Source: Bdellovibrio bacteriovorus (GTDB lineage: Bacteria > Bdellovibrionota > Bdellovibrionia > Bdellovibrionales > Bdellovibrionaceae). From it: a stretch of DNA of 64,000 bases. The stretch is from contig NZ_LUKE01000001.1 in the NCBI RefSeq assembly GCF_001592735.1, positions 744,001 through 808,000 on the forward strand. The letters are read 5' to 3'. The position numbers and the translations under genes are program-made. Below are positions 1 through 64,000 of this stretch, in pieces. Each line of letters opens with the position of its first letter. The first letter of the stretch is position 1. Below the pieces are notes generated by a model. It did not search any database, was not told the DNA's origin, and saw only the letters and a program-made list of their open reading frames with translations.

Positions 1-709
1 AGCCATCAACTAATACAAAAAGCATAATTTTAAACGGAAGCGAGATCACCACTGGCGGAAGCATCATCATACCCATCGCCATCAAAACGCTGGATGCCAC
101 GATATCGATCACCAAGAATGGAAGGAAAATAATAAAACCAATAATGAATGACGTCTTAAGTTCAGAAACCACAAACGCCGGAACCAAAACCATCGTTGGC
201 ACATCCGCACGTGTTTTTGGAGTTCCAACTTTAGAAAGCTTCACGAACAACGCCAAATCAGATTCGCGTGTTTGGCTGAACATGAATTTACGCAAAGGAG
301 CGAGTGTATTTTCTAAGGCAACTTCTTGTGAAATCGTTCCTTTAAGATAAGGCTGAATGCCTTTTTCATTCATCTCATTAAATGCCGGTTGCATCACAAA
401 GAAAGTCAGGAATAAAGCCAAACCCACCAACAATTGATTCGGCGGCATTTGCTGTACGCCCATGGCTTGGCGCAAAAAGGAAAGAACGATGATGATACGG
501 GTAAAACCCGTCATCATGATCAAGATCGCCGGCGCCAAAGTTAGCACCGTCATAACTAAAATCAATTTGACGGCGGCCACCACATCATTAGGGTTGTCCG
601 TCGTCTTAAAGCCCAGATTTAATTGCGGCAAAGTTACTTGCGCGAAGGCATTAGAACTTGCCAACAAAATCAGAGGAAGAAGCAAAAGACTCCAAAGAGT
701 CCAATTCAT
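1..709 (-). CDS. fliP: Flagellar export gate protein FliP (C-terminus cut by window edge)
   Basis: FliP is an inner-membrane subunit of the flagellar type III export gate, working with FliQ and FliR. The frame reads leftward from an ATG at 709 and is still open at base 1, so the last residues lie outside the window. The product begins with a signal-like hydrophobic stretch ending SNAFAQ. It then shows family features: the hydrophobic segment with [17 protein letters not shown], the following GVQQMPPNQ, and the later hydrophobic run with [20 protein letters not shown]. It follows fliO with an 8-base gap and is the fifth gene of fliL-M-N-O-P. Identity is very secure; only the end is missing. 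Confidence 0.95.
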
Positions 710-717
710 TTTTCTCA

Positions 718-1404
718 CTAAAGAGACCTCATACCCTTAAGGCGTTTAGAAACAATGTCTTTAATACCGCTAATTGCAAATTCTTCGTCTGCATCCAGCT
801 CATTGGCCGCCGCCGAACGTTTATTCGCTTTAGGCTTCTGAACTTCTTGTTCTTCGTCTTCTTGAATATCCATCCCACCAAGAACACGACCAAAGTTACG
901 GGGTGCCTCCTCAGGAACTTCGTCATCCATCAACGATAAATTCTTGATCATCGAAATATTATGATCCGTGACACCAATAAGAATGGACTCACCCGCCACA
1001 CGGATGATCGCCAAGCTTTTCTTTGGGCCCAAGTAATGCTGTTGCAAAACTTTGATTTGCGTTTGGTGCTTTGCTGATTGCGGGACTTTGTACTTTCTTA
1101 AGAAGAAAAAAGCACCAACACCCACCAAACCTAAAATTGAAATCGTGAAGAGAATACGGAAAACGCTGCTCTCTTCACCGGCTGCTTTTTTGGGGCCATC
1201 CAAATTCAAAGGAATTTCTGACTCTTTACGATTGTCCTTTGCCGGTGGCAAGGTAGGGGACGCTTGCTCAGCCACGGCAGAGGCTTCAGTATTATCAACG
1301 GCGGTCAATCCCACAGAAGCTTCGTCGGCATTGGTTACCGCTGCTTCTTGCGAAAAAGCCGAAGAGCAGGAAATCACGAATAAGATGGATAACAACCAGC
1401 GCAT
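718..1404 (-). CDS. fliO: Flagellar biosynthesis protein FliO
   Basis: FliO is a bitopic membrane protein that helps assemble the FliPQR export gate. The 228-residue product has an N-terminal signal-like segment ([19 protein letters not shown]), an acidic and alanine-rich periplasmic stretch, a transmembrane helix at about residues 82-102 ([21 protein letters not shown]) and a cytoplasmic part containing [22 protein letters not shown], the usual FliO core. The tail is long and charged. The ATG at 1404 is preceded by AGAGG at a good distance. Its position between fliN and fliP supports the call. FliO is poorly conserved, so identity rests on topology, the core motif and gene order. Confidence 0.9.
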
Positions 1405-1415
1405 CTAAGGACCTC

Positions 1416-1796
1416 TTACTTTAATTGTTCCACACGCTCAGCGGGTGAAATGATGTCAGTTAAACGAACACCGAATTTTTCATTGACGACCACGGCTTCA
1501 CCGCGAGCAATCAACTTATCATTGACGTAAACTTCCATGGGCTCACCAGCCAGTTTATTCAATTCAATGACACTCCCTTGAGTCAGATTCAAAAGCTCAC
1601 TCACCGGCATTTTGGTACGACCCAATTCAACGGAAACTTTTAAAGGAATATCTAAGATCATTCCCAGGTTGCGGTCTTGATGGGCCGGGAGGGCTGCGGA
1701 TTTTTTCGCCGCACTACCGCCACCGCCGCCTTCAGCCGCGCCCGAAGCTTCCGCAACGAGTTGGTCTGCCAAATTATCTAAAGTATCGTCACCCAT
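1416..1796 (-). CDS. fliN: Flagellar motor switch protein FliN
   Basis: FliN forms the lower C-ring of the flagellar switch together with FliM and takes part in switching and export-cargo docking. The 126-residue product has a variable N-terminus with a glycine linker (about residues 22-27) and a C-terminal SpoA/SPOA domain from about residue 50: VSVELGRTKMPVSELL, the GSVIELNKLAGEP turn and VVVNEKFGVRLTDI are characteristic. The ATG at 1796 follows GGGGGAG. It sits 13 bases after fliM. The length is close to FliN of other bacteria; there is no sign of the longer FliY fusion. Confidence 0.97.
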   Translation of the reverse strand: MGDDTLDNLADQLVAEASGAAEGGGGGSAAKKSAALPAHQDRNLGMILDIPLKVSVELGRTKMPVSELLNLTQGSVIELNKLAGEPMEVYVNDKLIARGEAVVVNEKFGVRLTDIISPAERVEQLK

Positions 1797-1809
1797 TAAT
1801 GTCTCCCCC

Positions 1810-2811
1810 CTACTTTTGCACCGGACGAGTCACTTGGACTGCCACAGTTCCATGATGTATGCCGTAGTAACCTTTAAATTTCTTAACGCCTTCAATATTC
1901 ACATCAAGTTCGCCCGAAGCGTCCTGATCTAACGGAATGACGTCCCCGACTTTCAAACTCATCATATCGCGCAGTTTGATTTCGGTTTCGCCCAGATTGA
2001 TTTTGATTTCTAAATCTGTTTCTAAAAGCTGTTCTTGAATGATCGCCGTCCAAAGTTTTTTGTCGGTTTGATCCGTTTCAACTTGGAAACCTGTTTGTAG
2101 TTTTTGTTTGATCGGCTCGATTGTCGCATAAGGAATAACAATTGAAATTGTTCCCGTCGCATTTTCAAGCTCAACGTCGAACGTTGAGGCGATAACAACG
2201 TCAGTTGGCGGCACGATACCGACGAACTGAGGATTCACCTCGGTACGCACAAATGAACAACCAATTTTTTCAATCGAAGCCCAAGCGGCTTCAAGATCGT
2301 TGATCGCGAGGCCCACAACTTTTTGTACGATAGAAAGTTCGATCGGCGTAAAATCCTTCCCGTCAATTTTAGTGTAAGGACGATCCGCGCCACCGAAGAA
2401 ACTATCAACCAAGGCGTAGGCTAATTTACTTTCAATAACGAAAAGAGCCGAACCACGCAAGTTACCGAAGCGCAAAACCGACATGCACGTGGGCATCGGT
2501 AAAGTGTTGATAAATTCTCCGAATTTTAAAAATTCAGTCGAGGTCAGCGTGATCGAAGCGATCTTACGAAGAGCCGAGGACAATGATACGCGGAATGCAC
2601 GCATGAATTTTTCGTAGATAACTTCAAGCTGTGGCAAGCGACCGCGAATGATACGATCTTGACTGGTCAAATCGTAAGACACGATCTTACGGTCTTCAAC
2701 TTTACCTACGGATTGTGACTCTGCCTTGGGAGCATCCGAGGAAGCAACATCACCGTCGGAAACCGCCGCTAAGAGAGCATCAACTTCGCTTTGGGACAGA
2801 ACTTGATTCAT
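1810..2811 (-). CDS. fliM: Flagellar motor switch protein FliM
   Basis: FliM is the middle C-ring protein; its N-terminal peptide binds phosphorylated CheY. The product is 333 residues, as expected. Residues 5-15 (LSQSEVDALLA) form the CheY-binding motif, which implies a functional chemotaxis input. The middle CheC-like domain follows (for example TSQDRIIRGRLPQLEVIYEKF), and the C-terminal SPOA domain ends near GYYGIHHGTVAVQV. An Ala/Ser-rich linker separates the peptide from the core. The ATG at 2811 is preceded by AGGG at a short distance. It lies 9 bases after fliL in the same leftward operon. Confidence 0.97.
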   Translation of the reverse strand: MNQVLSQSEVDALLAAVSDGDVASSDAPKAESQSVGKVEDRKIVSYDLTSQDRIIRGRLPQLEVIYEKFMRAFRVSLSSALRKIASITLTSTEFLKFGEFINTLPMPTCMSVLRFGNLRGSALFVIESKLAYALVDSFFGGADRPYTKIDGKDFTPIELSIVQKVVGLAINDLEAAWASIEKIGCSFVRTEVNPQFVGIVPPTDVVIASTFDVELENATGTISIVIPYATIEPIKQKLQTGFQVETDQTDKKLWTAIIQEQLLETDLEIKINLGETEIKLRDMMSLKVGDVIPLDQDASGELDVNIEGVKKFKGYYGIHHGTVAVQVTRPVQK

Positions 2812-2820
2812 AACCCTGCC

Positions 2821-3354
2821 TTAGTTGTAGATAAACTCTGTGAAGAACACGTTTGAAATCTTCCCTTGAACCAGGAAAGAATTAATAGTGTCTTTAATTT
2901 CATTTCTTAAATTATCTTTGCCTTCACGCGTATCCACTTGCTCCTGAGTTTTAGAAGACAAGATGATAATAATGATATCGCGAATTTGCGGTTTACGCTT
3001 CTCGATCTCATCTAATACATGCTCGCCCTGGACCTCAAGCTCCATGCTGACACTTGCCACTTTACGGCCTTTAGAACCGGCCAAATTGACAATGAATTTT
3101 TCTAAGGGAACGACCTTCCCCATGACTTCTTTTTCTTCCGTGGCTTCATGATGTTGAGCCGCGGCTTCACCTTTGATGACTTGTTCGATTTTAGGTTCGG
3201 CGGCTTCTTTCTTCTTGCCCGAATAGAGCATGAACCCAACACCTGCTACGACGAGCATATTGATCACCGCTAACGCGATCAAAAGTATAGGCTTTTGTCC
3301 AGATCCACCACTTGGCGCTGCTGCTTCCGGTGCTGCTGCTTCTTTCTCCGCCAC
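2821..3354 (-). CDS. fliL: Flagellar basal body-associated protein FliL
   Basis: FliL is a single-pass inner-membrane protein that forms rings around stator units and supports torque. The 177-residue product has an Ala/Pro/Gly-rich cytoplasmic start, a transmembrane helix at about 23-43 (ILLIALAVINMLVVAGVGFML), a charged linker and a periplasmic domain with VVPLEKFIVNLAGSKGRK and IRDIIIIILSSKTQEQV, typical of the family. Translation starts at a GTG (3354) with GGAGG eight bases upstream. It is the first gene of the fliLMNOP run and lies about 40 bases from a predicted sigma-54 start site. Confidence 0.95.
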   Translation of the reverse strand: MAEKEAAAPEAAAPSGGSGQKPILLIALAVINMLVVAGVGFMLYSGKKKEAAEPKIEQVIKGEAAAQHHEATEEKEVMGKVVPLEKFIVNLAGSKGRKVASVSMELEVQGEHVLDEIEKRKPQIRDIIIIILSSKTQEQVDTREGKDNLRNEIKDTINSFLVQGKISNVFFTEFIYN

Positions 3355-3404
3355 TATTCATCCTCCATGATGAAGAACCACAGATTGGTCCTTACAAAAT
3401 TGAA

Positions 3405-3420
3405 AGCAACAGCAATGCCA
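3405..3420 (-). promoter_or_regulatory. Sigma-54 (RpoN) promoter for fliLMNOP
   Basis: On the minus strand the 16-mer TGGCATTGCTGTTGCT matches the -24/-12 consensus TGGCAC-N5-TTGCW with one mismatch, and GG and GC are spaced exactly as required. The expected start is near 3394, giving a leader of about 40 bases to the fliL GTG with its GGAGG inside. Sigma-54 control of flagellar genes is common in proteobacteria. Confidence 0.65.
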
Positions 3421-3593
3421 ACAGGACCTCCGTCGAGCGTCAAAGTCTGCGGTCCAACATATTTGAGCTCAGGCAATTTTTGCCGACCCCGCAAACATTT
3501 GCCGGGTAGAATTTCTCTGACAGTAGTCAAACTTTTGGCATTGGGATTTGACTCCCACTTAAAAAAAACCCGACGATAAGCGAGGAGAATCCA

Positions 3594-4907
3594 ATGAAAT
3601 CCTCACACTGTTTTGACGTCGTGATCGTCGGCGCCGGAGCTTCAGGTTTGTCATGCGCCGCCCATTTACTAAAGCAAAATGTCGACCTGATGGTCCTGGA
3701 GGCAAGGCCCCGCATTGGAGGCCGGGTTTTCACTCAAGGCTCACCTCACCCTTCCATTCCCATTGAGTTAGGGGCGGAGTTCATTCATGCAGCCTCACCT
3801 CTTGTTTTGGATCTTTTAAAGAAGACGGGCCACGATTTTTATGATGCTCAGTTTGAACAGCTCTTTTTGAAAAACGGAAAGCTGATTGAGCAAAAAGATT
3901 TCTGGGACCGATTTGAAAAAGTATTAGCCTTGCCGGACAGTGAACGAAAGACCGACCGTTCGATGGCAGATTTTTTAAAGGCTCATAAAGCCATCCCGAA
4001 AGACATGCGAGATCTTTTAATTGGATACATTGAAGGCTTTCAAGCCGCCGACATAAATCTGATTGGTGAAAAGGCGTTCGCGGAATCCGAGAAAGATAAA
4101 CGCGATCTGAATGGCAATAACGATTTTCGTATTGTGGGTGGCTACTGCGATGTTCTCCAGGGACTTATGCAGAATTCACTTAAGAAAAAGATCGCTCTTG
4201 AACATCCTGTTACTCAAATTAATTGGAATAAAAAACAGATAGAGATCATCTGCACTCTTCCGTCGGGACGGCGTCGTCATATTCACGCAAAACAAGTCGT
4301 GCTGGCAGTGCCACTAGCCGTCTTGCAGGGGCAGCATAAAAAATCACAGATTGAGTTTAAACCGGAAATCCCCGAACTTCTTCCGGCACTTTCACATCTG
4401 CACGTCGGTCATGTGCAAAGACTGGTGTTTATTTTTAAAACCCGCTTTTGGGAAAACCTCTCCGAAAAAAATCCGGTGTGCTTTTTAAGAGCGCCCCATA
4501 ACATGTATTTTTCCACGTGGTGGACTTTAAGCCCCTTACGTGCTCCTTACCTGATCGCTTGGCAGGGAGGACCCATGGCGCAAGAACTTTCGAACATGTC
4601 GGACAACGCCCGTATCGAAAAAGCGCTGCAAACCTTGTCAAAAATCACCAATAGATCCTTGGCTTTCTTAAAAAAAGAAGTGTCCTCCGTTCATCAACAC
4701 AACTGGTCTAAAGATCCCTACGCCATGGGCGCTTACACTTACACCGGCATAGAAAACCAAGATTATAAACCTAAAACGTATCCGCATTTTCATGGCTTCT
4801 TATGGCTGACCGGAGAAGCCTTTGCCAAAGCGGATGGCCAAGGCACTGTGCATGGAGCTTTAGAGCATGGTTTTGAAATCGCACAAAAGATTTTACAAGC
4901 ACTTTAG
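3594..4907 (+). CDS. FAD-dependent amine oxidase family protein
   Basis: This is a flavin monoamine oxidase-type enzyme (Amino_oxidase family) of 437 residues, near the usual length. The N-terminal dinucleotide-binding motif VGAGASGLSCAAHLL (about residues 11-25) is followed by the acidic strand end VLEARPRIGGRV, the standard FAD-ribose contact region. The C-terminal FAD signature WLTGEAFAKADGQGTVHGALEHG is complete. No signal peptide is visible, so it is probably cytoplasmic. GCGAGGAG precedes the ATG. The substrate cannot be read from sequence; polyamine, amino acid or monoamine oxidation are all possible. It stands alone between the divergent fliL operon and the convergent MAPEG gene. Confidence 0.85.
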   Translation: MKSSHCFDVVIVGAGASGLSCAAHLLKQNVDLMVLEARPRIGGRVFTQGSPHPSIPIELGAEFIHAASPLVLDLLKKTGHDFYDAQFEQLFLKNGKLIEQKDFWDRFEKVLALPDSERKTDRSMADFLKAHKAIPKDMRDLLIGYIEGFQAADINLIGEKAFAESEKDKRDLNGNNDFRIVGGYCDVLQGLMQNSLKKKIALEHPVTQINWNKKQIEIICTLPSGRRRHIHAKQVVLAVPLAVLQGQHKKSQIEFKPEIPELLPALSHLHVGHVQRLVFIFKTRFWENLSEKNPVCFLRAPHNMYFSTWWTLSPLRAPYLIAWQGGPMAQELSNMSDNARIEKALQTLSKITNRSLAFLKKEVSSVHQHNWSKDPYAMGAYTYTGIENQDYKPKTYPHFHGFLWLTGEAFAKADGQGTVHGALEHGFEIAQKILQAL

Positions 4908-4911
4908 AAAA

Positions 4912-5301
4912 CTAAAGCAAACTGCATAGAACCATCACTAAACCGATCAAACTCGCACCCCAAATCAACGTGCGCAATCCCGTAATGCCCGCTGCATACA
5001 CGAAGAAGTAAAGCACACGGGAGTAGAAGTAAAGCTGAGATCCCCAATAAGAAAGTGATGTTCCTTTTTGCAAAAATAGAACGGCAAAAATCGCCACGAT
5101 AAAAATTGGAAACGTCTCCATAAAGTTACGATAGGATCGATCGACTCTTCCGGCCATTCCTGTCAGTGGAGGCCGCGAAGACTCACGAGAGCTTAAATTC
5201 CATTTCAGTCCGCGTTGCATTGTTGAAAGATGCGCGGCCGCCAATAACTGTACTAAACCTAATATGGACGCAAATATTAACATTTGAATTTCTACTATCA
5301 T
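4912..5301 (-). CDS. MAPEG family membrane protein
   Basis: This is a small four-helix membrane protein of the MAPEG family (membrane-associated proteins in eicosanoid and glutathione metabolism). The visible core is the long first helix (MIVEIQMLIFASILGLVQLLAA), the loop with GRVDRSYRNFMETFPIF, which is the strongest family signature, and the ends YFYSRVLYFFVYAAGI and LRTLIWGAS. I chose the ATG at 5301 because GGAGGG sits directly upstream and the family begins with this helix; an in-frame ATG at 5361 would add 20 residues that do not resemble it. It ends 4 bases from the convergent amine oxidase gene. The bacterial role of this clade is unknown. Confidence 0.85.
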   Translation of the reverse strand: MIVEIQMLIFASILGLVQLLAAAHLSTMQRGLKWNLSSRESSRPPLTGMAGRVDRSYRNFMETFPIFIVAIFAVLFLQKGTSLSYWGSQLYFYSRVLYFFVYAAGITGLRTLIWGASLIGLVMVLCSLL

Positions 5302-5412
5302 GGGCCCTCCAAAGCTCTTTTGTATATTTGCAGGTAAATAGCTTGGGCTTGCAAGAAGCATTTAGTCCCCGTGATCATACACAGAGATTTTTAAAAACAA
5401 AAAGGAGACTTT

Positions 5413-5937
5413 ATGAAATCATTAAAATTAGCAGCATTGCCTTTGGTTCTTTCCGCGTTCATGTTCGGTGGCTTCGCCCACGCGGCAAATCTTTCAGACC
5501 AAGAGGTTGGCGAAATTCTCAAAACCGTGAACGACGCTGAAATCGACGCTGCCAAAGCCGCGAAGTCACGCGCCAGCAATAGCGAAGTAAAAACATTCGC
5601 TAAAGACATGGAAAATGCCCACGAAAACAACAACAAAGAAGCCAAAAAAGTTTTCAAAAAAGCAGATATCGATCCTAAAAATAACGATATCGCTAAAAAC
5701 CTTAAAAAAGATGCCAAAGATAAATTGGCAGAGCTAAAAAAGAAAAAAGGCTCTGACTTTGATAAAGCCTATATCGAAAACCAAATCATGATGCACCAAC
5801 AGGTTTTGAATGACTTGGAACAAAAATACATCCCGGCCACACAAAACTCAGATTTCCGTGCGTTCTTAGAAACTACAAAAACTCACGTGCAGGAGCATTT
5901 GTCTAAGGCTCAGCAGATTCAATCGACTTTGAAGTAG
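5413..5937 (+). CDS. Exported DUF4142 protein
   Basis: This 174-residue product has a clean signal peptide (cleavage likely after GGFAHA, about residue 24) and a helical ferritin-like DUF4142 domain. Typical features are EVGEILKTVNDAEIDAAKAA, the helix VKTFAKDMENAHENNNKE, and the late DFDKAYIENQIMMHQQVLNDLEQ and FRAFLETTKTHVQEHLSKA. The mature part is strongly lysine- and alanine-rich. AAGGAG precedes the ATG. Members are periplasmic or outer-membrane-linked and have no firmly established function. It is a single gene with its own terminator just downstream. Confidence 0.85.
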   Translation: MKSLKLAALPLVLSAFMFGGFAHAANLSDQEVGEILKTVNDAEIDAAKAAKSRASNSEVKTFAKDMENAHENNNKEAKKVFKKADIDPKNNDIAKNLKKDAKDKLAELKKKKGSDFDKAYIENQIMMHQQVLNDLEQKYIPATQNSDFRAFLETTKTHVQEHLSKAQQIQSTLK

Positions 5938-6000
5938 TTGACTTTAAAACGTCGCCTGCTGTGACCGCATTTCGCAGCAGAAAACCCATTGATTTTCGAA

Positions 6001-6036
6001 AGCCCACCTCTACTTTAGAAGTGGGCCTTTTCTTTA
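6001..6036 (+). terminator. Rho-independent terminator after the DUF4142 gene
   Basis: GCCCAC and GTGGGC pair around a 13-base loop and are followed by CTTTTCTTT. The hairpin overlaps the stop codon of the convergent HNH gene. Confidence 0.65.
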
Positions 6037-7040
6037 AGCTGAATTCCCATCTTACTTGCCATAAATAGATTATGCGTGCGGCAAAGAACTCTTAAGTTAT
6101 CCTGGTGATTTGACCCGCCCAATGATACAGGAACAATATGATCAATTTGCAGTTGATATCTGGAGCGACAGCGTTCATTTGAATTAGGATTCACATATTC
6201 ACAACAACCCTCCGAATTTCTTAAAAGTTCGCGTCGAGTTCGAATAGAAATTGCTTTTCTTAGATTCCGCCTCGTAGCGATGACTCCTTGAGTTGAAATG
6301 GATTTTCGAAGTGTGATTGGCGGCAACTCTAAATCTTGGGGTTCTTTCGACATGGCCGATGGCTTGTCCTTACCGATAAGAAGCACTTCTTTTTTAACCA
6401 AGTTATTTTCTTTCATAGCTGCTCTTGATTCGTTCTTCTGATTGAACTTTTTCGCCAAAGTCGCGATGATATGCGCCCATGAGCCTTCATGACAAACATG
6501 AGAGAGATTGTTTCTTGCATTTTCCAATTCCTTAAACTGCTCGGCCGATAAAGTAATTTCAATTCGAACCGAGTCGTCGGCTTGGGGTCGAAGCGCTTCT
6601 TGATCTCTTACTGGCAAATTAAATTCTTTAGCCAGGACGGCGTCCGTCTGAAAAGAATTTCTATTTTCTAACTTTCCTAGAACCTCCAAAGTTATGGAAG
6701 GAGAAATACTTGTCCCGTTATTCTGCGCCTCCTTAAGACATTTCTGCACTTTCGTAAGCTGAGAAAGATGCAGGCTTCCAGATTCAATTTTATCAGCAAC
6801 TTCGGGCAACTGCTTTAAAAGCCGGGCCGATTGCAAACGACGATAAGCCGCCGCTTCGGAATATCCTAACCCACGCGTCAGGTAAGTGTACATCCCATCA
6901 TATCCCAGCTCAGCGTAAATCTGACGTTCTTCAATTTCTAAAATGTGCACCAGAATTAAATGCGTAATTTTTCTTTCGGTCCGCACAAGGTTTTGCATGC
7001 GACCCACTAGGTCCTGGTTCGAAATATTTCTTAGATCCAT
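6015..7040 (-). CDS. HNH endonuclease with DUF222-like N-terminal region
   Basis: The 341-residue protein has two parts. Residues about 1-110 are helical and resemble the N-terminal region of DUF222/HNH proteins (SEAAAYRRLQSARLLKQLPEV, then SGSLHLSQLTKVQKCL). The C-terminus carries an HNH nuclease: paired cysteines in GCCEYVNPNSNERCRSRYQ, the core QIDHIVPVSLGGSNHQDNL and the final LCRTHN. All catalytic and structural residues appear present. Such nucleases are often multicopy in genomes and may be mobile, but no inverted repeats or duplicated flanks are visible. The ATG at 7040 is preceded by TAGGAG. Its stop codon lies inside a shared terminator hairpin. Confidence 0.85.
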   Translation of the reverse strand: MDLRNISNQDLVGRMQNLVRTERKITHLILVHILEIEERQIYAELGYDGMYTYLTRGLGYSEAAAYRRLQSARLLKQLPEVADKIESGSLHLSQLTKVQKCLKEAQNNGTSISPSITLEVLGKLENRNSFQTDAVLAKEFNLPVRDQEALRPQADDSVRIEITLSAEQFKELENARNNLSHVCHEGSWAHIIATLAKKFNQKNESRAAMKENNLVKKEVLLIGKDKPSAMSKEPQDLELPPITLRKSISTQGVIATRRNLRKAISIRTRRELLRNSEGCCEYVNPNSNERCRSRYQLQIDHIVPVSLGGSNHQDNLRVLCRTHNLFMASKMGIQLKEKAHF

Positions 7041-7068
7041 AAATTTCTCCTACGAAAAGGACCATATC

Positions 7069-7146
7069 ATGGGTTTTAAAAAAGAGTTTTTGAAACATTT
7101 TAAGAACGCAGGGATCAGGCAGAGACCTCATTTTTATCAAGCTTAA
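7069..7146 (+). CDS. Possible 25-residue basic small protein
   Basis: A short frame runs from an ATG with AAGGA nine bases upstream to a TAA. It would encode a basic peptide with the sequence MGFKKEFLKHFKNAGIRQRP plus five more residues. It is divergent from the HNH nuclease start (28 bases away). The ribosome-binding site is good, but a frame this short can occur by chance and there is no family match I recognise. Treat as tentative. Confidence 0.25.
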   Translation: MGFKKEFLKHFKNAGIRQRPHFYQA

Positions 7147-7415
7147 TAAGCTCAGAAATGTTCTATACGAAACCTAAATTCACAGAACACGGTCCTTCGT
7201 GAAAAATTTTATTTATTTCGACCTGACCTAAAATAAAGAATCAAAAATCATGGCAAACAAATTCGACATTACAAATAACTATTGCCGCTATGCGCCCGCG
7301 TAGCGAGGGTGATCCCTTCGCCCGGGCAACGATAAGAAGTCCTTTCTAGACATTTTTATTTTTTCGTCCCAAGATGAACTTCATAAATTACACACTAACC
7401 ACCCGAGGATATGTA
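7147..7415. other. Gene-poor region with one GC-rich stem-loop
   Basis: The 269 bases between the small frame and the S66 peptidase are AT-rich apart from 7292-7330. There, GCCCG pairs with CGGGC around an inner GAGGG/CCCTT-type stem, giving a compact nested hairpin with no T-run on either side. It could be a small repeat element or a structured leader. No convincing promoter is visible to me. Confidence 0.35.
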
Positions 7416-8453
7416 ATGTCCCAAACCCTTATTTCTCCAAAACGTTTGAAATTCGGAGATACTATTGGTGTCTTCACTCCTTCTTCTCCCGCTTACAATG
7501 CAAATCCTGAACTTTTCGAAAATGGGCTTCGCACGCTAAAAAATCTGGGTTTCAACATCAAGCTAGGTTCTTTGACTAACAAAAGAGCCTCCCAAGGCTA
7601 CCGCTCAGGCTCTGGAGAAGAACGGGCCAAAGAATTCATGGAGCTTATCAAGGATCCGGATGTCGACGCTTTGGTGGCCACTATCGGCGGATATAATTCA
7701 AGTAGCATGATTCCCTTTCTGGATTATTCGGCAATCAAGGAAGAACGCAAACCTATCTGCGGATACTCAGATGTCACTTCACTTCATTTGGCGATTATGA
7801 AATTTGCGGGCTTAAGAACCTACTATGGACCGGCGGTGATGTGTTGGTTTGGTGATTGGCCTTCAGGCATTGAAGAAAGTAACAAGTGGTTCTTAGATGC
7901 CTTGATGAACCACGAGTCCGGGACAAGAGATATTAATCAACCAAAAAGATGGAGCAACCATTCAAGAGATTGGGGCAACGGAGACTGGAAAAAACTGCCA
8001 AGAGAGTGGCAGGAAAATCGTGGATGGAAAGTCCTTCAAGAGGGCACCGCGACCGCACCGATCATAGCCGCGAACTTGAATACACTCACCAGTGCGGCGG
8101 GCACTAAATATTGGCCGGACCTCAAAGGTAAGATTCTTTTAATTGAAGAAATGGACGCTCCTTTGATGAAGGAAGAAAGATCCTTACGCCAGCTCTCTTT
8201 AATCGGGGCCTTCGATGAGTTAGCAGGTTTAATTATTTCAAAACCAGAATTTTTTAGCACGGATGGTGCGGCTTTTACTTACGACGACCTGATTATAGAT
8301 ATCGTGGGAAAAAGAACATACCCAATTATTTCTAACTTTGATTGCGGGCACACCGTGCCGATGATCACTATTCCTCAAGGAGTAAGGACTCACCTAAAGG
8401 CTGAGACGACTGAAGTGAAATTTCAGTTCATCGAACCAGCTTTTTCGGCTTAA
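7416..8453 (+). CDS. S66 family LD-carboxypeptidase / MccF-like peptidase
   Basis: S66 serine peptidases cleave the L,D-bond of muropeptide tetrapeptides (LdcA) or hydrolyse microcin C-like acyl sulfamoyl adenosines (MccF). The product of 345 residues has the family start (SPKRLKFGDTIGVFTPSSPA), the ATIGGYNSSSMIPFLDY segment, the nucleophile region CGYSDVTSLHLAI, the Glu of LLIEEMDAP and the His of FDCGHTVPM. The whole layout, including a Trp-rich insert (about residues 180-215), resembles the MccF branch more than LdcA. I chose the ATG at 7416 because GAGGA is six bases upstream; an in-frame ATG at 7374 lacks a site. There is no signal peptide, so a cytoplasmic role in peptidoglycan recycling or antibiotic detoxification is likely. 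Confidence 0.85.
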   Translation: MSQTLISPKRLKFGDTIGVFTPSSPAYNANPELFENGLRTLKNLGFNIKLGSLTNKRASQGYRSGSGEERAKEFMELIKDPDVDALVATIGGYNSSSMIPFLDYSAIKEERKPICGYSDVTSLHLAIMKFAGLRTYYGPAVMCWFGDWPSGIEESNKWFLDALMNHESGTRDINQPKRWSNHSRDWGNGDWKKLPREWQENRGWKVLQEGTATAPIIAANLNTLTSAAGTKYWPDLKGKILLIEEMDAPLMKEERSLRQLSLIGAFDELAGLIISKPEFFSTDGAAFTYDDLIIDIVGKRTYPIISNFDCGHTVPMITIPQGVRTHLKAETTEVKFQFIEPAFSA

Positions 8454-8457
8454 GAAT

Positions 8458-9309
8458 TTACTGCGTCTGCGCATCCAAGTGATTTTTTAAAACCCCTTGC
8501 ACGGCCTTCACCACATTCGCATTCCCCGCGACGATCGAATTCTTATACGGATGATATTCTTCACCACGATAAGTTTGCACAATGCCCCCCGCCTCACGCA
8601 CGAGTAAGATGCCGGCCGCTGCATCCCATGGCTGAATATTTCTTTCCCAGTAACCATCAAACACGCCACGCGCTACTTGCGCTAAATCATAAGCGGCAGC
8701 CCCTGGTCTGCGAACTCCGCGACACTTGCGAACCATCTCATCAAAGATTTTCAATTGCTCGGCAATCACGTGTTCGTGTTCCGAAACAAAGCCTGTGGCT
8801 AAAAATGATTTATCCAACGAAGAGGCGTTACTGACTTTCAAAGGACGACCATTCACAAACGCCCCTTCACCACGAATCGCGGTGTATGTTTCTTTCAGTA
8901 TTGGCACGTCAATCACGGCCAATTGAATCTGCCCATTGATTTCTAACGCTAAGCTGATGCAGAAAATCGGAAAGCGATGAATATAATTTGTCGTCCCATC
9001 TAAAGGATCCACAATCCAGCGTCCCACTTTTTGTGCGGGCTCTGCCTGGACTTTGGCCCCAGGAGCATGAGATCCCGCGAAGGTTTCCTCGCCCAAGAAC
9101 TCAAACTCCGGAAAATTTTTCTTAAGATGCTCTGCGATGACTCGTTCTGATTCTTTGTCGGCTTCGCTCACTAGACCGGCTTGGAATTTTTCTTCAACAT
9201 GCTCTAAGTTGCCGAAATAATTGAGAAGGACCTCTCTGCCCAGGCTGACGGCTTTGATGGCCTGACCTAAGACCTGCTTCCAATCCCTTGAATTTACGCT
9301 GTTTTCCAC
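8458..9309 (-). CDS. suhB: Inositol-1-monophosphatase family protein (SuhB-like)
   Basis: This is a Mg-dependent, Li-sensitive sugar phosphatase of the inositol monophosphatase family. The 283-residue protein carries both signature metal motifs: GEE at 73-75 and DPLDGTTNY at 101-109, plus the later WDAAAGILLVREAGG. All metal ligands (Glu, Asp, Asp, Asp) are visible. Translation begins at a GTG (9309) with AAAGGA six bases upstream. The physiological substrate could be inositol phosphate, fructose-1,6-bisphosphate or another sugar phosphate; SuhB also acts in rRNA antitermination in E. coli. It converges on the S66 peptidase with a 4-base gap. Confidence 0.88.
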   Translation of the reverse strand: MENSVNSRDWKQVLGQAIKAVSLGREVLLNYFGNLEHVEEKFQAGLVSEADKESERVIAEHLKKNFPEFEFLGEETFAGSHAPGAKVQAEPAQKVGRWIVDPLDGTTNYIHRFPIFCISLALEINGQIQLAVIDVPILKETYTAIRGEGAFVNGRPLKVSNASSLDKSFLATGFVSEHEHVIAEQLKIFDEMVRKCRGVRRPGAAAYDLAQVARGVFDGYWERNIQPWDAAAGILLVREAGGIVQTYRGEEYHPYKNSIVAGNANVVKAVQGVLKNHLDAQTQ

Positions 9310-9430
9310 GGATTTCCTTTCCCGGATGACCTACGTATCATTGACCAGTTCCGGGACTTAAAGCTAACATAAAGAGAGGACCAAAGGAAGGGTCCTTGAG
9401 GGTTGGATATAATCTATGAGGATTGAAAAG

Positions 9431-10264
9431 ATGAGTTCACAAACGGATGCGTTCTTAAAGCTGGGGTTGTTTTTCTTTATTGCTTTGTTGTCGTTTTCTA
9501 TCGGCACCTTTGTCGGAAAGAAGTTCAGTGACAATCAACATCAGCTTGCTGCTTTAGAGCCACAAAAAAATTCTCATGGCGAAGGTCATGGTGATGCTCA
9601 CGCAGAACGTGGTGTCGCTTCGACATCTCCTTCTGAACACCGCTCTGGCGCGATGACTGACGAAGAAATTGCTAAGCTTGCTGAAGAATTCGTTGCTGAC
9701 GATACTGTACCAGCGACAACAACGGCGGGTCATGATGCTCACGGGGCTGCGAAAGACGCGCACGGTGCGCCCGCAGCAGCAACTGATGCTCATGGTACAC
9801 CGGCGGCAGAGGCCCATGGTGCTGTAAAAGCAGAGCCCGCTAAAGATGCTCACGGTGGTGGCCATGCCGAAGCAACCGCTCCGTCACACGCTTCTGAGGC
9901 TGCAAAAAATGTGGCGCAAGGTAAAGCTCCAACAGCTCCCGAAACTCAAGCTCCTGCAAAAAAAGTAATTAAGGAAGAGCGTCTTCCTTCTTCACTTCCT
10001 AAAGATGTAGCTCAATACGCTGTGGGAAAATTCACAGTCCAAGTGGCTGCTTACCCGCAGGAAGCGGAAGCTCAAAAAATGGCTTCAGATTTGAAAACCA
10101 AAGGTTACAGCGCTTTTTATATTCCCGCGAATGTTAAAGGCACAACCTATTACCGTGTAAGTGTCGGTCAGTTTGCGACTCAAAAAGAAGCAACTTCTTA
10201 CCGCGCAGAGTTCTTAGCGAAATCTAAAATGGGTTCCGCAATCGTTCAAAAAATCTCAGAATAG
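9431..10264 (+). CDS. Membrane-anchored SPOR-domain protein with His/Ala repeats
   Basis: The product has a short cytoplasmic start, one transmembrane helix (about KLGLFFFIALLSFSIGTFVG), a long periplasmic linker and a C-terminal SPOR domain (KFTVQVAAYPQEAEAQKMASDL, then TTYYRVSVGQF). SPOR domains bind denuded glycan strands at division septa. The linker holds repeated DAHG or EAHG units over roughly residues 40-160, which is unusual and could bind metal or simply act as a spacer. Two starts are possible: ATG at 9431 with AGGATT upstream (preferred) or ATG at 9416, adding five residues. It is a single gene followed by a hairpin without a T-run. Confidence 0.82.
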   Translation: MSSQTDAFLKLGLFFFIALLSFSIGTFVGKKFSDNQHQLAALEPQKNSHGEGHGDAHAERGVASTSPSEHRSGAMTDEEIAKLAEEFVADDTVPATTTAGHDAHGAAKDAHGAPAAATDAHGTPAAEAHGAVKAEPAKDAHGGGHAEATAPSHASEAAKNVAQGKAPTAPETQAPAKKVIKEERLPSSLPKDVAQYAVGKFTVQVAAYPQEAEAQKMASDLKTKGYSAFYIPANVKGTTYYRVSVGQFATQKEATSYRAEFLAKSKMGSAIVQKISE

Positions 10265-10275
10265 TCTAGCTTCTT

Positions 10276-10296
10276 CCGCCGCAGTTCTTGCGGCGG
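10276..10296 (+). terminator. GC-rich hairpin after the SPOR gene
   Basis: CCGCCGCA and TGCGGCGG form a perfect 8-base stem around GTTCT, 12 bases after the stop codon. There is no T-run, so it may be a weak or Rho-assisted terminator or an mRNA end-protecting stem. Confidence 0.45.
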
Positions 10297-10414
10297 GCCT
10301 TCAGATCCTTTCCAGCTATCTCTTTTTACCGAACGCTCGCTATCGCCGAGCACTACGTGGTCCTAATCCTTTACGGCCATTGTGAGCATCCCTTCAGCAT
10401 GTCAATAATCAGAT

Positions 10415-11137
10415 ATGAGGATTTTTTTCTATCTGACTGTTTCTGTACTTTTCGTTTTGCCTGTCAGTGCGCAAGAAGGCACACCCATTTCAAAAACAAC
10501 ATGGGAATTTGGATTTGAAGGGGGGGCCTCATCCCGACAAATCAAAGCTCAGGATCGTGTCACACAAGGACGTGGAGAGTTTAATTCAGGCGCCCTTCCT
10601 CATAGCACCATCACCTTGGGATACGCATTCACAGAGTCGTTTAAATCCGCAATTCTTGGATCTTTCCAACAAAATGAGTTCCAGGACGTCAGCGAAGCTC
10701 AAGCCACCCAAAGACCCGATGCGACCAACGAATACGAACTGCGTTTACGTCGTTCAATTTCAAATTTAGCCGAGGTGCGCTTCGGATTTGGGTCCCAAAA
10801 GAGATTGTTTTCGCGTGCCGAAAACTTTAATCAATTTGTCTTTGATGATGCCAACGTGATGTTTTGGGGTGTCGGCGTCGAAGGGGCCTTTGTCATCGAC
10901 AACAATATGCTCTTGGGCGCAATGGTCGACTTTAGAAGCTTGGGCTCAAGCAACACCCATGGTTATGCCATTGAAGAAGGATCAGAGGTTAAATCCAGTG
11001 TTTTTGCTAAAAAACGTCTGCACGATCTTTGGTGGATGGCCAAAATATTTTATAACTTCAGCGATCAAAATTCATTACTCGTAAAACAAACAGAAAAACA
11101 AACAGGTATTTCACTTGGAGTGACATATGTTTACTAA
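10415..11137 (+). CDS. Predicted outer-membrane beta-barrel protein
   Basis: The 240-residue product has a signal peptide with likely cleavage at VSAQE (about residue 19). The rest is made of alternating-polarity strands (WEFGFEGGASSRQIKA, STITLGYAFTESFKSAILGS, YELRLRRSISNLAEVRFGFG) and ends with GISLGVTYVY, the aromatic C-terminal signature of barrel proteins recognised by BamA. I recognise no specific family. No strong ribosome-binding site precedes the ATG. The stop overlaps the start of the LamG lipoprotein gene by 11 bases, so the two are probably co-translated surface partners. Confidence 0.65.
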   Translation: MRIFFYLTVSVLFVLPVSAQEGTPISKTTWEFGFEGGASSRQIKAQDRVTQGRGEFNSGALPHSTITLGYAFTESFKSAILGSFQQNEFQDVSEAQATQRPDATNEYELRLRRSISNLAEVRFGFGSQKRLFSRAENFNQFVFDDANVMFWGVGVEGAFVIDNNMLLGAMVDFRSLGSSNTHGYAIEEGSEVKSSVFAKKRLHDLWWMAKIFYNFSDQNSLLVKQTEKQTGISLGVTYVY

Positions 11138-12875
11138 AACATGGTGCGTTTCGGTTCTATGGGGAATTTTTATTCTTAATACTGGCTGCTCCTTGGGTTT
11201 TTTTGCCTCATCGGTGGACAGTAGCTATCAACCGGGACTAGAAGCCCCGGGGGATTTTACAAAAACTTGGACGGTAGGTTCCGGAACTTCGGGTGAATTT
11301 ACTATGGTCGGCGATGCCCTTTCCTACACCGCGAACTCTGCCGAACTTATTCCCATCGGTTCGGACTATAACAATACCGCTATCGGATTTGGTTCCGGCA
11401 CAAAATCAGACACTGACTGGAATGGCACCAATGCACTAGAGTTAAACGCCGCTGGTAAAACTGCTAAGACCGGAACATTTATTTCTCGAGTCTTTGCCGC
11501 AAACTCAAGTCTGAATTGGACAAAGTTAGAATGGATTTCAGGAGTTCCTGCCGGCAAACCTTATCCCAATAATAAAGCCATAGAAACAGCTTATGACGCT
11601 GATAACATCGACATGAGCGGAAATATTTTATTACTGCACATGGATGAAACATCATGGAGTGGCGCTGCGGGTGAGGTGATTGATTCTTCAGGCAATGGTA
11701 ATCACGGCCTGGCGACGGGAGTTAGCACCACTACTAACGGACATTTTGCTCACGCCGGAAATTTCAGTGCTGGCTCCGGACAGTATATTGAAATCGCGGA
11801 TACCGGGAACTTTAATATCACCACCACTTTGACTGTTGAAGCTTGGGTGTATCCGCAATTTATCGCGGGTGACGAAACCAAATATTTCGGCATTGTCACC
11901 AAACGTAATGACTATACCGATTTTAACTTCGCCATCTCTTACATGACTTTTGGTCTTCCTTACCCAACTTTGAATATCGATTTCCGTCAAGAAGACGAAT
12001 CAGACACATCTCGCTTTAACACCGGCATTGCCTTAAATAACAACGAGTGGGCCCACATCGTGATGACTTTTGATCAAGGCGTCACCGGAGAACGCTTAAA
12101 AGTTTATGTCAATGGAGTGCTTGTGACCGGAACGCCAGGATCTGGCGCCGGCGGCACCTTGCACATTAAACCAGGAGCCTTTCCATTAAGAGTGGGAATG
12201 TTAGACAATACATTCACCGAAACTTTTAGAGGAAAAATCGATGAGGTGGCAATGTATAATCGTGTGCTTTCGGAAAGTGAAGTTCAAGCGCGCTATCGCC
12301 GCGGAAGCAATCGTTTAAAATTTCAGGTGCAAACTTGCGCAACGCCGGCGGCCTGCAATGGCACTTTCTTAGGACCTGATGGCACGGCCGCGACTTATTA
12401 CACGGAAGCTGCGCAATACGATATCGCTGCGCTGACCTCAATAAATTTAACAGGCGTTTCAGGCAATAACTTCCGTTACAAAGTGACGATGGAAAATGAT
12501 GAGGGGACGTTAACGCCACTTTTAAAATCTGTGGCCGTAACCCCCGTTACTTACAGTGTCGCTAAACCCAACATTGCCGCGCAAAATGGTGTGACTTATA
12601 AAAAGCTCACTTCTTTTGCCGCAATCACATCGGGAGCAGGTGTCGTAAAGTTTCAATTGGTAAAAGAGGGTTCTGCTTATTATTGGAATGGAACAAGCTG
12701 GGCTTCGGCAACAACCAGCAGTCATACAAACACGGCTTCTGAAATCAATGCCCACATCGCGGCCTTTCCTTCATTCGCCGGAACAGGAAGTTTGCGCTTT
12801 AAAGCCTTTTTTGAATCTGATGACGGGACGGCGAAATCAAGTCTGACTTCCGTCACCGTGGGAGGAGCAAGATAG
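11127..12875 (+). CDS. LamG-domain lipoprotein
   Basis: This is a 582-residue predicted lipoprotein: the signal peptide ends in the lipobox LNTGC (Cys about residue 21). A LamG/concanavalin-like jelly-roll domain lies at about residues 165-400 (ILLLHMDETSW, DSSGNGNHG, TTLTVEAWVYP, EWAHIVMTFDQG, GKIDEVAMYNRVLSESEV), a fold used for binding glycans or cell surfaces. The C-terminal part is strand-rich and unassigned. It starts inside the end of the upstream barrel gene. Its last 23 bases overlap the convergent esterase gene. A surface adhesion or carbohydrate-binding role is inferred. Confidence 0.78.
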   Translation: MFTKTWCVSVLWGIFILNTGCSLGFFASSVDSSYQPGLEAPGDFTKTWTVGSGTSGEFTMVGDALSYTANSAELIPIGSDYNNTAIGFGSGTKSDTDWNGTNALELNAAGKTAKTGTFISRVFAANSSLNWTKLEWISGVPAGKPYPNNKAIETAYDADNIDMSGNILLLHMDETSWSGAAGEVIDSSGNGNHGLATGVSTTTNGHFAHAGNFSAGSGQYIEIADTGNFNITTTLTVEAWVYPQFIAGDETKYFGIVTKRNDYTDFNFAISYMTFGLPYPTLNIDFRQEDESDTSRFNTGIALNNNEWAHIVMTFDQGVTGERLKVYVNGVLVTGTPGSGAGGTLHIKPGAFPLRVGMLDNTFTETFRGKIDEVAMYNRVLSESEVQARYRRGSNRLKFQVQTCATPAACNGTFLGPDGTAATYYTEAAQYDIAALTSINLTGVSGNNFRYKVTMENDEGTLTPLLKSVAVTPVTYSVAKPNIAAQNGVTYKKLTSFAAITSGAGVVKFQLVKEGSAYYWNGTSWASATTSSHTNTASEINAHIAAFPSFAGTGSLRFKAFFESDDGTAKSSLTSVTVGGAR

Positions 12876-13869
12876 ATTTTTCAGTATAAACGCGAACCGT
12901 AAAATTCCACGCCGTTTCACCTTCCATACTGCGCATATCACCGGTGTAGGGATTTAATAAAAACGTATGACCGGGGTTATCCGCGATCCAGGTAGAAACA
13001 TTTTTAAAACCTTTCGCCACTTGCCCAATGCCTTCAGGGCCTAACACCAGCTTGCGATGTTCGTTGGGCGTGATTCCCCCAAATACGGCGGACATCACAA
13101 GGTCCCGAGTCGACTGAAGAATGGCAATATTCCACGTCAGCAATTTATTAAAAACTGATCCCATGCGAGGCGCAATCATGCCGTCATCTAATGAATATTC
13201 AAAACCGGCACGCCCCATATAATTTTTGAAATCTTGATTCATTTGATTTGAAAATTTATGCCAAAAGTTTTTTCCAAAATGAAGACCCGGGCTATCACTT
13301 ATCAAGGTTTTTTGCGCAGTGAAAGGAACATATTCGGCAATATTCTTCGCATGGACAAAAGCTCCAATGGCTCCTGCAGATGCTCCCCACACCACTAAGT
13401 CTTGAACGCTAGAAAATGAAATCAAAGAGTTTCGATAAAGATACTCTAAAGCGAGCACCACATTTTGATAACCATAGTGATAAAGAGGAATTCCTGAACG
13501 ATAGGTTGCGACGTGAAAGTTCGCAAAGACATCTCCGGTACAATAAGGAAAATAAATCATTGAGTGATGCGCCCAAGGATTAGATTCATCTTCCGACGAA
13601 AATAAATCCGCCGTCGGATCGGTGCGCAAGGGTTCAAGTCGCGTTAACGCCGTCTGTCCGTAACAGGAAAGATCATTCCAACAAACGCCACCGGCCATAA
13701 ATTCAACGACCAGCTTGTCTGCATCTTTATAATCTAAAAAGACGCTGTAAGCTTCGCCATTTCCACAAAACGCTCCTGGGATTTCAATCTTTTGCCAAGA
13801 GCGGGCCCAGGCAGAGCTAAAAAATATTAAACTTAGAAAGGATAAAACAATCGATCTCATGCGATTCAT
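12853..13869 (-). CDS. Secreted pectin acetylesterase / Notum-like hydrolase
   Basis: This is an alpha/beta-hydrolase of the pectinacetylesterase-Notum family. A signal peptide (MRSIVLSFLSLIFFSSAWA) starts the product. Family marks are CGNGEAYSVFLDY, the oxyanion segment FMAGGVCWNDLSCYG, the nucleophile motif VVWGASAGAIGAF and ISDSPG with the likely catalytic Asp; a His near DNPGHTFL may complete the triad. Possible starts are ATG 13869 (chosen), ATG 13860 and GTG 13887; none has a strong binding site. The enzyme probably deacylates an esterified polysaccharide or a lipidated protein outside the cytoplasm. It overlaps the convergent LamG gene by 23 bases. Confidence 0.75.
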   Translation of the reverse strand: MNRMRSIVLSFLSLIFFSSAWARSWQKIEIPGAFCGNGEAYSVFLDYKDADKLVVEFMAGGVCWNDLSCYGQTALTRLEPLRTDPTADLFSSEDESNPWAHHSMIYFPYCTGDVFANFHVATYRSGIPLYHYGYQNVVLALEYLYRNSLISFSSVQDLVVWGASAGAIGAFVHAKNIAEYVPFTAQKTLISDSPGLHFGKNFWHKFSNQMNQDFKNYMGRAGFEYSLDDGMIAPRMGSVFNKLLTWNIAILQSTRDLVMSAVFGGITPNEHRKLVLGPEGIGQVAKGFKNVSTWIADNPGHTFLLNPYTGDMRSMEGETAWNFTVRVYTEKSILLLPR

Positions 13870-13944
13870 TGTCGCGCTGAAATCCACAGAGCGGTTGATT
13901 TCGGTTAACTTACAAAAGATTTTCTGCTTAGAGACACTGGACCT

Positions 13945-14529
13945 TTAAAAAATTAAACCCACACCCAGACGGAAGACCGCGCTCCACATCGGATTGGGAT
14001 CAAGGTCTGAACCGGTAAATCCTCGGCCCTCCGCGGCGGCCACAATCAAAAATGCGGGAGTGAGCTTCACGGAATATTCCACGCCCCCCGAAAGCCCCGT
14101 CATAAACGTCCATCTTCCAGTATCAACGCGAGATGTTCCCATAAAAACTGTAGTCACCGTTTCTTGATAAGCTCCCGCAGCGAGCCCACCGTAAAGTTGC
14201 ACCGTGTGAGTATTGTCTCCGAACGTCCAAGCCAAAGCGTGCAGACGAAACCAAGCAAGATATTCCGCATGCTGTCGCTCAAAGGCCGAAGTAGGATTCC
14301 CCGAAGTCTCCGTGAAATACACATGCTCTAGCAGCACACTAAAACGAGAACGCTGATAGCTAATGGCATAGTTCATTGGACTGCGGTTGACCATGTCTTG
14401 ATTGGAAGCCCGCTCATAGCGCATTTCAGAATTCAAAAGATATCCACGCACAACATCAGCACGCGCTTCGCTCAAAAACGAACACAAAGACACCAAAACC
14501 GAAAGTGCAAAGAAAAAGATCAATCTCAT
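13945..14529 (-). CDS. Predicted outer-membrane beta-barrel protein
   Basis: The 194-residue product has a signal peptide cut after SEARA (about residue 24). The remainder consists of short amphipathic strands (YAISYQRSRFSVLLEHVYF, HTVQLYGGLAAGAYQETV, WSAVFRLGVGLIF) with an aromatic C-terminal residue, typical of a small eight-stranded barrel. No specific family is recognised. Its ATG overlaps the stop of the upstream metallopeptidase-like lipoprotein by 4 bases (ATGA), indicating translational coupling and a shared function. Confidence 0.6.
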   Translation of the reverse strand: MRLIFFFALSVLVSLCSFLSEARADVVRGYLLNSEMRYERASNQDMVNRSPMNYAISYQRSRFSVLLEHVYFTETSGNPTSAFERQHAEYLAWFRLHALAWTFGDNTHTVQLYGGLAAGAYQETVTTVFMGTSRVDTGRWTFMTGLSGGVEYSVKLTPAFLIVAAAEGRGFTGSDLDPNPMWSAVFRLGVGLIF

Positions 14530-15875
14530 TGGGTGAGACCTTTAATATCGGGATCTACCCTTGGTCCGATCTCAATTCTCTTTTCATGAAAAGTCCATTG
14601 CCCTTGATTCTCTTGGCATTCAGTGACATTGCGCGACCCACCATTTCTGGAATCATTAATTAAATTTGCGAGATACTGACACTCCTCTTGAGTGGCTAAT
14701 TGGGTATTTTTAGCGAAACTTTCAACAAAAGTTTGTCCCGTGAATATTTTTGTTTCTGATTGCGAAAGCTCTTCACGCAAAGAAGGCAGCATTTTTATGA
14801 TCACCTTCGCCACATCTTTACGAGCTTGTAGAGGTTCAACAGCACGAGCTTTCGCGTACACTTCCGTGTAGACCTTAATAGCGCGAGAAAACTGCGTCCC
14901 TAAAACATAGACATAGCCGCTGATTTGATTGGTAAAATCAAAATTCTTATCACCAGATCTTTCATTATAACGTCTATTAAGTTCACCGCGAATGCTGACG
15001 TCGCTGGATAAAAACGTCTGATTACGTGATACCTTTAAAGTTCTTCCGGTTTCTCCCGGTAACGAGTGCACGATGAAATCAGGATCGCCAGTGTACATCC
15101 ATCCCCAGAAATCCGCCAAGCCTTCGTTCAGACCGCGGGTGATTGCAACGTGATAAAAATAGTTCATCTCACTTGATGAAAGCGTAGGCCCCACCGGCTG
15201 AATGCGCGAGGCTTCAACATCTGAGATTTGACCAAAATCTTCACCAAATGTATCGGCAATCTCTTTGCCATGAACATTCGTCGCGGCATCTTTGATAACC
15301 AACTTATAAAATAAAGAATGGAAATGTTCATGAGCTAAGACTCCGCCGTTAACAGCCAGCGGAAGCTCTTTGCCAGTGTAAGGAACCACCAAAATGGAGT
15401 CCGTTTTTCCTTCGTAAAAAGCATTGTTACGAGTGCTCCCCGCAACGCGAACGGCAATACCCACGTCGCGAGGCCACTTGTTTACGCCTCCCGCACCAAG
15501 CTCTTCATCTAAGGCCGCAAGTTTTTGCATATGAGCATATATAGTGACCATCTGCATGGTGGTTTCGTCGGTGGGAACATAGACCCCATCGCTGTTTAAA
15601 ACAAAACGAGTTTTTGGAGACATGCCTTCTAGGTGATTGTTACGAACTCGCGGCGAAAAGAAGAACTTAACAAACTTACCCGCCAACGTCGAAAGATCGT
15701 CCAGGGCTAAGAGCTCCGTGATCCCCATCGAATAGCTGCCGCCTTCAGAAGGCATTGCCGTCATCACCCGGACATTACCAGATACAGCCTTAATACCCTC
15801 AGTCGAGGGACCACATGCCGTCAATGACATGGAAATCAAAATTGCTGCTGTGATCCGGCTAAAAACGCGCTTCAC
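14526..15875 (-). CDS. Lipoprotein with gluzincin metallopeptidase motifs
   Basis: The product is a 449-residue predicted lipoprotein (lipobox SLTAC, Cys about residue 21). It carries HEHFH within GGVLAHEHFHSLFYK, matching the zinc motif HExxH. A downstream NEGLADFWGW (about residue 246) matches the NExxxD motif that supplies the third zinc ligand in gluzincins such as the M4 and M36 families. Spacing between the motifs is longer than in thermolysin. A GTG start (15875) has GAGAGGA upstream. I do not recognise a defined family. It is coupled to a beta-barrel gene downstream. A cell-surface or periplasmic protease is inferred. Confidence 0.68.
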   Translation of the reverse strand: MKRVFSRITAAILISMSLTACGPSTEGIKAVSGNVRVMTAMPSEGGSYSMGITELLALDDLSTLAGKFVKFFFSPRVRNNHLEGMSPKTRFVLNSDGVYVPTDETTMQMVTIYAHMQKLAALDEELGAGGVNKWPRDVGIAVRVAGSTRNNAFYEGKTDSILVVPYTGKELPLAVNGGVLAHEHFHSLFYKLVIKDAATNVHGKEIADTFGEDFGQISDVEASRIQPVGPTLSSSEMNYFYHVAITRGLNEGLADFWGWMYTGDPDFIVHSLPGETGRTLKVSRNQTFLSSDVSIRGELNRRYNERSGDKNFDFTNQISGYVYVLGTQFSRAIKVYTEVYAKARAVEPLQARKDVAKVIIKMLPSLREELSQSETKIFTGQTFVESFAKNTQLATQEECQYLANLINDSRNGGSRNVTECQENQGQWTFHEKRIEIGPRVDPDIKGLTQ

Positions 15876-16060
15876 AAAGTCCTCTCAACACACTATAAAC
15901 GGGAGTGCTCTCTCATACAGATAACGTAATGCGTTATAGTTGTAATGGAAAATAACGAAAAACTCAATGAAAACTTAGAGATAGACAAAGTTTGTCAGTC
16001 TCACCAAATGTTCGACAGTGCGAGTTTTCGTGGCCTTTTTTTGACCCAAAGGATGCCTGG

Positions 16061-18367
16061 ATGGATGTGCTTGATTTCGTTACCAAAAATTTGAATCCTT
16101 CGCAGAAAGACGCCGTAGAAACTTTGGAAGGGCCTTTGCTTATCTTAGCCGGCGCCGGTTCAGGCAAAACCCGGGTGTTGACCCATCGGATGGCGAACAT
16201 CATCGGGCAAGGTGTTGCGGCCCCCGATGAAATCTTGTGCGTGACCTTCACCAATAAAGCCGCCAAAGAGATGGAACATCGGATTTATAAGATCCTGGCC
16301 GACATGGGCGCGCGCGTGCATTCCCAGCTTTGGATTAACACCTTTCACAGTTTTTGTGTCAGAGTTTTAAGACAGCATTTAACTCTTTTAGATTATAAAC
16401 CTTTTTTTGGTATTTACGATTCTTCCGATCAATTAAGTCAGATCAAAAAAGTCATGACGGCCTTGGATATCAACGACAAGATGTATCCGGCTAAAAACTT
16501 TCAAGGCGCTATTAGCCGAGCTAAAATGCTGGGACTAAATCCCGATGCTTTTGAGAAAGAGCGAAAAAACTCTCGTCACTTTGCCGATGCTAAAACCATT
16601 GAAGTTTATAAGTTGTACGAGAAAGAAATGAAAAAGGCGAACAGTCTTGATTTCGATGATTTACTTTTAAAGACTTATGAACTGTTCCGTATGTATCCGG
16701 ATGTTTTGCAGATGTATCAAGAAAAGTTCAAATACATCATGGTGGATGAGTATCAAGATACCAATCACATTCAATATCTGATCGTGCAGATGCTAGCCCA
16801 AGCTCATCGCAACCTGTGCGTGGTGGGTGACGAAGACCAATCCATTTACAGCTGGCGTGGGGCGGATATTAAAAACATTTTGGACTTTGAAAAGGACTTC
16901 CGCGAAGCCAAGGTCGTAAAGTTAGAAGAAAATTATCGTTCTTCGGGCAATATCGTGGGTGCAGCGACCGCCGTTATTAAAAACAATTCAGAACGTAAAG
17001 ATAAAACGTTATTCACCTCAAACCCTGCAGGGGATAAAATCCAAGTTCGCGAAGAACGTAATGAATACGATGAAGCAAAGTTTGTCGCCAAAACCATTCA
17101 AACGATGATGAATGAAGGCGAAGGGTCTTACAATGACTACGCCATCTTTTATCGCACCAATGCCCAGTCCCGTGTTTTAGAGGAACAATTAAGAACTCTT
17201 TCTATCCCTTATCGCCTTGTTGGCGGTGTTCGCTTCTATGAACGCATGGAAATCAAAGACATGCTTTCTTACATGAAGCTCGCAATCAATCCGGCGGATG
17301 ATGTCGCGTTTAAGCGCGTGATCAATGTGCCGGCGCGCGGGATCGGTAAAACGACGGTCGAGAAAATTGAAGAGTTCGCCTTTCAACAAAATTTAAGCAT
17401 GATGCAAGCAGCCCTTAAAGCCTGCGAAGAGCGTGTTTTTAACGCCGGCACCACGGGCAAAGTTCGTCGGTTCGTGGAGCTTATGGGCAATCTTCAAGAG
17501 CTGGCGCTAAAACATCCTTTGGTGGAATTCTATCCGATTGTTTTAGACATGACCGAATATCTTGTGGCTCTTAAAAAAGATGAATCACCGGAATCTTTGG
17601 CTCGTATCGACAACTTAGAAGAGCTCGACAATGCGATTGTTCAATTTGCCAAGGAGCGCGGTGAAGAAGGGACGCTGACCAGTTTCCTTGAAGAAATGGC
17701 GCTGGTCAGCGACGTGGATTCATTAAACCAAGAGCAGAATTCAGTCACGATGATGACCTTGCATATCTCTAAAGGCTTGGAATATCCGTATGTCTTTGTG
17801 GTGGGCTTAGAAGAAAATCTTTTCCCAAGCGCGCGCAGCCTTGGTGATGGAGACACTGAAGAAGATGTGCAGGAAGAACGTCGCTTAGCTTACGTCGGCA
17901 TGACTCGCGCCCGCCAGAAGCTGTGGCTCACTTACGCAAAAATGCGCCGCGTGTGGGGGCAAGAACAATTCAATCCGCAATCTCGATTTATTAAAGAGAT
18001 TCCCCAAGAATACATTGAATTTAAAACCGCGGCGGCAGACGCCCCCCGCTTTATGGCGAAATACGGATCCAGCTCTTATGATTCCGATGAAACCTGGGGA
18101 CGCCCCCAATGGGGCGCCACCAGCGGCTCGCGCAACAAGCCTCGGTCTTATGAAGATGAAAGCCAAAGCTTTCCGGATTATGACGATGCTCCGGCATCCA
18201 GTGGCGGTGGCTTTAGCAAAGGAATGCGCGTGCGCCACCCCACCTTTGGCGCCGGCACGGTTTATGCGACCGAAGGAGAAGGTGAGAACTTTAAGGTCAG
18301 CGTGATGTTCACCGACAACACCGTTAAAAAATTCGTCGTCAAATACGCGCGCTTAGAAAAAATCTAA
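16061..18367 (+). CDS. uvrD: UvrD/PcrA-type superfamily 1 DNA helicase
   Basis: This 3'-to-5' helicase unwinds DNA in nucleotide excision repair, mismatch repair and replication restart. All SF1A motifs are present: Q-motif LNPSQKDAVE, Walker A LAGAGSGKT, VTFTNKAAKEM, Walker B VDEYQDTNHIQY, VVGDEDQSIYSWRGAD, LEENYRS, MMTLHISKGLEYPYVFVVG and RRLAYVGMTRARQKLW. The C-terminus has the Tudor-like PcrA domain (GMRVRHPTFGAGTV). The ATG at 16061 is chosen because AGGA lies seven bases upstream; an ATG at 15992 would add 23 unrelated residues. It is transcribed alone. PcrA is equally good as a name. Confidence 0.95.
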   Translation: MDVLDFVTKNLNPSQKDAVETLEGPLLILAGAGSGKTRVLTHRMANIIGQGVAAPDEILCVTFTNKAAKEMEHRIYKILADMGARVHSQLWINTFHSFCVRVLRQHLTLLDYKPFFGIYDSSDQLSQIKKVMTALDINDKMYPAKNFQGAISRAKMLGLNPDAFEKERKNSRHFADAKTIEVYKLYEKEMKKANSLDFDDLLLKTYELFRMYPDVLQMYQEKFKYIMVDEYQDTNHIQYLIVQMLAQAHRNLCVVGDEDQSIYSWRGADIKNILDFEKDFREAKVVKLEENYRSSGNIVGAATAVIKNNSERKDKTLFTSNPAGDKIQVREERNEYDEAKFVAKTIQTMMNEGEGSYNDYAIFYRTNAQSRVLEEQLRTLSIPYRLVGGVRFYERMEIKDMLSYMKLAINPADDVAFKRVINVPARGIGKTTVEKIEEFAFQQNLSMMQAALKACEERVFNAGTTGKVRRFVELMGNLQELALKHPLVEFYPIVLDMTEYLVALKKDESPESLARIDNLEELDNAIVQFAKERGEEGTLTSFLEEMALVSDVDSLNQEQNSVTMMTLHISKGLEYPYVFVVGLEENLFPSARSLGDGDTEEDVQEERRLAYVGMTRARQKLWLTYAKMRRVWGQEQFNPQSRFIKEIPQEYIEFKTAAADAPRFMAKYGSSSYDSDETWGRPQWGATSGSRNKPRSYEDESQSFPDYDDAPASSGGGFSKGMRVRHPTFGAGTVYATEGEGENFKVSVMFTDNTVKKFVVKYARLEKI

Positions 18368-18384
18368 GCGCTTGCCGAAAACCA

Positions 18385-18410
18385 GACGTGGTCAAAGTCT
18401 TGATCACGTC
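18385..18410 (+). terminator. Hairpin after uvrD
   Basis: GACGTGGTCAA and TTGATCACGTC pair over 11 bases with one G-U and a 4-base loop. No T-run follows, so it is only a possible terminator. Confidence 0.35.
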
Positions 18411-18428
18411 GTCTTGGACTGCCCCACT

Positions 18429-18452
18429 TTAAACCCCATTGCTAGGGTTTAA
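18429..18452 (+). promoter_or_regulatory. Inverted repeat over the ribosome-binding site of the 18455 gene
   Basis: TTAAACCC and GGGTTTAA form a perfect 8-base inverted repeat ending 2 bases before the ATG. The right arm holds the only purine-rich ribosome-binding candidate (AGGG), so it could be an RNA switch or a repressor site. Confidence 0.35.
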
Positions 18453-18454
18453 GT

Positions 18455-18898
18455 ATGCAGATGAAAACTCTTTTATTATCCGTTTTATTTGTTATTTCTT
18501 CTTCCACATCTTTTGCCGCTAAAAATCAGCAAGTTCATGAAAGTGAAGTCAAATTCAGTTATTCTTCGGCTGATGGCGAGTTCACTTTAAAATGCACTCA
18601 TTACTTGCACGAACCCATTATGCACGATTTTGATGTTTGGTGTGGCAAAGGCACCAAATATTTAAGAACTTTCCGGGTTCACTTTTTGGCACGCCAACAC
18701 GAAAAACCTCAATTAGGTAAAAACTCTTTAGAAGTCTTGTATTGGGTGATTGATCGCGATCAAGACATGACCCGCAAATTTTCATCCGGAAGCACTTGGA
18801 TAAATTTTAAAAATCAATCCGACATCGAGCGCTTGAATTTCAGCCAAGGTGTGGAAAACGACTATGCGTTTTTAAGCGTTGAGTACACGCCCCAATAA
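18455..18898 (+). CDS. Small exported protein of unknown function
   Basis: The 147-residue product has a signal peptide (LLLSVLFVISSSTSFAA, cleavage about residue 22) and a mature part of about 125 residues with two cysteines, one in LKCTHYLHEPIMHDFDVWCGK, which could form a disulfide in the periplasm. I recognise no family. A second in-frame ATG six bases downstream (18461) is an alternative start. It lies between uvrD and the convergent flagellin gene and seems to be a single gene. Confidence 0.7.
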   Translation: MQMKTLLLSVLFVISSSTSFAAKNQQVHESEVKFSYSSADGEFTLKCTHYLHEPIMHDFDVWCGKGTKYLRTFRVHFLARQHEKPQLGKNSLEVLYWVIDRDQDMTRKFSSGSTWINFKNQSDIERLNFSQGVENDYAFLSVEYTPQ

Positions 18899-18899
18899 A

Positions 18900-18928
18900 A
18901 AAGACCCGGCTAGAAAAAGCCGGGCAAA
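18900..18928 (-). terminator. Rho-independent terminator of the flagellin gene
   Basis: CCCGGC and GCCGGG flank an 8-base loop. On the minus strand the stem is followed by TCTTTTTT, so it terminates the flagellin transcript. Confidence 0.8.
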
Positions 18929-18933
18929 AAGAT

Positions 18934-19767
18934 CTATCCGATTAGTTTTAAGGCCAATTGATTAGACTGGTTGGCTTGAGCTAAAACTGATGTACCTGCT
19001 TGTTGCAAAATATTATTTCGAATCATTTCGCTGGAAACGGCGGCAATATCAGCATCCCGAATACGACTGTTCGCGGCCGATAAGTTTTCCGATGTCACAC
19101 CTAAGTTATCAGATGTTGACGTCAAACGATTTTGCAAAGCCCCTAAATACGCACGCGTTCCGCTGACGGAGGTCTGCGCATCATCTAACTTCGCCAAGGC
19201 CTCTTGGGCACCTTCTTTGGTTGAATAATCAATCCCCGAAAGTCCTAAAGCATCTAAGGTGGCTTGGTGAGAACCCGCATCAAAACTAATACGATCCGCA
19301 AAGGCATCATTACCAATACCGACTTGGAAATCAAACATCGGAGCAGAGCCATCCAACAGCTTCGTCGTTCCCCAGGTTGTGGATTTGGCGATACGTTGAA
19401 TTTCTTCTTTTAATTGCACGACTTCTTTATTGAGCATGCCGCGCTCTTTTTCACCAACCGTGTCCGAAGCGGCTTGAATGCCCAATTCACGAAGGCGAAC
19501 CACGATATTGCCGATTTCATTCAAACCACCTTCGGCTGTTTGAACCATGGAAATACCATCATTAGCATTACGCTGTGCTTGATTGGCAGAACGAATCTGA
19601 GCTTTCAATCCTTCTGAAATTGCAAGACCCGCGGCATCGTCTGCGGCTTTGTTAATTCTACTCCCTGAAGCTAATTTCGCCATCGAATCATTGATAGCGC
19701 GTTGTGAGCCGACCAAATTTCTTTGAGCATTGATGGCGGCCATGTTTGTTGTAATTCTCATTCCCAT
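18934..19767 (-). CDS. fliC: Flagellin
   Basis: Flagellin is the filament subunit. The 277-residue protein has the conserved D0/D1 N-terminus (MRITTNMAAINAQRNL, SGSRINKAADDAAGLAIS, RNANDGISMVQTAEGGL) and C-terminus (RIRDADIAAVSSEMIRNNILQQAGTSVLAQANQ). The variable central domain is short, as in compact flagellins. AGG sits eight bases before the ATG. It is monocistronic with a sigma-28-like promoter and a strong terminator. Flagellin genes are multicopy in Bdellovibrio (established knowledge); only one is in this window. Confidence 0.97.
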   Translation of the reverse strand: MGMRITTNMAAINAQRNLVGSQRAINDSMAKLASGSRINKAADDAAGLAISEGLKAQIRSANQAQRNANDGISMVQTAEGGLNEIGNIVVRLRELGIQAASDTVGEKERGMLNKEVVQLKEEIQRIAKSTTWGTTKLLDGSAPMFDFQVGIGNDAFADRISFDAGSHQATLDALGLSGIDYSTKEGAQEALAKLDDAQTSVSGTRAYLGALQNRLTSTSDNLGVTSENLSAANSRIRDADIAAVSSEMIRNNILQQAGTSVLAQANQSNQLALKLIG

Positions 19768-19786
19768 TGTCTTAACCTCAATACCT

Positions 19787-19813
19787 ATTTCGGGAATTGG
19801 CTTTCCAACTTCA
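19787..19813 (-). promoter_or_regulatory. Sigma-28 (FliA)-like promoter of flagellin
   Basis: On the minus strand TGAAGTTG (6 of 8 to TAAAGTTT), an 11-base spacer and CCCGAAAT (5 of 8 to GCCGATAA) match sigma-28 spacing exactly. The predicted start leaves only about 14 bases before the ATG, just enough for the ribosome-binding site. Confidence 0.45.
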
Positions 19814-19871
19814 CTCGACGTAAGAACGAATTTTTAGAAATTATTGAAAAGGCTTGTAGCGCTTTGAGAAA

Positions 19872-21149
19872 TCAAATTTTTTTCGAATTTTTTAGGTCAT
19901 TCCACTCACATTCGTAAGCGGAGGCATCAGGTTTACGAATCTGATTTTCTGGTGGGCTGATGTACTGTGCTTCCACGCCATCCCATCCTACATAATTGCG
20001 CACTCTTCCATCTTGAGACACTTGGAAGTTCGGAACTAAATAAGTTTTGCCGCCACCGTTAGGAATATCCACGGAAAGATTCGGCATCGCCAATCCAGAC
20101 AAATGCCCCCACAATTCTTTTTGAATTTCTAACGAGTCTTCAATAGATGTGCGTAAATGATCCGTGCCCATGGAAGGATCGCACTGAAACATATAGTAAG
20201 GTTTTACGCGCAAGTACACTAGTCTTCGGTTCAGGGCCTGTATCAATGCTGGATGATTATTGATTCCGTTTAAAAGAACCATTTGATTCATCACCGGGAT
20301 TCCGTTGTCCACCAAGCGTTCTAAAGCCTCAACGGCTTCGGAGGTCAGCTCGTCCGGATGATTAAAATGAGACATCAAATACACCGGCTTATTTTTTTTG
20401 ATGATCTTCACCAAGTCATCCGTCACCCGCATCGGGCACACCACCGGCATGCGCGAACCAATGCGAATGATTTCAATGTGATCAATACGGCGCAGATCAC
20501 TTAAGACGCGATCTAACTGTCCGTCACTCACCGTCAACGGATCTCCGCCAGACAAAATCACTTCGCGCAAACCGGTGTGTTTACGAATATAGCTGATCGC
20601 CATTTCGTATTCTTCATTGCGGATGAAGGCTTGCTCTTGTCCCGTGAAATGTTTGCGCGTGCAAAAACGGCAATAAACACTGCAAATATCGGTGATCAAA
20701 AAAAGGGCGCGATCAGAATAGCGATGGATAATTCGGGGCGCGGGATTGTTCTTTTTTTCACCCAAAGGATCCAGCATCTGCTGATGTCCTTCGGCCATTT
20801 CATAGCGATGGGGCATTAAGATCTTACGGATCGAATCGCTTTTAGAGTTATTCGCAACACCCGCGTAATAAGGTGTCGTGCGCACGTTAAAAAGCTCTTT
20901 GCCTTGCTGGAACGCCAACAACTCATCTTTGGTTAATTCGAAATGTTGAGAGAAGTCATCTTGAGTTTTAAGCGAATGGCGAAGCTGCCAGGTCCAATTA
21001 TTCCAATCGGCAGCATCGATATTTTCAGGTTTAAAACTAGAGAGAAAGTGGAACTTCATCGAGGGAGTTATGTATGAATCACGCTCAATAGGCAAGATAG
21101 CATTTAAAAAGTGACCGAAAACGTCGTTATTAGGGGTTCTGCTTTTCAT
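19872..21149 (-). CDS. kamA: KamA-family radical SAM protein (lysine 2,3-aminomutase-like)
   Basis: Lysine 2,3-aminomutase uses SAM, a 4Fe-4S cluster and PLP to move the alpha-amino group of lysine to the beta position. The cluster motif CSVYCRFC is at about residues 156-163. LSGGDPL follows as the SAM contact, and the PLP-lysine motif appears as PNGGGKTYL (usually PGGGGK). About 425 residues fits KamA rather than the shorter EpmB. The ATG at 21149 is preceded closely by GGTGGG; a later Met (21059) lacks a binding site. Beta-lysine can be an osmolyte, an EF-P modifier or an antibiotic building block; no epmA-like or kamDE-like partner is nearby. It could be a related aminomutase. Confidence 0.82.
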   Translation of the reverse strand: MKSRTPNNDVFGHFLNAILPIERDSYITPSMKFHFLSSFKPENIDAADWNNWTWQLRHSLKTQDDFSQHFELTKDELLAFQQGKELFNVRTTPYYAGVANNSKSDSIRKILMPHRYEMAEGHQQMLDPLGEKKNNPAPRIIHRYSDRALFLITDICSVYCRFCTRKHFTGQEQAFIRNEEYEMAISYIRKHTGLREVILSGGDPLTVSDGQLDRVLSDLRRIDHIEIIRIGSRMPVVCPMRVTDDLVKIIKKNKPVYLMSHFNHPDELTSEAVEALERLVDNGIPVMNQMVLLNGINNHPALIQALNRRLVYLRVKPYYMFQCDPSMGTDHLRTSIEDSLEIQKELWGHLSGLAMPNLSVDIPNGGGKTYLVPNFQVSQDGRVRNYVGWDGVEAQYISPPENQIRKPDASAYECEWNDLKNSKKI

Positions 21150-21382
21150 ACCCACCAAACACCATAAGTATCTGAATTTAAAGAATTTTTAAACAATATC
21201 AGAGTGAAACACCAGAAGTTCGACAAGGCCCCTCTTGGCCTCCGCCTTTTCTCAACATGAGAACTCATAAAAAATCCGCGAAGTTAGCCCTGAATTTTCA
21301 AATACCCCTGTTTGGCCCGGCCTTCGCTTTACATCTAAGTAGGAAAAAAGGGCCGGGATGCGCCCATTAACTAGGAGGACTT
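21150..21382. other. Intergenic region with a GC stem ahead of the next gene
   Basis: No gene is seen. CCCGGCC (21316-21322) and GGCCGGG (21351-21357) form a perfect 7-base stem with a 28-base loop just upstream of the AGGAGG ribosome-binding site at 21373-21378. It may structure the leader of the downstream gene. Confidence 0.4.
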
Positions 21383-22816
21383 ATGAAAACCTTTATCCCC
21401 AATAATAAGTGGGTCATGACAGCAGCACTGCTTGCCGTCTTGGGCCTGAATTTTTCTTACAACGATAAGACAAGCCGCGAAGGCTTCTCTGCGGAATTTG
21501 CTTCTTCAGAAATGAAAGAAGGCGAAATCGTCACGGAAAGTGGTGATCTTATTAAAATTCCGTATATCAAGGGTGAGGGTGATCAAGTCACTGCCTTAGT
21601 TAAAAGAAATGCGGAAGGAAAATTCTGCTTAGAATGTAAAGTAGAGGCGATTACATTAACTAGCAAAAACTTCGGCGACATCAGCAAACTCAATGTCGAT
21701 TTAATGAAGCATATTAAAGACAATCTTTCAGTTGTTCCAAAACCTTCAGAAAAAGATGAAGTCCAAGCTGGTGGCGAAGAAGACGACAAAGTCATCGCAA
21801 GCGGCATTTTGGATATCAAAGTTTTAGATGTGTGCGAAAAGAAAAAATCGAACTCTGATAAGCTAAAATGCTTCTCTAACAACTTCGTTTCGGCATTAAA
21901 AAATAATGCTAAAAAAATCTCGGACAAAGAAGCTTTAGAATTTTACGAACAGCACATCGCAGGGCTCCTTGAAGACCAAGTCGAAGAATCTCGTGAAGCG
22001 GCCAAAGAGCTAGCGCGCGCTCGCGCTCCAAAAAGACACGCCGGTTTTGATGAAATCGACATGTTGTTGGATGGAGACTCTGATTCAGACTCAGCAGTTG
22101 ACGGCGATCCTGAAGAGTTGATGGACGTAGCTAAAGATGCTATCCGCAAACTTCATGAAGGCATTCCGTCGATCCGTGAAGGCAAAGATAAAACTCGTCG
22201 TTTTGCCGATCTTCGCGCCAAAATCATCGACACCGAAAAAACCATCGTCGCTCAGTATGCTAGAGAGATTAAAAAGGCGATGCAAAAAGCAGAAAACAAT
22301 CGCAACTCTGCAAACTATATTGCATACCTTGAAGAAGCAGCGACATTAAACCGCAACCTTCCCGAAGTGATTCAAGGCTTAGGCACAACAACAAGCTCCG
22401 CCTTACGCACAGCCATTAGCAACGAATACATCCGTTCGGGCGAAGCAAGAGCTCAATACGATGCGTACCTACTAAGTTCTGGCAATGTTCAAAACAGCAT
22501 CAACGCTTTCATGAATCAGTGGGCCGCAACAGGCCGCCTACCGAACACAGGCGTTGACGCTTTTAATGGTGCAGATTTGAGTTCTCGCCTTAACGGCACC
22601 GCCAACCGCGGAGTCGTAGGTTCAACCCCATCGGCTGCAATCTCAACAAGACTGGGCTTGAACACACTAAACTCAAGCTCAACAACCACGTTGCAGGATC
22701 CAGTAGCAACAGCAAACAACGGTATTGAATTCGGAGCCTTGACTCAGCTTACAGAAGAAAACCGCATCCTAAGAGATCAATTGCGCTCACAAATCATGCT
22801 ACAACGCGGCCAATAA
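21383..22816 (+). CDS. Exported protein of unknown function with acidic segment
   Basis: This is a 477-residue protein that I do not recognise. It has an N-terminal hydrophobic segment (about residues 12-26) that may be a signal peptide or anchor, a CxxC pair (FCLECKVEA, about residues 77-80), a charged helical middle, an acidic run (DGDSDSDSAVDGDPEE, about 230-246), and a Ser/Asn/Thr-rich C-terminus ending LRSQIMLQRGQ. A very strong AGGAGG site precedes the ATG, which suggests high expression. Composition matches neighbouring genes, so there is no sign of recent transfer. Confidence 0.7.
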   Translation: MKTFIPNNKWVMTAALLAVLGLNFSYNDKTSREGFSAEFASSEMKEGEIVTESGDLIKIPYIKGEGDQVTALVKRNAEGKFCLECKVEAITLTSKNFGDISKLNVDLMKHIKDNLSVVPKPSEKDEVQAGGEEDDKVIASGILDIKVLDVCEKKKSNSDKLKCFSNNFVSALKNNAKKISDKEALEFYEQHIAGLLEDQVEESREAAKELARARAPKRHAGFDEIDMLLDGDSDSDSAVDGDPEELMDVAKDAIRKLHEGIPSIREGKDKTRRFADLRAKIIDTEKTIVAQYAREIKKAMQKAENNRNSANYIAYLEEAATLNRNLPEVIQGLGTTTSSALRTAISNEYIRSGEARAQYDAYLLSSGNVQNSINAFMNQWAATGRLPNTGVDAFNGADLSSRLNGTANRGVVGSTPSAAISTRLGLNTLNSSSTTTLQDPVATANNGIEFGALTQLTEENRILRDQLRSQIMLQRGQ

Positions 22817-22847
22817 CCAAAGCCAAAAAAAATATAAGTAACTCCAA

Positions 22848-22871
22848 CGGACCCAGGAAGGGTCCGTTTCC
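22848..22871 (+). terminator. Hairpin terminator after the 21383 gene
   Basis: CGGACCC and GGGTCCG pair around a short loop and are followed by TTTCCTG; the T-run is weak. Confidence 0.5.
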
Positions 22872-22954
22872 TGCATTCCAAATCCCGAAGAACTCCTTCG
22901 GAATTTTTTATTTTTTGCAATGAGGCCTTACACTTAGACCGTACTTCGCAAGAA

Positions 22955-22989
22955 AGAAAAAAAATCCCCGAGGGATTTCTCCCTCGGGG
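22955..22989 (-). terminator. Rho-independent terminator of the porin gene
   Basis: CCCCGAGGGA and TCCCTCGGGG form a perfect 10-base stem with a TTTC loop. On the minus strand an uninterrupted run of T follows. It lies about 75 bases after the porin stop. Confidence 0.85.
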
Positions 22990-23062
22990 CCCTGCTCACC
23001 ACCAAACAAAATGTCGTAAATTAAGTCATCAAGCTGTCGTACAAGTAGCAATCGTGCTGTTA

Positions 23063-24445
23063 TCAAAAGCTGATGGCGGCTTTAGATGCAAATCCATAAT
23101 TAAAGCTGGTCTCTAAACCATCAGCGCCGTTTTTAAATGCGGCACCAGGAGCCAGAAGACCCAATTGATTTACCCACTGAATGCGTTCACTCGGTTTGTA
23201 AACCACTTCTATATCCCATTCTAGGCCTAGATCTTTTGATGAATCAACAGAGTTTTTCACCGTGTTCATCAATTGTCCGTAAATCAAGGTATTACGAACA
23301 TCCACACGCTCATTCCATGCATAGTTCACTGAAGGCGCAAAATACATCACGTTGCTGATCGCTTCGTCATCGGCAGAGTTGCCTACGCTTAAGTTTGTCG
23401 TGTCTTTCATGTAGTTTGTGCCCAAGAAATCTCTTTGGCCTAAACGATGATTGAATAACAACATCGCCACGTCATAGTTACGATTGAAAGAGAATGTGCC
23501 AAAGTCTGTGGAATTTCCATCGTCCCCTGTTGCCACACCCATTTTTAATTTCCAATCCCATTTAGATTCACCACGAGGGATATAAAGCTCAGTCGCGATA
23601 CCATAGCCGTTCATTTTCACCGAGTTCGCGCCTGAAGTAACACCTGTTTCACCAGAGGCAAAACCCGCTTCTAATTTGAAGCCAAACGCATCAAAGTCAC
23701 GACCGAAAGCAAAGTTCGTGCGTTGCACGCTCATGTCATTATTGAATCCATCACCATCATAGTCGGTTGCATTTTTGTAGCCCAACACTGATTTAGCACC
23801 TTTTGTGTTTTCAACAAAAACACCTAACATCGTGCGGTTGGCTTCACTTTTGTACTGCAACTGCGCGCCCATCGTCGTCAGCGTTCCGCCTTGACCGAAA
23901 TCGCTGGATTGCTTGCGGCCCAAGATCGGCATAAAGAACCAGTCACCCACAACAATTTTATAAGCAACCATGTCACGCGTATCATAGAAGTGATCAAATG
24001 CCCCCGTACCCGCGCTGTAAGTCATACCAAGACCAAATTCAAAAGGCGCACGACCGACAATCAATGAGCCGTATTCTTGATTCACGTTAAGGTATAACTG
24101 AGAGACTTTAAGTTGGCTGGAGCCTTGATTGTTCGACGCTGCGGGCCCCTCTGAGTTCAAGTTAAGTCCCCAGATTTCACCCATTTGCGTGTTGCTATAA
24201 GCATAGCTGTTTAAAACATCAAAGCGTGAAATAACATTCACACCGTCAGCCGCAATGATCTTGGGGCTTAAATAAAGTGAATTCAAACCATAGGCTTTAC
24301 GGCCACCAGGAGTTCCTAAAGTTGGACGGTCCACTTCGGTCCATTCAAAACGGTAACCACCGCTCCAATCCAATGTCATGGCTTGAGCCGCACTCGACAT
24401 CAACGCGACGGAAAGGCCTAAGGCTTTCAAAAGATTTTTATTCAT
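23063..24445 (-). CDS. Outer-membrane porin-like beta-barrel protein
   Basis: The 460-residue product has a standard signal peptide (MNKNLLKALGLSVALMSSAAQA) and many amphipathic strands (LDWSGGYRFEWTEV, GVNVISRFDVLNSYAYS, SLIVGRAPFEFGLGMTYSAG, WDWKLKMGVATGDDG), ending in FASKAAISF with a C-terminal phenylalanine, as in porins. The ATG at 24445 has GGAAAG upstream; an in-frame start 12 codons earlier would overlap the chaperonin gene and has no signal logic. A strong terminator and position suggest an abundant protein. No specific substrate family is recognised. Confidence 0.78.
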   Translation of the reverse strand: MNKNLLKALGLSVALMSSAAQAMTLDWSGGYRFEWTEVDRPTLGTPGGRKAYGLNSLYLSPKIIAADGVNVISRFDVLNSYAYSNTQMGEIWGLNLNSEGPAASNNQGSSQLKVSQLYLNVNQEYGSLIVGRAPFEFGLGMTYSAGTGAFDHFYDTRDMVAYKIVVGDWFFMPILGRKQSSDFGQGGTLTTMGAQLQYKSEANRTMLGVFVENTKGAKSVLGYKNATDYDGDGFNNDMSVQRTNFAFGRDFDAFGFKLEAGFASGETGVTSGANSVKMNGYGIATELYIPRGESKWDWKLKMGVATGDDGNSTDFGTFSFNRNYDVAMLLFNHRLGQRDFLGTNYMKDTTNLSVGNSADDEAISNVMYFAPSVNYAWNERVDVRNTLIYGQLMNTVKNSVDSSKDLGLEWDIEVVYKPSERIQWVNQLGLLAPGAAFKNGADGLETSFNYGFASKAAISF

Positions 24446-24455
24446 GTTCTTTCCT

Positions 24456-25028
24456 TTATTTTGAGACCACACCCAAAACATCGCCCTCGCGGAGGATGAT
24501 CAGATTTTGATTTTGAATTGTAATTTTTGTGCCCGCGAATTCAGAGAAAACAATTTTATCGCCTACTTTAACGTCCATCGGACGAACATGGCCTTTTTTG
24601 CCTAAATGTCCTCGACCGACAGCGACCACGTGACCTTGCAAGTTTCCAGAAACATCCGCCACGGTGTCTGGAATGTACAATCCACCCGCCGTCATCTTTT
24701 CTGCGCCCGCCGTTTGAATAATCAACCGATCATCCAAGGGCGTCACAAAGTTACTAAGATCCACGATCTTTTCAGATTTCGAGGTCGCAACAGTGGGTGC
24801 GCTCGATTTCCCCTTCGCGGGAGCCGCTTTTTTCACCGGCGTCTTGGCCTTAGCTTTTGATTTTGTAATGGTTTTTTTAGCAGCCGTTTTTTTTGCGGGA
24901 GCTTTCGCGGCCTTTTTCGATTTTGCGGAAACTTTTTTTGTAGATTTCGTTACAGGTTTTTTTGAAACAGTCTTTTTAGCGACTTTTTTAACGTTGGACT
25001 TTTTTGCAGAAGCTTTCTTCTTAGCCAC
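24456..25028 (-). CDS. GroES-type co-chaperonin domain with lysine-rich histone H1-like N-terminal tail
   Basis: The 190-residue product joins two unlike halves. Residues 1-85 hold 31 lysines, many alanines, serines and prolines, and no Asp, Glu or Arg, which resembles histone H1-like tails. Residues 94-190 are a complete GroES (Cpn10) domain: TPLDDRLIIQTAGAEKMTAG, the mobile-loop hydrophobic GGLYIP, GHVVAVGRG, VKVGDKIVFSEFAGTKI and ILREGDVLGVV. Normal GroES is about 95 residues. The GTG start (25028) has GGAAGAGG upstream. No groEL is adjacent; the gene is followed 10 bases on by the porin. The domain should still cap GroEL; the tail probably binds nucleic acid or membrane lipid (inference). 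Confidence 0.85.
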   Translation of the reverse strand: MAKKKASAKKSNVKKVAKKTVSKKPVTKSTKKVSAKSKKAAKAPAKKTAAKKTITKSKAKAKTPVKKAAPAKGKSSAPTVATSKSEKIVDLSNFVTPLDDRLIIQTAGAEKMTAGGLYIPDTVADVSGNLQGHVVAVGRGHLGKKGHVRPMDVKVGDKIVFSEFAGTKITIQNQNLIILREGDVLGVVSK

Positions 25029-25088
25029 AACCTCTTCCTTTCAAAACAGGTAGCCTCCGAGAAACTTTCGTACTACGCTTGTTCTTAT

Positions 25089-27407
25089 ATGTTGCGACCC
25101 AGATTAAAGACCATTTTGAAATCTTTTACAATCCTTGTGACGCTTGTGATCATCTTTGGGCTTGGCATTGCGGCCTATGCTTACTATGCGCTCGGCAAAG
25201 AACTGAACGAAAAATTAGAATCAAAAAAGTTCATCGTGCCGACAGAGTATTACGCCGCTCCGCCCACTTTTTTCACTCACAGTTTGATCAAAGTTGCAGA
25301 CGTCGAAAAGCAATTGCTGCGTCAAAACTATCGCCGTCGTGACTATGACCAACGTCTCTTACCTGGGGACTATTTCATTGCTGATCGCGAACAGTGCGCA
25401 GCCCGTCTTCAAGTGGGCTTGCGGGAAAATCAAGAATCTTGCATCGGCTGGGTGACCCTAGAAACGCAGACTCGAGACGTGGACAGCTCCATTCAAGTTT
25501 TAGTGGTACAAAACGACGGACTGATCTCACAAATCTTTAAAGGCGCCCCGTTCGTGGAAGTCCCCGAAGCCAACAGTGAAGCACCGCTGCTTGCTCAATA
25601 TATTGGCATCGAACCTTTGATGCAAAAGACAGTGACCTTGGGTGAGGTTCCACCGACATGTTCTAACGCGATCATGTCGATTGAAGATGCCCAATTTTTG
25701 GAACATAGCGGAGTCAGCCTCAAAGGTATTTTTCGCGCCGTTTTAAAGAACATTTCTGCAGGCAGGAAAGCCCAAGGGGGCAGCACGATCACTCAACAAC
25801 TGGTAAAAAACTACTTCCTGACCTCTGAAAGAACCTTGAAACGTAAAGCTCAAGAATTCGTCATGTCGATTCTTTTAGAATCACGATTTTCTAAGGACCA
25901 AATTCTTGAAACGTATTTGAACGTCATTTACATGGGACAAAACGGCGCCTTTCAGGTGCGCGGCTATGGCTCGGCCGCCCGCTTCTATTTTAGCAAAGAA
26001 CTTGTGGATCTAAATTTAAGTGAATGCGCCTTACTTGCCGCGATCGTCAACAGCCCTGGCCGATTTAATCCGTTTAAAAATCCTGAAAATGCAGAACGTC
26101 GTCGTCATGCCGTTTTAGAAAAAATGTTGGGCTTGCAATTTATTTCTCAAGAAGATTTTAATGAAGCCGACAAAAATCCGCTGCCAAGCGCAACCCGCAC
26201 GCTGGCATCAGAAACCGCGCCGTACTATCTAGATGCCGTTCGTAAGCAATTAGAAGCGCAAGGCATTAGTGCTGATGGGTTAAAGATTTACACGGCCCTG
26301 GATTTAGAGGCCCAAGAAGTTGCGCAAGAATCTTTACGTAATCACTTGGACAACTTAGAAAAAAACAATAAATACATCAAAGGCCTTAAAGAAAAAAAGA
26401 ACAGTCTTGAAGGAAGCATTTTAGTTGGCAATAATACCACCGGCCTTGTCAGTGTCGTGGTGGGTGGTCGCAATTATCGTATGACTCAGTTTAATCGTGC
26501 GATTGACGGGCATCGACAAATTGGTTCGGTGATGAAACCTTTCGTTTACCTGACAGCCTTATTGAATAACACCCCAGAGGGTCAGCCCTATACGCCCATC
26601 ACCTTATTGAACGATGAAAAATTCACTTACAAATACGAAGGGCAAGCTTGGTCGCCGGACAATTACGGCAAAGCTTATTTCGGCTCCGTCCCCATGTTTT
26701 ACGCATTAAAAAATTCTTTAAATGCGGCCACTGCCTCGTTAGGACTGCAAGTCGGATTGGGTAATATCATCGATATCACTCATGAAGCTGGAGTGACTTC
26801 TCAGTTGCGATCCTTCCCCGCCATGACCTTGGGTGCTTTCGAAATGTATCCACGTGAAGTTCTGCAAAGTTATATGACCTTAGCGAACATGGGAAAAAGA
26901 CAAAATCTATCTTTCATCCGTCGCGCCGTAGATTCTGACGGAAAAGAAATCTTTGTCCATCAACCGGCACCGACCCAAGCCATTGATGCCGCGGCCACCG
27001 CAAGCTTGGTCAGCATGATGAAACAAACTGTCCTTTCCGGAACGGCCCGTTCAATCACACTGAATGGATTTTTCAATCCGGCAGCGGGAAAAACCGGAAC
27101 GACCAGTGACAATCGCGATGCTTGGTTTGCGGGCTTCACACCTTATCTAACAACGGTTGTCTGGGTGGGTTATGACAACAACACCCCACACAAGTTAACC
27201 GGATCAAACGGGGCTGTTCCGGTTTGGACTCAGTTTATGAAAAAAATGGGAACGCGCTTTCCCGCCGAAGATTTCCCATGGCCAGAAAACACCAAGAAGG
27301 TCGTTTTGGATCAAGACACCTTACAGTCTTTAAATGCTTTTAAAGAAGGTGATCCGACTTCGGTCGAACTGATTTTTGATGCTGCGAAAGTACCAAGCGG
27401 GTTTTAG
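25089..27407 (+). CDS. mrcB: Class A penicillin-binding protein (PBP1b-like)
   Basis: This bifunctional enzyme polymerises glycan strands and cross-links peptides in the periplasm. The 772-residue protein has a transmembrane anchor (about 12-33), a UB2H-like region (about 70-150), a GT51 transglycosylase domain (IEDAQFLEHSGVSLKGIFRA near 197, then GGSTITQQLVKNYFL and ILETYLNVIYMG) and a transpeptidase domain with SVMK at 480-483, SLN at 543-545 and KTGT at 668-671. All catalytic residues are visible. The UB2H-type layout favours PBP1b over PBP1a. It has its own promoter region, divergent from the chaperonin-like gene, and overlaps the convergent MBL gene by 4 bases. Confidence 0.93.
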   Translation: MLRPRLKTILKSFTILVTLVIIFGLGIAAYAYYALGKELNEKLESKKFIVPTEYYAAPPTFFTHSLIKVADVEKQLLRQNYRRRDYDQRLLPGDYFIADREQCAARLQVGLRENQESCIGWVTLETQTRDVDSSIQVLVVQNDGLISQIFKGAPFVEVPEANSEAPLLAQYIGIEPLMQKTVTLGEVPPTCSNAIMSIEDAQFLEHSGVSLKGIFRAVLKNISAGRKAQGGSTITQQLVKNYFLTSERTLKRKAQEFVMSILLESRFSKDQILETYLNVIYMGQNGAFQVRGYGSAARFYFSKELVDLNLSECALLAAIVNSPGRFNPFKNPENAERRRHAVLEKMLGLQFISQEDFNEADKNPLPSATRTLASETAPYYLDAVRKQLEAQGISADGLKIYTALDLEAQEVAQESLRNHLDNLEKNNKYIKGLKEKKNSLEGSILVGNNTTGLVSVVVGGRNYRMTQFNRAIDGHRQIGSVMKPFVYLTALLNNTPEGQPYTPITLLNDEKFTYKYEGQAWSPDNYGKAYFGSVPMFYALKNSLNAATASLGLQVGLGNIIDITHEAGVTSQLRSFPAMTLGAFEMYPREVLQSYMTLANMGKRQNLSFIRRAVDSDGKEIFVHQPAPTQAIDAAATASLVSMMKQTVLSGTARSITLNGFFNPAAGKTGTTSDNRDAWFAGFTPYLTTVVWVGYDNNTPHKLTGSNGAVPVWTQFMKKMGTRFPAEDFPWPENTKKVVLDQDTLQSLNAFKEGDPTSVELIFDAAKVPSGF

Positions 27408-28384
27408 AGATAAATCTCTAATCCCTCGTGGGCGAAATCCCATTTAACAGAACTTAGCTTTTGATCTTTTTGCGAAGCAAACTTTTCACGCGATTCGTAA
27501 TACTCACGCGTTTGACGTTTTAATTCTAAAACTTGTTCAACCCTTGCACCTGGATCATGATGGGCAAAAAGCACAGTTTTAATATTTTCTCTTAAGGCAA
27601 TATCAAGCCCGACTTGCGCGGCACTGTGACCCCAATTAGCTTTTTCGGCGAGCTCTGGCAACGTGTACTGCGCATCGAAATACATCAAGTCAATATTCTG
27701 ATACAACGGCAAATCTTCAGCCAGCTCTTCGCGAGTCACGCGCGTGCATTCCGTATCCACGCAATGAGCATAGGCCTTACCACCGTTTTCAACTTTCAAT
27801 CCCCAACAAGGATCTGGATGATCTAATTGATAGGGAGTGATGGTCATGTCTTCAAGCTGGTATGGTTTGCGCGGTTCCAAGACATGAAAAAAAACTTTGG
27901 ATTTAAGTTGTTCAAAGGGAACAGGAAAATAGGGCTTGGCAAAAACCCCACGAATCAGTTTTTCGAGCTCCGGCTGCACCCCATAATAATGAACTTCACA
28001 ACCTGGAATAAAATGCGGCGTGAAAAATGGCAAACCGATCACATGATCCCAATGGAAGTGAGTCATAAAAATATGGAAAGGACCTTTAGATCGACCCGTG
28101 GTTCCCTTCATGATGGCTTCGCTTAAGTTGCGAATGCCACTGCCACCATCGATGATCAGTTGAGCTTGAGGGCTTTGGATTTCCACGCACGTTGTCGCCA
28201 CACCATAGCCCCCGACAAGCGGTGTTTCCATGCTTTGCAGGTACTTCGCAATCTGTGATGGTTCACGATAACCGGAACTAAAGAAATTCCTTAGAATCCC
28301 TTCGATATGATATGACCATTCCTGCGGTGGTGGTGCCGAGGGCAAAGACCCGCGAACTCCCCAAAATTTTACGACTAGCGACAT
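27404..28384 (-). CDS. MBL-fold metal-dependent hydrolase
   Basis: This 326-residue cytoplasmic protein has a metallo-beta-lactamase fold. The signature THFHWDHVIGLPFF is the HxHxDH metal motif, preceded by the usual IIDGGSGIRNL. Later ligands are the His of LDHPDPCW and FAHHDP near the C-terminus. The opening VKFWGVRGSLPS is typical of a clade linked to phosphodiesterase-like activity. The substrate is not predictable; RNase Z-like nucleases, cyclic-nucleotide phosphodiesterases and lactonases share the fold. The C-terminal helix is long and charged. Confidence 0.8.
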   Translation of the reverse strand: MSLVVKFWGVRGSLPSAPPPQEWSYHIEGILRNFFSSGYREPSQIAKYLQSMETPLVGGYGVATTCVEIQSPQAQLIIDGGSGIRNLSEAIMKGTTGRSKGPFHIFMTHFHWDHVIGLPFFTPHFIPGCEVHYYGVQPELEKLIRGVFAKPYFPVPFEQLKSKVFFHVLEPRKPYQLEDMTITPYQLDHPDPCWGLKVENGGKAYAHCVDTECTRVTREELAEDLPLYQNIDLMYFDAQYTLPELAEKANWGHSAAQVGLDIALRENIKTVLFAHHDPGARVEQVLELKRQTREYYESREKFASQKDQKLSSVKWDFAHEGLEIYL

Positions 28385-28438
28385 ATTTCAACTAGAATAC
28401 TTGTGTTTAGAGACACGAATCAATTCATATTGTTCGGT

Positions 28439-28672
28439 CTAGCCTTTGTTGTAATCAACAACAAGATCCTCAAGCGCCCCCATAGACGATGGTACAGTCT
28501 GGCACGTCAGACGATGCTTCCCATTTACCAAAGCTCGACAACTTTCACAGTGACCTTCCATGCAAGAATACGGCGGAGCCATGCCCGCCATTAGCGCCAG
28601 GTCCAGTAAAGTCCGGCCCTCTTCCGATTCGATCTCTTTATTTTCGTTCCCCACGATGATTTTAATTTTCAC
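28439..28672 (-). CDS. 2Fe-2S ferredoxin, plant type
   Basis: This small electron carrier has 77 residues. The cluster motif CMEGHCESC (Cys-x4-Cys-x2-Cys) is followed by the fourth ligand in RLTCQ, the standard plant-type arrangement; EGRTLLDLALMAGM is the usual helix before it. I chose the GTG at 28672 with AGGA six bases upstream; a longer frame to 28723 would only read through the end of the kinase gene in another frame. It sits 8 bases after the CHASE2 hybrid kinase, so it is likely co-transcribed, although a functional link is not obvious. Confidence 0.85.
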   Translation of the reverse strand: MKIKIIVGNENKEIESEEGRTLLDLALMAGMAPPYSCMEGHCESCRALVNGKHRLTCQTVPSSMGALEDLVVDYNKG

Positions 28673-28680
28673 AATTTGTC

Positions 28681-30852
28681 CTAGGGTTTTGCCAGATTTT
28701 CGATCGAATTTATTAAACGCCATTTTTCGACAAGCTGAACTCCGTAAGAATCGGCAATCTTTTGAATTTCAGTATGATCTATAATTGTGGAAAATAAAAG
28801 GACTCGCCCAAGGCCACTGCCGTTTATAAGTTCCAAAAAGTCAAATGCAGTGTTTTCACCATCTTCAAAAGAGATATCCACCAGTACCAGCGGCTCAGAT
28901 CCTGTCCACTTCCGCAGCATCTCTCTGCCCTCGTTCAAATTAGAGATAGATAATGCTTGCACGTCCGGGACGGATGCCAATAATGCCCCAACATCACTAT
29001 TTCGCTCTAACACCCAAACATTGTCAGCTAGTTCAACCACAAAGGGCCTTAGCTCTTTCGGCATCGATATGATGAAGGCCGTTTTTTCCTCCGTATCCAA
29101 AGCCACCGAGCCTCCATAGCTTTCAACTTCTTTTCGAACTTGATAAAGACCCAAACCGGTACCGGCCTCTTTCCCAAAGGTCGCTCTCTCCTGAAACAAT
29201 TTCTTCCTAACTTCGTCAGGGATTTGAGGTCCATTATTGGCGATGATCACCTGAACTGATTCATCAAAGGATCTAATACGAATACTGACTTCAGTTCCCC
29301 CAGCCTCTATGGCGTTGTTAAGGATGTTTGAAATTGAGCGCTGCAAACTATAAAAAGGAATTTGCACCCCAAAAAAACCGTCATCCGCAATATGAAACAA
29401 AACTTGAGGGTAAATCTGACGATATGATGCAATTAACTCTTTTAAAACCTCTAATACATTTACCACTGGTAAAATTTTTTCTGACTTTTCGTTTCTATAA
29501 GCCTTCAGCGTATCGTCCGCGATATGGCGCACTCGAGCTGCAGACTCCACAATCAATGATCCAACTTCAGGTTCGACACGCCCCTTCAAATACTCGGATG
29601 CGATTTGCAGAGCCATTATCGGACCACGTAAGTCATGGGATACCTTAGCCGCAATTTTCATTAAAACCTCGGCCTCGGCCACCTTTAAGGCGAATTTCAT
29701 CTTTACTTTTTCTCGTTCGGCTTTTTTTTGAAAAGCGATTTTTTCGGCATCGGAACGGCGAAGATAATTGATTAGAATGACAGGAATTCCAACGTATTGA
29801 ATCAACAGCTGGACTACTAAAATTCTAGAAAAATCAAAATTCACATTGGTGAAATAAAAGGTCAGCAGCCCCATGAGAAACTCAATGGGAATAATCAAAA
29901 ATGAAAGTATAATATATTTTTTAGGAGACTGCTGAAGGATCATTAGAAGAGATAAATTGCAAAAGCAAAATATAAATATCCAGAAAATATTCGCTGTCCG
30001 TGAAGGCTCGTGAACGTATTCACGATCCTTCAGATTTGCGTAAACATTTAATAAATAAGAGCCGTAGGAAAAATATTCGTTAGTGGATTTATCTTCTTCG
30101 TAACCAAACCGCGCATAGGGATGCTTAATGGTTCCTGTGTAGTTATCTCGGGTCGTAAGAATCACGATCTTGGATGCAACATCTTCTTTCTTCACTTTTG
30201 AAAGAGGGATTTCAGGGACAGAGGGCGGATAATAAAATCGCAAGTTTACTTGCTTGGTGTCATAGACGGTTAAGATTCCAGATCCCAAGCCTTCATCCGC
30301 GTTGAACATTGGGATTACCGAGTTAAATTTCAAAAGATCGGTATCGTATCTAGGCCCCGTATCCATAGCCAAAACAAAACGGCGGGTCTTGTAATCGTAA
30401 GGGGGGAGGGAGGCATCCACCGTGTGTTTCAGAACTAAGTTTTTAGGACTCTCCTTAAATTTTGATTGCGCAAACGATCCGTCTTCTCCCCACTTCGAGT
30501 AAAGATAAAAATGGGGATAAGACTCAATTATTTCCTCCAACAACCCAACATCACGGATCTCCACAGCCTTGACTGCGAGAAGAAGCAGACTCGGTTCCCA
30601 AGCCGAAATTTTGCGGATATTTGCAATCAAATCCTCGACGGCGAGGGTTTCTTTATTATTTTTCAGCTCTGAAATATCGATGGAAACGATATCACTTCTT
30701 TTGTAGGTCGGAGAGGTCAGATAATTTCGCAGGTCTAAAAAAAGCGCATCTAGATAGCTTAGGCGCACCGCTGAGATAAGAAGGGACACCACAACTGCGG
30801 TAGCCAAAGAAACAATAAGCTTCACTCCCCATGTTCGAACAATACTGATCAT
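28681..30852 (-). CDS. CHASE2-domain hybrid sensor histidine kinase with degenerate receiver
   Basis: The 723-residue protein has a transmembrane helix near residues 10-30, a CHASE2-like extracytoplasmic sensor (about 35-290, with DIVSIDISELKNNKE and VNLRFYYPPSVPEIPLS), two or three transmembrane helices (about 297-365), a HisKA domain with phospho-acceptor His about 406 (VSHDLRGPIMAL), a HATPase domain (NILNNAIEAGG, GTGLGLYQVRKEVE) and a C-terminal receiver-like domain (about 600-723). The receiver keeps an Asp (VLVDISFE) and Lys (LVEKWR) but its acidic pair is replaced by ER. AGGAT precedes the ATG. It diverges from the radical SAM/peptide operon and resembles the CHASE2 kinase inside it. 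Confidence 0.85.
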   Translation of the reverse strand: MISIVRTWGVKLIVSLATAVVVSLLISAVRLSYLDALFLDLRNYLTSPTYKRSDIVSIDISELKNNKETLAVEDLIANIRKISAWEPSLLLLAVKAVEIRDVGLLEEIIESYPHFYLYSKWGEDGSFAQSKFKESPKNLVLKHTVDASLPPYDYKTRRFVLAMDTGPRYDTDLLKFNSVIPMFNADEGLGSGILTVYDTKQVNLRFYYPPSVPEIPLSKVKKEDVASKIVILTTRDNYTGTIKHPYARFGYEEDKSTNEYFSYGSYLLNVYANLKDREYVHEPSRTANIFWIFIFCFCNLSLLMILQQSPKKYIILSFLIIPIEFLMGLLTFYFTNVNFDFSRILVVQLLIQYVGIPVILINYLRRSDAEKIAFQKKAEREKVKMKFALKVAEAEVLMKIAAKVSHDLRGPIMALQIASEYLKGRVEPEVGSLIVESAARVRHIADDTLKAYRNEKSEKILPVVNVLEVLKELIASYRQIYPQVLFHIADDGFFGVQIPFYSLQRSISNILNNAIEAGGTEVSIRIRSFDESVQVIIANNGPQIPDEVRKKLFQERATFGKEAGTGLGLYQVRKEVESYGGSVALDTEEKTAFIISMPKELRPFVVELADNVWVLERNSDVGALLASVPDVQALSISNLNEGREMLRKWTGSEPLVLVDISFEDGENTAFDFLELINGSGLGRVLLFSTIIDHTEIQKIADSYGVQLVEKWRLINSIENLAKP

Positions 30853-31044
30853 GCCATCCTATCGGATTATACCCAATATCATTAAGATCTAGTTTATCCC
30901 TATAACTGTCTTCAAGCCTGACGCTCCGTGAAATAGTTTCCTTTTGCACCTAGGCTTCCCAGAGTTAGGCGCGAAAAGCACCAGCTCCCATCATGCATCT
31001 TATTGATTTTACTAGATTATTTTTAAGAATAATTCATCCCACAT
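30853..31044. promoter_or_regulatory. Divergent intergenic region upstream of the RiPP-like operon
   Basis: The region separates the hybrid kinase from the maturase operon. ATTATT (31016-31021) and AATAAT (31028-31033) form a perfect 6-base inverted repeat just upstream of the sigma-54 promoter and could be an activator or IHF-type site. I see no clear sigma-70 promoter for the hybrid kinase. Confidence 0.3.
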
Positions 31045-31060
31045 TGGAACACTAGTTGCA
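31045..31060 (+). promoter_or_regulatory. Sigma-54 (RpoN) promoter of the maturase-peptide-kinase-regulator operon
   Basis: TGGAACACTAGTTGCA matches the -24/-12 consensus TGGCAC-N5-TTGCW at all positions but one, with correct GG-GC spacing. The expected start is near 31071. The operon encodes an NtrC-type sigma-54 activator, making autoregulation likely. Confidence 0.6.
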
Positions 31061-31076
31061 TAAAACCCAAGTTGCT

Positions 31077-32354
31077 ATGGAACAACGACGTTTTAAAGAC
31101 ATTGTAGCATTCAAAGAAGGACAAAATGCTCCCATGGCTTTCCACGCCCGAAATTTGGAAGTAGCCGAGATCTCTGAAGAGCTTTGGAACCAGCTTGAAA
31201 ATGGCAGCGATGCTTCCTTGCAGGCCCAAATTGAAGCTTGGGAACTTGAAAACAGTCCAGAAGTTTTGCGCGGAAAAAGCACGCGCAACATTCGCCAGCT
31301 TATCTTGAACGTCACCCAAATTTGCAATCTGAAATGTACTTATTGTGCCGCCGGTGGCGATGGCTCTTATGGCTCACCACAAACCAGAATCAATGTTGAA
31401 AAAACTTTGCCACAAATTAAATTTTTCCTAGAAAGAATTGCGGAAGGCGAAACCTTCAAAATTCAATTCTTAGGTGGCGAGCCGTTGCTTTATCCAGATG
31501 GCATTCAAGAAATCGGCAACTACGTTCGTATGATCGCGGCGGAAAGAAATATCACGGCTCAATTCGGTATTGTGACAAACGGAACACTGATCACGGATCG
31601 AGCTTTGGAAGTTTTAACTAGTTTGAACATGGGCGTGACCGTCAGTATCGACGGGCCCGCCGAAATCAACGATCGCATGCGTCCCGCTAAAAACGGACAA
31701 GGCAGCACCGCAATGACTTTAGCCGGTCTTAAAAAATTAGCGGCGGTAAAATCGTCTTTACGCCACTTAGGCGTTCACGGTGTCTTTAACACCGAAAATA
31801 CAGACTTGGTGGCGGCTTTTGAGTTTTATAGATCTTTAAATGTCGACAGTTATGAATTCACCTTCGCGGTGGATGAAAACGATGATGACAGCAATCGCTT
31901 ATTTGTTGAACAAATGAACTTGGTCGCGAAAAAAGCATATGCCGAAGACGGCGAACAAGGACTTAGAAAAATCAGTCTGTTTGAAAAGTATTTCGATGCT
32001 TTAGATAAGCAACAACAGACAGAAAATCACTGTGGCGCGGGAAAATCGTTTTTGATGATCGACGCACGCAACGGTGTATTCACATGTCCTTGGGATGTGA
32101 ATGATAAATCAGAAAAAGTGGGCCAAGGCACCATCATTAATGATTCACAGCTTGAGGAGTATGCGGCACCACTTATTGAAAAGAACAATTGCGGCAACTG
32201 CTGGGCACGTTTTATGTGCGGTGGCGGCTGCATGTTCATTCATAAGCAAGCAACTGGGAATAAACATAAAAAAGACGGCCAATTCTGCTATAGAACCCGC
32301 AGTTTGGTCGCAACGGCATTAAAATATTATAAACATAGCAGGATCGCTAGTTAG
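31077..32354 (+). CDS. Radical SAM/SPASM peptide maturase
   Basis: This enzyme probably modifies the adjacent small peptide by SAM radical chemistry. The 425-residue protein has a 70-residue N-terminal region (KDIVAFKEGQ, EISEELWNQLENG) that may act as a leader-binding element, the radical SAM motif CNLKCTYC at 83-90, and LGGEPLL as the SAM contact. A full SPASM domain follows: Cys319-x13-Gly-x3-Cys337, then C372-x2-C375-x5-C381-x3-C385, then Cys404, enough for two auxiliary Fe-S clusters. This layout is known from RiPP maturases that make thioether, C-C or quinone-type modifications. Start is uncertain: ATG 31077 lies about 6 bases from the predicted transcript start, and ATG 31134 is possible. 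Nine bases separate it from the peptide gene. Confidence 0.88.
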   Translation: MEQRRFKDIVAFKEGQNAPMAFHARNLEVAEISEELWNQLENGSDASLQAQIEAWELENSPEVLRGKSTRNIRQLILNVTQICNLKCTYCAAGGDGSYGSPQTRINVEKTLPQIKFFLERIAEGETFKIQFLGGEPLLYPDGIQEIGNYVRMIAAERNITAQFGIVTNGTLITDRALEVLTSLNMGVTVSIDGPAEINDRMRPAKNGQGSTAMTLAGLKKLAAVKSSLRHLGVHGVFNTENTDLVAAFEFYRSLNVDSYEFTFAVDENDDDSNRLFVEQMNLVAKKAYAEDGEQGLRKISLFEKYFDALDKQQQTENHCGAGKSFLMIDARNGVFTCPWDVNDKSEKVGQGTIINDSQLEEYAAPLIEKNNCGNCWARFMCGGGCMFIHKQATGNKHKKDGQFCYRTRSLVATALKYYKHSRIAS

Positions 32355-32363
32355 GAAAAGTAT

Positions 32364-32474
32364 ATGGAAGGAAAAAAACGTATGAATAAAAATCATATCA
32401 AAAAAGTGAAACCAAAGAAGGACGTCCCACAAAAAGATCCTGGAGCGGACCAAGGCTGCGTACCAGTAAGATAG
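32364..32474 (+). CDS. Candidate RiPP precursor peptide, 36 residues
   Basis: This short frame lies between the maturase stop and the kinase start with gaps of 9 and 4 bases. It begins at an ATG with AGGA eight bases upstream; a second in-frame ATG at 32382 also has GGAAGGA upstream and would give 30 residues. The product has a very basic N-terminal half (residues 4-24, MNKNHIKKVKPKKD region) and a different C-terminus, DPGADQGCVPVR, with the only cysteine at residue 32. That split resembles a leader and core. Tight operon position beside a SPASM maturase is the main evidence. I recognise no described RiPP precursor family; the modification (for example a Cys thioether) is unknown. Confidence 0.7.
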   Translation: MEGKKRMNKNHIKKVKPKKDVPQKDPGADQGCVPVR

Positions 32475-32478
32475 GTTG

Positions 32479-34347
32479 ATGGAAAATCAAGACTCACTTA
32501 GCATCCTTAAAAAGCGCAATTATAAAGCGCTCGGCTTACAACTGCTTGTAAGCCTGGGGATCTCTTTGATTCTTGCACAGATAGATTTGCAGTATGTCGA
32601 AAGCTATCTGTACGACCTTCGCGTTCGCAGTAAAGTTATAAACACAACCACCAGCAATATCGAGCTGGTGTACGTCACCCCGGATACAATTCAAAAGCTG
32701 ACTGGATTTCCGGGGGCCGCAAGTCAAGGAACGCTGATTAGCAAAATTTTGGCAGCAGGTCCCAAGGCCATTGTCCTTGATTATGACCTTCAGTCTGCTG
32801 CAGGCTCCGAGGCTGATAAAAAAGCTTTAGAAAATCTGATTGCCAGCAATTCATCTATTTTTGTCGCTGGTAAATCCACTCCGTTTAAGGGCGAAGAAAG
32901 CGAGCTGTTTTTAAAAGCTCCTTTTGAAAAAATCCGCCTGACGCCTTCGCCTCGCACGACGGATTCCGTGAACTTTGCTAAAGACGGCGTTACCCGTCGC
33001 ATGCTTTTGACCTATCAAGGTCGAAAGATGCTCTCATTGCAATTAGCAGAGCTCTACAATCCAGAGATCAAAAGCCTTAACGCCATTCGTGGTCGTTTTG
33101 AGTTTTATGGAACAGATCAGGCGTATGTCGACTTTAACAAAGCCGGCAGCTATCCTTCCACCGCGTTTGAAAACGTGCTAGGTGAAAATTTTGATCCAAG
33201 TCAATACAAAGACAAAATCGTTTTTGTCGGTACGGATTTAAATTTAGATCCGGACGACTATATAAGCAGTCCCTTTGACCGCAAAGTAACAGCGATGACG
33301 CGTATTGAATACCAAGCTAATAGCATCGACACACTTATTAAGAACTCAGCCCCCGTTAAAGTCAGCACCTATGTAAATTGGTTTTTTATTTTTTTAGCTT
33401 CGATCCTGACGTTGCATGTGGTTTTGAATTTAAAGCCGACGAAGGGGCTTTTGATCCTGGTTTCTACTCTAGCGGGATTTATTCTTTTTTGTACCATGGC
33501 TTACTGGGCCTTCCGTTTATGGCTGCCGATGTCGGGGCCCTTGCTTTCGATATTTTTGTGTTATTACTTCTTTATCCCCTATCGTTTGATCATCGAAAAT
33601 CGTCGCAGCTGGGAGTACTATCAAAAGAACAAACTTTTAAGCCAAGTGGAAGAGCTTAAAACGAACTTCATTTCAATGATGTCTCATGATTTAAAAACGC
33701 CGATTGCACGCATTCAAGGCATGTCGGACGTTATTATTGCTGACGGCAATCCCCTAAGCAGCCAACAGCGCGAAGCCGTGGATACGATCAAACATTCCTC
33801 GGACGATCTTTTAAAATTTATCACCGCGATCTTAAACTACGGGAAGATCGAATCTCAAGGCGTGCAACTTCACTTGCAAAGCCGTGACATTAATAATCTG
33901 CTTCAAGAAGTCATCCGTAAGCATGAGTTCTTAGCCAAAGTAAAACGCATTCAAATCGTTTCGGAACTGGAACCTATGTTCCCAGTTCCGGTGGATGCCG
34001 AGCTAATGAAGCAGGTCTTTTCAAACTTGGTGGAAAATGCCATCAAGTACAGCCCTGAAGACACGAAAATCATGGTTTCCAGCGAAGAAAGTGCGACCAA
34101 AGTAGTCGTGCAAGTCGCTGATCAGGGGCCAGGTATTCCTCAGGACGAACTAGCAAATGTATTTATGAAGTTTTTCCGTTCAAAAAACGCCAAAAGCTCT
34201 CCTATCAAGGGTTCGGGGCTGGGCTTGTATCTGGCAAAGTATTTTACGGAGCTTCACCATGGGACGATTATTGTAGAATCTTCCCATGGTCAGGGGGCCA
34301 CATTTACGGTAGAACTACCGATGGAACAAGGGGGCAGTCATGCTTAA
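32479..34347 (+). CDS. CHASE2-domain sensor histidine kinase
   Basis: The 622-residue protein has a transmembrane helix at about 17-36, a CHASE2 extracytoplasmic sensor (about 37-290: ESYLYDLRVRSK, NIELVYVTPDTIQKL, PKAIVLDYDLQ, KDKIVFVGTDLN), three transmembrane helices (about 295-370), HisKA with His403 (MMSHDLKTPIARIQ) and HATPase (FSNLVENAIKYSPEDT, DQGPGIP, GSGLGLYLAKYF). All kinase boxes are intact. The ATG at 32479 is 4 bases after the peptide stop; a TTG directly before it is less likely. Its 3' end overlaps the response regulator by 8 bases, so they form a cognate pair. It may sense the modified peptide or the condition that calls for it (inference). Confidence 0.9.
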   Translation: MENQDSLSILKKRNYKALGLQLLVSLGISLILAQIDLQYVESYLYDLRVRSKVINTTTSNIELVYVTPDTIQKLTGFPGAASQGTLISKILAAGPKAIVLDYDLQSAAGSEADKKALENLIASNSSIFVAGKSTPFKGEESELFLKAPFEKIRLTPSPRTTDSVNFAKDGVTRRMLLTYQGRKMLSLQLAELYNPEIKSLNAIRGRFEFYGTDQAYVDFNKAGSYPSTAFENVLGENFDPSQYKDKIVFVGTDLNLDPDDYISSPFDRKVTAMTRIEYQANSIDTLIKNSAPVKVSTYVNWFFIFLASILTLHVVLNLKPTKGLLILVSTLAGFILFCTMAYWAFRLWLPMSGPLLSIFLCYYFFIPYRLIIENRRSWEYYQKNKLLSQVEELKTNFISMMSHDLKTPIARIQGMSDVIIADGNPLSSQQREAVDTIKHSSDDLLKFITAILNYGKIESQGVQLHLQSRDINNLLQEVIRKHEFLAKVKRIQIVSELEPMFPVPVDAELMKQVFSNLVENAIKYSPEDTKIMVSSEESATKVVVQVADQGPGIPQDELANVFMKFFRSKNAKSSPIKGSGLGLYLAKYFTELHHGTIIVESSHGQGATFTVELPMEQGGSHA

Positions 34348-35860
34348 GGTGTTGGTTGTTGATGACGATCAGGGCTTAAGAATTTCAGTAAAAACCGCGC
34401 TTACGGTCACGCAAAGATTTGCGGTTGATGAAGCTTTCGACGGCGTGAACGCCTTAGAAAAAATCAAAGCCAGCGAAACCAAGTATGATCTAGTGATTCT
34501 TGATGTCGACATGCCTCGCATGAATGGCCTTGAAGCTTTACGCCAGATCAAAGAATTTGATCCCGGCATTATCGCAATCATCATGACCGCTCACGCAACT
34601 CTGAATGACGCCATTCAAGCCGTGAAAGATGGTGCTTATAATTATCTGCCAAAACCGGTGGCCGGTGATGATTTATTGCAACTTATCGATAAAGCCGTGA
34701 ATGCGCACAACTTGATTTCAAATATTGCGGCGTCAGCGCCCGTGATGGTTGAAGCGGGTCGCAAAATCATCGGTAATACTTCGCAAATGCAAAAGGTCTT
34801 CAACATCATTCACCGCCTGGCGAAGGTTGAAACCCCGGTTCTTATTCGTGGTGCTTCGGGTACTGGTAAAGAACTTGTGGCAAAAGCCATTCACTACAAT
34901 TCCGCTCGCAAAGATGAAAAGTTTGTGGCGATCAACTGCTCTGCAATCCCAGAAAATCTTTTTGAATCAGAACTTTTCGGTCACGAAAAAGGTTCTTTCA
35001 CGGGTGCCGATCAACGTAAAATTGGTAAATTCCAATTCGCCGAAGGCGGAACTTTATTCTTAGATGAAGTGGGCGATATGCCGCAATTGATGCAAGTTAA
35101 AATCTTGCGTGTGCTACAAGAAAAAGTATTTACTCCCGTGGGTTCAAATCGTGAATTCCCAACGAATGTTCGTATCATCGCGGCGACAAATCGTCCGTTA
35201 GAAGATATGATCAAAGCCGGCTCTTTCCGTGAAGACTTATTTTATCGTTTGAATGTCGTGCCTATTTTCTTGCCTGCTTTGGCAGAACGCAAAGATGATA
35301 TGGAACATATGGTGAATATATTCATCAAAAAATTCAACGGGACTCACGGAAAACGTATCAATGGGATTGCTCCCGACGCGATGTCTGTTTTGAAAAAACA
35401 CACATGGCCAGGGAACATCCGTGAACTTGAAAACGTGATCGAGCACTGCTTTGTTCTTGAAACTTCCAACATCATCACCATCGCTTCGTTGCCTGAATCA
35501 TTGCTTTTAGCAACCGGCACGAACTTAATCGAAGTGATGGCTGAACAAAATGCACAAGACGTGGCTTCAGCGGGTATTACGGCGGTTTCCCAGGCTCATT
35601 CATTGGGTGATGATAGTGATGAGGATGCCGATTTAGATTCTGCAGATGATGGCGATGAAACCCCAGTTGGCTTTAGCGGCAACCCGGGACTTGATTTCAA
35701 CGCCCAAAAAGAAGCGTTTGAAAAAGAATTTATCATCAAAGCGCTTAAGACTTTCCGCGGACGCATCAACCAAACGGCTTTGCATGCGAACATTCCAAAG
35801 AAAACTCTTTTACGTAAGATCGAAAAATACGGCATCAATGCCAAAGACTATGTGAACTAA
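34340..35860 (+). CDS. NtrC-family sigma-54-dependent response regulator
   Basis: This is a bacterial enhancer-binding protein of 506 residues. A receiver domain comes first (acidic pair VVDDDQ, phospho-acceptor Asp55 in ILDVDMPRMNG, Lys in YLPKPV). The AAA+ domain has Walker A GASGTGKE at 171-178, GSFTGA at 218-223 (a GAFTGA variant contacting sigma-54), Walker B LFLDEVGDM and the arginine region EDLFYRLNVVPIFLP. An unusually acidic linker (GDDSDEDADLDSADDGDE, about 415-432) precedes a Fis-type helix-turn-helix (about 460-500). It overlaps the kinase gene by 8 bases. Its likely target is the sigma-54 promoter at 31045 at the head of the same operon. Confidence 0.93.
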   Translation: MLKVLVVDDDQGLRISVKTALTVTQRFAVDEAFDGVNALEKIKASETKYDLVILDVDMPRMNGLEALRQIKEFDPGIIAIIMTAHATLNDAIQAVKDGAYNYLPKPVAGDDLLQLIDKAVNAHNLISNIAASAPVMVEAGRKIIGNTSQMQKVFNIIHRLAKVETPVLIRGASGTGKELVAKAIHYNSARKDEKFVAINCSAIPENLFESELFGHEKGSFTGADQRKIGKFQFAEGGTLFLDEVGDMPQLMQVKILRVLQEKVFTPVGSNREFPTNVRIIAATNRPLEDMIKAGSFREDLFYRLNVVPIFLPALAERKDDMEHMVNIFIKKFNGTHGKRINGIAPDAMSVLKKHTWPGNIRELENVIEHCFVLETSNIITIASLPESLLLATGTNLIEVMAEQNAQDVASAGITAVSQAHSLGDDSDEDADLDSADDGDETPVGFSGNPGLDFNAQKEAFEKEFIIKALKTFRGRINQTALHANIPKKTLLRKIEKYGINAKDYVN

Positions 35861-35872
35861 TATGTCGACCTT

Positions 35873-35898
35873 AAAGGCCCCTTTTCAGGGGCCTTTTT
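35873..35898 (+). terminator. Rho-independent terminator of the RiPP/two-component operon
   Basis: AAAGGCCCC and GGGGCCTTT pair around a short loop and are followed by T residues. It sits 13 bases after the regulator stop and closes the operon. Confidence 0.85.
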
Positions 35899-36035
35899 CG
35901 TTTTGCAAGAAAAACCACCTTCATTTTTTTCATTTTTCGCGTTGCCTCTAGTTTCCAAATCCCCAAATCACCCCAATATCTAGAGTTGCATAAATATTGA
36001 GCACAACTTTGTTAGGATTTTGTGAGGGAGCCGCA

Positions 36036-36064
36036 TTGACTGGCTTTCCGGGAGTCGGTAATTT
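36036..36064 (+). promoter_or_regulatory. Possible sigma-70-type promoter
   Basis: TTGACT, a 17-base spacer and TAATTT lie 30 bases upstream of the ATG at 36094. The -35 box is good and the -10 box is weak. The rest of 35899-36093 shows nothing else. Confidence 0.4.
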
Positions 36065-36093
36065 CATCAGCTCACCCTTAAGGATACTTTGAG

Positions 36094-36618
36094 ATGACCA
36101 TGAACCCATTGCCTCCCCAGGCATATACGAAAGACATTTTGCTAAAAGCCTATCAATGGCTGATGTTGCAAAATTCTTCTATCAAGGAGATGGCGACGAC
36201 GCCGGACATCCTGGTCAGCTTGTACCTTAAGACCACGCGTGATGGTGAACACGCTTTAGATCGTCCCAGCATTCAAAATTTCAAAAATGAGTTGCGCAGT
36301 TTAGCTGGAATGATGGGCGAATTAGATCGTCCACCACAAGCCGCCCCAGTGACGGCACCTAGCATGCCTTCACCTGCACCTGCACCCGCACCGGCCCCGA
36401 CGCGAATGATGCCTCCGATTATTGAAACTCCCCCGATGACCGCAACCCCCACCGCAGCAGCCACGATTCGCAAAGCGGACCTTTTAGAGCAGCTGGATTC
36501 TTGCAGCCGCACTATGATTCATGAAGTCAAAGAAGAGTTCAATCTCAGTTCCGACGTAGAAGCCTTACGAATGTTGATCAAAGTGGGTTATACGCGCTCT
36601 AAAAACCTTTTGTCTTAG
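36094..36618 (+). CDS. Unknown cytoplasmic protein with Pro/Ala linker
   Basis: The 174-residue protein has a helical N-terminal domain (about 10-75, ILLKAYQWLMLQNSSIKEMA), a Pro/Ala/Met-rich linker (about 82-120, repeated PAPAPA) and a C-terminal helical segment (about 124-172, RKADLLEQLDSCSRTMIHEVK, then LSSDVEALRMLIKVGYTRSKNLL). No signal peptide or known motif is visible. The two helical ends joined by a flexible linker suggest a scaffold or adaptor. AAGGA precedes the ATG. lspA follows 28 bases later on the same strand. Confidence 0.65.
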   Translation: MTMNPLPPQAYTKDILLKAYQWLMLQNSSIKEMATTPDILVSLYLKTTRDGEHALDRPSIQNFKNELRSLAGMMGELDRPPQAAPVTAPSMPSPAPAPAPAPTRMMPPIIETPPMTATPTAAATIRKADLLEQLDSCSRTMIHEVKEEFNLSSDVEALRMLIKVGYTRSKNLLS

Positions 36619-36646
36619 GCCTTTTTCTAAGTATACTGGCGCCGCT

Positions 36647-37153
36647 ATGAAGAAAAAATACATCTGGCTTTTACTGACCTCAGGACTTCTTATTGCTTTA
36701 GATCAAGTCACTAAAGCTTATGTCCACACACATTTTCACTTGGGCGAGTCAGTTCCGGTGATTACAAATTTCTTCAACTTCACCTATGTGCGCAACTTTG
36801 GCGCGGCATTTGGTTTTTTGGCGGAAAGTCATCCTCAATTCCGCGAGATGTTCTTTCTTGCGATGCCACCCATTGCTTTGATTATCATCTTAGGAATTTT
36901 GCGTTCCGTAAAAGAAGATGACACCAAACAGATTTTGGCTTTGTCTTCGATCTTTGGCGGTGCCATCGGAAACTATATTGATCGTTTGCGCTTCCGTTAC
37001 GTGATCGACTTCTTAGACTTCCATCTTTACAACCGTTGGAGCTGGCCCGCCTTTAACATCGCCGACATGGCGATCGTAGGTGGTGTTTGCTTGTTGTTAA
37101 TTTTGATGATGATAGAAAAGAAAAAAGAAAAAGAAGTTTCTAAAGGCGCCTAA
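36647..37153 (+). CDS. lspA: Lipoprotein signal peptidase LspA
   Basis: Signal peptidase II cleaves the signal peptide from diacylglyceryl-modified prolipoproteins in the inner membrane. The 168-residue protein has four hydrophobic segments and the conserved boxes: ALDQVTKAYV, the NFTYVRNFGAAFGFL box, GGAIGNYIDRLRFRYVIDFLDF with one catalytic Asp, and FNIADMAI with the other. Length is typical. It acts after Lgt, whose gene is also in this window, and would process the many lipoproteins encoded here. No strong ribosome-binding site is seen. Confidence 0.95.
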   Translation: MKKKYIWLLLTSGLLIALDQVTKAYVHTHFHLGESVPVITNFFNFTYVRNFGAAFGFLAESHPQFREMFFLAMPPIALIIILGILRSVKEDDTKQILALSSIFGGAIGNYIDRLRFRYVIDFLDFHLYNRWSWPAFNIADMAIVGGVCLLLILMMIEKKKEKEVSKGA

Positions 37154-37167
37154 ACGGCGCCTTTTTT
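37142..37167 (+). terminator. Rho-independent terminator of lspA
   Basis: AAAGGCGCC and GGCGCCTTT pair around TAAAC and run into six T residues. The lspA stop codon lies in the loop. It may also act weakly on the convergent regA-like gene. Confidence 0.85.
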
Positions 37168-37702
37168 ATTTGTTCGGAATGTTCTTACGCAGTTTGCGCT
37201 GCAAGCTTTGACGATGCAGTCCTAATTTCTTGGCCGCTTGAGTGATGTTGCCATCGGAAGTTTGCAAAACATAGTCGATATACTCTCGCTCCATGCGAGC
37301 CAAGGAAATTTCTTGTTCCGGCACGGGTTCTATTTCTGAAGCATCGTTTTCTAAAAAGGCTTTTAAAATCATTTCAACGGTCACCGGCTTGCTGATAAAA
37401 TTATGCGCGCCCAGTTGCATGGCCTTCACTGCAGAAGCCACGCTGCCAAAGCCACTCATCATCACAATTTTTACTTGGGGAAAATGAGACTTTAGCTGTC
37501 GTAAAAATTCCAAACTATTTTCTGAACCTACGCGCAAGTCTAGCAACGCCCAATCGGCAGACTGAACTTGAGCGATTTCGGGGACATTAGAAAATGCTTG
37601 CACCTGCACACCTCGCTCTTGCATTTCCTCGGTCAAAACTTCGCGCAGGCCTTTGTCGTCTTCGACAAGCAATAGGTTTTTGCTTTTTACTTCTAGTACC
37701 AT
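37166..37702 (-). CDS. regA: RegA/PrrA/ActR-type response regulator
   Basis: The 178-residue protein joins a receiver domain (acidic pair LVEDDKG, phospho-acceptor Asp in ALLDLRVG, Lys in FISKPV) directly to a Fis-type helix-turn-helix (ITQAAKKLGLHRQSLQRKLRK), without an AAA+ module. This short layout is that of RegA, PrrA and ActR, global redox regulators. AGGAG precedes the ATG. It lies 9 bases downstream of its RegB-like kinase. Regulation targets cannot be read here. Confidence 0.85.
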   Translation of the reverse strand: MVLEVKSKNLLLVEDDKGLREVLTEEMQERGVQVQAFSNVPEIAQVQSADWALLDLRVGSENSLEFLRQLKSHFPQVKIVMMSGFGSVASAVKAMQLGAHNFISKPVTVEMILKAFLENDASEIEPVPEQEISLARMEREYIDYVLQTSDGNITQAAKKLGLHRQSLQRKLRKNIPNK

Positions 37703-37711
37703 CGTCTTCTC

Positions 37712-38926
37712 CTAATCTTCTAAAGGCAGACGAATCTGCGCCGTCGCGCCTTTTCCAGAGGAGTTATTAAAAATCTTAAACTCGCCGCCACTGGCTTGGG
37801 CCATCATAGATGCGGAATAAAGCCCTAAACCATTGCCATCTACTTTGCTAGTAACAAAGGGCTCCCCCAAACGGGACAAGATTTCTTCAGACAATCCCGT
37901 GCCTCGATCGGTCACTTCTAAATAAGCCCAGCTGTTGTCTTTATAAAGACGCAAATAGACGGTCGCCGTATCAGCCAATGCCTCTTGAGCATTATTTAAA
38001 AGATCAAAAAAGGTGTGCGAAAACGAAAGAACCTGCAAGCGACAAGGCATACTTTCGTTCATGATCATTTTTTCTACCACTGCGGTCGGATTTTCTTTTT
38101 CCCACACTTTAAGCAAGTCCGGAACCAAGCGTTCCAATTCTACATTCTGTAACTCTGCTTGGGACGAACGAGAAAAAACGGAAGCCATATGTTCAAACAC
38201 ACTCACGCATTCATCTAAAGAAACCTTTGCCTTTTCAAACTCTTCGCGAGATGTGTCGATGCCTTCAAGTTTTCTTAAGCCTCGCTCCATACGCAGTTTT
38301 AAAGAATTCATCGGTGTGGCTAACTGATGCGAAAATCCTGCTGTTAACGCCCCCAAGGCTTTAAGACGATCGGCTTGATGTTGACGATCTTGTAAAACGC
38401 GAATGCGCTCTTCATTTTTCGCTAACAAACGGGAAAAATAATGACTGACAAACCACGAAGCCCCCACCAGGACCCACTGTGAAAGAAAGTTTAAAAACAA
38501 TTCCGAATCATCCGTGCCTAACGTAGTTTGCGCATCAAGATAGGTCTCGTATTGAAGAATTCCTAAAAGACCCAAAACCGTCAGACCAAAAATGGGCGAA
38601 GTTTTTTGTCGTAAAAGCATACCGCCTAAGAAAGCATGGATACATAAAATACTGATAAAGGGATTGTTGGCTGAACCACTTACAAACAGCAACCCCGCTG
38701 CCGCCAACAGATCTATATAAAGATTGATTAGGATGTGCTTTTGGCGTGTAGGGCCTTCTTTAGGCCACAAGCCTTGGGCAATAACATTAAAAAGTGCCAG
38801 CAGAACGATGACGGCAATAAAATAAAGAATATTGCGCTTGGGAAGAAAACCCCAATACAGCAGGGGAAGAATCCCTAAGCACATAGAAACAATAGCAATC
38901 CAGCGGAATCGAATTAAGCCAGGCAT
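37712..38926 (-). CDS. regB: RegB/PrrB/ActS-type redox sensor histidine kinase
   Basis: RegB kinases respond to the quinone-pool redox state. The 404-residue product starts with the RegB-like LIRFRWIAI and six hydrophobic segments. The loop GSANNPF (residues 84-90) matches the quinone-binding motif GGxxNPF. The H-box LGALTAGFSHQLATPMNSL (His about 200) resembles the RegB H-box, and the ATPase domain has FDLLNNAQEAL and GNGLGLYSAS. I do not see the regulatory redox cysteine of RegB in the usual place. The ATG at 38926 has AAGGA upstream and fits the family start; a TTG at 38980 would add 18 residues. It is paired with the regA-like gene. Confidence 0.82.
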   Translation of the reverse strand: MPGLIRFRWIAIVSMCLGILPLLYWGFLPKRNILYFIAVIVLLALFNVIAQGLWPKEGPTRQKHILINLYIDLLAAAGLLFVSGSANNPFISILCIHAFLGGMLLRQKTSPIFGLTVLGLLGILQYETYLDAQTTLGTDDSELFLNFLSQWVLVGASWFVSHYFSRLLAKNEERIRVLQDRQHQADRLKALGALTAGFSHQLATPMNSLKLRMERGLRKLEGIDTSREEFEKAKVSLDECVSVFEHMASVFSRSSQAELQNVELERLVPDLLKVWEKENPTAVVEKMIMNESMPCRLQVLSFSHTFFDLLNNAQEALADTATVYLRLYKDNSWAYLEVTDRGTGLSEEILSRLGEPFVTSKVDGNGLGLYSASMMAQASGGEFKIFNNSSGKGATAQIRLPLED

Positions 38927-39011
38927 GAGTCCTTGTAACCTGGGGCCGGCAAAAGCCGCAAGGTTCTTTATGCCCTGCAACCTTAAGATGCGTTTTCATT
39001 TCATTTTCTAG

Positions 39012-39028
39012 ATGCAAATTACTTGCAT
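39012..39028. promoter_or_regulatory. Palindromic operator upstream of the metal-uptake operon
   Basis: ATGCAA-ATTAC-TTGCAT is a perfect 6-base inverted repeat with a 5-base centre and AT-rich flanks, located 43 bases before the first gene of the operon. Size and place fit a Fur-family (Zur or Mur) repressor box, but it does not match the E. coli Zur consensus exactly. It might also affect the divergent regB-like gene. Confidence 0.5.
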
Positions 39029-39070
39029 TTAAAAAATCACGTGTTAAAAGCCCCTTATAAGGAGCTAAAA

Positions 39071-39661
39071 ATGAAAACTTTCATTGCATTACTAGTGGTG
39101 CTGTCGCCTGTTTTAGGATGGACTCACGAAAATCATTCCCCTGTTTCTGATATTATCAATAAATCCCCGGTGTCTTTGGCCACGGTCGCGGCTTTGACTG
39201 ATTTTCATGACGCAAACTTAGGAGCTGTGTGGGGATGGAACTCACAACTGGCGCAAGATGACGTCACCAGCAATATCCTTCATATCGACTCAACAGCTGC
39301 CGCAGCCGTAGCAAAATATGACTGTCACTTTCACAGTCATGGCTCAGAAAATGAAGCCCACTGCCATAATGAAGGCGTCGCCTCATCATCATTAGCTGCA
39401 CCCTCTTCTGTGCATTTTTCGACTGAAGATCTTGTGACCGCTTTGACGAGCGCGCTCGATATTTTTAATCGCAAAGTGTCTGCCGTTGAAAACTTAACCG
39501 CGATCAAAACATGGCAATCGGCAGAGCAAATTTTTGTTCACTTAAATTATCAAGCAGGCACCTCTAACGGCGTTTCTTACTACATGTGCCACATTCACCA
39601 CGGAGCCGAAATTGACTGTCATCGCAGTCTAAATCCCGGCCCCCAAGAGCCTGTATTTTAA
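39071..39661 (+). CDS. Exported His/Cys-rich putative metal-binding protein
   Basis: The 196-residue product has a signal peptide (MKTFIALLVVLSPVLG). Two similar clusters stand out: CHFHSHGSENEAHCH at 85-99 and CHIHHGAEIDCH at 173-184. Each has the form Cys-His-x-His-(x)-His-Gly, an acidic residue, then Cys-His, strongly suggesting zinc or copper binding. I recognise no family. AAGGAG precedes the ATG at 39071; the open frame reaches to 39023 but without a good start. It heads an operon with ZnuABC-like transport genes, so a periplasmic metal chaperone or sensor is likely. Confidence 0.78.
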   Translation: MKTFIALLVVLSPVLGWTHENHSPVSDIINKSPVSLATVAALTDFHDANLGAVWGWNSQLAQDDVTSNILHIDSTAAAAVAKYDCHFHSHGSENEAHCHNEGVASSSLAAPSSVHFSTEDLVTALTSALDIFNRKVSAVENLTAIKTWQSAEQIFVHLNYQAGTSNGVSYYMCHIHHGAEIDCHRSLNPGPQEPVF

Positions 39662-39672
39662 GAAGGTTTTTT

Positions 39673-40281
39673 ATGAAGTTATTTATTTTGATCTTCAGTG
39701 TATTGACGTTAAGTGCTTGTGGCGGCGGATACAACCCCGACAAAGCCGTTAAAGAAAATGCCCGCACCGTGGGAGCCTCCACTTATGAGGAACTTTCGGC
39801 CTCCAAGTGGCGCATGACGGATTTGCTTAAAGATATTTCATCAGGCGCTAACTTTGAAGTCACCTTTACACTGGCCGATAATGGAAGCGTCACCGTGCAT
39901 ACTTTTGCAAATTCCGCTTTAGGTGACGGCGTGAATATTCAATTTACGCGAATAGCCTCTGCTCTGAATGTGACGGTTAGCGCGGGCACTCAAGTCCAAG
40001 ACTGGAGCAGCTATTTTTCAAATGTGGACGCCAGTCAGCCCATGACGTTCACTTTTGACGTTCATAACAATGAACGCCCCGCGCATGTTTTAGTTTGGCA
40101 GGGTCCAAAAAATGCTAGCCTGAACCATCGCAACACCCTTTATAATAGCGCCGAAGACAGTGTGGATTTAGGATTTGCAGGTTCCCCCGGGAACGGCACC
40201 TCAAGATACTGGGGAATTTCTTTTACCGACGCTGATATAACCAACGCTTTGAGTTCCACACCTCAGGAGACGCACGAATGA
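39673..40281 (+). CDS. Lipoprotein of unknown function in the metal-uptake operon
   Basis: The 202-residue product is a predicted lipoprotein with lipobox TLSAC (Cys at 16) followed by GGG. The mature part is strand-rich (SKWRMTDLLKD, FEVTFTLADNGSVTVHTF) with no recognised family. It contains scattered His residues, such as in HVLVWQGPKNASLNHRN, but no clear metal motif. It lies 11 bases after the His/Cys-rich gene and overlaps the barrel gene by 4 bases (ATGA), so it is translationally coupled to it and is likely part of an envelope metal-acquisition assembly. Confidence 0.72.
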   Translation: MKLFILIFSVLTLSACGGGYNPDKAVKENARTVGASTYEELSASKWRMTDLLKDISSGANFEVTFTLADNGSVTVHTFANSALGDGVNIQFTRIASALNVTVSAGTQVQDWSSYFSNVDASQPMTFTFDVHNNERPAHVLVWQGPKNASLNHRNTLYNSAEDSVDLGFAGSPGNGTSRYWGISFTDADITNALSSTPQETHE

Positions 40282-41330
40282 AATCTTGGATCATATTTAG
40301 TTTTTTTATTTCTACTTCCGCTTTGGCGCAAGTCAGCTTACAGAACATTCAAACCTCTGCCGCCATTGATATCACCGCGCCCCTCAGTTTTGATAATAGC
40401 GAGGATAACAAGCTTGATATACGCTCGGCGGAATTGGTTTTTTTCGGACCTCTAGATCCAACCTTTGATGCAGTTATCAATCTTGCGGCCCACAATGAGG
40501 ACGGGGAATACCATGCCGAGCTTCACGAAGCCTACATTGGCTCAAGCAAACTGATTCCTTCATCTCGCTTTCGCGCCGGAAAATTCTTTTTAGGTGTCGG
40601 TCGGCTAAATCAATTCCATCAACATGATTGGGCCTTTATCAGTCCACCAAAAGTTCAAACAGAGTTTTTTGATGAAGAAGGTGTCGCTGACTCCGGAGGA
40701 GAGTTTTCTACATTGCTGCCAACGGATTCTTATTGGGATATCACTGTGGGCGTCACCAATGGATACACTTGGGGACATGCCCATGACGCGGGTAAAAAGC
40801 CACAAGTTCCCGTTCATTATATTCATCCGGTGAATTTCGTCGACTTGGGAGAGGCTGGAGCCATTCAATGGGGCCTAAATTATTTAGGTCGCACCGATGC
40901 TGATTCCGTGCAAACGCAGCTTTACGGATTGGATTTTACCTACAAAAAGACAGAAGGAAAAACCTTAGAACGCCTTTTTCAATCAGAAATCTGGATGCAA
41001 ATTCAATCCAGCCCCAATATGGATCGCACCGAAAAAATGGGCGCCTATTTCTTTCCACAAATGGCGGTCAGTGAACGTCAGTTTGTTGGAATCCGTTTAG
41101 ATGCTTTCTCTGAACTTTCGCGGACTTTTGTGTCAGATGGTTCTAAGCAAGACAATTTAGAATATGGTTTTGTACCTACTTATACGTTTAAAAATAGCGA
41201 ATTTTCTTTGTTCCGCGCCGCTTACGGTTATAACGTTCAAACCTTTAAAGGCGAAGACGACGTGCGCGAACAAAAAATCGAATTTCAATTTGTGGCGATC
41301 TTAGGGGCCCATCCCGCCCATTCTTTCTAG
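40278..41330 (+). CDS. Outer-membrane beta-barrel protein of the metal-uptake operon
   Basis: The 350-residue product has a signal peptide cut after TSALAQ (about residue 18) and alternating strands (IDITAPLSF, KLDIRSAELVFFGPL, SRFRAGKFFLGVGRL, AIQWGLNYLGR, FVGIRLDAFSELS). It ends in GAHPAHSF with a C-terminal Phe. A His-rich loop (HNEDGEYHAELHEAY, about 75-89) and NQFHQHDW may face the pore and bind metal. There is no TonB plug domain, so it would be a porin-type channel. It couples to the lipoprotein upstream and is 8 bases before the znuA-like gene. Confidence 0.75.
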   Translation: MKSWIIFSFFISTSALAQVSLQNIQTSAAIDITAPLSFDNSEDNKLDIRSAELVFFGPLDPTFDAVINLAAHNEDGEYHAELHEAYIGSSKLIPSSRFRAGKFFLGVGRLNQFHQHDWAFISPPKVQTEFFDEEGVADSGGEFSTLLPTDSYWDITVGVTNGYTWGHAHDAGKKPQVPVHYIHPVNFVDLGEAGAIQWGLNYLGRTDADSVQTQLYGLDFTYKKTEGKTLERLFQSEIWMQIQSSPNMDRTEKMGAYFFPQMAVSERQFVGIRLDAFSELSRTFVSDGSKQDNLEYGFVPTYTFKNSEFSLFRAAYGYNVQTFKGEDDVREQKIEFQFVAILGAHPAHSF

Positions 41331-41338
41331 AGGTTTTT

Positions 41339-42211
41339 ATGAAACTATTTGTTTTATCTTTTGTATTTTTCGCTTTCGCGGCTCAAGCAAAAATTAAAGT
41401 CGTTACCACGACAGCGGATGTGGCGGAGGTCGTCTCCGCCATCGGCGGCGATGCCGTTGAGGTACAAACTCTTTTGCGTGGAAGCGAGGATCCGCATTAT
41501 GCCGAAGCTCGTCCGGACTATATCTTAAAAGTGAACCGCGCCGACATCGTCTGCTCTCAAGGTTTAGGATTAGAAGTGGGCTGGCTGCCCAAAGTTCTTA
41601 GCAAATCCGGAAACGCAAAAATTCAAGAAGGCGGACGCGGCTATTGCGTTTTAGGGAAAGCCGTTAAACCCATTGATGTCCCCACTGGTGTGATCAATCG
41701 CTCCATGGGGGACGTTCATCCTGAGGGAAATCCTCATTTTAATTTATCTTTGGTAAAATTGGCTGAATCTGGCGAAGAAGTGGTGCGTGTTCTCAGCGCT
41801 GAGGATCCGGAAAAAGCATCTGAGTTTCAGAAAAATTATGATTCATTAAAAAAACGTCTGTCGAACCTACAAGCAGAGTTAGCAAAAACCGTAAAAAAGA
41901 AAAAGGTGATGGAATACCACAAAGAATTCACTTACTTCTTTGATTCATACGGTTTGGAATCAGCGGGTTCCTTAGAAGAAAAACCCGGCATGCCGCCATC
42001 GGCAACACGTATTGCGCTAGTAGCTAAACAAGCCAAGGAAAACAAAGTCGTAGTTCTTTTTGCTTCACCCTCAGCTCCGCATAAAACACTGGAAAGATTC
42101 ACCGAGCTTTCGGGCATTCCTACAGTCACCGTGCCCTCCTACGTTTCGACATCAGGGGACGCAAAGTCTGTTGAAGCCTTACAGAAACTGTTGATAAACT
42201 CGATTCCATGA
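41339..42211 (+). CDS. znuA: Zinc/manganese ABC transporter substrate-binding protein (ZnuA-like)
   Basis: This periplasmic cluster A-I (SBP_bac_9) protein delivers Zn(II) or Mn(II) to the ABC transporter. The 290-residue product has a signal peptide (cleavage near AAQA) and three histidine ligands in order: EDPHYAEARP, DVHPEGNPHFNL and MEYHKEFTYFFDSYGLE. The fourth ligand region near the end (TVPSYVSTSGDAKS) has Asp. No long His-rich loop is present, so it is a short form; Zn versus Mn cannot be decided. GAGG precedes the ATG. Its stop overlaps the ATPase start by 4 bases. Confidence 0.88.
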   Translation: MKLFVLSFVFFAFAAQAKIKVVTTTADVAEVVSAIGGDAVEVQTLLRGSEDPHYAEARPDYILKVNRADIVCSQGLGLEVGWLPKVLSKSGNAKIQEGGRGYCVLGKAVKPIDVPTGVINRSMGDVHPEGNPHFNLSLVKLAESGEEVVRVLSAEDPEKASEFQKNYDSLKKRLSNLQAELAKTVKKKKVMEYHKEFTYFFDSYGLESAGSLEEKPGMPPSATRIALVAKQAKENKVVVLFASPSAPHKTLERFTELSGIPTVTVPSYVSTSGDAKSVEALQKLLINSIP

Positions 42212-42780
42212 AAAAGGTTCTTTTAGAAACGCATCGACTTCGCCCCGTGAGTTCTGAGGGGTTATTTCTATCCCCGGCTTTGGATATCAAAATGACCACG
42301 GGGGATGTCGTATTTCTAAATGGCGATAACGGTTCAGGCAAAAGCACGCTCTTAAAAACGATCTTAGGCCTTCATAAAAAATATGAAGGTCGCTTTTCGT
42401 TCACTTTGCCTGCCCAACAGGTTCAATATCTGCCTCAGCTGGGCAATTTAAGTTTTCATCTGCCGCTCACCTTGCTTGATGTTTTAGATGGCGCAGCGAC
42501 CAATCATCTTTTACTCCAAGGACTAGATCTAAAAAAGAAATGGAACACGGCTAGCGGCGGTGAAAGACAAAAGGTTCTTTTAGCGGCGATTTTAGCGCGG
42601 GAGCCGCGCTTTCTTATTTTGGATGAACCTTTTAATCACGTGGATAAAGATTCCGCTTTAGTGTTAGAAAAAGCCTTATCTGATTATTTTTTCAAGAACC
42701 AAGAAAGTGCGCTTTTAATGGTTTCACATCGACCGGTCACAAATCTTTTTGCGGGCTCGTTGCAGGTGGATTTAAAATGA
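42208..42780 (+). CDS. znuC: Metal ABC transporter ATP-binding protein (ZnuC-like)
   Basis: This 190-residue ATPase powers the metal importer. Walker A is GDNGSGKST at 39-47, the Q-loop is at YLPQLGN, the ABC signature is ASGGERQKV, Walker B is FLILDEPFNHVD, and MVSHRP carries the switch His. It is short for the family (usual 220-250), missing parts of the helical and C-terminal region, but no catalytic motif is lost. It overlaps both znuA-like and permease genes by 4 bases. Confidence 0.85.
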   Translation: MKKVLLETHRLRPVSSEGLFLSPALDIKMTTGDVVFLNGDNGSGKSTLLKTILGLHKKYEGRFSFTLPAQQVQYLPQLGNLSFHLPLTLLDVLDGAATNHLLLQGLDLKKKWNTASGGERQKVLLAAILAREPRFLILDEPFNHVDKDSALVLEKALSDYFFKNQESALLMVSHRPVTNLFAGSLQVDLK

Positions 42781-43589
42781 GTTCATTTTTAGAGCTCTTA
42801 AGCATTTACAAGTGGTCGCTTCCGGCAAGTGTGTTTGCGGCGGGCGTTTTATCTTTAATCGGTGCACAGTGGACCGCACGTGGGCAAAGCGCGCAGATAT
42901 TTGTTTTAAGCCAAGGCTCTTCACTGGGTGTGGTTTTAGGGTTGGCGCTGAATATTATTTTCGGCACCGATCTGCATGCTCTGAATCTTGTTCTAGGATT
43001 TTCTTTGGGATGGTTGACGTTGCTATTTTCACATCGCTTAACCCAAGGACGATCCGATCGCAATCATATCTATTTGACTCTATTCGTTTTATTTTTGGCT
43101 TTGACCTACATGCTCACGTCGATGACTCCGGCGCTGGAATCCCATATGGCGGCGGCTTATTTCGGCGACTTGGCCGTAATGAGCGATTTGGCCGGACAGA
43201 TTGTGGGTGTGATTGCCCTACTGGCATTGGCTTTTATTTTAAAAAACTGGAAGATCTTATCATTATCTTCTTTTCAGCTTTCAAACTCGAGCCTGATTCA
43301 TCGCCAGCCTAAAAACACGGCTTTTGAAATGCTGACTTTGCTCGTGACGGCCGCGGCCGTGCAGAACATGGGCTATCTTTTTACAATTGGCTCTTTGTTT
43401 ATCGGTACAAGTTTCGCGGCTCACAGCAGCCGGGATTTAAAATCTTACACTCAACGAATGCTTTTTATTTCGGTGAGTGGGAGTCTTTTAGGTTTTGTGA
43501 TTTCACTCTTATCCACGAACCTTCCCACCGTCCCTTGTGTGATCCTGGGACAGGTCGTGATGGGATTAATGACTTACGTAAAGAAATAG
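42777..43589 (+). CDS. znuB: Metal ABC transporter permease (ZnuB-like)
   Basis: This 270-residue integral membrane protein of the ABC-3 family forms the channel of the metal importer. It has about eight hydrophobic segments, including SLIGAQWTARGQSAQIFVLSQ near the start and GSLFIGTSFAAHSSRD plus LGFVISLLSTNLPTVPCVIL at the end, as in ZnuB-type permeases. It overlaps the ATPase gene by 4 bases. Its last 16 bases overlap the convergent cNMP-domain gene. It ends the operon that starts at 39071. Confidence 0.85.
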   Translation: MSSFLELLSIYKWSLPASVFAAGVLSLIGAQWTARGQSAQIFVLSQGSSLGVVLGLALNIIFGTDLHALNLVLGFSLGWLTLLFSHRLTQGRSDRNHIYLTLFVLFLALTYMLTSMTPALESHMAAAYFGDLAVMSDLAGQIVGVIALLALAFILKNWKILSLSSFQLSNSSLIHRQPKNTAFEMLTLLVTAAAVQNMGYLFTIGSLFIGTSFAAHSSRDLKSYTQRMLFISVSGSLLGFVISLLSTNLPTVPCVILGQVVMGLMTYVKK

Positions 43590-45004
43590 TGGAACGAGGG
43601 CTGAGCTTCTTTTTTCTGTCCATCAACGTTAAATAGGCAAATCACTTCCGTGCGCACCCCTTTTTTAACGTTAAATACCGTAAGATCCGCATTTTCGATA
43701 ATCTGATGCAAGCCTCGGCCCGCGCCGCCTTTGCCTTCATTCAAAGATCCGGCCACGCCACCGTAACAGCTTAAAAGATAATTCACGACGATATCTTTGG
43801 TTAATCCACCAAATGGGTCGCGCACCGCGACGGCTAACAATACTCCATCACTTGCAAAAGAAAGTTGAGATTGATGGTGAGTGGCCAGCGTGATTTCTTC
43901 TTTACGAGAAAGATGGTTGTACATCGACTTCCCACTTCCATCCACCGGCGCATCATAAATAGCATTCATCAGCATTTCTTCAAGTACGGTGTTCACACGA
44001 TCTAAAACAGAGTTGCGAACGCCCATTTTCTTAAAGTACGCAAAGACGTCTTCGCGCAAAGCTTCACGTTCAGTGGATTTAACCACCGGACGGCTTTGAA
44101 CTTCGACTCCCCAGGTAAGGTATTTCTCAACACCGAAAAGGTCGTTATTTAACAATTTACTTAAAGCCGTAAGAACATAGCGGATGGTGGCATTGCGATC
44201 GTCCGCTTCGCGGGAAATGATATTTTTAACGAAGCGATTGCTTTCTAAGACCGAGATATTACCTTGTACATTCTTACTGGTCAGCAAAACCCCGAACGGT
44301 GAAAGATTGTTCTCTTGGACTTCCTTCAGAACGTCAACACAGGCTTCTTCGGCCAGAACGATGTCGTATTTATGTTCTTTCAGGTAAGCAAATCCCGTTG
44401 CCGAATCCTGGGCGATATCCAAGTGAACTCCGGTCCCGCCCAAAGCCATACGAATTGGAAGCTGCTGTTTTTTATCCGGCTCTACTAATAGAACGCGTCC
44501 CCCACCACTTTTTTCAATGGCATGCTGAGCTTCGTGCAATTCACGATTTAGAATTTCAAAGAGCCGAGCTTTTTCGTTTGTACGTACCAAACGTTCAGTC
44601 AAGATAAAGCAATAGATCTGAAAAAGCAGAGCTTGAAAATGATCTTTATCTTTTGGGTGCACATGACCAAAATCTTCCGAACGAAGGACAAAACAGTCTA
44701 GGTCTTCAATCGCCTTCACCGAGGTCGAAGTCAGGTTGGAAGTGATGACGCTCATTTCACCGAACACCTCACCCATTTGATCTAACTCGATAAGTTTTTC
44801 TCCACCGAGCGAAACTTCAACCTTCCCTGAACGCAGAAAATACAGTGCGGTGTTTTTTTTGCCTTCTTGTAAAAGCCACGATCCTTTAGGAAAAGATTCA
44901 CAGTGAATCATTGTGGCCACTTGCAACAAGAGGTCCTTATTGAACGAGGTAAAGAATGAGTATTTACCAATTTCCTTGGCAATTTCCGCAGGATGCATCT
45001 TCAT
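43574..45004 (-). CDS. cNMP-binding-fold / pseudo-receiver / ATPase-fold regulator
   Basis: The 476-residue cytoplasmic protein has three parts. Residues about 10-130 form a cyclic-nucleotide-binding fold (GSWLLQEGKKNTALYFLRSGKVEVS, then MGEVFGEMSVITSNLTSTSVKA); the phosphate-binding Arg usual in this cassette is absent, so cAMP binding is doubtful. Residues about 170-290 look like a receiver (RVLLVEPDKKQQLP, DIVLAEEACVD) lacking a clear phospho-Asp. The last part (about 320-460) resembles a GHKL/anti-sigma ATPase fold (VLEEMLMNAIYDAP, AVRDPFGGLT, GKGGAGRGLHQI). I recognise no named family. A signalling or anti-sigma-type role is inferred. Its 3' end overlaps the permease gene. Confidence 0.72.
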   Translation of the reverse strand: MKMHPAEIAKEIGKYSFFTSFNKDLLLQVATMIHCESFPKGSWLLQEGKKNTALYFLRSGKVEVSLGGEKLIELDQMGEVFGEMSVITSNLTSTSVKAIEDLDCFVLRSEDFGHVHPKDKDHFQALLFQIYCFILTERLVRTNEKARLFEILNRELHEAQHAIEKSGGGRVLLVEPDKKQQLPIRMALGGTGVHLDIAQDSATGFAYLKEHKYDIVLAEEACVDVLKEVQENNLSPFGVLLTSKNVQGNISVLESNRFVKNIISREADDRNATIRYVLTALSKLLNNDLFGVEKYLTWGVEVQSRPVVKSTEREALREDVFAYFKKMGVRNSVLDRVNTVLEEMLMNAIYDAPVDGSGKSMYNHLSRKEEITLATHHQSQLSFASDGVLLAVAVRDPFGGLTKDIVVNYLLSCYGGVAGSLNEGKGGAGRGLHQIIENADLTVFNVKKGVRTEVICLFNVDGQKKEAQPSFHYFFT

Positions 45005-45108
45005 ACAAACATTATGTAGTTAGATCGCCGGACTTGACTAGAATGCAGTTGAATAATTACCAGAATCCTAGAAAATTAAGTCCATCGTCGGTATCGAGGG
45101 AGGAGACC

Positions 45109-45843
45109 TTGTATCCATCAATAAATCTCTCTGAACATGTGTCCGTGCCTACTTACTACCTCGTGATCAGCCTGGCCGTTTGTATTTCACTCGTTTGGAT
45201 CACTCGCCGCGCGGACAAAAATGATTTCAATCAACGGAAAGTGCTCGACCTTAGTCTGATAATTATGGCCGCAGGGTTCTTAGGCGGACGTCTTTTTCAC
45301 ATTCTTTATGAAGAACCTACTTATTATTTCCAAGACCCCGTCCAAATGCTCGCATTTTGGAATGGTGGATTCGTCTTTTACGGTGGCGTTTTATTGGCGG
45401 CCCCAGCTGCTCTTTTTTATTTGTACAAAACAGATCGCGAAAACATCCCGCCCTATTTAGACCTTTTTGCTCCGGTATTGGCTGTTACCTACGCGATAGG
45501 ACGCGGAGCTTGTTTGCTGGCAGGATGTTGTTATGGAAAATACTGCGAACTTCCATGGGCCGTGAGTGGTCGTCATCCCACCCAAGCTTATTCCGCTCTT
45601 TGGGAAATCGGTGTGGTCTTTATATTATTGGGATTAGAAAAGCAGAATAAAAGACCGGGATTTATTTTCTATTTGTGGATGATCTTGCACGGCCTGGGTC
45701 GACTGATGATGGAGGCTTTTCGCGATGACTTCCGCGGACCTCATTGGGGCCTGTCAGTTTCGAGCTGGATCAGCGTATTCATTATCTCCATAGGGGTTTT
45801 TCTCATTTTGAGACGCCCCAAAAATACCAGCAAAGCTAAGTAG
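45109..45843 (+). CDS. lgt: Prolipoprotein diacylglyceryl transferase-like protein
   Basis: Lgt attaches diacylglycerol to the lipobox cysteine of prolipoproteins in the inner membrane, the first step in lipoprotein maturation. The product shows the family pattern: several membrane segments, GFLGGRLFHILYE, WNGGFVFYGGVL, and AIGRGACLLAGCCYGKYCELPWAV, a variant of the Lgt signature in which cysteines replace the usual Asn-rich stretch. The later HPTQAYSALWEIGV and LHGLGRLMMEAFRDD fit. I chose TTG 45109, directly behind GAGGGAGGAG, giving 244 residues; the open frame reaches 44956 but overlaps the opposite gene. It could be a second, divergent Lgt paralogue. Confidence 0.82.
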   Translation: MYPSINLSEHVSVPTYYLVISLAVCISLVWITRRADKNDFNQRKVLDLSLIIMAAGFLGGRLFHILYEEPTYYFQDPVQMLAFWNGGFVFYGGVLLAAPAALFYLYKTDRENIPPYLDLFAPVLAVTYAIGRGACLLAGCCYGKYCELPWAVSGRHPTQAYSALWEIGVVFILLGLEKQNKRPGFIFYLWMILHGLGRLMMEAFRDDFRGPHWGLSVSSWISVFIISIGVFLILRRPKNTSKAK

Positions 45844-45986
45844 CTACATACCATGAAGTGACGGAAAACGGCGGTCCCCATGAAAAATGTAAACATTTTT
45901 AAATCCCCAATTCTTCCTTACTTTATTTGAACACCACCTCTGTTTGGCACGAGTCCTGAAATAGACCCTTATTGAAGAGGTGTCTT

Positions 45987-46712
45987 ATGAAAAAACTGGT
46001 CATAACATTCATCGCGCTGTACTCAGCGTTCGCATTGACGGCTTGTCCTGATGGCGGCGGTGGCGGAACGACAATGATTCCGACGTGTCCGGCCACGCAT
46101 GTTTTTGATTCCAATCAAAACGCATGTATTCCTATAAATGGAAGCGGCATCGTCACACCTAATAATGGACCAGTCAGATATTACGACTTCAATCGTCGTT
46201 TCCAACAATCTGGTTGGGGTGTTCAACAACAGCAAGGCGATATGCAAATCGTAAACCGCGATGCTTACAAATCTTTCCTTAAAGAATCGATGGCGGTTTG
46301 TGATCGCCTTATTCACGGTTATGATGCTTGGCTTGCACGATGTGACTCGTGGACTTCGGGCTCTTTTGAATTGGCTGTACAGATCGGTCAAAACTTGCGT
46401 CCATTCTTAAGCTTCACCGCATACCCAGCTCCAAGTTACTTTCAGGGATACCTCAGTATCGGTGTTCATGGTGGCGGTATGATTTTCAATCCGCTAGTTC
46501 TTTCATCTGATACGACTTTCAGTTTGATCAACAATAGCAAAGGTTTTGAAATCCGCGCTTACGGTTCTTACATGAATGGTGGCGGTTTACGTCTGATCCA
46601 AATCCAAGTTCACCAAGGCACTTTGGCGGACGGATATTTAAACTACGAGCTTTGGTACCCGTACAACGGCCATGCAACGAAGATTGCAACCGGCAAATTG
46701 AAACGCTTCTAA
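45987..46712 (+). CDS. Lipoprotein of unknown function
   Basis: The 241-residue product has a lipobox ALTAC (Cys about 20), followed by a Gly-rich run and a small Cys-containing segment (CPATHVFDSNQNACIP). The C-terminal 150 residues are strand-rich and contain NSKGFEIRAYGS and a tail LNYELWYPYNGHATKIATG. No family is recognised. AAGAGG lies six bases before the ATG at 45987; the open frame extends 15 bases upstream to a TTG, which I reject. A TGGCAC element upstream is discussed under rejected items. Confidence 0.72.
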   Translation: MKKLVITFIALYSAFALTACPDGGGGGTTMIPTCPATHVFDSNQNACIPINGSGIVTPNNGPVRYYDFNRRFQQSGWGVQQQQGDMQIVNRDAYKSFLKESMAVCDRLIHGYDAWLARCDSWTSGSFELAVQIGQNLRPFLSFTAYPAPSYFQGYLSIGVHGGGMIFNPLVLSSDTTFSLINNSKGFEIRAYGSYMNGGGLRLIQIQVHQGTLADGYLNYELWYPYNGHATKIATGKLKRF

Positions 46713-46784
46713 GCTATTTTAACAAGGCGCAGGAAATTTCTTGCGCCTCTTGCCCTTCCAAAAACTCTCCTCCATTCTCTGACC

Positions 46785-47015
46785 ATGACAGAAAATTCCA
46801 AACCCCGCGAAATCAAATGTCCCAAATGTGGGAAACTCACCGTTTACTCCTCTGAAAACGCCTTTCGACCTTTTTGTTCTGAACGCTGCAAAACCAATGA
46901 TCTGGGTGCATGGGCTGATGAAAGTTACCGCATTCCGGTCGCGCCTTCTTCAAGTGATTCTTTAAGTGTTGGCCTTGATGATGACGATTGGGATGACTCC
47001 GAAAGCCGCCACTAG
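46785..47015 (+). CDS. yacG: DNA gyrase inhibitor YacG
   Basis: YacG is a small zinc-finger protein that binds GyrB and inhibits DNA gyrase in E. coli. The 76-residue protein has the two Cys pairs (CPKCGK and CSERCK), followed by NDLGAWADESYRIPV, which is the family signature, and an acidic tail. It is a single gene between a lipoprotein and HU. No strong ribosome-binding site is visible. Confidence 0.92.
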   Translation: MTENSKPREIKCPKCGKLTVYSSENAFRPFCSERCKTNDLGAWADESYRIPVAPSSSDSLSVGLDDDDWDDSESRH

Positions 47016-47121
47016 AGTCGTTTTCATATTTTGCTATTGACGAACATGTGATTTTGCATTTTCATGAGCAAGTCATTGGATGACGAAGAACGATCATCAA
47101 GATTTTTTATTACAACGAAAT

Positions 47122-47137
47122 GACACATACACGTGTC
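47122..47137 (+). promoter_or_regulatory. Small inverted repeat in the HU leader
   Basis: GACAC and GTGTC form a perfect 5-base inverted repeat with a 6-base spacer, 18 bases before the HU start. It may be an operator or a leader stem; evidence is weak. Confidence 0.25.
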
Positions 47138-47155
47138 GAAAAAAGAGGAGTTCAA

Positions 47156-47428
47156 ATGAACAAAGCTCAACTAATCGAAAAAATCGCTACTGAAACTAAA
47201 GTTTCTAAAGCTCAAGCTGAAAACATCCTTGATTGCGCTGTTGAAAACATCAAAAAAGCAGTTAAAAAAGGTGACGATGTTAAACTTGTTGGCTTCGGTA
47301 CTTTCACTAAAGCTAAACGTAAAGCTCGCACTGGTCGCAACCCACAAACTGGTAAAGCGATCAAAATCCCAGCTGCATGGGCTCCGAAATTCCGCGCTGG
47401 CGCTGAATTCAAAGCTATGGTTAAGTAA
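47156..47428 (+). CDS. hup: HU family nucleoid-associated protein
   Basis: HU is a dimeric DNA-bending protein that organises the nucleoid. The 90-residue product matches the family throughout: MNKAQLIEKIATETKVSKA, the KLVGFGTFTKAKRKARTGRNP arm region with the intercalating Pro (RNPQTGK) and IPAAWAPKFRAGAEFKAMV. AAGAGGAG sits five bases before the ATG at 47156; the frame extends to 47120 but this does not belong to the family. It is monocistronic with a strong terminator. Confidence 0.95.
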   Translation: MNKAQLIEKIATETKVSKAQAENILDCAVENIKKAVKKGDDVKLVGFGTFTKAKRKARTGRNPQTGKAIKIPAAWAPKFRAGAEFKAMVK

Positions 47429-47460
47429 TCTCCTTACAGAGAATTGCTACTTAGCGAAAA

Positions 47461-47491
47461 AACCCACGATACAAATCGTGGGTTTTTTTTT
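47461..47491 (+). terminator. Rho-independent terminator of HU
   Basis: AACCCACGAT and ATCGTGGGTT pair perfectly with an ACAA loop and lead into nine T residues. Confidence 0.92.
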
Positions 47492-47531
47492 GGCCCTTTT
47501 CTTTGCCTGCTCCTCGTAGTAGCCTTGGTCC

Positions 47532-48521
47532 ATGGCAAGTTTCTCTAAAAAAATCAAAAGAATCGGCGTCTACACCAGTGGTGGTGACGCTCCCGGAATG
47601 AATGCGGCCATTCGCGCTGTCGTTCGCGTCAGTATCGCACAAAATCTAGAAGTGTACGGAATTACCGCAGGGTATCTGGGCATGCTAGAAAATGAAATGA
47701 ACCCTCTGCAACTTCGCGATATGGCCAATATTATTCAGCGCGGAGGTACAATTTTAAAAACCGCCCGTTCGACTGAAATGATGAAACCCGAAGGTCGCAC
47801 AAAGGCGGCTACCAATTTAAAAAACCTAGGCATTGATGCTTTAGTTTGTATTGGCGGAGACGGATCTTTCCGTGGAGCGCATGCTTTATGGGAAGAACAC
47901 CAAATTCCTATCGTCGGTGTTCCTGGAACTATCGATAATGATATTTTTGGCAGCGACAAAACCATCGGATTTGACACCGCGGTGAACACGGCGTTGGAAG
48001 CCATCGACCGCATTCGGGATACCGCCGCTTCTCACGATCGTCTTTTCATCGTGGAGGTGATGGGTCGCAACTCAGGGTTCATCGCTTCTTACGTCGGACT
48101 TGCCGGTGGTGCGGAGGAAATTTTCACGCCAGAAAATGTGGCTTCCGTAGATAAATCTATCGAGAGAATCAAAGAATCCATTCGTCGCGGAAAAACCAGC
48201 AGCATTTTGATCACTGCCGAAGGTCAAAAACCAGGTCGCGCTTACGACTTGGCCGATGCTATTCGTAAAAAATCTGGAATGGACGCCAAAGTCTGCATCT
48301 TGGGTCATCAACAACGCGGGGGATCTCCAACCGCAGCAGATCGTATTTTAGCCAGTCGCATGGGCGCTGCCGCCGTAGACGCCCTTATGCATGGTCAATG
48401 TGATATCATGATCGGCACTGAGGGTGAAAGATTGGTACAAGTTCCTTTGGACTTAGTCACGAAGAACGAAAAGAAAACCCAAATGGATTTGCTATCGCTC
48501 GCGTCAGTTCTTGCTACTTAA
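47532..48521 (+). CDS. pfkA: ATP-dependent 6-phosphofructokinase
   Basis: PfkA phosphorylates fructose-6-phosphate in glycolysis. The 329-residue protein has the ATP site TSGGDAPGMNAAIRAVV and GGDGSFRGAH (the Gly after GGD indicates ATP rather than pyrophosphate use), the catalytic loop PGTIDND with the general-base Asp, then GFDTAVNTALEAIDRIRDTA and VEVMGRNSGFIA. The C-terminal QRGGSPTAADRILASRMG is typical. No allosteric C-terminal extension is present. A possible GC-rich hairpin follows. Confidence 0.95.
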   Translation: MASFSKKIKRIGVYTSGGDAPGMNAAIRAVVRVSIAQNLEVYGITAGYLGMLENEMNPLQLRDMANIIQRGGTILKTARSTEMMKPEGRTKAATNLKNLGIDALVCIGGDGSFRGAHALWEEHQIPIVGVPGTIDNDIFGSDKTIGFDTAVNTALEAIDRIRDTAASHDRLFIVEVMGRNSGFIASYVGLAGGAEEIFTPENVASVDKSIERIKESIRRGKTSSILITAEGQKPGRAYDLADAIRKKSGMDAKVCILGHQQRGGSPTAADRILASRMGAAAVDALMHGQCDIMIGTEGERLVQVPLDLVTKNEKKTQMDLLSLASVLAT

Positions 48522-48581
48522 GCGGCCGGGCCGGCAGAGCGGAGCGGCGAAAGCCATGAAGCTGAAGCAGCTTTAACTTGA

Positions 48582-48641
48582 CCTCATTTCTAGATGCTTG
48601 AATTCTAAGGGATATCTTTAGACAAAGCATAAGAAATGAGG
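48582..48641 (+). promoter_or_regulatory. Long stem-loop occluding the liv ribosome-binding site
   Basis: CCTCATTTCT (48582-48591) pairs perfectly with AGAAATGAGG (48632-48641), and ATGCTT (48594-48599) pairs with AAGCAT (48625-48630). An inner 7-base stem (48605-48621) fills the loop. The right arm contains GAGG, the ribosome-binding site of the ABC substrate-binding gene, four bases from its ATG. It may act as an RNA switch or, as DNA, as an operator overlapping TTGACC at 48578. Confidence 0.55.
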
Positions 48642-48645
48642 ATCC

Positions 48646-49767
48646 ATGAAACGTCTACTTGTTAGCCTTCTTGTTGTGTTGCCGCTTCTTTCGGGCTGCA
48701 CAAAAAAAACCAACGAAATTCTTATCGGGGAATACGACTCTCTGACCGGCAGTGATGCGACTTTTGGTCTTAGCACCAACAAGGGCGTACGTATGGCGTT
48801 TGATGAAGTGAATGATGCTGGGGGTATCAAAGGAAAAAAACTTTCTTTGATCACTCTTGATGACCAAGGAAAAAATGAAGAAGCGGCCGCGGCCGTGACT
48901 CGTTTGATTACGCAAAACAACGTGGTCGCCATCATCGGTGGCGTTGCCAGCGGACGCTCAAAAGCAGCGGCTCCCATCGCGCAATCTCATAAAATTCCTT
49001 TTGTCTCCCCTGCATCGACAAACCCCGATGTGACAAAAATCGGTGATCATGTTTTCCGTGTCTGCTTTATTGATCCTTTCCAAGGCTTCGTGATGGCGAA
49101 GTTTGCGACAGAAAACTTGAAGATTAAAAAAGTCGCCATCTTACGCGACGTCAAAAATGATTACAGCGTTGGCTTGGCAGATGTTTTTAATACTGAATTT
49201 AAAAAATCCGGTGGCGAAATCGTGGCAGATCTAAGCTATCAAGCCGGTGATATTGATTTCAAAGCTCAGTTGACTCAAATTCGCTCTAAAAACCCAGAGG
49301 CTATTTACGTTCCGGGCTATTACACCGAAGTTGGCTTGATCGCCCAACAAGCTCGTCAGCTGGGTATCAAAGCTCCTTTGATGGGTGGTGACGGATGGGA
49401 CAGCGAAAAGTTATTTGAAATCGGTAAGCAAGCTATCAACGGAAGCTATTACTCAAATCACTACACGACGGAATCGACAGATCCAGCGGTGACAGAGTTC
49501 GTAAAGAAATTCAAAGCGAAATACAATGAGACTCCAGATGCATTGGCAGCTTTAGGTTATGATGCTGCAAAAATCTTGATCGCGGCTTTAGAACGTTCTG
49601 CAGACTTGTCATCTAAATCAATCCGTGATGAACTGGCTAAGACTAAAGATTTCGGCGGCGTTACTGGAAAAATCACTTTGAACGAAAATCGCGATGCAAC
49701 GAAGAGTGCCGTGGTTATTCAAGTGGACGGTAATGCTCGTAAGTACATGACTACGATCACTCCATAA
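48646..49767 (+). CDS. livJ: Branched-chain amino acid ABC transporter substrate-binding lipoprotein
   Basis: This type I periplasmic-binding-fold protein (LivJ/LivK family) captures Leu, Ile, Val or related compounds. The 373-residue product is lipidated (lipobox LLSGC, Cys about 18). Family marks are EILIGEYDSLTGSDATFG, GVRMAFDEVNDAGGI, ITLDDQGKNEEAAAAV and VSPASTNPDVT, then GDGWDSEK. It starts a five-gene liv operon and is the gene whose ribosome-binding site lies in the stem-loop upstream. The ligand could also be another amino acid or amide. Confidence 0.92.
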   Translation: MKRLLVSLLVVLPLLSGCTKKTNEILIGEYDSLTGSDATFGLSTNKGVRMAFDEVNDAGGIKGKKLSLITLDDQGKNEEAAAAVTRLITQNNVVAIIGGVASGRSKAAAPIAQSHKIPFVSPASTNPDVTKIGDHVFRVCFIDPFQGFVMAKFATENLKIKKVAILRDVKNDYSVGLADVFNTEFKKSGGEIVADLSYQAGDIDFKAQLTQIRSKNPEAIYVPGYYTEVGLIAQQARQLGIKAPLMGGDGWDSEKLFEIGKQAINGSYYSNHYTTESTDPAVTEFVKKFKAKYNETPDALAALGYDAAKILIAALERSADLSSKSIRDELAKTKDFGGVTGKITLNENRDATKSAVVIQVDGNARKYMTTITP

Positions 49768-49783
49768 AGGAAGTACACGACGC

Positions 49784-50686
49784 ATGCAGGATTTCATTCA
49801 ACATATAATCAACGGCATCAGTCTTGGCTCCATTTACGCTCTGATCGCCCTTGGTTACACCATGGTGTATGGAATCCTGAAAATGATCAACTTCGCCCAT
49901 GCCGACGTTTATATGATCGGCGCTTTTGTCGCCTACTATGCGGCACGCCTCATGGGGCTTGAAACCAGCCCCGGTGTTTTCACTTTAATTCTATTGTTAG
50001 TGGTGGCGATGTTCTTTTGCAGTCTTTTGGGACTGACCATTGAACGCTTCGCTTATCGTCCTTTACGTAAAGCTCCAAAATTAAATATTCTGATCACGGC
50101 CATCGGGGTGAGCTTGTTTCTTCAATACTCTGCCCAAGTTGTTTTTGGTGCCGATCCCAAAGTTTTCCCCGAAGTTATGAATGATTTTGTCTTGTTTAGC
50201 ATCGGCGCTATTGAAATTAAATCTTTTGATGTCACCGTCCTTATCGTCAGCGTTCTGGCAATGCTGGCTTTGCAGTTTTTAATTTTTAAAACCAAGTTAG
50301 GTAAAGCCATGCGCGCCGTCAGCGCGAATTCTTCTGTGGCAAGCTTGATGGGTGTAAACCCGGATAAAATCATCGCCTTTACTTTCGTCGTCGGTTCTTG
50401 CTTAGCGGCCATCGGCAGTATTCTGGTGGGAATGAAATATCCTAAGATCGACCCCTTAATGGGCATGATGATTGGGATGAAGGCCTTTGTCGCCGCTGTC
50501 CTCGGAGGCATCGGCAATGTAGGCGGCGCTGTTTTAGGAGCCTTGATCATGGGTCTGTCTGAAGAAATGGTGGTCGCTTATATTTCTAGTACATACCGCG
50601 ATGCCTTCGCATTCGGGATATTGATTGTGATCTTAATCTTCCGTCCGGCTGGCATCTTGGGCAAATACACGGTGGAGAAAGTCTAA
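49784..50686 (+). CDS. livH: Branched-chain amino acid ABC transporter permease LivH
   Basis: LivH is one of two membrane subunits of the importer. The 300-residue protein has about eight hydrophobic helices and the family start QHIINGISLGSIYALIALGYTMVYGIL. The coupling loop MRAVSANSSVASLMGVNPDKIIAFTF and C-terminal GGIGNVGGAVLGALIMGL fit well. Its stop overlaps the livM start by one base. Confidence 0.95.
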   Translation: MQDFIQHIINGISLGSIYALIALGYTMVYGILKMINFAHADVYMIGAFVAYYAARLMGLETSPGVFTLILLLVVAMFFCSLLGLTIERFAYRPLRKAPKLNILITAIGVSLFLQYSAQVVFGADPKVFPEVMNDFVLFSIGAIEIKSFDVTVLIVSVLAMLALQFLIFKTKLGKAMRAVSANSSVASLMGVNPDKIIAFTFVVGSCLAAIGSILVGMKYPKIDPLMGMMIGMKAFVAAVLGGIGNVGGAVLGALIMGLSEEMVVAYISSTYRDAFAFGILIVILIFRPAGILGKYTVEKV

Positions 50687-51657
50687 TGAAGGCTTTTAAA
50701 AATCCACTTTTAAGTTTACTTGCCCTGATCGCCGTTGGTTTTGTTTTTAGTTTCGGATTTAATTCATACATTCAGTTGATCGTGCTATTTGCGGCCGTGA
50801 ACTGTTTACTGGCGATGAGTTTAAATCTGGTCAATGGTTACACCGGACAATTTTCATTAGGCCATGCCGGATTTATGGCTATCGGCGCCTACTTTACTGC
50901 TTATGCCAGCACAAAGTGGAACTTCATGCCGGAATCATTAAGATTTGTAGAATTCTTTTTATTTGCGATCGGTGCCGGGCTCATGGCGGCGGTGGCGGGG
51001 TTTTTGGTGGGCTTACCTTCATTGCGTTTAAAAGGTGACTATCTGGCCATTGTCACTTTGGGATTTGGTGAAATCATCCGCGTGACCTTATTAAACATGG
51101 ATTTCTTAGGGGGACCTCGGGGTTATTCGGGAATTCCAAGCTTTGGCTCTTTTATCTATTCTTTTAGTTTCGCTTCCGTTTGGTTGTTGATCTGCTTTTT
51201 TGCGATTTGGCGCGTGATGCATTCCACTTATGGCCGCGGTTTTTTGAGCGTGCGTGAAGATGAAATCGCGGCAGAAAGCATGGGGATCAACACCACGCGC
51301 ATGAAAGTGCGTGCCTTTGTGATGTCGAGTTTTTTTGCTGGCGTGGCGGGTGCCTTATATGCTCACTTCACTAATTTCATCAGTCCGTCGTCATTCACCT
51401 TCTTGCAAAGTGTAAATGCCGTGATCATGGTCGTTTTGGGCGGCATGGGATCAATGACAGGATCGATTGTCGCGGCCATCTTAATCACGGCTTTACCGGA
51501 GGCTCTTCGTCCATTACAGGACTTAACCGGCGTCGATCTGCGCATGGTGATTTATTCTTTAGCTTTGATTTTAGTGATGATCTTAAGACCTAAAGGTATT
51601 TTTGGTGAAAGCGAAATCACAGATTTGTGGAGGAAATATGTCCGACGCTCTTCTTGA
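50686..51657 (+). CDS. livM: Branched-chain amino acid ABC transporter permease LivM
   Basis: LivM is the second membrane subunit. The 323-residue protein contains the family elements AMSLNLVNGYTGQFSLGHAGF, LPSLRLKGDYLAIVTLGFGEI, the loop SVREDEIAAESMGINTTRMK, and VLGGMGSMTGSIVAAILI. Its 3' end overlaps the livG start by 20 bases, a strong sign of coupled translation. Confidence 0.95.
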   Translation: MKAFKNPLLSLLALIAVGFVFSFGFNSYIQLIVLFAAVNCLLAMSLNLVNGYTGQFSLGHAGFMAIGAYFTAYASTKWNFMPESLRFVEFFLFAIGAGLMAAVAGFLVGLPSLRLKGDYLAIVTLGFGEIIRVTLLNMDFLGGPRGYSGIPSFGSFIYSFSFASVWLLICFFAIWRVMHSTYGRGFLSVREDEIAAESMGINTTRMKVRAFVMSSFFAGVAGALYAHFTNFISPSSFTFLQSVNAVIMVVLGGMGSMTGSIVAAILITALPEALRPLQDLTGVDLRMVIYSLALILVMILRPKGIFGESEITDLWRKYVRRSS

Positions 51658-52414
51658 GGCTCGTGGAATCACCATGCAGTTCGGCGGCCTTAAGGCTGTT
51701 GATAATTTGGAATTTAAAATCAATAAAGGTCAGTTAGTTGGTCTTATCGGCCCGAATGGGGCCGGCAAAACCACCGTCTTTAATATGCTGACCGGGGTTT
51801 ATCAACCTACCAGAGGTGAAGTTTTTTTATGTGGTAAATCTTTAAAGGGTGTAAAGCCTTACGAGATTTCTCATCGAGGCATGACCCGCACCTTTCAGAA
51901 TATTCGCCTGTTTAAAGGTCTTTCGGTTTTGGACAATGTATTGATCGCCGGTCATCAGCATATGCATTACAGCCTCGTCGACGTGCTTTTACAGACTAAG
52001 AAATATCATCAAGCAGAAATGGATTTGCGCGACAAAGCGATGGATCTTTTAAAGATCTTTCATTTAGATCATAAGGCGCATGAATCAGCTTCAGCCCTAC
52101 CTTACGGAGAACAGCGCAAGCTTGAAATCGTGCGAGCATTAGCCACTAATCCTAAAATTATATTATTAGATGAGCCCGCGGCCGGTATGAACCATTCCGA
52201 AACTCATCACCTCATGGACACGATCGCCCATATCCGGGAGAACTTTAAATTAACTGTCTTATTGATCGAGCATGATATGAAGCTGGTCATGGGAATCTGT
52301 GAAAACATCATTGTTCTTGATCACGGGGTAAAAATCGAAGAAGGCGCGGCCGAAAAAATTCAAGCATCGCAAAAAGTGATCGAAGCTTATTTGGGTGTGG
52401 AGGAAGCTCCATGA
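51638..52414 (+). CDS. livG: Branched-chain amino acid ABC transporter ATPase LivG
   Basis: LivG is a cytoplasmic ATPase subunit. The 258-residue protein has Walker A GPNGAGKTT, the Q-loop region RTFQNIRLFKGL, the signature LPYGEQRKLEIVRAL, Walker B ILLDEPAAGMNHSE and switch VLLIEHDMKLVM. The ATG at 51638 follows GGAGG; a frame 12 codons longer would lie inside livM. The signature Ser of LSGGQ is replaced by the YGEQ form typical of LivG. It overlaps livF by 4 bases. Confidence 0.95.
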   Translation: MSDALLEARGITMQFGGLKAVDNLEFKINKGQLVGLIGPNGAGKTTVFNMLTGVYQPTRGEVFLCGKSLKGVKPYEISHRGMTRTFQNIRLFKGLSVLDNVLIAGHQHMHYSLVDVLLQTKKYHQAEMDLRDKAMDLLKIFHLDHKAHESASALPYGEQRKLEIVRALATNPKIILLDEPAAGMNHSETHHLMDTIAHIRENFKLTVLLIEHDMKLVMGICENIIVLDHGVKIEEGAAEKIQASQKVIEAYLGVEEAP

Positions 52415-53118
52415 GTTTATTGCAAGTTGAAAACTTAGAAGTTTTTTACGGAGCCATTCACGCTTTAAAAGGTGTGAGCTTTAACGTGGAAAAAGGCGAA
52501 GTGGTTTCTTTGATTGGTGCTAATGGCGCGGGGAAAAGCACGACCTTAAGAGCCTTGTCGGGGCTGGTTCCTTGCCGCGGGAAGATTTCTTTTCGTGGCA
52601 ACGATTTGCTGATCGTACCTTCTTATAAACGAGTGACCTTAGGGATTGCCCAATCCCCCGAAGGACGCGGCGTATTTCCGCAAATGAGTGTTTTAGAAAA
52701 TCTCGAAATGGGCGCCTATCATCGTCAAGACAAAGCCCAGATTAAAGACGACTTAGAAATGTGCTTTGGACTTTTCCCGCGCCTTAAAGAGCGCGTGTGG
52801 CAAATGGCCGGAACACTTTCTGGAGGCGAACAACAAATGCTTGCCATCAGTCGTGCTTTGATGTCTCGTCCAGAGCTTTTACTTTTAGATGAGCCTTCTT
52901 TGGGTTTAGCTCCCCTGATTGTCGCGCAGATTTTTGAGATTGTGAAAAAATTAAACCAAGAAGGTATGACCGTTCTTTTGGTGGAACAAAATGCCCGCAT
53001 GGCTTTAAAGATCTCTCACCGCGCATATGTCTTAGAAACAGGCCGCGTGGTAATGCAAGACTCTGCACAAAATCTTTTAAACAACGACGAAGTTCGCAAA
53101 AGTTATCTGGGAATATGA
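52411..53118 (+). CDS. livF: Branched-chain amino acid ABC transporter ATPase LivF
   Basis: LivF is the partner ATPase. The 235-residue protein has Walker A GANGAGKST, Q-loop IAQSPEGRGVFPQMSVLENL, signature TLSGGEQQMLAISRAL, Walker B LLLDEPSLGLAPLI and VLLVEQNARMALKIS with the family-specific Gln-Asn switch. Overlaps of 4 bases at both ends link it to livG and the DUF3750 gene. Confidence 0.95.
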   Translation: MSLLQVENLEVFYGAIHALKGVSFNVEKGEVVSLIGANGAGKSTTLRALSGLVPCRGKISFRGNDLLIVPSYKRVTLGIAQSPEGRGVFPQMSVLENLEMGAYHRQDKAQIKDDLEMCFGLFPRLKERVWQMAGTLSGGEQQMLAISRALMSRPELLLLDEPSLGLAPLIVAQIFEIVKKLNQEGMTVLLVEQNARMALKISHRAYVLETGRVVMQDSAQNLLNNDEVRKSYLGI

Positions 53119-53834
53119 AATTCTTAAGCACTCTTCTGCTCGCCCTTTTCGGAAATTTTGCTCAAGCTCAAGACTGGCGCACGGCTGATCGCAGCAGTGC
53201 GGGTATTGCTCCCTCACCCCAAGATGAAAAACGTGCGGTGGTGCAAATTTATGCCGCGCGCACGGTGGGCTGGAAGGGCCACTTTGGTGTTCATACTTGG
53301 ATTGCGATCAAAGAAAAAGATGCGGATTTTTATGAAACTTTTCAGGTGATCGGCTACCGGGCCCGCCGCGGTCTTGATGTCGTGGTGGTGCAAGAATCTA
53401 TTCCTGACGGAAGATGGTTTGGGGCGATGCCTGAATTGTTGCGCGATTTGCGCGGCCCAGGCGCAGAAAGTGCCATTCCAAAAATTCGGGAAGCGGCTAA
53501 GTCCTATCCTTATCAAAAAGATTACCGTGTCTGGCCGGGGCCAAACTCGAACAGTTTTGTGTCTTATATCATTCGCCGCACCCCAGAGATTGGAGTAGAA
53601 CTGCCGGCCAATGCCGTCGGGAAAGATTGGATCAATAAAGGCTCTTTATTCGGCGTTTCGGAAACACGCACGGGCTTTCAATTTTCTGTCTTTGGTCTTT
53701 TGGGCTTTACGCTCGGATTAGGTGACGGCATAGAAGTCAATATCCTGGGTATGAGCTTAGGCGTCGACTTTTTCCGACCGGCTTTAAAGCTTCCAATGGT
53801 GGGGCGTATTGGTTTTCAAGATAAACCCCTTTAA
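53115..53834 (+). CDS. DUF3750 family exported protein
   Basis: The 239-residue product has a short signal peptide (LLLALFGNFAQAQ) and a start DWRTADRSSAGIAPSPQDEKRAVVQIYAAR, followed by WKGHFGVHTWIAIKEK, typical of DUF3750. A conserved WPGPNSNSFVSYIIR follows; the His-Cys/Ser pattern hints at a papain-like or NlpC-like permutation, but I see no proven active site. Its ATG overlaps the livF stop by 4 bases (ATGA), so it is translated with the transporter. Its function is unknown. Confidence 0.8.
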   Translation: MKFLSTLLLALFGNFAQAQDWRTADRSSAGIAPSPQDEKRAVVQIYAARTVGWKGHFGVHTWIAIKEKDADFYETFQVIGYRARRGLDVVVVQESIPDGRWFGAMPELLRDLRGPGAESAIPKIREAAKSYPYQKDYRVWPGPNSNSFVSYIIRRTPEIGVELPANAVGKDWINKGSLFGVSETRTGFQFSVFGLLGFTLGLGDGIEVNILGMSLGVDFFRPALKLPMVGRIGFQDKPL

Positions 53835-53918
53835 AATCCTGTCGCGATACCGCAGCAACACATTGTTGCGGTGACAACTCCCCTCCCATTGCCGAAACTT
53901 CTGGGCGGAGGAGTCCTT

Positions 53919-54851
53919 ATGAAGTTTTTCTTTTTATTAGTTTCCCTGGTAGCCGCGACCAGCACGGCTTTCGCTCAAGATTCAGAAATCATTCGTGCGA
54001 AACTTGAATCGCAAAAAAAATGCGGCAGCTTTGTCGATTTTGATGAGAATAATCTGTATATGGGTTTTGGCGGGGTCACGGGCTCCTTAAAAATTCTTTC
54101 TTTGTCTGAAGATAAAGAAATAGTTTTACCAACCACCGGTTCGCCACTGGGACTTGTGACCCATGGCGGGCACACTTTTGTTCTGACTTCCTCTACCGTG
54201 GAGGAATGGAACACCACTGAACAAAAAAAGGTCAGCGAAGCTGAAACTTATGCCCTAGGTCACCCCAAAGCTTACATGGAGCACGCGCAAGGATGGGCCC
54301 AGTATCAGGATAAAATGATCATCGCCCACGGTCGTTTGGGTATTTCGATTTATGATCTGACTAAAAAACGTCTGGTGAATCAATTCCGTCTTTTGCGAGA
54401 ACAAATGCCTTTAGAGTCTATGGCAATGGATGTAAGCGTCGAGGGTCGCTATGCGTATATTGTGATGGATAATTTTTCTTTGGTCAGACCTCCGGCGCCG
54501 CCTCCGTTCCGTGGCATTATCACTCTTGATTTAGAAACAAATAAAATTATCTCTCAGGGATCGATTTTAGATCCCGGCGTAACTTCGGTTTGGTCTTCAC
54601 CCCATGGATTGATTGTCAGCTATGGTGGATCTGCATTTTGGACCTTTGATCTTGTAAACGGCAAAGTTGCCGAAGACCCCACTTATTTGCGTCATCGCTT
54701 TCCTTACAAAGGTCATCCGTCAGGTCGTGGCAGCATGGATCAGAAATATTTCTATACTTGTTATTTGATGGCCCCGGAATATCCGGGTGAAAATGGCGGA
54801 CGTTACAAAAATGTTCCGACGGCTTTAGAGCGAGTTAAATTAGGATTCTAA
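53919..54851 (+). CDS. Exported beta-propeller-like protein of unknown function
   Basis: The 310-residue product has a signal peptide (MKFFFLLVSLVAATSTAFAQ) and repeated four-strand blocks (NLYMGFGGVTGSLKILSL, HTFVLTSSTVEEWNT, GRYAYIVMDNFSLV, FRGIITLDLETNKI) that suggest a six- or seven-bladed propeller, although no strict repeat signature is visible. Cysteines are few (AKLESQKKCGS and YTCYLM). The ATG at 53919 has GGAGGAG just upstream; the frame extends to 53871 without it. It overlaps the convergent kinase gene by 4 bases. Confidence 0.7.
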   Translation: MKFFFLLVSLVAATSTAFAQDSEIIRAKLESQKKCGSFVDFDENNLYMGFGGVTGSLKILSLSEDKEIVLPTTGSPLGLVTHGGHTFVLTSSTVEEWNTTEQKKVSEAETYALGHPKAYMEHAQGWAQYQDKMIIAHGRLGISIYDLTKKRLVNQFRLLREQMPLESMAMDVSVEGRYAYIVMDNFSLVRPPAPPPFRGIITLDLETNKIISQGSILDPGVTSVWSSPHGLIVSYGGSAFWTFDLVNGKVAEDPTYLRHRFPYKGHPSGRGSMDQKYFYTCYLMAPEYPGENGGRYKNVPTALERVKLGF

Positions 54852-56203
54852 GTCGAAGCTTCCGCAATCACTGGAGGGAATTGGACTTTAAACTCCGTCC
54901 CTTCAGAGTTTTTGAATTCATATTGCCAACCATACAGATCGCAGATCGTCTTAATCCAGGCTAGCCCCAGACCAATTCCCTTTTTCTTTTGCGTACTTTT
55001 GTTAAACGGTGATCCGATGCGAGTTAAAACCTCTGGTGGAATTCCTTCACCATGATCCCTAATCGTCAAAATACTATCGGCAAAAGAAACTTCGACGTCT
55101 CCTTCGGAATATTTTAAGGCATTACTAAGAGTGTTCGTTAATAATTGATCCAGATGCAAAGGGTTGGACAGCACTTGAAAGCTTTGAGCTTGATTCACCT
55201 TGATCCGCGGTCCGTAAATTTTTTGTAGATTATTTAAAATAGGAGACAGGACTTCTTCAACATTAACAACATACAAATTGCCCGGAATTTTTTGGCTTGT
55301 CAGTTCGGCCCAATCTAAAAAACTCGAAACTGTCAGCGAGATCTTATCAATGTTCGCTTGAACCTCTTGCACTGATCTTGTTTCTACACCGTACTTTTCA
55401 GAGATCACTTCAAAGTCACGGTTCACGATTGTCAACGGAGTCTTGAGTTCGTGGGCCATTTGGAAAGTCCAAGATTTCATAAACTTTCGACTGATGTTGA
55501 TCTTATCAACCATCTCTGCCAAAACGCGGACCAGTTGACGAAATTCATCTTTTTCGTTGCGACCAAAAAAGCGGCCTTCTTTTTTAAGCCTTTCCGGAGG
55601 CACGGGAACTTCGGAGTTATCTTCTAAGGCTTTGGTCGCTAAATTTAAATATCGCGAAAGATTTCGAATCGGCGAAAAAAGATAGGCCGATAAAAACCAG
55701 GTGAATATCAAGATCACAAAAAGAATAACAAAAATCGCGACCACCGTGCGATTATTCACGAAAGTTAGCGAGATAAAACTTTTATCGACAATCGCGCCCA
55801 CCTGCAAAGTACGGTTCTGAAAGCGTGGAAGCTTTAAATTCAAGGCGCGAATAAAGTGATCTTCTGTTTGCACCGTCACCCATTGCGGATCTTGCGGAAT
55901 CTGAGTTTCTAAAAGAGTCACGTTTTCCGTCGAAAAAAGAATTTCCCCCGCTCGGCGCACAACAAAGAATTTTCCCAGTCGATTGGGCCCGAGCTCTTCA
56001 GAAATCATTTCGTCGGCTTCATCGTCATCATAGGTTTTGAGCTCTGAAAGCTTCGATTCCACGATGGAGGTCGCCGACTGGCGAATTTGATCGTCTAAAA
56101 AGGCCAACCGCTCTGTGCGGAAATAGGTCAGTAAAATTCCCGCCACGGAAAAGGCCGTCACTAATAATACCAGCAGAGAGATAAAAAAGAACTTACGTCT
56201 CAA
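54848..56203 (-). CDS. Sensor histidine kinase with HAMP domain
   Basis: The product has two transmembrane helices (about residues 6-27 and 165-190) around a periplasmic sensor domain of about 130 residues, a HAMP linker (SAYLFSPIRNLSRYLNLAT), HisKA with AHELKTPLTIVNRD and a HATPase with TNTLSNALKYSEGD, DHGEGIP and GIGLGLAWIKT. The start is a TTG at 56203 that overlaps the regulator stop by 11 bases; upstream codons in the longer frame offer no ATG or GTG. It pairs with the OmpR-type regulator at 56193. The signal is unknown. Confidence 0.88.
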   Translation of the reverse strand: MRRKFFFISLLVLLVTAFSVAGILLTYFRTERLAFLDDQIRQSATSIVESKLSELKTYDDDEADEMISEELGPNRLGKFFVVRRAGEILFSTENVTLLETQIPQDPQWVTVQTEDHFIRALNLKLPRFQNRTLQVGAIVDKSFISLTFVNNRTVVAIFVILFVILIFTWFLSAYLFSPIRNLSRYLNLATKALEDNSEVPVPPERLKKEGRFFGRNEKDEFRQLVRVLAEMVDKINISRKFMKSWTFQMAHELKTPLTIVNRDFEVISEKYGVETRSVQEVQANIDKISLTVSSFLDWAELTSQKIPGNLYVVNVEEVLSPILNNLQKIYGPRIKVNQAQSFQVLSNPLHLDQLLTNTLSNALKYSEGDVEVSFADSILTIRDHGEGIPPEVLTRIGSPFNKSTQKKKGIGLGLAWIKTICDLYGWQYEFKNSEGTEFKVQFPPVIAEAST

Positions 56204-56873
56204 GCCAGTACCCCACGTTGCGCATGTTTTTAATATTGATCTGCGCCTTGTGACCTTCAAGCTTACGACGAAGATTATTGATGGTGGCCTCAACCACCTT
56301 AGATTCGACCTCATTAGAAGATTGCCAAATTTGTTCTAAAATTAAGTCCTTCGGAAAAATCTTTCCCGGATTGGACGCGAACATCATCAGGACTTGAAAT
56401 TCTTTTTGCGATAAAGAAACGTCCACGCTGCCATCCACCTTCACGGAACGATCCTCTTTGTCCAAGATTACGTTGGCGATCTGCAGCTGCGCACCTTCAC
56501 CATAAAGTTTTTTTCGTCGAACCAAGGCATTTATACGCGCAATCAATTCCACGGCCGAAAAAGGTTTGGCGATATAGTCATCGGCTCCTGCATCCAGGGC
56601 TTTGGCTTTTTCAAAAGCCGTATCAATCGCGGAAACAATCAAAAGTCTAGAATCCGCAAACACTGTTTTAAGATGAGCCACCTGGGATAACGAATCTGAT
56701 CCATTTAAGATGCGATCTAAAATGATAACATGAGGATAGAAAGCTTTCGTCTTTACAAACTGCTGTAAAGACTCAAGCGAAGTCGCGGACTTGACCGTGT
56801 GGCCATTTCCCTCCGTCAGAATGATCATCTGTTTCAAAATTTCTGGTTCATCGTCTACGATCAGCAAATTCAT
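56193..56873 (-). CDS. OmpR/PhoB-family response regulator
   Basis: The 226-residue regulator has a receiver (VDDEPEIL, phospho-Asp in VIILDRILNG, Lys in YIAKPF) and a winged-helix output domain (VSLSQKEFQVLMMFASNPGK, VVEATINNLRRKLEGHKAQ, ending NVGYWLE). The ATG at 56873 begins the receiver; the open frame extends 13 codons upstream with no family match. It overlaps its kinase by 11 bases. Confidence 0.9.
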   Translation of the reverse strand: MNLLIVDDEPEILKQMIILTEGNGHTVKSATSLESLQQFVKTKAFYPHVIILDRILNGSDSLSQVAHLKTVFADSRLLIVSAIDTAFEKAKALDAGADDYIAKPFSAVELIARINALVRRKKLYGEGAQLQIANVILDKEDRSVKVDGSVDVSLSQKEFQVLMMFASNPGKIFPKDLILEQIWQSSNEVESKVVEATINNLRRKLEGHKAQINIKNMRNVGYWLET

Positions 56874-57025
56874 CTTGCGTATAAAGATGGCACAAATAAG
56901 TCCGGATCGCAAAAAATCATCTCGGAAAAGACATAGTTAAAAGAATTTTTATTTTCGTCCATTGAGAGAACAGGGCCCAGTGCCTAACATGAGAATCGAC
57001 ATGTGATCATAAAAAGGAGTATCTC

Positions 57026-57196
57026 ATGCGTTTATCAGTTATGGTTCTTTCAGCTGTTCTTCTTGTCAGCCCACTTACTTTTGCTGGTGGTGGTAAATCC
57101 CAATACAAAAAATTGGCGAAACAATGCCGTCAAGAAGGTGTGGCTAAAGCTGACATCAAAAAATGTGTCAAAGAAAAACAAGCAGCTAATAAATAG
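57026..57196 (+). CDS. Small secreted two-cysteine protein
   Basis: A 56-residue protein has a signal peptide (MRLSVMVLSAVLLVSPLTFA) and a basic mature part of about 36 residues: SQYKKLAKQCRQEGVAKADI with KKCVKEKQ near the end. The two cysteines, each followed by a charged helix turn, could form a disulfide hairpin. The pattern is weakly like PsiF-type repeats, but this is only a suggestion. AAAAGGAG precedes the ATG and a terminator follows, so expression is plausible. It lies between two two-component systems. Confidence 0.72.
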   Translation: MRLSVMVLSAVLLVSPLTFAGGGKSQYKKLAKQCRQEGVAKADIKKCVKEKQAANK

Positions 57197-57253
57197 TTTT
57201 AGGAAACCTGACAACGTTGAACTCGACGCAAACGATCGTTGTCCCATCCGTTT

Positions 57254-57281
57254 AAGCCCCGATTTTATCGGGGCTTTTTTT
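57254..57281 (+). terminator. Rho-independent terminator of the small secreted protein gene
   Basis: AAGCCCCGAT and ATCGGGGCTT pair perfectly with a 3-base T loop and run into seven T residues. Confidence 0.9.
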
Positions 57282-58692
57282 AAGACATCTTTTGCAAAAG
57301 AACTTCGAACTCTGTCCCTTTGCCATCTTTGACCGGACTGCGCACAGACACCTTGCCATCGTGGGCTTCCACCACCGCTTTGACAAACGTGAGGCCTAAG
57401 CCCATGCCATATTCCGAACGGCTTTTATCGCTGCGATAAAGCTTTTGCCAGATCATTGAGTGCTCTTCACCCGCAATGCCCGGGCCGGTATCAGTCACTC
57501 GCAAGATGACATTTTCAGTTTGGTTGATTGTCTGAATCGTCACTTCACCCCCGTCCGGAGTGTATTTGTGAGCGTTGTCTAAAAGATTGGCAATCACCCG
57601 ACTGATAAGGCGGGCATCGACCATCGCCCAATCATTGGAATCAAGTTTCAAGGTGACCTTGGTGTTTTTTTCTTCAAAAGCCATCTCATAAAGATCCATG
57701 ATTTCGCGAACTAAATCACTGATGTATTTCTTTTCAAGCTTGAGCTTACGACTGCGGTTCTCCGCCTCGGTAATATCGGTGAGAACTTGTAAGAAACTAA
57801 GAATTTTATCCGAGTTTTCATAACAGCTTTGCAGAGCTTCGCGGTAAGACTCGACATCTCCCTCGGCCATCAATGCCAGTTCCGCACGCCCCCGTAAACG
57901 TGTCACCGGAGTGCGAATATCATGAGCCAAATGATCAAAAGCTTCTTTAAGTCCGTTGACCAGACTTTCAATTTTATCCAACATGCGATTGCAAAGAACC
58001 TTAAGCTCTTCCAACTCGTCATCATTTCCGGTCACGGGAACACGCGTGGATAACGATCCGCTTTCAATTTTTTTCATCGACACGATCAACTCACGAACTG
58101 GAATCAATGTGCGGCTTGAAAGAAACAGCCCCCCGACAAAACCGATCAAAGCCACCGGTAACAACATCCACCAAAACATCTCGCGGATATTATTTAAAGG
58201 CTCTGAAAAGTTATCCATATTGCGCGCCAATACCAAACGAGTTTCGTCAGGCAACGTCATCCCGGCCACAATCAAAGATTCAAAATCCGCCGATTTTTCA
58301 GTGACAAAGTCAAAGTGCTGCTCTTTTTGATTGATGGATTCCATTTTTAAGTTTTCTAAATCGACTCTTAAAGGCACCTGCGGTTCATGAATGGCCAAGG
58401 TATCCGCGCGAGGCGAAACCACCATTAATAAAACGCCAGAATCTTGTAAAAACTGAAGAGAACTACCATAGGTTGCTTCAAACTTTTCCAAACCATGGGT
58501 TTGAAGCAGCGGCATGATTTCTTCAAGCTTCGTGCTTAAAGCCGCCTGCTCTTGCTTAATGAAGCCTTGGCGGATTTGAATGTAAAGGTAACTGAAAATG
58601 ACGGTACAACCTAAAATCAGCACCAAAGAATACGCGAGCGTTAATTTGGTGCTGATTCGAAAGAGCGTCGGCTTAAGACGACTTAAGAACAT
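57280..58692 (-). CDS. Sensor histidine kinase with HAMP domain
   Basis: The 470-residue kinase has two transmembrane helices (about 15-36 and 172-192), a periplasmic region of 135 residues, a HAMP domain (TLIPVRELIVSMKKIESGSL), HisKA with FDHLAHDIRTPVTRLRGRAE and HATPase with NLLDNAHKYTPDGGE, TDTGPGIAG and GMGLGLTFVKAVVEAHDG. The H-box type (AHDIRTP) resembles CusS/IrlS kinases that sense metals, but this is only similarity by eye. Its ATG lies within the last codons of the regulator (20-base overlap). It ends next to the terminator of the small secreted gene. Confidence 0.88.
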   Translation of the reverse strand: MFLSRLKPTLFRISTKLTLAYSLVLILGCTVIFSYLYIQIRQGFIKQEQAALSTKLEEIMPLLQTHGLEKFEATYGSSLQFLQDSGVLLMVVSPRADTLAIHEPQVPLRVDLENLKMESINQKEQHFDFVTEKSADFESLIVAGMTLPDETRLVLARNMDNFSEPLNNIREMFWWMLLPVALIGFVGGLFLSSRTLIPVRELIVSMKKIESGSLSTRVPVTGNDDELEELKVLCNRMLDKIESLVNGLKEAFDHLAHDIRTPVTRLRGRAELALMAEGDVESYREALQSCYENSDKILSFLQVLTDITEAENRSRKLKLEKKYISDLVREIMDLYEMAFEEKNTKVTLKLDSNDWAMVDARLISRVIANLLDNAHKYTPDGGEVTIQTINQTENVILRVTDTGPGIAGEEHSMIWQKLYRSDKSRSEYGMGLGLTFVKAVVEAHDGKVSVRSPVKDGKGTEFEVLLQKMS

Positions 58693-59347
58693 AGCCTACG
58701 CCTCTGACTGTATAGATTAGGCGTGTAGGGAAATCTTTTTCCAATTTATTGCGCAAACGGCAGACAAGAACGTCGACCACATTTGTTTGCGGATCGAAGT
58801 CGTAATTCCAAACTTCTTTAAGAATGGTCTGCTTACCGATGATTTTATTCGGATTGCTCATGAATAAATCCAGCAACACAAACTCCCGCTCTTGCAGGTC
58901 CAATTTGCGGCCCGCACGAACAACGTCACGGTTCAAGCGGTTTAGCTTCAAATCTTGGAATACCAATTGAGTCACTTCTGAAGTTTTTTGCGCGCGCTTT
59001 AATAGATTTTTGACCCGGATTTGAAGCTCTGCCATCGCAAATGGTTTAGTCAAATAATCATCACCGCCCATGCTGAGACCTTTAAGACGGTCATCCAGTT
59101 CGCGCAATGCACTCAAGATAAGGATTGGCGTCTGAACTTCTTTTTCGCGAAGAGATTTTGCAAATGTGTAACCATCCATCTCTGGAAGCATCAAATCCAA
59201 TACGATGATGTCGTAATTGTTTGTCAAAGCACGCTCATAAGCGCGTCGACCATTCGACTCAACTTCAACTTCGCCTTCTAATTCGCCAAGGCCCTGTTTT
59301 ACGATTGTTGCGATTTCGTTATCGTCTTCAACTACTAAGCATCTCAT
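58673..59347 (-). CDS. OmpR/PhoB-family response regulator
   Basis: The 224-residue regulator has a full receiver (VVEDDNEI, phospho-Asp in IIVLDLMLPEMDG, Lys in YLTKPF) and a winged helix (LDLQEREFVLLDLFMSNP, NVVDVLVCRLRNKLEKDFP, YTVRGVGYVL). It is similar in layout to the CusR/CopR group. GAGGATGATGTT precedes the ATG. It overlaps its kinase by 20 bases. The 243 bases upstream to flgE hold only the flgE terminator. Confidence 0.92.
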   Translation of the reverse strand: MRCLVVEDDNEIATIVKQGLGELEGEVEVESNGRRAYERALTNNYDIIVLDLMLPEMDGYTFAKSLREKEVQTPILILSALRELDDRLKGLSMGGDDYLTKPFAMAELQIRVKNLLKRAQKTSEVTQLVFQDLKLNRLNRDVVRAGRKLDLQEREFVLLDLFMSNPNKIIGKQTILKEVWNYDFDPQTNVVDVLVCRLRNKLEKDFPTRLIYTVRGVGYVLKSS

Positions 59348-59525
59348 AACATCATCCTCTGTAACGTAGCTTACTAATTCGTTATCTGTATTACGCGAAC
59401 GTCAGCATATACCAGGTTTGTTTCTAAACAAAAGGCGCAAATTTGAAGACGGGCCTGATTTTGCCGCAAATTACATACATTTAATCGAATCAAACATGAG
59501 GAAGTTCTAATAGTCGACCCGGTGC

Positions 59526-59559
59526 AAAAAAACAGGCCCCCGGGTCAAGGAGCCTGTTT
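59526..59559 (-). terminator. Rho-independent terminator after flgE
   Basis: AAACAGGC and GCCTGTTT pair around a 14-base loop. On the minus strand they lead into seven T residues. It ends the fliK-flgD-flgE transcript. Confidence 0.85.
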
Positions 59560-59590
59560 CGACATGGTTTAGTTTAGCTTAAAGAGAAGA

Positions 59591-60874
59591 TTATCGTTTA
59601 AGTTGGATAACCTCGTTTAAAAGTTCATCTGTCGTCGTGATTGTCTTCGCATTGGCTTGGAAGCCACGTTGATTTTGGATCATATTTACGAACTCCGTCG
59701 CAAGGTCGACCGTTGAACGCTCTAAAGATTTCGCGAAAAGTTTACCGCGACCAGCAGCACCTGGACCACCCATTGAAGCCGCACCAGAATCACGAGATTC
59801 TTTCAAACGGTTGTTACCGACTTTGAACATCGCTTCCGGATTTTCGAACTTCGCAAGAGCAATTTGTGCCAAATCCGCCGCTTGTCCGTTTGAGTAAACT
59901 GCCGTTAAGATACCGTCGTCATTGAATGACAAACCCGTGATCGTACCAGCCGCCGCACCATCTTGATTCCAAGAGATAAGGTCTGAGTTCTTACCGTACT
60001 GTTTAGTACCATCCAAACCTTTACCACCCTCAGCAATCGCATCACCGAAGTTGATTTTAACTTGTTGACCTTGAAGAGCGCCGCCTTTGAAGTTGAAGTT
60101 ACTTTCAGACAACTCTTGAGATTCCAATTTACCATCAACTGTAAATTTCAATTTACCCGCACACGCTTGAGACATCATGCCTTCTTCGCCGCCAGTCATT
60201 TCTTTACCGTCAACAAGGCCTTTGAATTCCCACTCGCGGTCTGCCGTCTTATTGAAGAAGAAGCTGACCAAGTGTTTGTTACCTTGAGAATCGTACATCT
60301 CAACCCCTGTAGAGTAGTGAGAAGTCGAATATGGATCTTTGATATCGAATTTCTTAGTCGCTTCCATGCGCGAGTCTAAGTTCAGATCTAATTTCAATTC
60401 TTTAGTGGCTTTCGCTGGGATCAATGCGCGAGGGAATTTAATATCGGTCATTTTATTAACGATATTTCCTTTTTCATCCGCACCGAAGCCTTGTACTTTT
60501 TGATTGTCGTTTGTTACCAAGTAACCTTCACGGTCAAAGTGGAAAGAACCGTCACGAGTGTATGATTCGCCGTCAGAACCTTTAACTTTGAAGTAACCAT
60601 CACCAGAGATAGCTAAGTCTGTTACTTTTTCAGTCGCATCCACGTTACCTTGAGTCAGGATTGGATTTACGGCACCGATCTTAACACCGCGACCAATTTG
60701 GTTACCACCAAGGATGCCTTTTAAGTTTTTAGAAATGATGTCTTGGAATTCTGCACGGCTGGCTTTGAAACCGATGGTGTTCGCATTCGCGATATTATCC
60801 CCGATAACCCCCAAGGCCTCGCCTTGTGCTGTCATACCGGAAACACCCGTATATAGTGATGAAAGAATACCCAT
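59591..60874 (-). CDS. flgE: Flagellar hook protein FlgE
   Basis: FlgE polymerises into the flagellar hook. The 427-residue protein has the rod-hook N-terminus MGILSSLYTGVSGMTAQG, GDNIANANTIGFKASRAEF, the middle hook domains with FDIKDPYSTSHYSTGVEMYDSQG, and the C-terminus STVDLATEFVNMIQNQRGFQANAKTITT, which is diagnostic. The ATG at 60874 has GGAGGT four bases upstream; a start four codons earlier is rejected. It is the last gene of this flagellar cluster and is followed by a terminator. Confidence 0.97.
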   Translation of the reverse strand: MGILSSLYTGVSGMTAQGEALGVIGDNIANANTIGFKASRAEFQDIISKNLKGILGGNQIGRGVKIGAVNPILTQGNVDATEKVTDLAISGDGYFKVKGSDGESYTRDGSFHFDREGYLVTNDNQKVQGFGADEKGNIVNKMTDIKFPRALIPAKATKELKLDLNLDSRMEATKKFDIKDPYSTSHYSTGVEMYDSQGNKHLVSFFFNKTADREWEFKGLVDGKEMTGGEEGMMSQACAGKLKFTVDGKLESQELSESNFNFKGGALQGQQVKINFGDAIAEGGKGLDGTKQYGKNSDLISWNQDGAAAGTITGLSFNDDGILTAVYSNGQAADLAQIALAKFENPEAMFKVGNNRLKESRDSGAASMGGPGAAGRGKLFAKSLERSTVDLATEFVNMIQNQRGFQANAKTITTTDELLNEVIQLKR

Positions 60875-61000
60875 TCTGACCTCCATGTCGTTGACGTCTT
60901 CAATCGGAATCCGTCGTTTGGAGGGCCTCCTCTACGAGGACCGGCCCAAATTATTTAATTTTTAAATCCGCTAATTAACTAAGCCCTACCACTCTGTTAA

Positions 61001-61435
61001 CTAGATCACCACTGTGCTGTCGATGTTCGTGAATACGTTTTCTTTAAGCGCATTCTTGTCCATCACCGTAACCACCGTGTTGTTCTTCACGCTGACGATC
61101 AGTGCTGAGTCATTCATTAACACTAATGAATTCTTCGAGCCCTTCGCGTCTGCTCTCGAAATCGCGTCGGTCAGCTTGGTGATATCCTCTGGAGAATAAC
61201 TGATTCCCCGAGTTCTCATCCGCTCAATCGCGTGATTCGAAAACTTCACTCCTTCAGCCGCTTTCGCTAAACCTTGAGGGCTCACTTGGCCGATGTTGTT
61301 TTGCGGCTTTAAACCACCAACACCATCGAGTGTTTCCTTGAAGGAAGGTCCCTTACCCAAGTCAGGTTGTTTAATCCCTTTACCTGGTTGCGGAACAAGT
61401 TGATCAAATGTTTGTATCTTCTTTAAGTCTACCAT
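61001..61435 (-). CDS. Flagellar operon protein (TIGR02530-like)
   Basis: This 144-residue protein matches a small family found between flgD and flgE in many fla operons. The core is KFSNHAIERMRTRGISYSPEDITKLTDAISRADAKGSKNSLVLMND, followed by SALIVSVKNNTVVTVMDK, typical of TIGR02530. The N-terminal 60 residues are variable. Its molecular role is unknown. Its ATG overlaps the flgD stop by one base. Confidence 0.85.
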   Translation of the reverse strand: MVDLKKIQTFDQLVPQPGKGIKQPDLGKGPSFKETLDGVGGLKPQNNIGQVSPQGLAKAAEGVKFSNHAIERMRTRGISYSPEDITKLTDAISRADAKGSKNSLVLMNDSALIVSVKNNTVVTVMDKNALKENVFTNIDSTVVI

Positions 61436-62439
61436 TACTGCGAAGTCTCCTTAGCGATCTTCTCCATCATGTCTCTCGATAATCCTACCGAGTTCATCAG
61501 ATTAGATTTTGCTGTAGAAGCTGCAGAAGGTGTAGTCTTTTGCGACTCAACACTTGCCTCTTTCTTAGTTTGTCCCATGGCATCATTTTCTTTCAAGTCT
61601 AGGTTTGTGACATCATTTGTTTTCTGGTCGTTCTTCATAAGACTTGGGTCCGTGATCTTTTTCACGTCAGTAAAGCGAATCGCTTGATTACCTACGTGAA
61701 GAACCGGGCCGTCAGATGAATAACTTACACCTGTGATCATGCCTTCGAAATCTGTCTTGATGCCCATCTTTCTGCCATCAGCCATCTTAGCTTCGGCCAT
61801 GAATTGATATTCACCTTGAGGCGACTTCATCGCTTTTTCATCTTCACCATTCCAAGTGAGTTTGTTAGCTCCCTCTTTCAGGTTTTTTAGATTGTAAGTA
61901 CGAACAACATTTCCTTCCGCATCGCGAACTTTCACCGTTACTTCCGCTGCGGCCATTGGCAAATTAAATTTGAAATCGTGATCTTTGTCATTCACGCCGC
62001 GAACGACTTTGGATGAATCTCCGGCAACTGCTTTACCGATCAAGTTCAAAGCTTGGAAGTTTTCTGAAGGCTTCTGGGCATTCTTTAGCTCTTCCAATGT
62101 TTTGTTCATGTTCTGCATTTGCTCTAGTGATGAGAAGTTCGCCAGCTGGGCGGCCATCTCATGCGACTTTAACGGATTCGTCGGATCTTGATTTTTCATT
62201 TGCGTTAGCATCAGCTTAAAGAAAGCATCTTTATCCAAACTTGGATTACCGGCCGTGCGAACTTTTTTCGACGGATCCGTCCAATTGGCATCCACGATTT
62301 TATTCAACACCTCGCCGACGTTTTCGCCGCCGACTTTATCCTTGTCATGAGCACTTACATTCGACGCTCCCAAATTTTCGGGCTTTGTTTGCGTCGCTCC
62401 GAAAGCGTTCACTCCAAGTTTTGCGTTTACCATCGTCAT
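61435..62439 (-). CDS. flgD: Flagellar hook capping protein FlgD
   Basis: FlgD forms the scaffold cap on which hook subunits assemble. The 334-residue protein has the conserved N-terminal export and cap segment KDAFFKLMLTQMKNQDPTNPL, AAQLANFSSLEQMQNMNK, then the Ig-like and Tudor-like part (VRDAEGNVVRTYNL, NKLTWNGEDEKAMKSPQGEYQFMAEA). It is longer than E. coli FlgD because of a C-terminal extension of about 80 residues rich in Lys/Asp/Ser. GGAG sits six bases before the ATG. Confidence 0.95.
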   Translation of the reverse strand: MTMVNAKLGVNAFGATQTKPENLGASNVSAHDKDKVGGENVGEVLNKIVDANWTDPSKKVRTAGNPSLDKDAFFKLMLTQMKNQDPTNPLKSHEMAAQLANFSSLEQMQNMNKTLEELKNAQKPSENFQALNLIGKAVAGDSSKVVRGVNDKDHDFKFNLPMAAAEVTVKVRDAEGNVVRTYNLKNLKEGANKLTWNGEDEKAMKSPQGEYQFMAEAKMADGRKMGIKTDFEGMITGVSYSSDGPVLHVGNQAIRFTDVKKITDPSLMKNDQKTNDVTNLDLKENDAMGQTKKEASVESQKTTPSAASTAKSNLMNSVGLSRDMMEKIAKETSQ

Positions 62440-62488
62440 TATTGCTCCAGTTCCGCGGCTCTGCCGCTACACACTGCCCTCGTGGCGG

Positions 62489-64000
62489 TTAAGCCACTAA
62501 ATTCAAGCCACTGCCTTTGCCTTCAACTTCGCGGTTCGCCGGACGGCTTGCCGTTTCGATGGGTTGAAGTGGATCACGCTGCTTTTTTCCATACCCACGT
62601 AAACCTGAAACGTCGGACCAAGATTCTCTGCGTCCGGAGTTGCCAAAGTTTTCGTTAAACTGGTTCCAGAATTGACGAGCTTGATCTCGATTCTGTCCGT
62701 TCATATTGGTTTGGTTTTGAGTCGCCGTATCCGTCGATGCTGAGTTCACAACATCTACCTTAACATTTTCCATCGACAGTTTGTGAGCAGCAAGACTGGT
62801 TTTCAGTTCAGCTAGACTAGACTCAATCGTCTTTTTCGCTTCTTGAGTATCCGCCGACATTTGCATGTTCACTTTACCGTCCTGAAGCATGACTTTCAGG
62901 TGAATGGTTCCCATCCCCTCAGGAGTCATCTGCACTTTCATCTCGCCGCCACCTTGTTTGATAAGGTATTGAGCTTGATTCATGACTTGCTTCACGGCGG
63001 CTTCGTTTTCTGCCGGTGTTGGCGTCTGTCCTGGAGCGACAGGTGCTGCCATCGGCATGCCCATGTCTGCTTTTAAGGTTTCACCCTTAATTGGTGCTCC
63101 GTGAACCCCCTCTAAGCCCGAAAGACTTTGCTTAAAGTCCGCTTTCTTTAAAACTTCTCCCGCAGCTTCACTCGCCGCACTGACGGCTTTTTGCGCGACC
63201 TTGCTTTGAGGGTTTTGCTGCATGAATGAAGAGTCTTGTCCTGATGAATTAAACTGCTCAGCTCCCGCCTGGTTTTTTGCCTGAGTTGCAACCACCGACG
63301 CGCCCATCACGGGAGCTTCAGCTTTAGGCGCCTGCGCGGCTTGCTGGAATTCGTCGATCAAGACCGGCTCTTCACCTTGAGTGGCTTCCCCATTCTGGGC
63401 TTGGGCAGTTTCTGCGTGTTTTGCCGCTAACGCCGCTAACAAAGCAGGAGACATCGCCTCTTTCATCTGCCCACGCAAATGCGGCGGAAGTTTATCAAGC
63501 AAAGAATCTTGCGGAACTTGAGGCAAATCTTGCGGTGCCATCGCGTTCTTGGCAAACGAAGACTCGTCGACTTCGAGATTCTCCATGCCAGTTTGCATTG
63601 CCGTGTCCGTCAAGTTTTGTAGACCTGGAGTCATTGACGGATCTGCCGGAGCCACTTTAGGATTTGCCCAGAATTTAGAATTAAGCTGATCCACGGACTT
63701 CATAAGCATATCCTGGCGGCCTTGCGCCGACGCGATACGCTCTTGCATTCCCTGGTTCGTTAATCCCGCACCAACCATCATGCTAGGCTCTTTAGGAGCT
63801 TGAGGCATTTGATTGAGCTGAGCCAAAAGCGATGCGTACATCGCTTGAGCTTTCTCAGCATCTTCGGCAGGCAAATCCAATTGAGAGATTACGGCTTCGG
63901 CCGTATCCTCTGGAGCCATCTTTAGTTGGGAATCTTTCAGCTGGGCCATCGCCTCTACAAGTCGTGTAGGAGGGATTTCGAATTCACTCTCGAATGAGTC
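62489..64000 (-). CDS. fliK: Flagellar hook-length control protein FliK (N-terminus beyond window edge)
   Basis: FliK measures hook length and switches export specificity. The C-terminal domain is clear: KQGGGEMKVQMTPEGMGTIHL, VMLQDGKVNMQMSADTQEAK, LAELKTSLAAHKLSMENVKV, and a Gln/Asn-rich tail. The long Ala/Gln/Pro-rich N-terminal part acts as the ruler. The frame from the first Met at 63949 remains open with no stop to base 64000, so the true start may lie outside the window. The order fliK-flgD-TIGR02530-flgE is that of the classic fla operon. Confidence 0.93.
   Translation of the reverse strand, partial: DSFESEFEIPPTRLVEAMAQLKDSQLKMAPEDTAEAVISQLDLPAEDAEKAQAMYASLLAQLNQMPQAPKEPSMMVGAGLTNQGMQERIASAQGRQDMLMKSVDQLNSKFWANPKVAPADPSMTPGLQNLTDTAMQTGMENLEVDESSFAKNAMAPQDLPQVPQDSLLDKLPPHLRGQMKEAMSPALLAALAAKHAETAQAQNGEATQGEEPVLIDEFQQAAQAPKAEAPVMGASVVATQAKNQAGAEQFNSSGQDSSFMQQNPQSKVAQKAVSAASEAAGEVLKKADFKQSLSGLEGVHGAPIKGETLKADMGMPMAAPVAPGQTPTPAENEAAVKQVMNQAQYLIKQGGGEMKVQMTPEGMGTIHLKVMLQDGKVNMQMSADTQEAKKTIESSLAELKTSLAAHKLSMENVKVDVVNSASTDTATQNQTNMNGQNRDQARQFWNQFNENFGNSGRRESWSDVSGLRGYGKKQRDPLQPIETASRPANREVEGKGSGLNLVA

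Follow-up and report, generated by a model that had tools for sequence, protein, structure and literature searches.

Predatory bacteria of the Bdellovibrio type seem to possess a self-contained, previously unreported control loop built on a peptide, in which a short precursor with a single Cys, a radical SAM (rSAM) enzyme that would modify it, a CHASE2 histidine kinase (HK) and an NtrC-type response regulator (RR) are encoded together behind a sigma-54 promoter. In the window, meaning the whole 64,000-nucleotide stretch of Bdellovibrio bacteriovorus DNA analysed here, the precursor is the frame at 32364-32474 (+), which the original prediction had proposed as a candidate RiPP precursor while overlooking that it belongs to an operon of four genes, which has a two-component system and a sigma-54 promoter of its own. 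The operon comprises:

30929-30950, forward strand: candidate enhancer (UAS) box TGAAATAGTTTCCTTTTGCACC, whose spacing of about 116 bp to the -24 element downstream of it is kept in the genus
31044-31060, forward strand: sigma-54 -24/-12 promoter TTGGAACACTAGTTGCA, GG at 31046-31047 and GC at 31058-31059, from a weighted consensus scan
31077-32354, forward strand: radical SAM/SPASM peptide maturase, 425 aa (Pfam PF04055; NCBIfam; AF2; structure match)
31077-31247, forward strand: predicted RRE-like N-terminal leader-binding domain, maturase residues 1-57 (AF2 model and CteB alignment)
32364-32474, forward strand: RiPP precursor gene, 36 codons, with a likely start at 32382 giving 30 aa
32394-32414, forward strand: leader motif HIKKVKP, with H, K and P at >=90% of 50 aligned precursors
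32454-32471, forward strand: C-terminal tail GCVPVR, with Cys in 73/73 and Pro at +2 in 66/73 distinct precursors
32479-34347, forward strand: CHASE2 sensor histidine kinase with TM1, periplasmic CHASE2, further TMs, HisKA and HATPase (Pfam CHASE2, HisKA, HATPase_c; hydrophobicity)
34340-35860, forward strand: NtrC-type response regulator with receiver, sigma-54 activator AAA+ and Fis HTH (Pfam Response_reg, Sigma54_activat, HTH_8)
35873-35901, forward strand: strong intrinsic terminator directly after the RR, a 10-pair stem and T tail, the best in the region (35873-35896 in a narrower delimitation)

The precursor frame translates as MEGKKRMNKNHIKKVKPKKDVPQKDPGADQGCVPVR and has, as first described, one Cys at residue 32 (codon 32457-32459) and two in-frame ATGs (32364 and 32382), each preceded by an A/G-rich ribosome-binding site. 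The second ATG (MNKNHIKK...) is the likelier start, since most orthologs begin a few residues ahead of HIKK. The gene starts 9 nt downstream of the stop of the rSAM/SPASM gene (31077-32354) and ends 4 nt upstream of the CHASE2 kinase gene, with a small frame found directly 3' of the rSAM at nearly every intact locus. With E<=0.05 as the threshold, a peptide profile from 50 orthologs matched in 58 of the 66 genomes of the family (best E 8.5e-13), the matches nearly always adjoining the rSAM, and the pairing of precursor and rSAM recurs in other families of the order (examples of orthologous precursors are MTQQTHIKKIKPLKPKPSSTTKLAGPGGGTGEGCIPVR, MTKKHIKKVTPKKTEPSTRMPEGPRDCVPLST and MKKNHIKKLKPIKSTDSVIKTRDTGIACIPTGNPPDSSL). 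No known precursor family in Pfam or NCBIfam matched the peptide convincingly, and no Rfam element was matched within the window. That so short a frame, absent from both protein collections, might be a chance frame or a mere translational spacer between rSAM and HK is hardly credible, being refuted by conservation across three families of the order, a pooled pN/pS of 0.20 over 15 close ortholog pairs and the invariant Cys.

Across precursors the leader consensus is Lys-rich and HIKK[IVL]KP-like, the middle between leader motif and tail varies, and the tail follows G-x-G-C-[IV]-P, extended within the genus to GxGC[IV]P[VI][RK] and reduced to Cys-x-Pro in the wider set. Among the 50 aligned precursors the Cys is invariant and the Pro after it reaches at least 90%, while among the 73 distinct precursors the Cys is the sole one in 71, Gly occupies -1 in 43 and -3 also in 43, and position +4 is Arg in 19 and Gly in 28. 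The exceptions in the tail are C-P-E in one clade and a single precursor (L158) without the Pro. The suggestion that a DPGADQGC tail would be conserved behind a variable leader held for the last residues, but DPGADQ is not conserved and the leader is, through HIKKxKP. Of the signs that had been named as speaking against a precursor, poor conservation applies to DPGADQ but not to the very end of the C-terminal segment, and the substitutions are not noncoding-like, with the Cys kept in every distinct precursor and a pN/pS of 0.17 over the last 9 codons. At one locus (L027, G047) a single rSAM gene is followed by two tandem, different precursors with the tails TTGLSCIPIG and TTGLACIPSGLPNSSSN. 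The adjacent rSAM/SPASM enzyme with its RRE-like N-terminus, the leader/core layout, the invariant Cys, the purifying selection and these tandem precursors strongly support a RiPP-type precursor, such that the frame almost certainly encodes the precursor of a modified peptide, as originally proposed, with HIKKxKP likely acting as the maturase recognition site.

The maturase carries the radical-SAM motif CNLKCTYC at residues 83-90, with Cys 83, 87 and 90 invariant, and seven invariant SPASM Cys (319, 337, 372, 375, 381, 385 and 404). Orthologs are present in 59 of 66 family genomes, as a single copy per genome, and in further families of the order. The best NCBIfam matches are PapB at 182 bits (cut-off 340), nif11 at 171 (below its cut-off) and SCIFF at 140 (cut-off 425), and as all of these scores fall far below their cut-offs the maturase represents a separate subfamily. 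An AF2 model built from 68 sequences (mean pLDDT 92.6) has the N-terminal order E-E-E-E-H-H, and the closest solved structure is CteB (5wgg, Z 38.1), aligned over residues 7-422 with the RRE included. Profile comparison gave the same ranking (CteB E 1.2e-50, anSME about 1e-24), with the same seven SPASM Cys in maturase and CteB by profile alignment.

The invariant Cys is very probably the modified residue, and a Cys thioether, one of the chemistries that the original prediction had listed, is rather likely to be the modification, since the enzyme is closest to CteB, sharing with it the N-terminal RRE and all seven SPASM Cys. A thioether to a conserved Asp, Glu or Thr was rejected, as no such acceptor position is conserved among the 73 distinct precursors. 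A competing possibility, that the rSAM is anSME-like and converts the Cys to formylglycine, is raised by GCVPVR, in which the sulfatase signature C-x-P-x-R occurs literally; the Cys and the Pro at +2 are retained in 73 and 66 of the 73 distinct precursors, respectively, and anSME is itself a SPASM enzyme among the next-best fold matches (Z 32). This alignment, however, starts only at residue 71, anSME having no RRE, and the Arg at +4 is found in a minority of precursors, outnumbered there by Gly, with the motif kept mainly near the genus of the window and the Pro displaced or missing in the C-P-E clade and in L158. The catalytic Asp of anSME follows an AuxI Cys, the third auxiliary-cluster Cys, and on alignment to 4k37 the maturase has Pro at the position of this Asp and no counterpart of the extra Cys that is the fourth AuxI ligand, the RRE and the Cys pattern being those of CteB. 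All sites of AuxI are ligated in anSME, while CteB has an open site that is bound by the substrate Cys (PMC6231123). Formylglycine is thus improbable, and the comparison of enzymes and precursors favours the thioether.

Transcription of the operon is predicted to start from the sigma-54 promoter. Of 74 loci, 67 have a site with a score of >=12 no more than 130 bp from the rSAM start; the controls reached this score in 7% (shuffles), 2/74 (reverse strand) and 11/74 (coding). At >=14 the count was 35/74, with 0.1% of shuffles. The distance from the -12 element to the rSAM ATG is mostly 13-17 nt in the genus and about 17 nt in the window (31044-31079), so the rSAM mRNA is predicted to be nearly leaderless, a property conserved in the genus. 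As the ribosome-binding sites of the peptide are strong, the operon would plausibly yield much substrate and little enzyme. All the elements of an NtrC-type system with a sigma-54 promoter, namely the HK, the AAA+ activator RR and the -24/-12 site, are present.

The upstream box contains the stretch TGAAATAGTTTCCTTTTG (30929-30946), for which this is the sole exact copy in the window genome, and, with 0 mismatches allowed, the genus box is unique in the genomes of the window and of its relatives. At 2-3 mismatches the search for further regulon members with the genus box gave no excess over a reversed-pattern control. In other clades the box is the palindrome GGTGTCANNNTGACACC, of which the box in the window is a diverged relative, with the palindrome matching poorly in the genus of the window. 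In other genera a weight matrix built on the genus box performed poorly, and the palindrome took its place. In ten genomes of one family (f9), picked as bearing the box so that the count tests uniqueness within genomes and not prevalence, the palindrome is practically a single-copy element when up to 1 mismatch is allowed. It stands at the rSAM or kinase operon in nine of the ten, two of which have 1-2 extra sites with a single mismatch; the one site in the tenth (G236), likewise with a single mismatch, is elsewhere. The palindrome stands before the rSAM where this is present and before the kinase in rSAM-less genomes. Both kinds of locus have HK and RR in common, so the box is most naturally assigned to the RR, which would bind it. 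The regulon of the RR appears to consist of this one operon, whose only product besides kinase and regulator is the modified peptide, and autoregulation by the RR is probable.

The gene order rSAM-peptide-HK-RR holds at practically all loci with enough flank, with the kinase gene adjoining the peptide gene practically throughout and, in the window, overlapping the RR gene (32479-34347 and 34340-35860). The exceptions are two loci with the RR upstream and divergent (L048, L135) and one genome (G028, L114) in which the RR lies about 9 kb downstream. No transporter or peptidase linked to the cassette was seen, although the CHASE2 sensor should be periplasmic. Divergent from the operon is a second kinase (28681-30852, reverse strand) with a HATPase, a CHASE2-like N-terminal part and a receiver-like C-terminus, distant homologs of which (25-37%) occupy the equivalent place in several relatives. 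The gene that follows the RR, here and across the order, encodes an uncharacterised protein (36094-36618, forward strand) with an N-terminal PPQAYT[RK][DE]xL motif, and ileS/lspA often come next. This conserved gene and the frequent ileS/lspA beyond it place the cassette at a fixed chromosomal position rather than in a mobile cluster.

Within the order, HK is found in 121 and RR in 116 of 141 genomes, also without the rSAM, and a quick HK tree implies about six, and at least four, changes in rSAM presence by gain or loss. Frequent loss of the rSAM within the family was considered and rejected; several absences (e.g. G016 and G042) look like contig ends because their HK matches are truncated. 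True loss is likely in G038, where the rSAM is gone, HK and RR are kept, and a Gly/Pro-rich Cys-less ORF (...GKPPFNLDPNGNGGGGTKPPFT) precedes the kinase (L164). At three rSAM-less loci (L167, L168 and L171 in G197, G199 and G219) 160-210 bp separate a strong sigma-54 site from the kinase downstream of it, and the interval contains a small ORF that is rich in Lys and lacks Cys (MKLTVSVLNKVKKGASRKIKTKATSKPHDIT, MEFKSKIKKEAVKKPKGMISTSPSEYF and MKSLKKKLRKSTPVSKIAFSGLKAD), possibly an unmodified counterpart of the peptide. At other rSAM-less loci, including L175, L176 and L181, HK and RR keep the sigma-54 site and the palindrome with no space for a peptide, and here make up a two-component pair that regulates itself and lacks an evident output. 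In one further genome (L166, G196) an unrelated radical-SAM-like ORF (CNFKCSHC) lies on the other strand 1.5-3 kb upstream of the HK.

At the level of sequence, the gene, its family, its pairing with the maturase, the promoter, the uniqueness of the box and the terminator are established. In the mechanism proposed, the RRE-like N-terminus of the rSAM/SPASM enzyme would bind the HIKKxKP leader and the enzyme would, most likely, tie the sulfur of the invariant Cys to a carbon of a nearby residue in a small thioether ring. The four genes would form one operon, with the sigma-54 promoter at its front and the terminator at its end, in which the CHASE2 kinase would control the RR and the RR, most likely, activate only its own operon through the dedicated upstream box, therefore closing a positive loop whose sole dedicated product under regulation is the modified peptide. 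Once released, the peptide would probably signal back to the kinase of the same cell or of neighbours. This model as a whole, of an rSAM-modified Cys peptide in a self-regulated operon feeding back on the kinase, has a somewhat better than even chance of being correct. Speaking against it are the missing conserved acceptor for a thioether, the lack of a linked transporter or peptidase for a sensor that should be periplasmic, and the poor palindrome match in the genus of the window. Taken separately, release is presumed and the feedback of the peptide as a signal is put forward tentatively, on gene order and the box, at a little short of an even chance.

The same genes could instead make a peptide that is output only, such as an effector aimed at the envelope or at prey, or else a redox or metal cofactor, with the kinase sensing something unrelated and receiving no feedback from the peptide. 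RiPP-derived cofactors are likewise single-copy and clade-wide, and the HK-RR pair persists without peptide in many relatives, with no convincing kinase residues specific to peptide-bearing lineages. The CHASE2 domain is also about equally conserved with and without the peptide, which weighs against a strictly peptide-dedicated kinase, and together with the persistence of HK-RR without rSAM indicates that the kinase has some peptide-independent function. Against an output-only role, hardly any copy of the RR box is found outside its own operon, as is typical of autoinducing peptide systems, and no dehydrogenase or further maturation gene is linked to the cassette. This alternative is a substantial minority possibility. 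Returning to the feedback model, its most specific form, a loop of the predator lineage in which the single-Cys rSAM-modified peptide is the ligand of the CHASE2 kinase and the NtrC-type regulator has its own operon as the one target, is unlikely as a complete statement.

Peptide signals are little known in Bdellovibrio and its relatives, for which it has long been asked how they switch between attack and growth. A search of open-licence papers for a Bdellovibrio rSAM RiPP, the CHASE2 kinase of the cassette or position-guessed HD100 locus tags yielded nothing relevant, and the main text of the Tn-seq paper does not mention the cassette. A nearly universal, single-copy, self-regulating cassette is directly testable by gene deletion in a laboratory predator, and a single-Cys precursor without an obvious acceptor offers a clean test of a CteB-like enzyme on one thiol. 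If the model is true, the cassette would provide a Gram-negative lineage with a RiPP autoinducer driven by sigma-54, from which the first ligand for a CHASE2 sensor domain could result.

Among known systems, the cassette resembles the SCIFF/CteB type (ranthipeptides; also PapB) in pairing one short precursor with an RRE-bearing SPASM maturase that has the same seven auxiliary-cluster Cys. SCIFFs have been reported in quorum sensing (review PMC8326336). Like SCIFF, the peptide is kept as one conserved copy clade-wide, and for this reason both are unlike an antibiotic. Precursors of the ranthipeptide/SCIFF class, however, carry six Cys within some 45 residues, or CX3D repeats, and their thioethers are of the S-Cbeta or S-Cgamma kind, whereas 71 of the 73 precursors here have one Cys, with no Asp conserved among them; there is also no conserved Thr/Asp acceptor, the precursor sequence is unrelated and the rSAM scores below every NCBIfam cut-off. 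SCIFF is clostridial, while the present cassette belongs to Bdellovibrionota and has a two-component system and sigma-54 promoter in its operon. Nisin and subtilin are made from autoinducing RiPP clusters that contain the controlling two-component pair (NisRK and SpaRK), an arrangement shared by the cassette, in which RiPP genes and such a pair form one cluster. Those clusters use lanthipeptide chemistry, in contrast to the rSAM, CHASE2 kinase and NtrC/sigma-54 regulator here, which come without transporter, protease or immunity genes. The likeness to anSME lies in the SPASM rSAM and in the substrate motif C-x-P-x-R of the peptide in the window, and the differences in a short-peptide substrate, seven and not eight auxiliary Cys, Pro at the catalytic Asp and conservation of C-x-P only. 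In one study, streptococcal RaS-RiPPs under Rgg/SHP control combine an rSAM RiPP with the peptide-responsive cytoplasmic Rgg and a separate SHP pheromone (PMC13361665). They too tie an rSAM RiPP to a regulator, which here is a membrane kinase with a sigma-54 regulator in the same operon. By Cys number and cut-offs the cassette falls outside SCIFF, and by its auxiliary Cys and the missing Asp outside anSME; it joins a SCIFF/CteB-like enzyme to a gene logic like that of lanthipeptide autoinduction.
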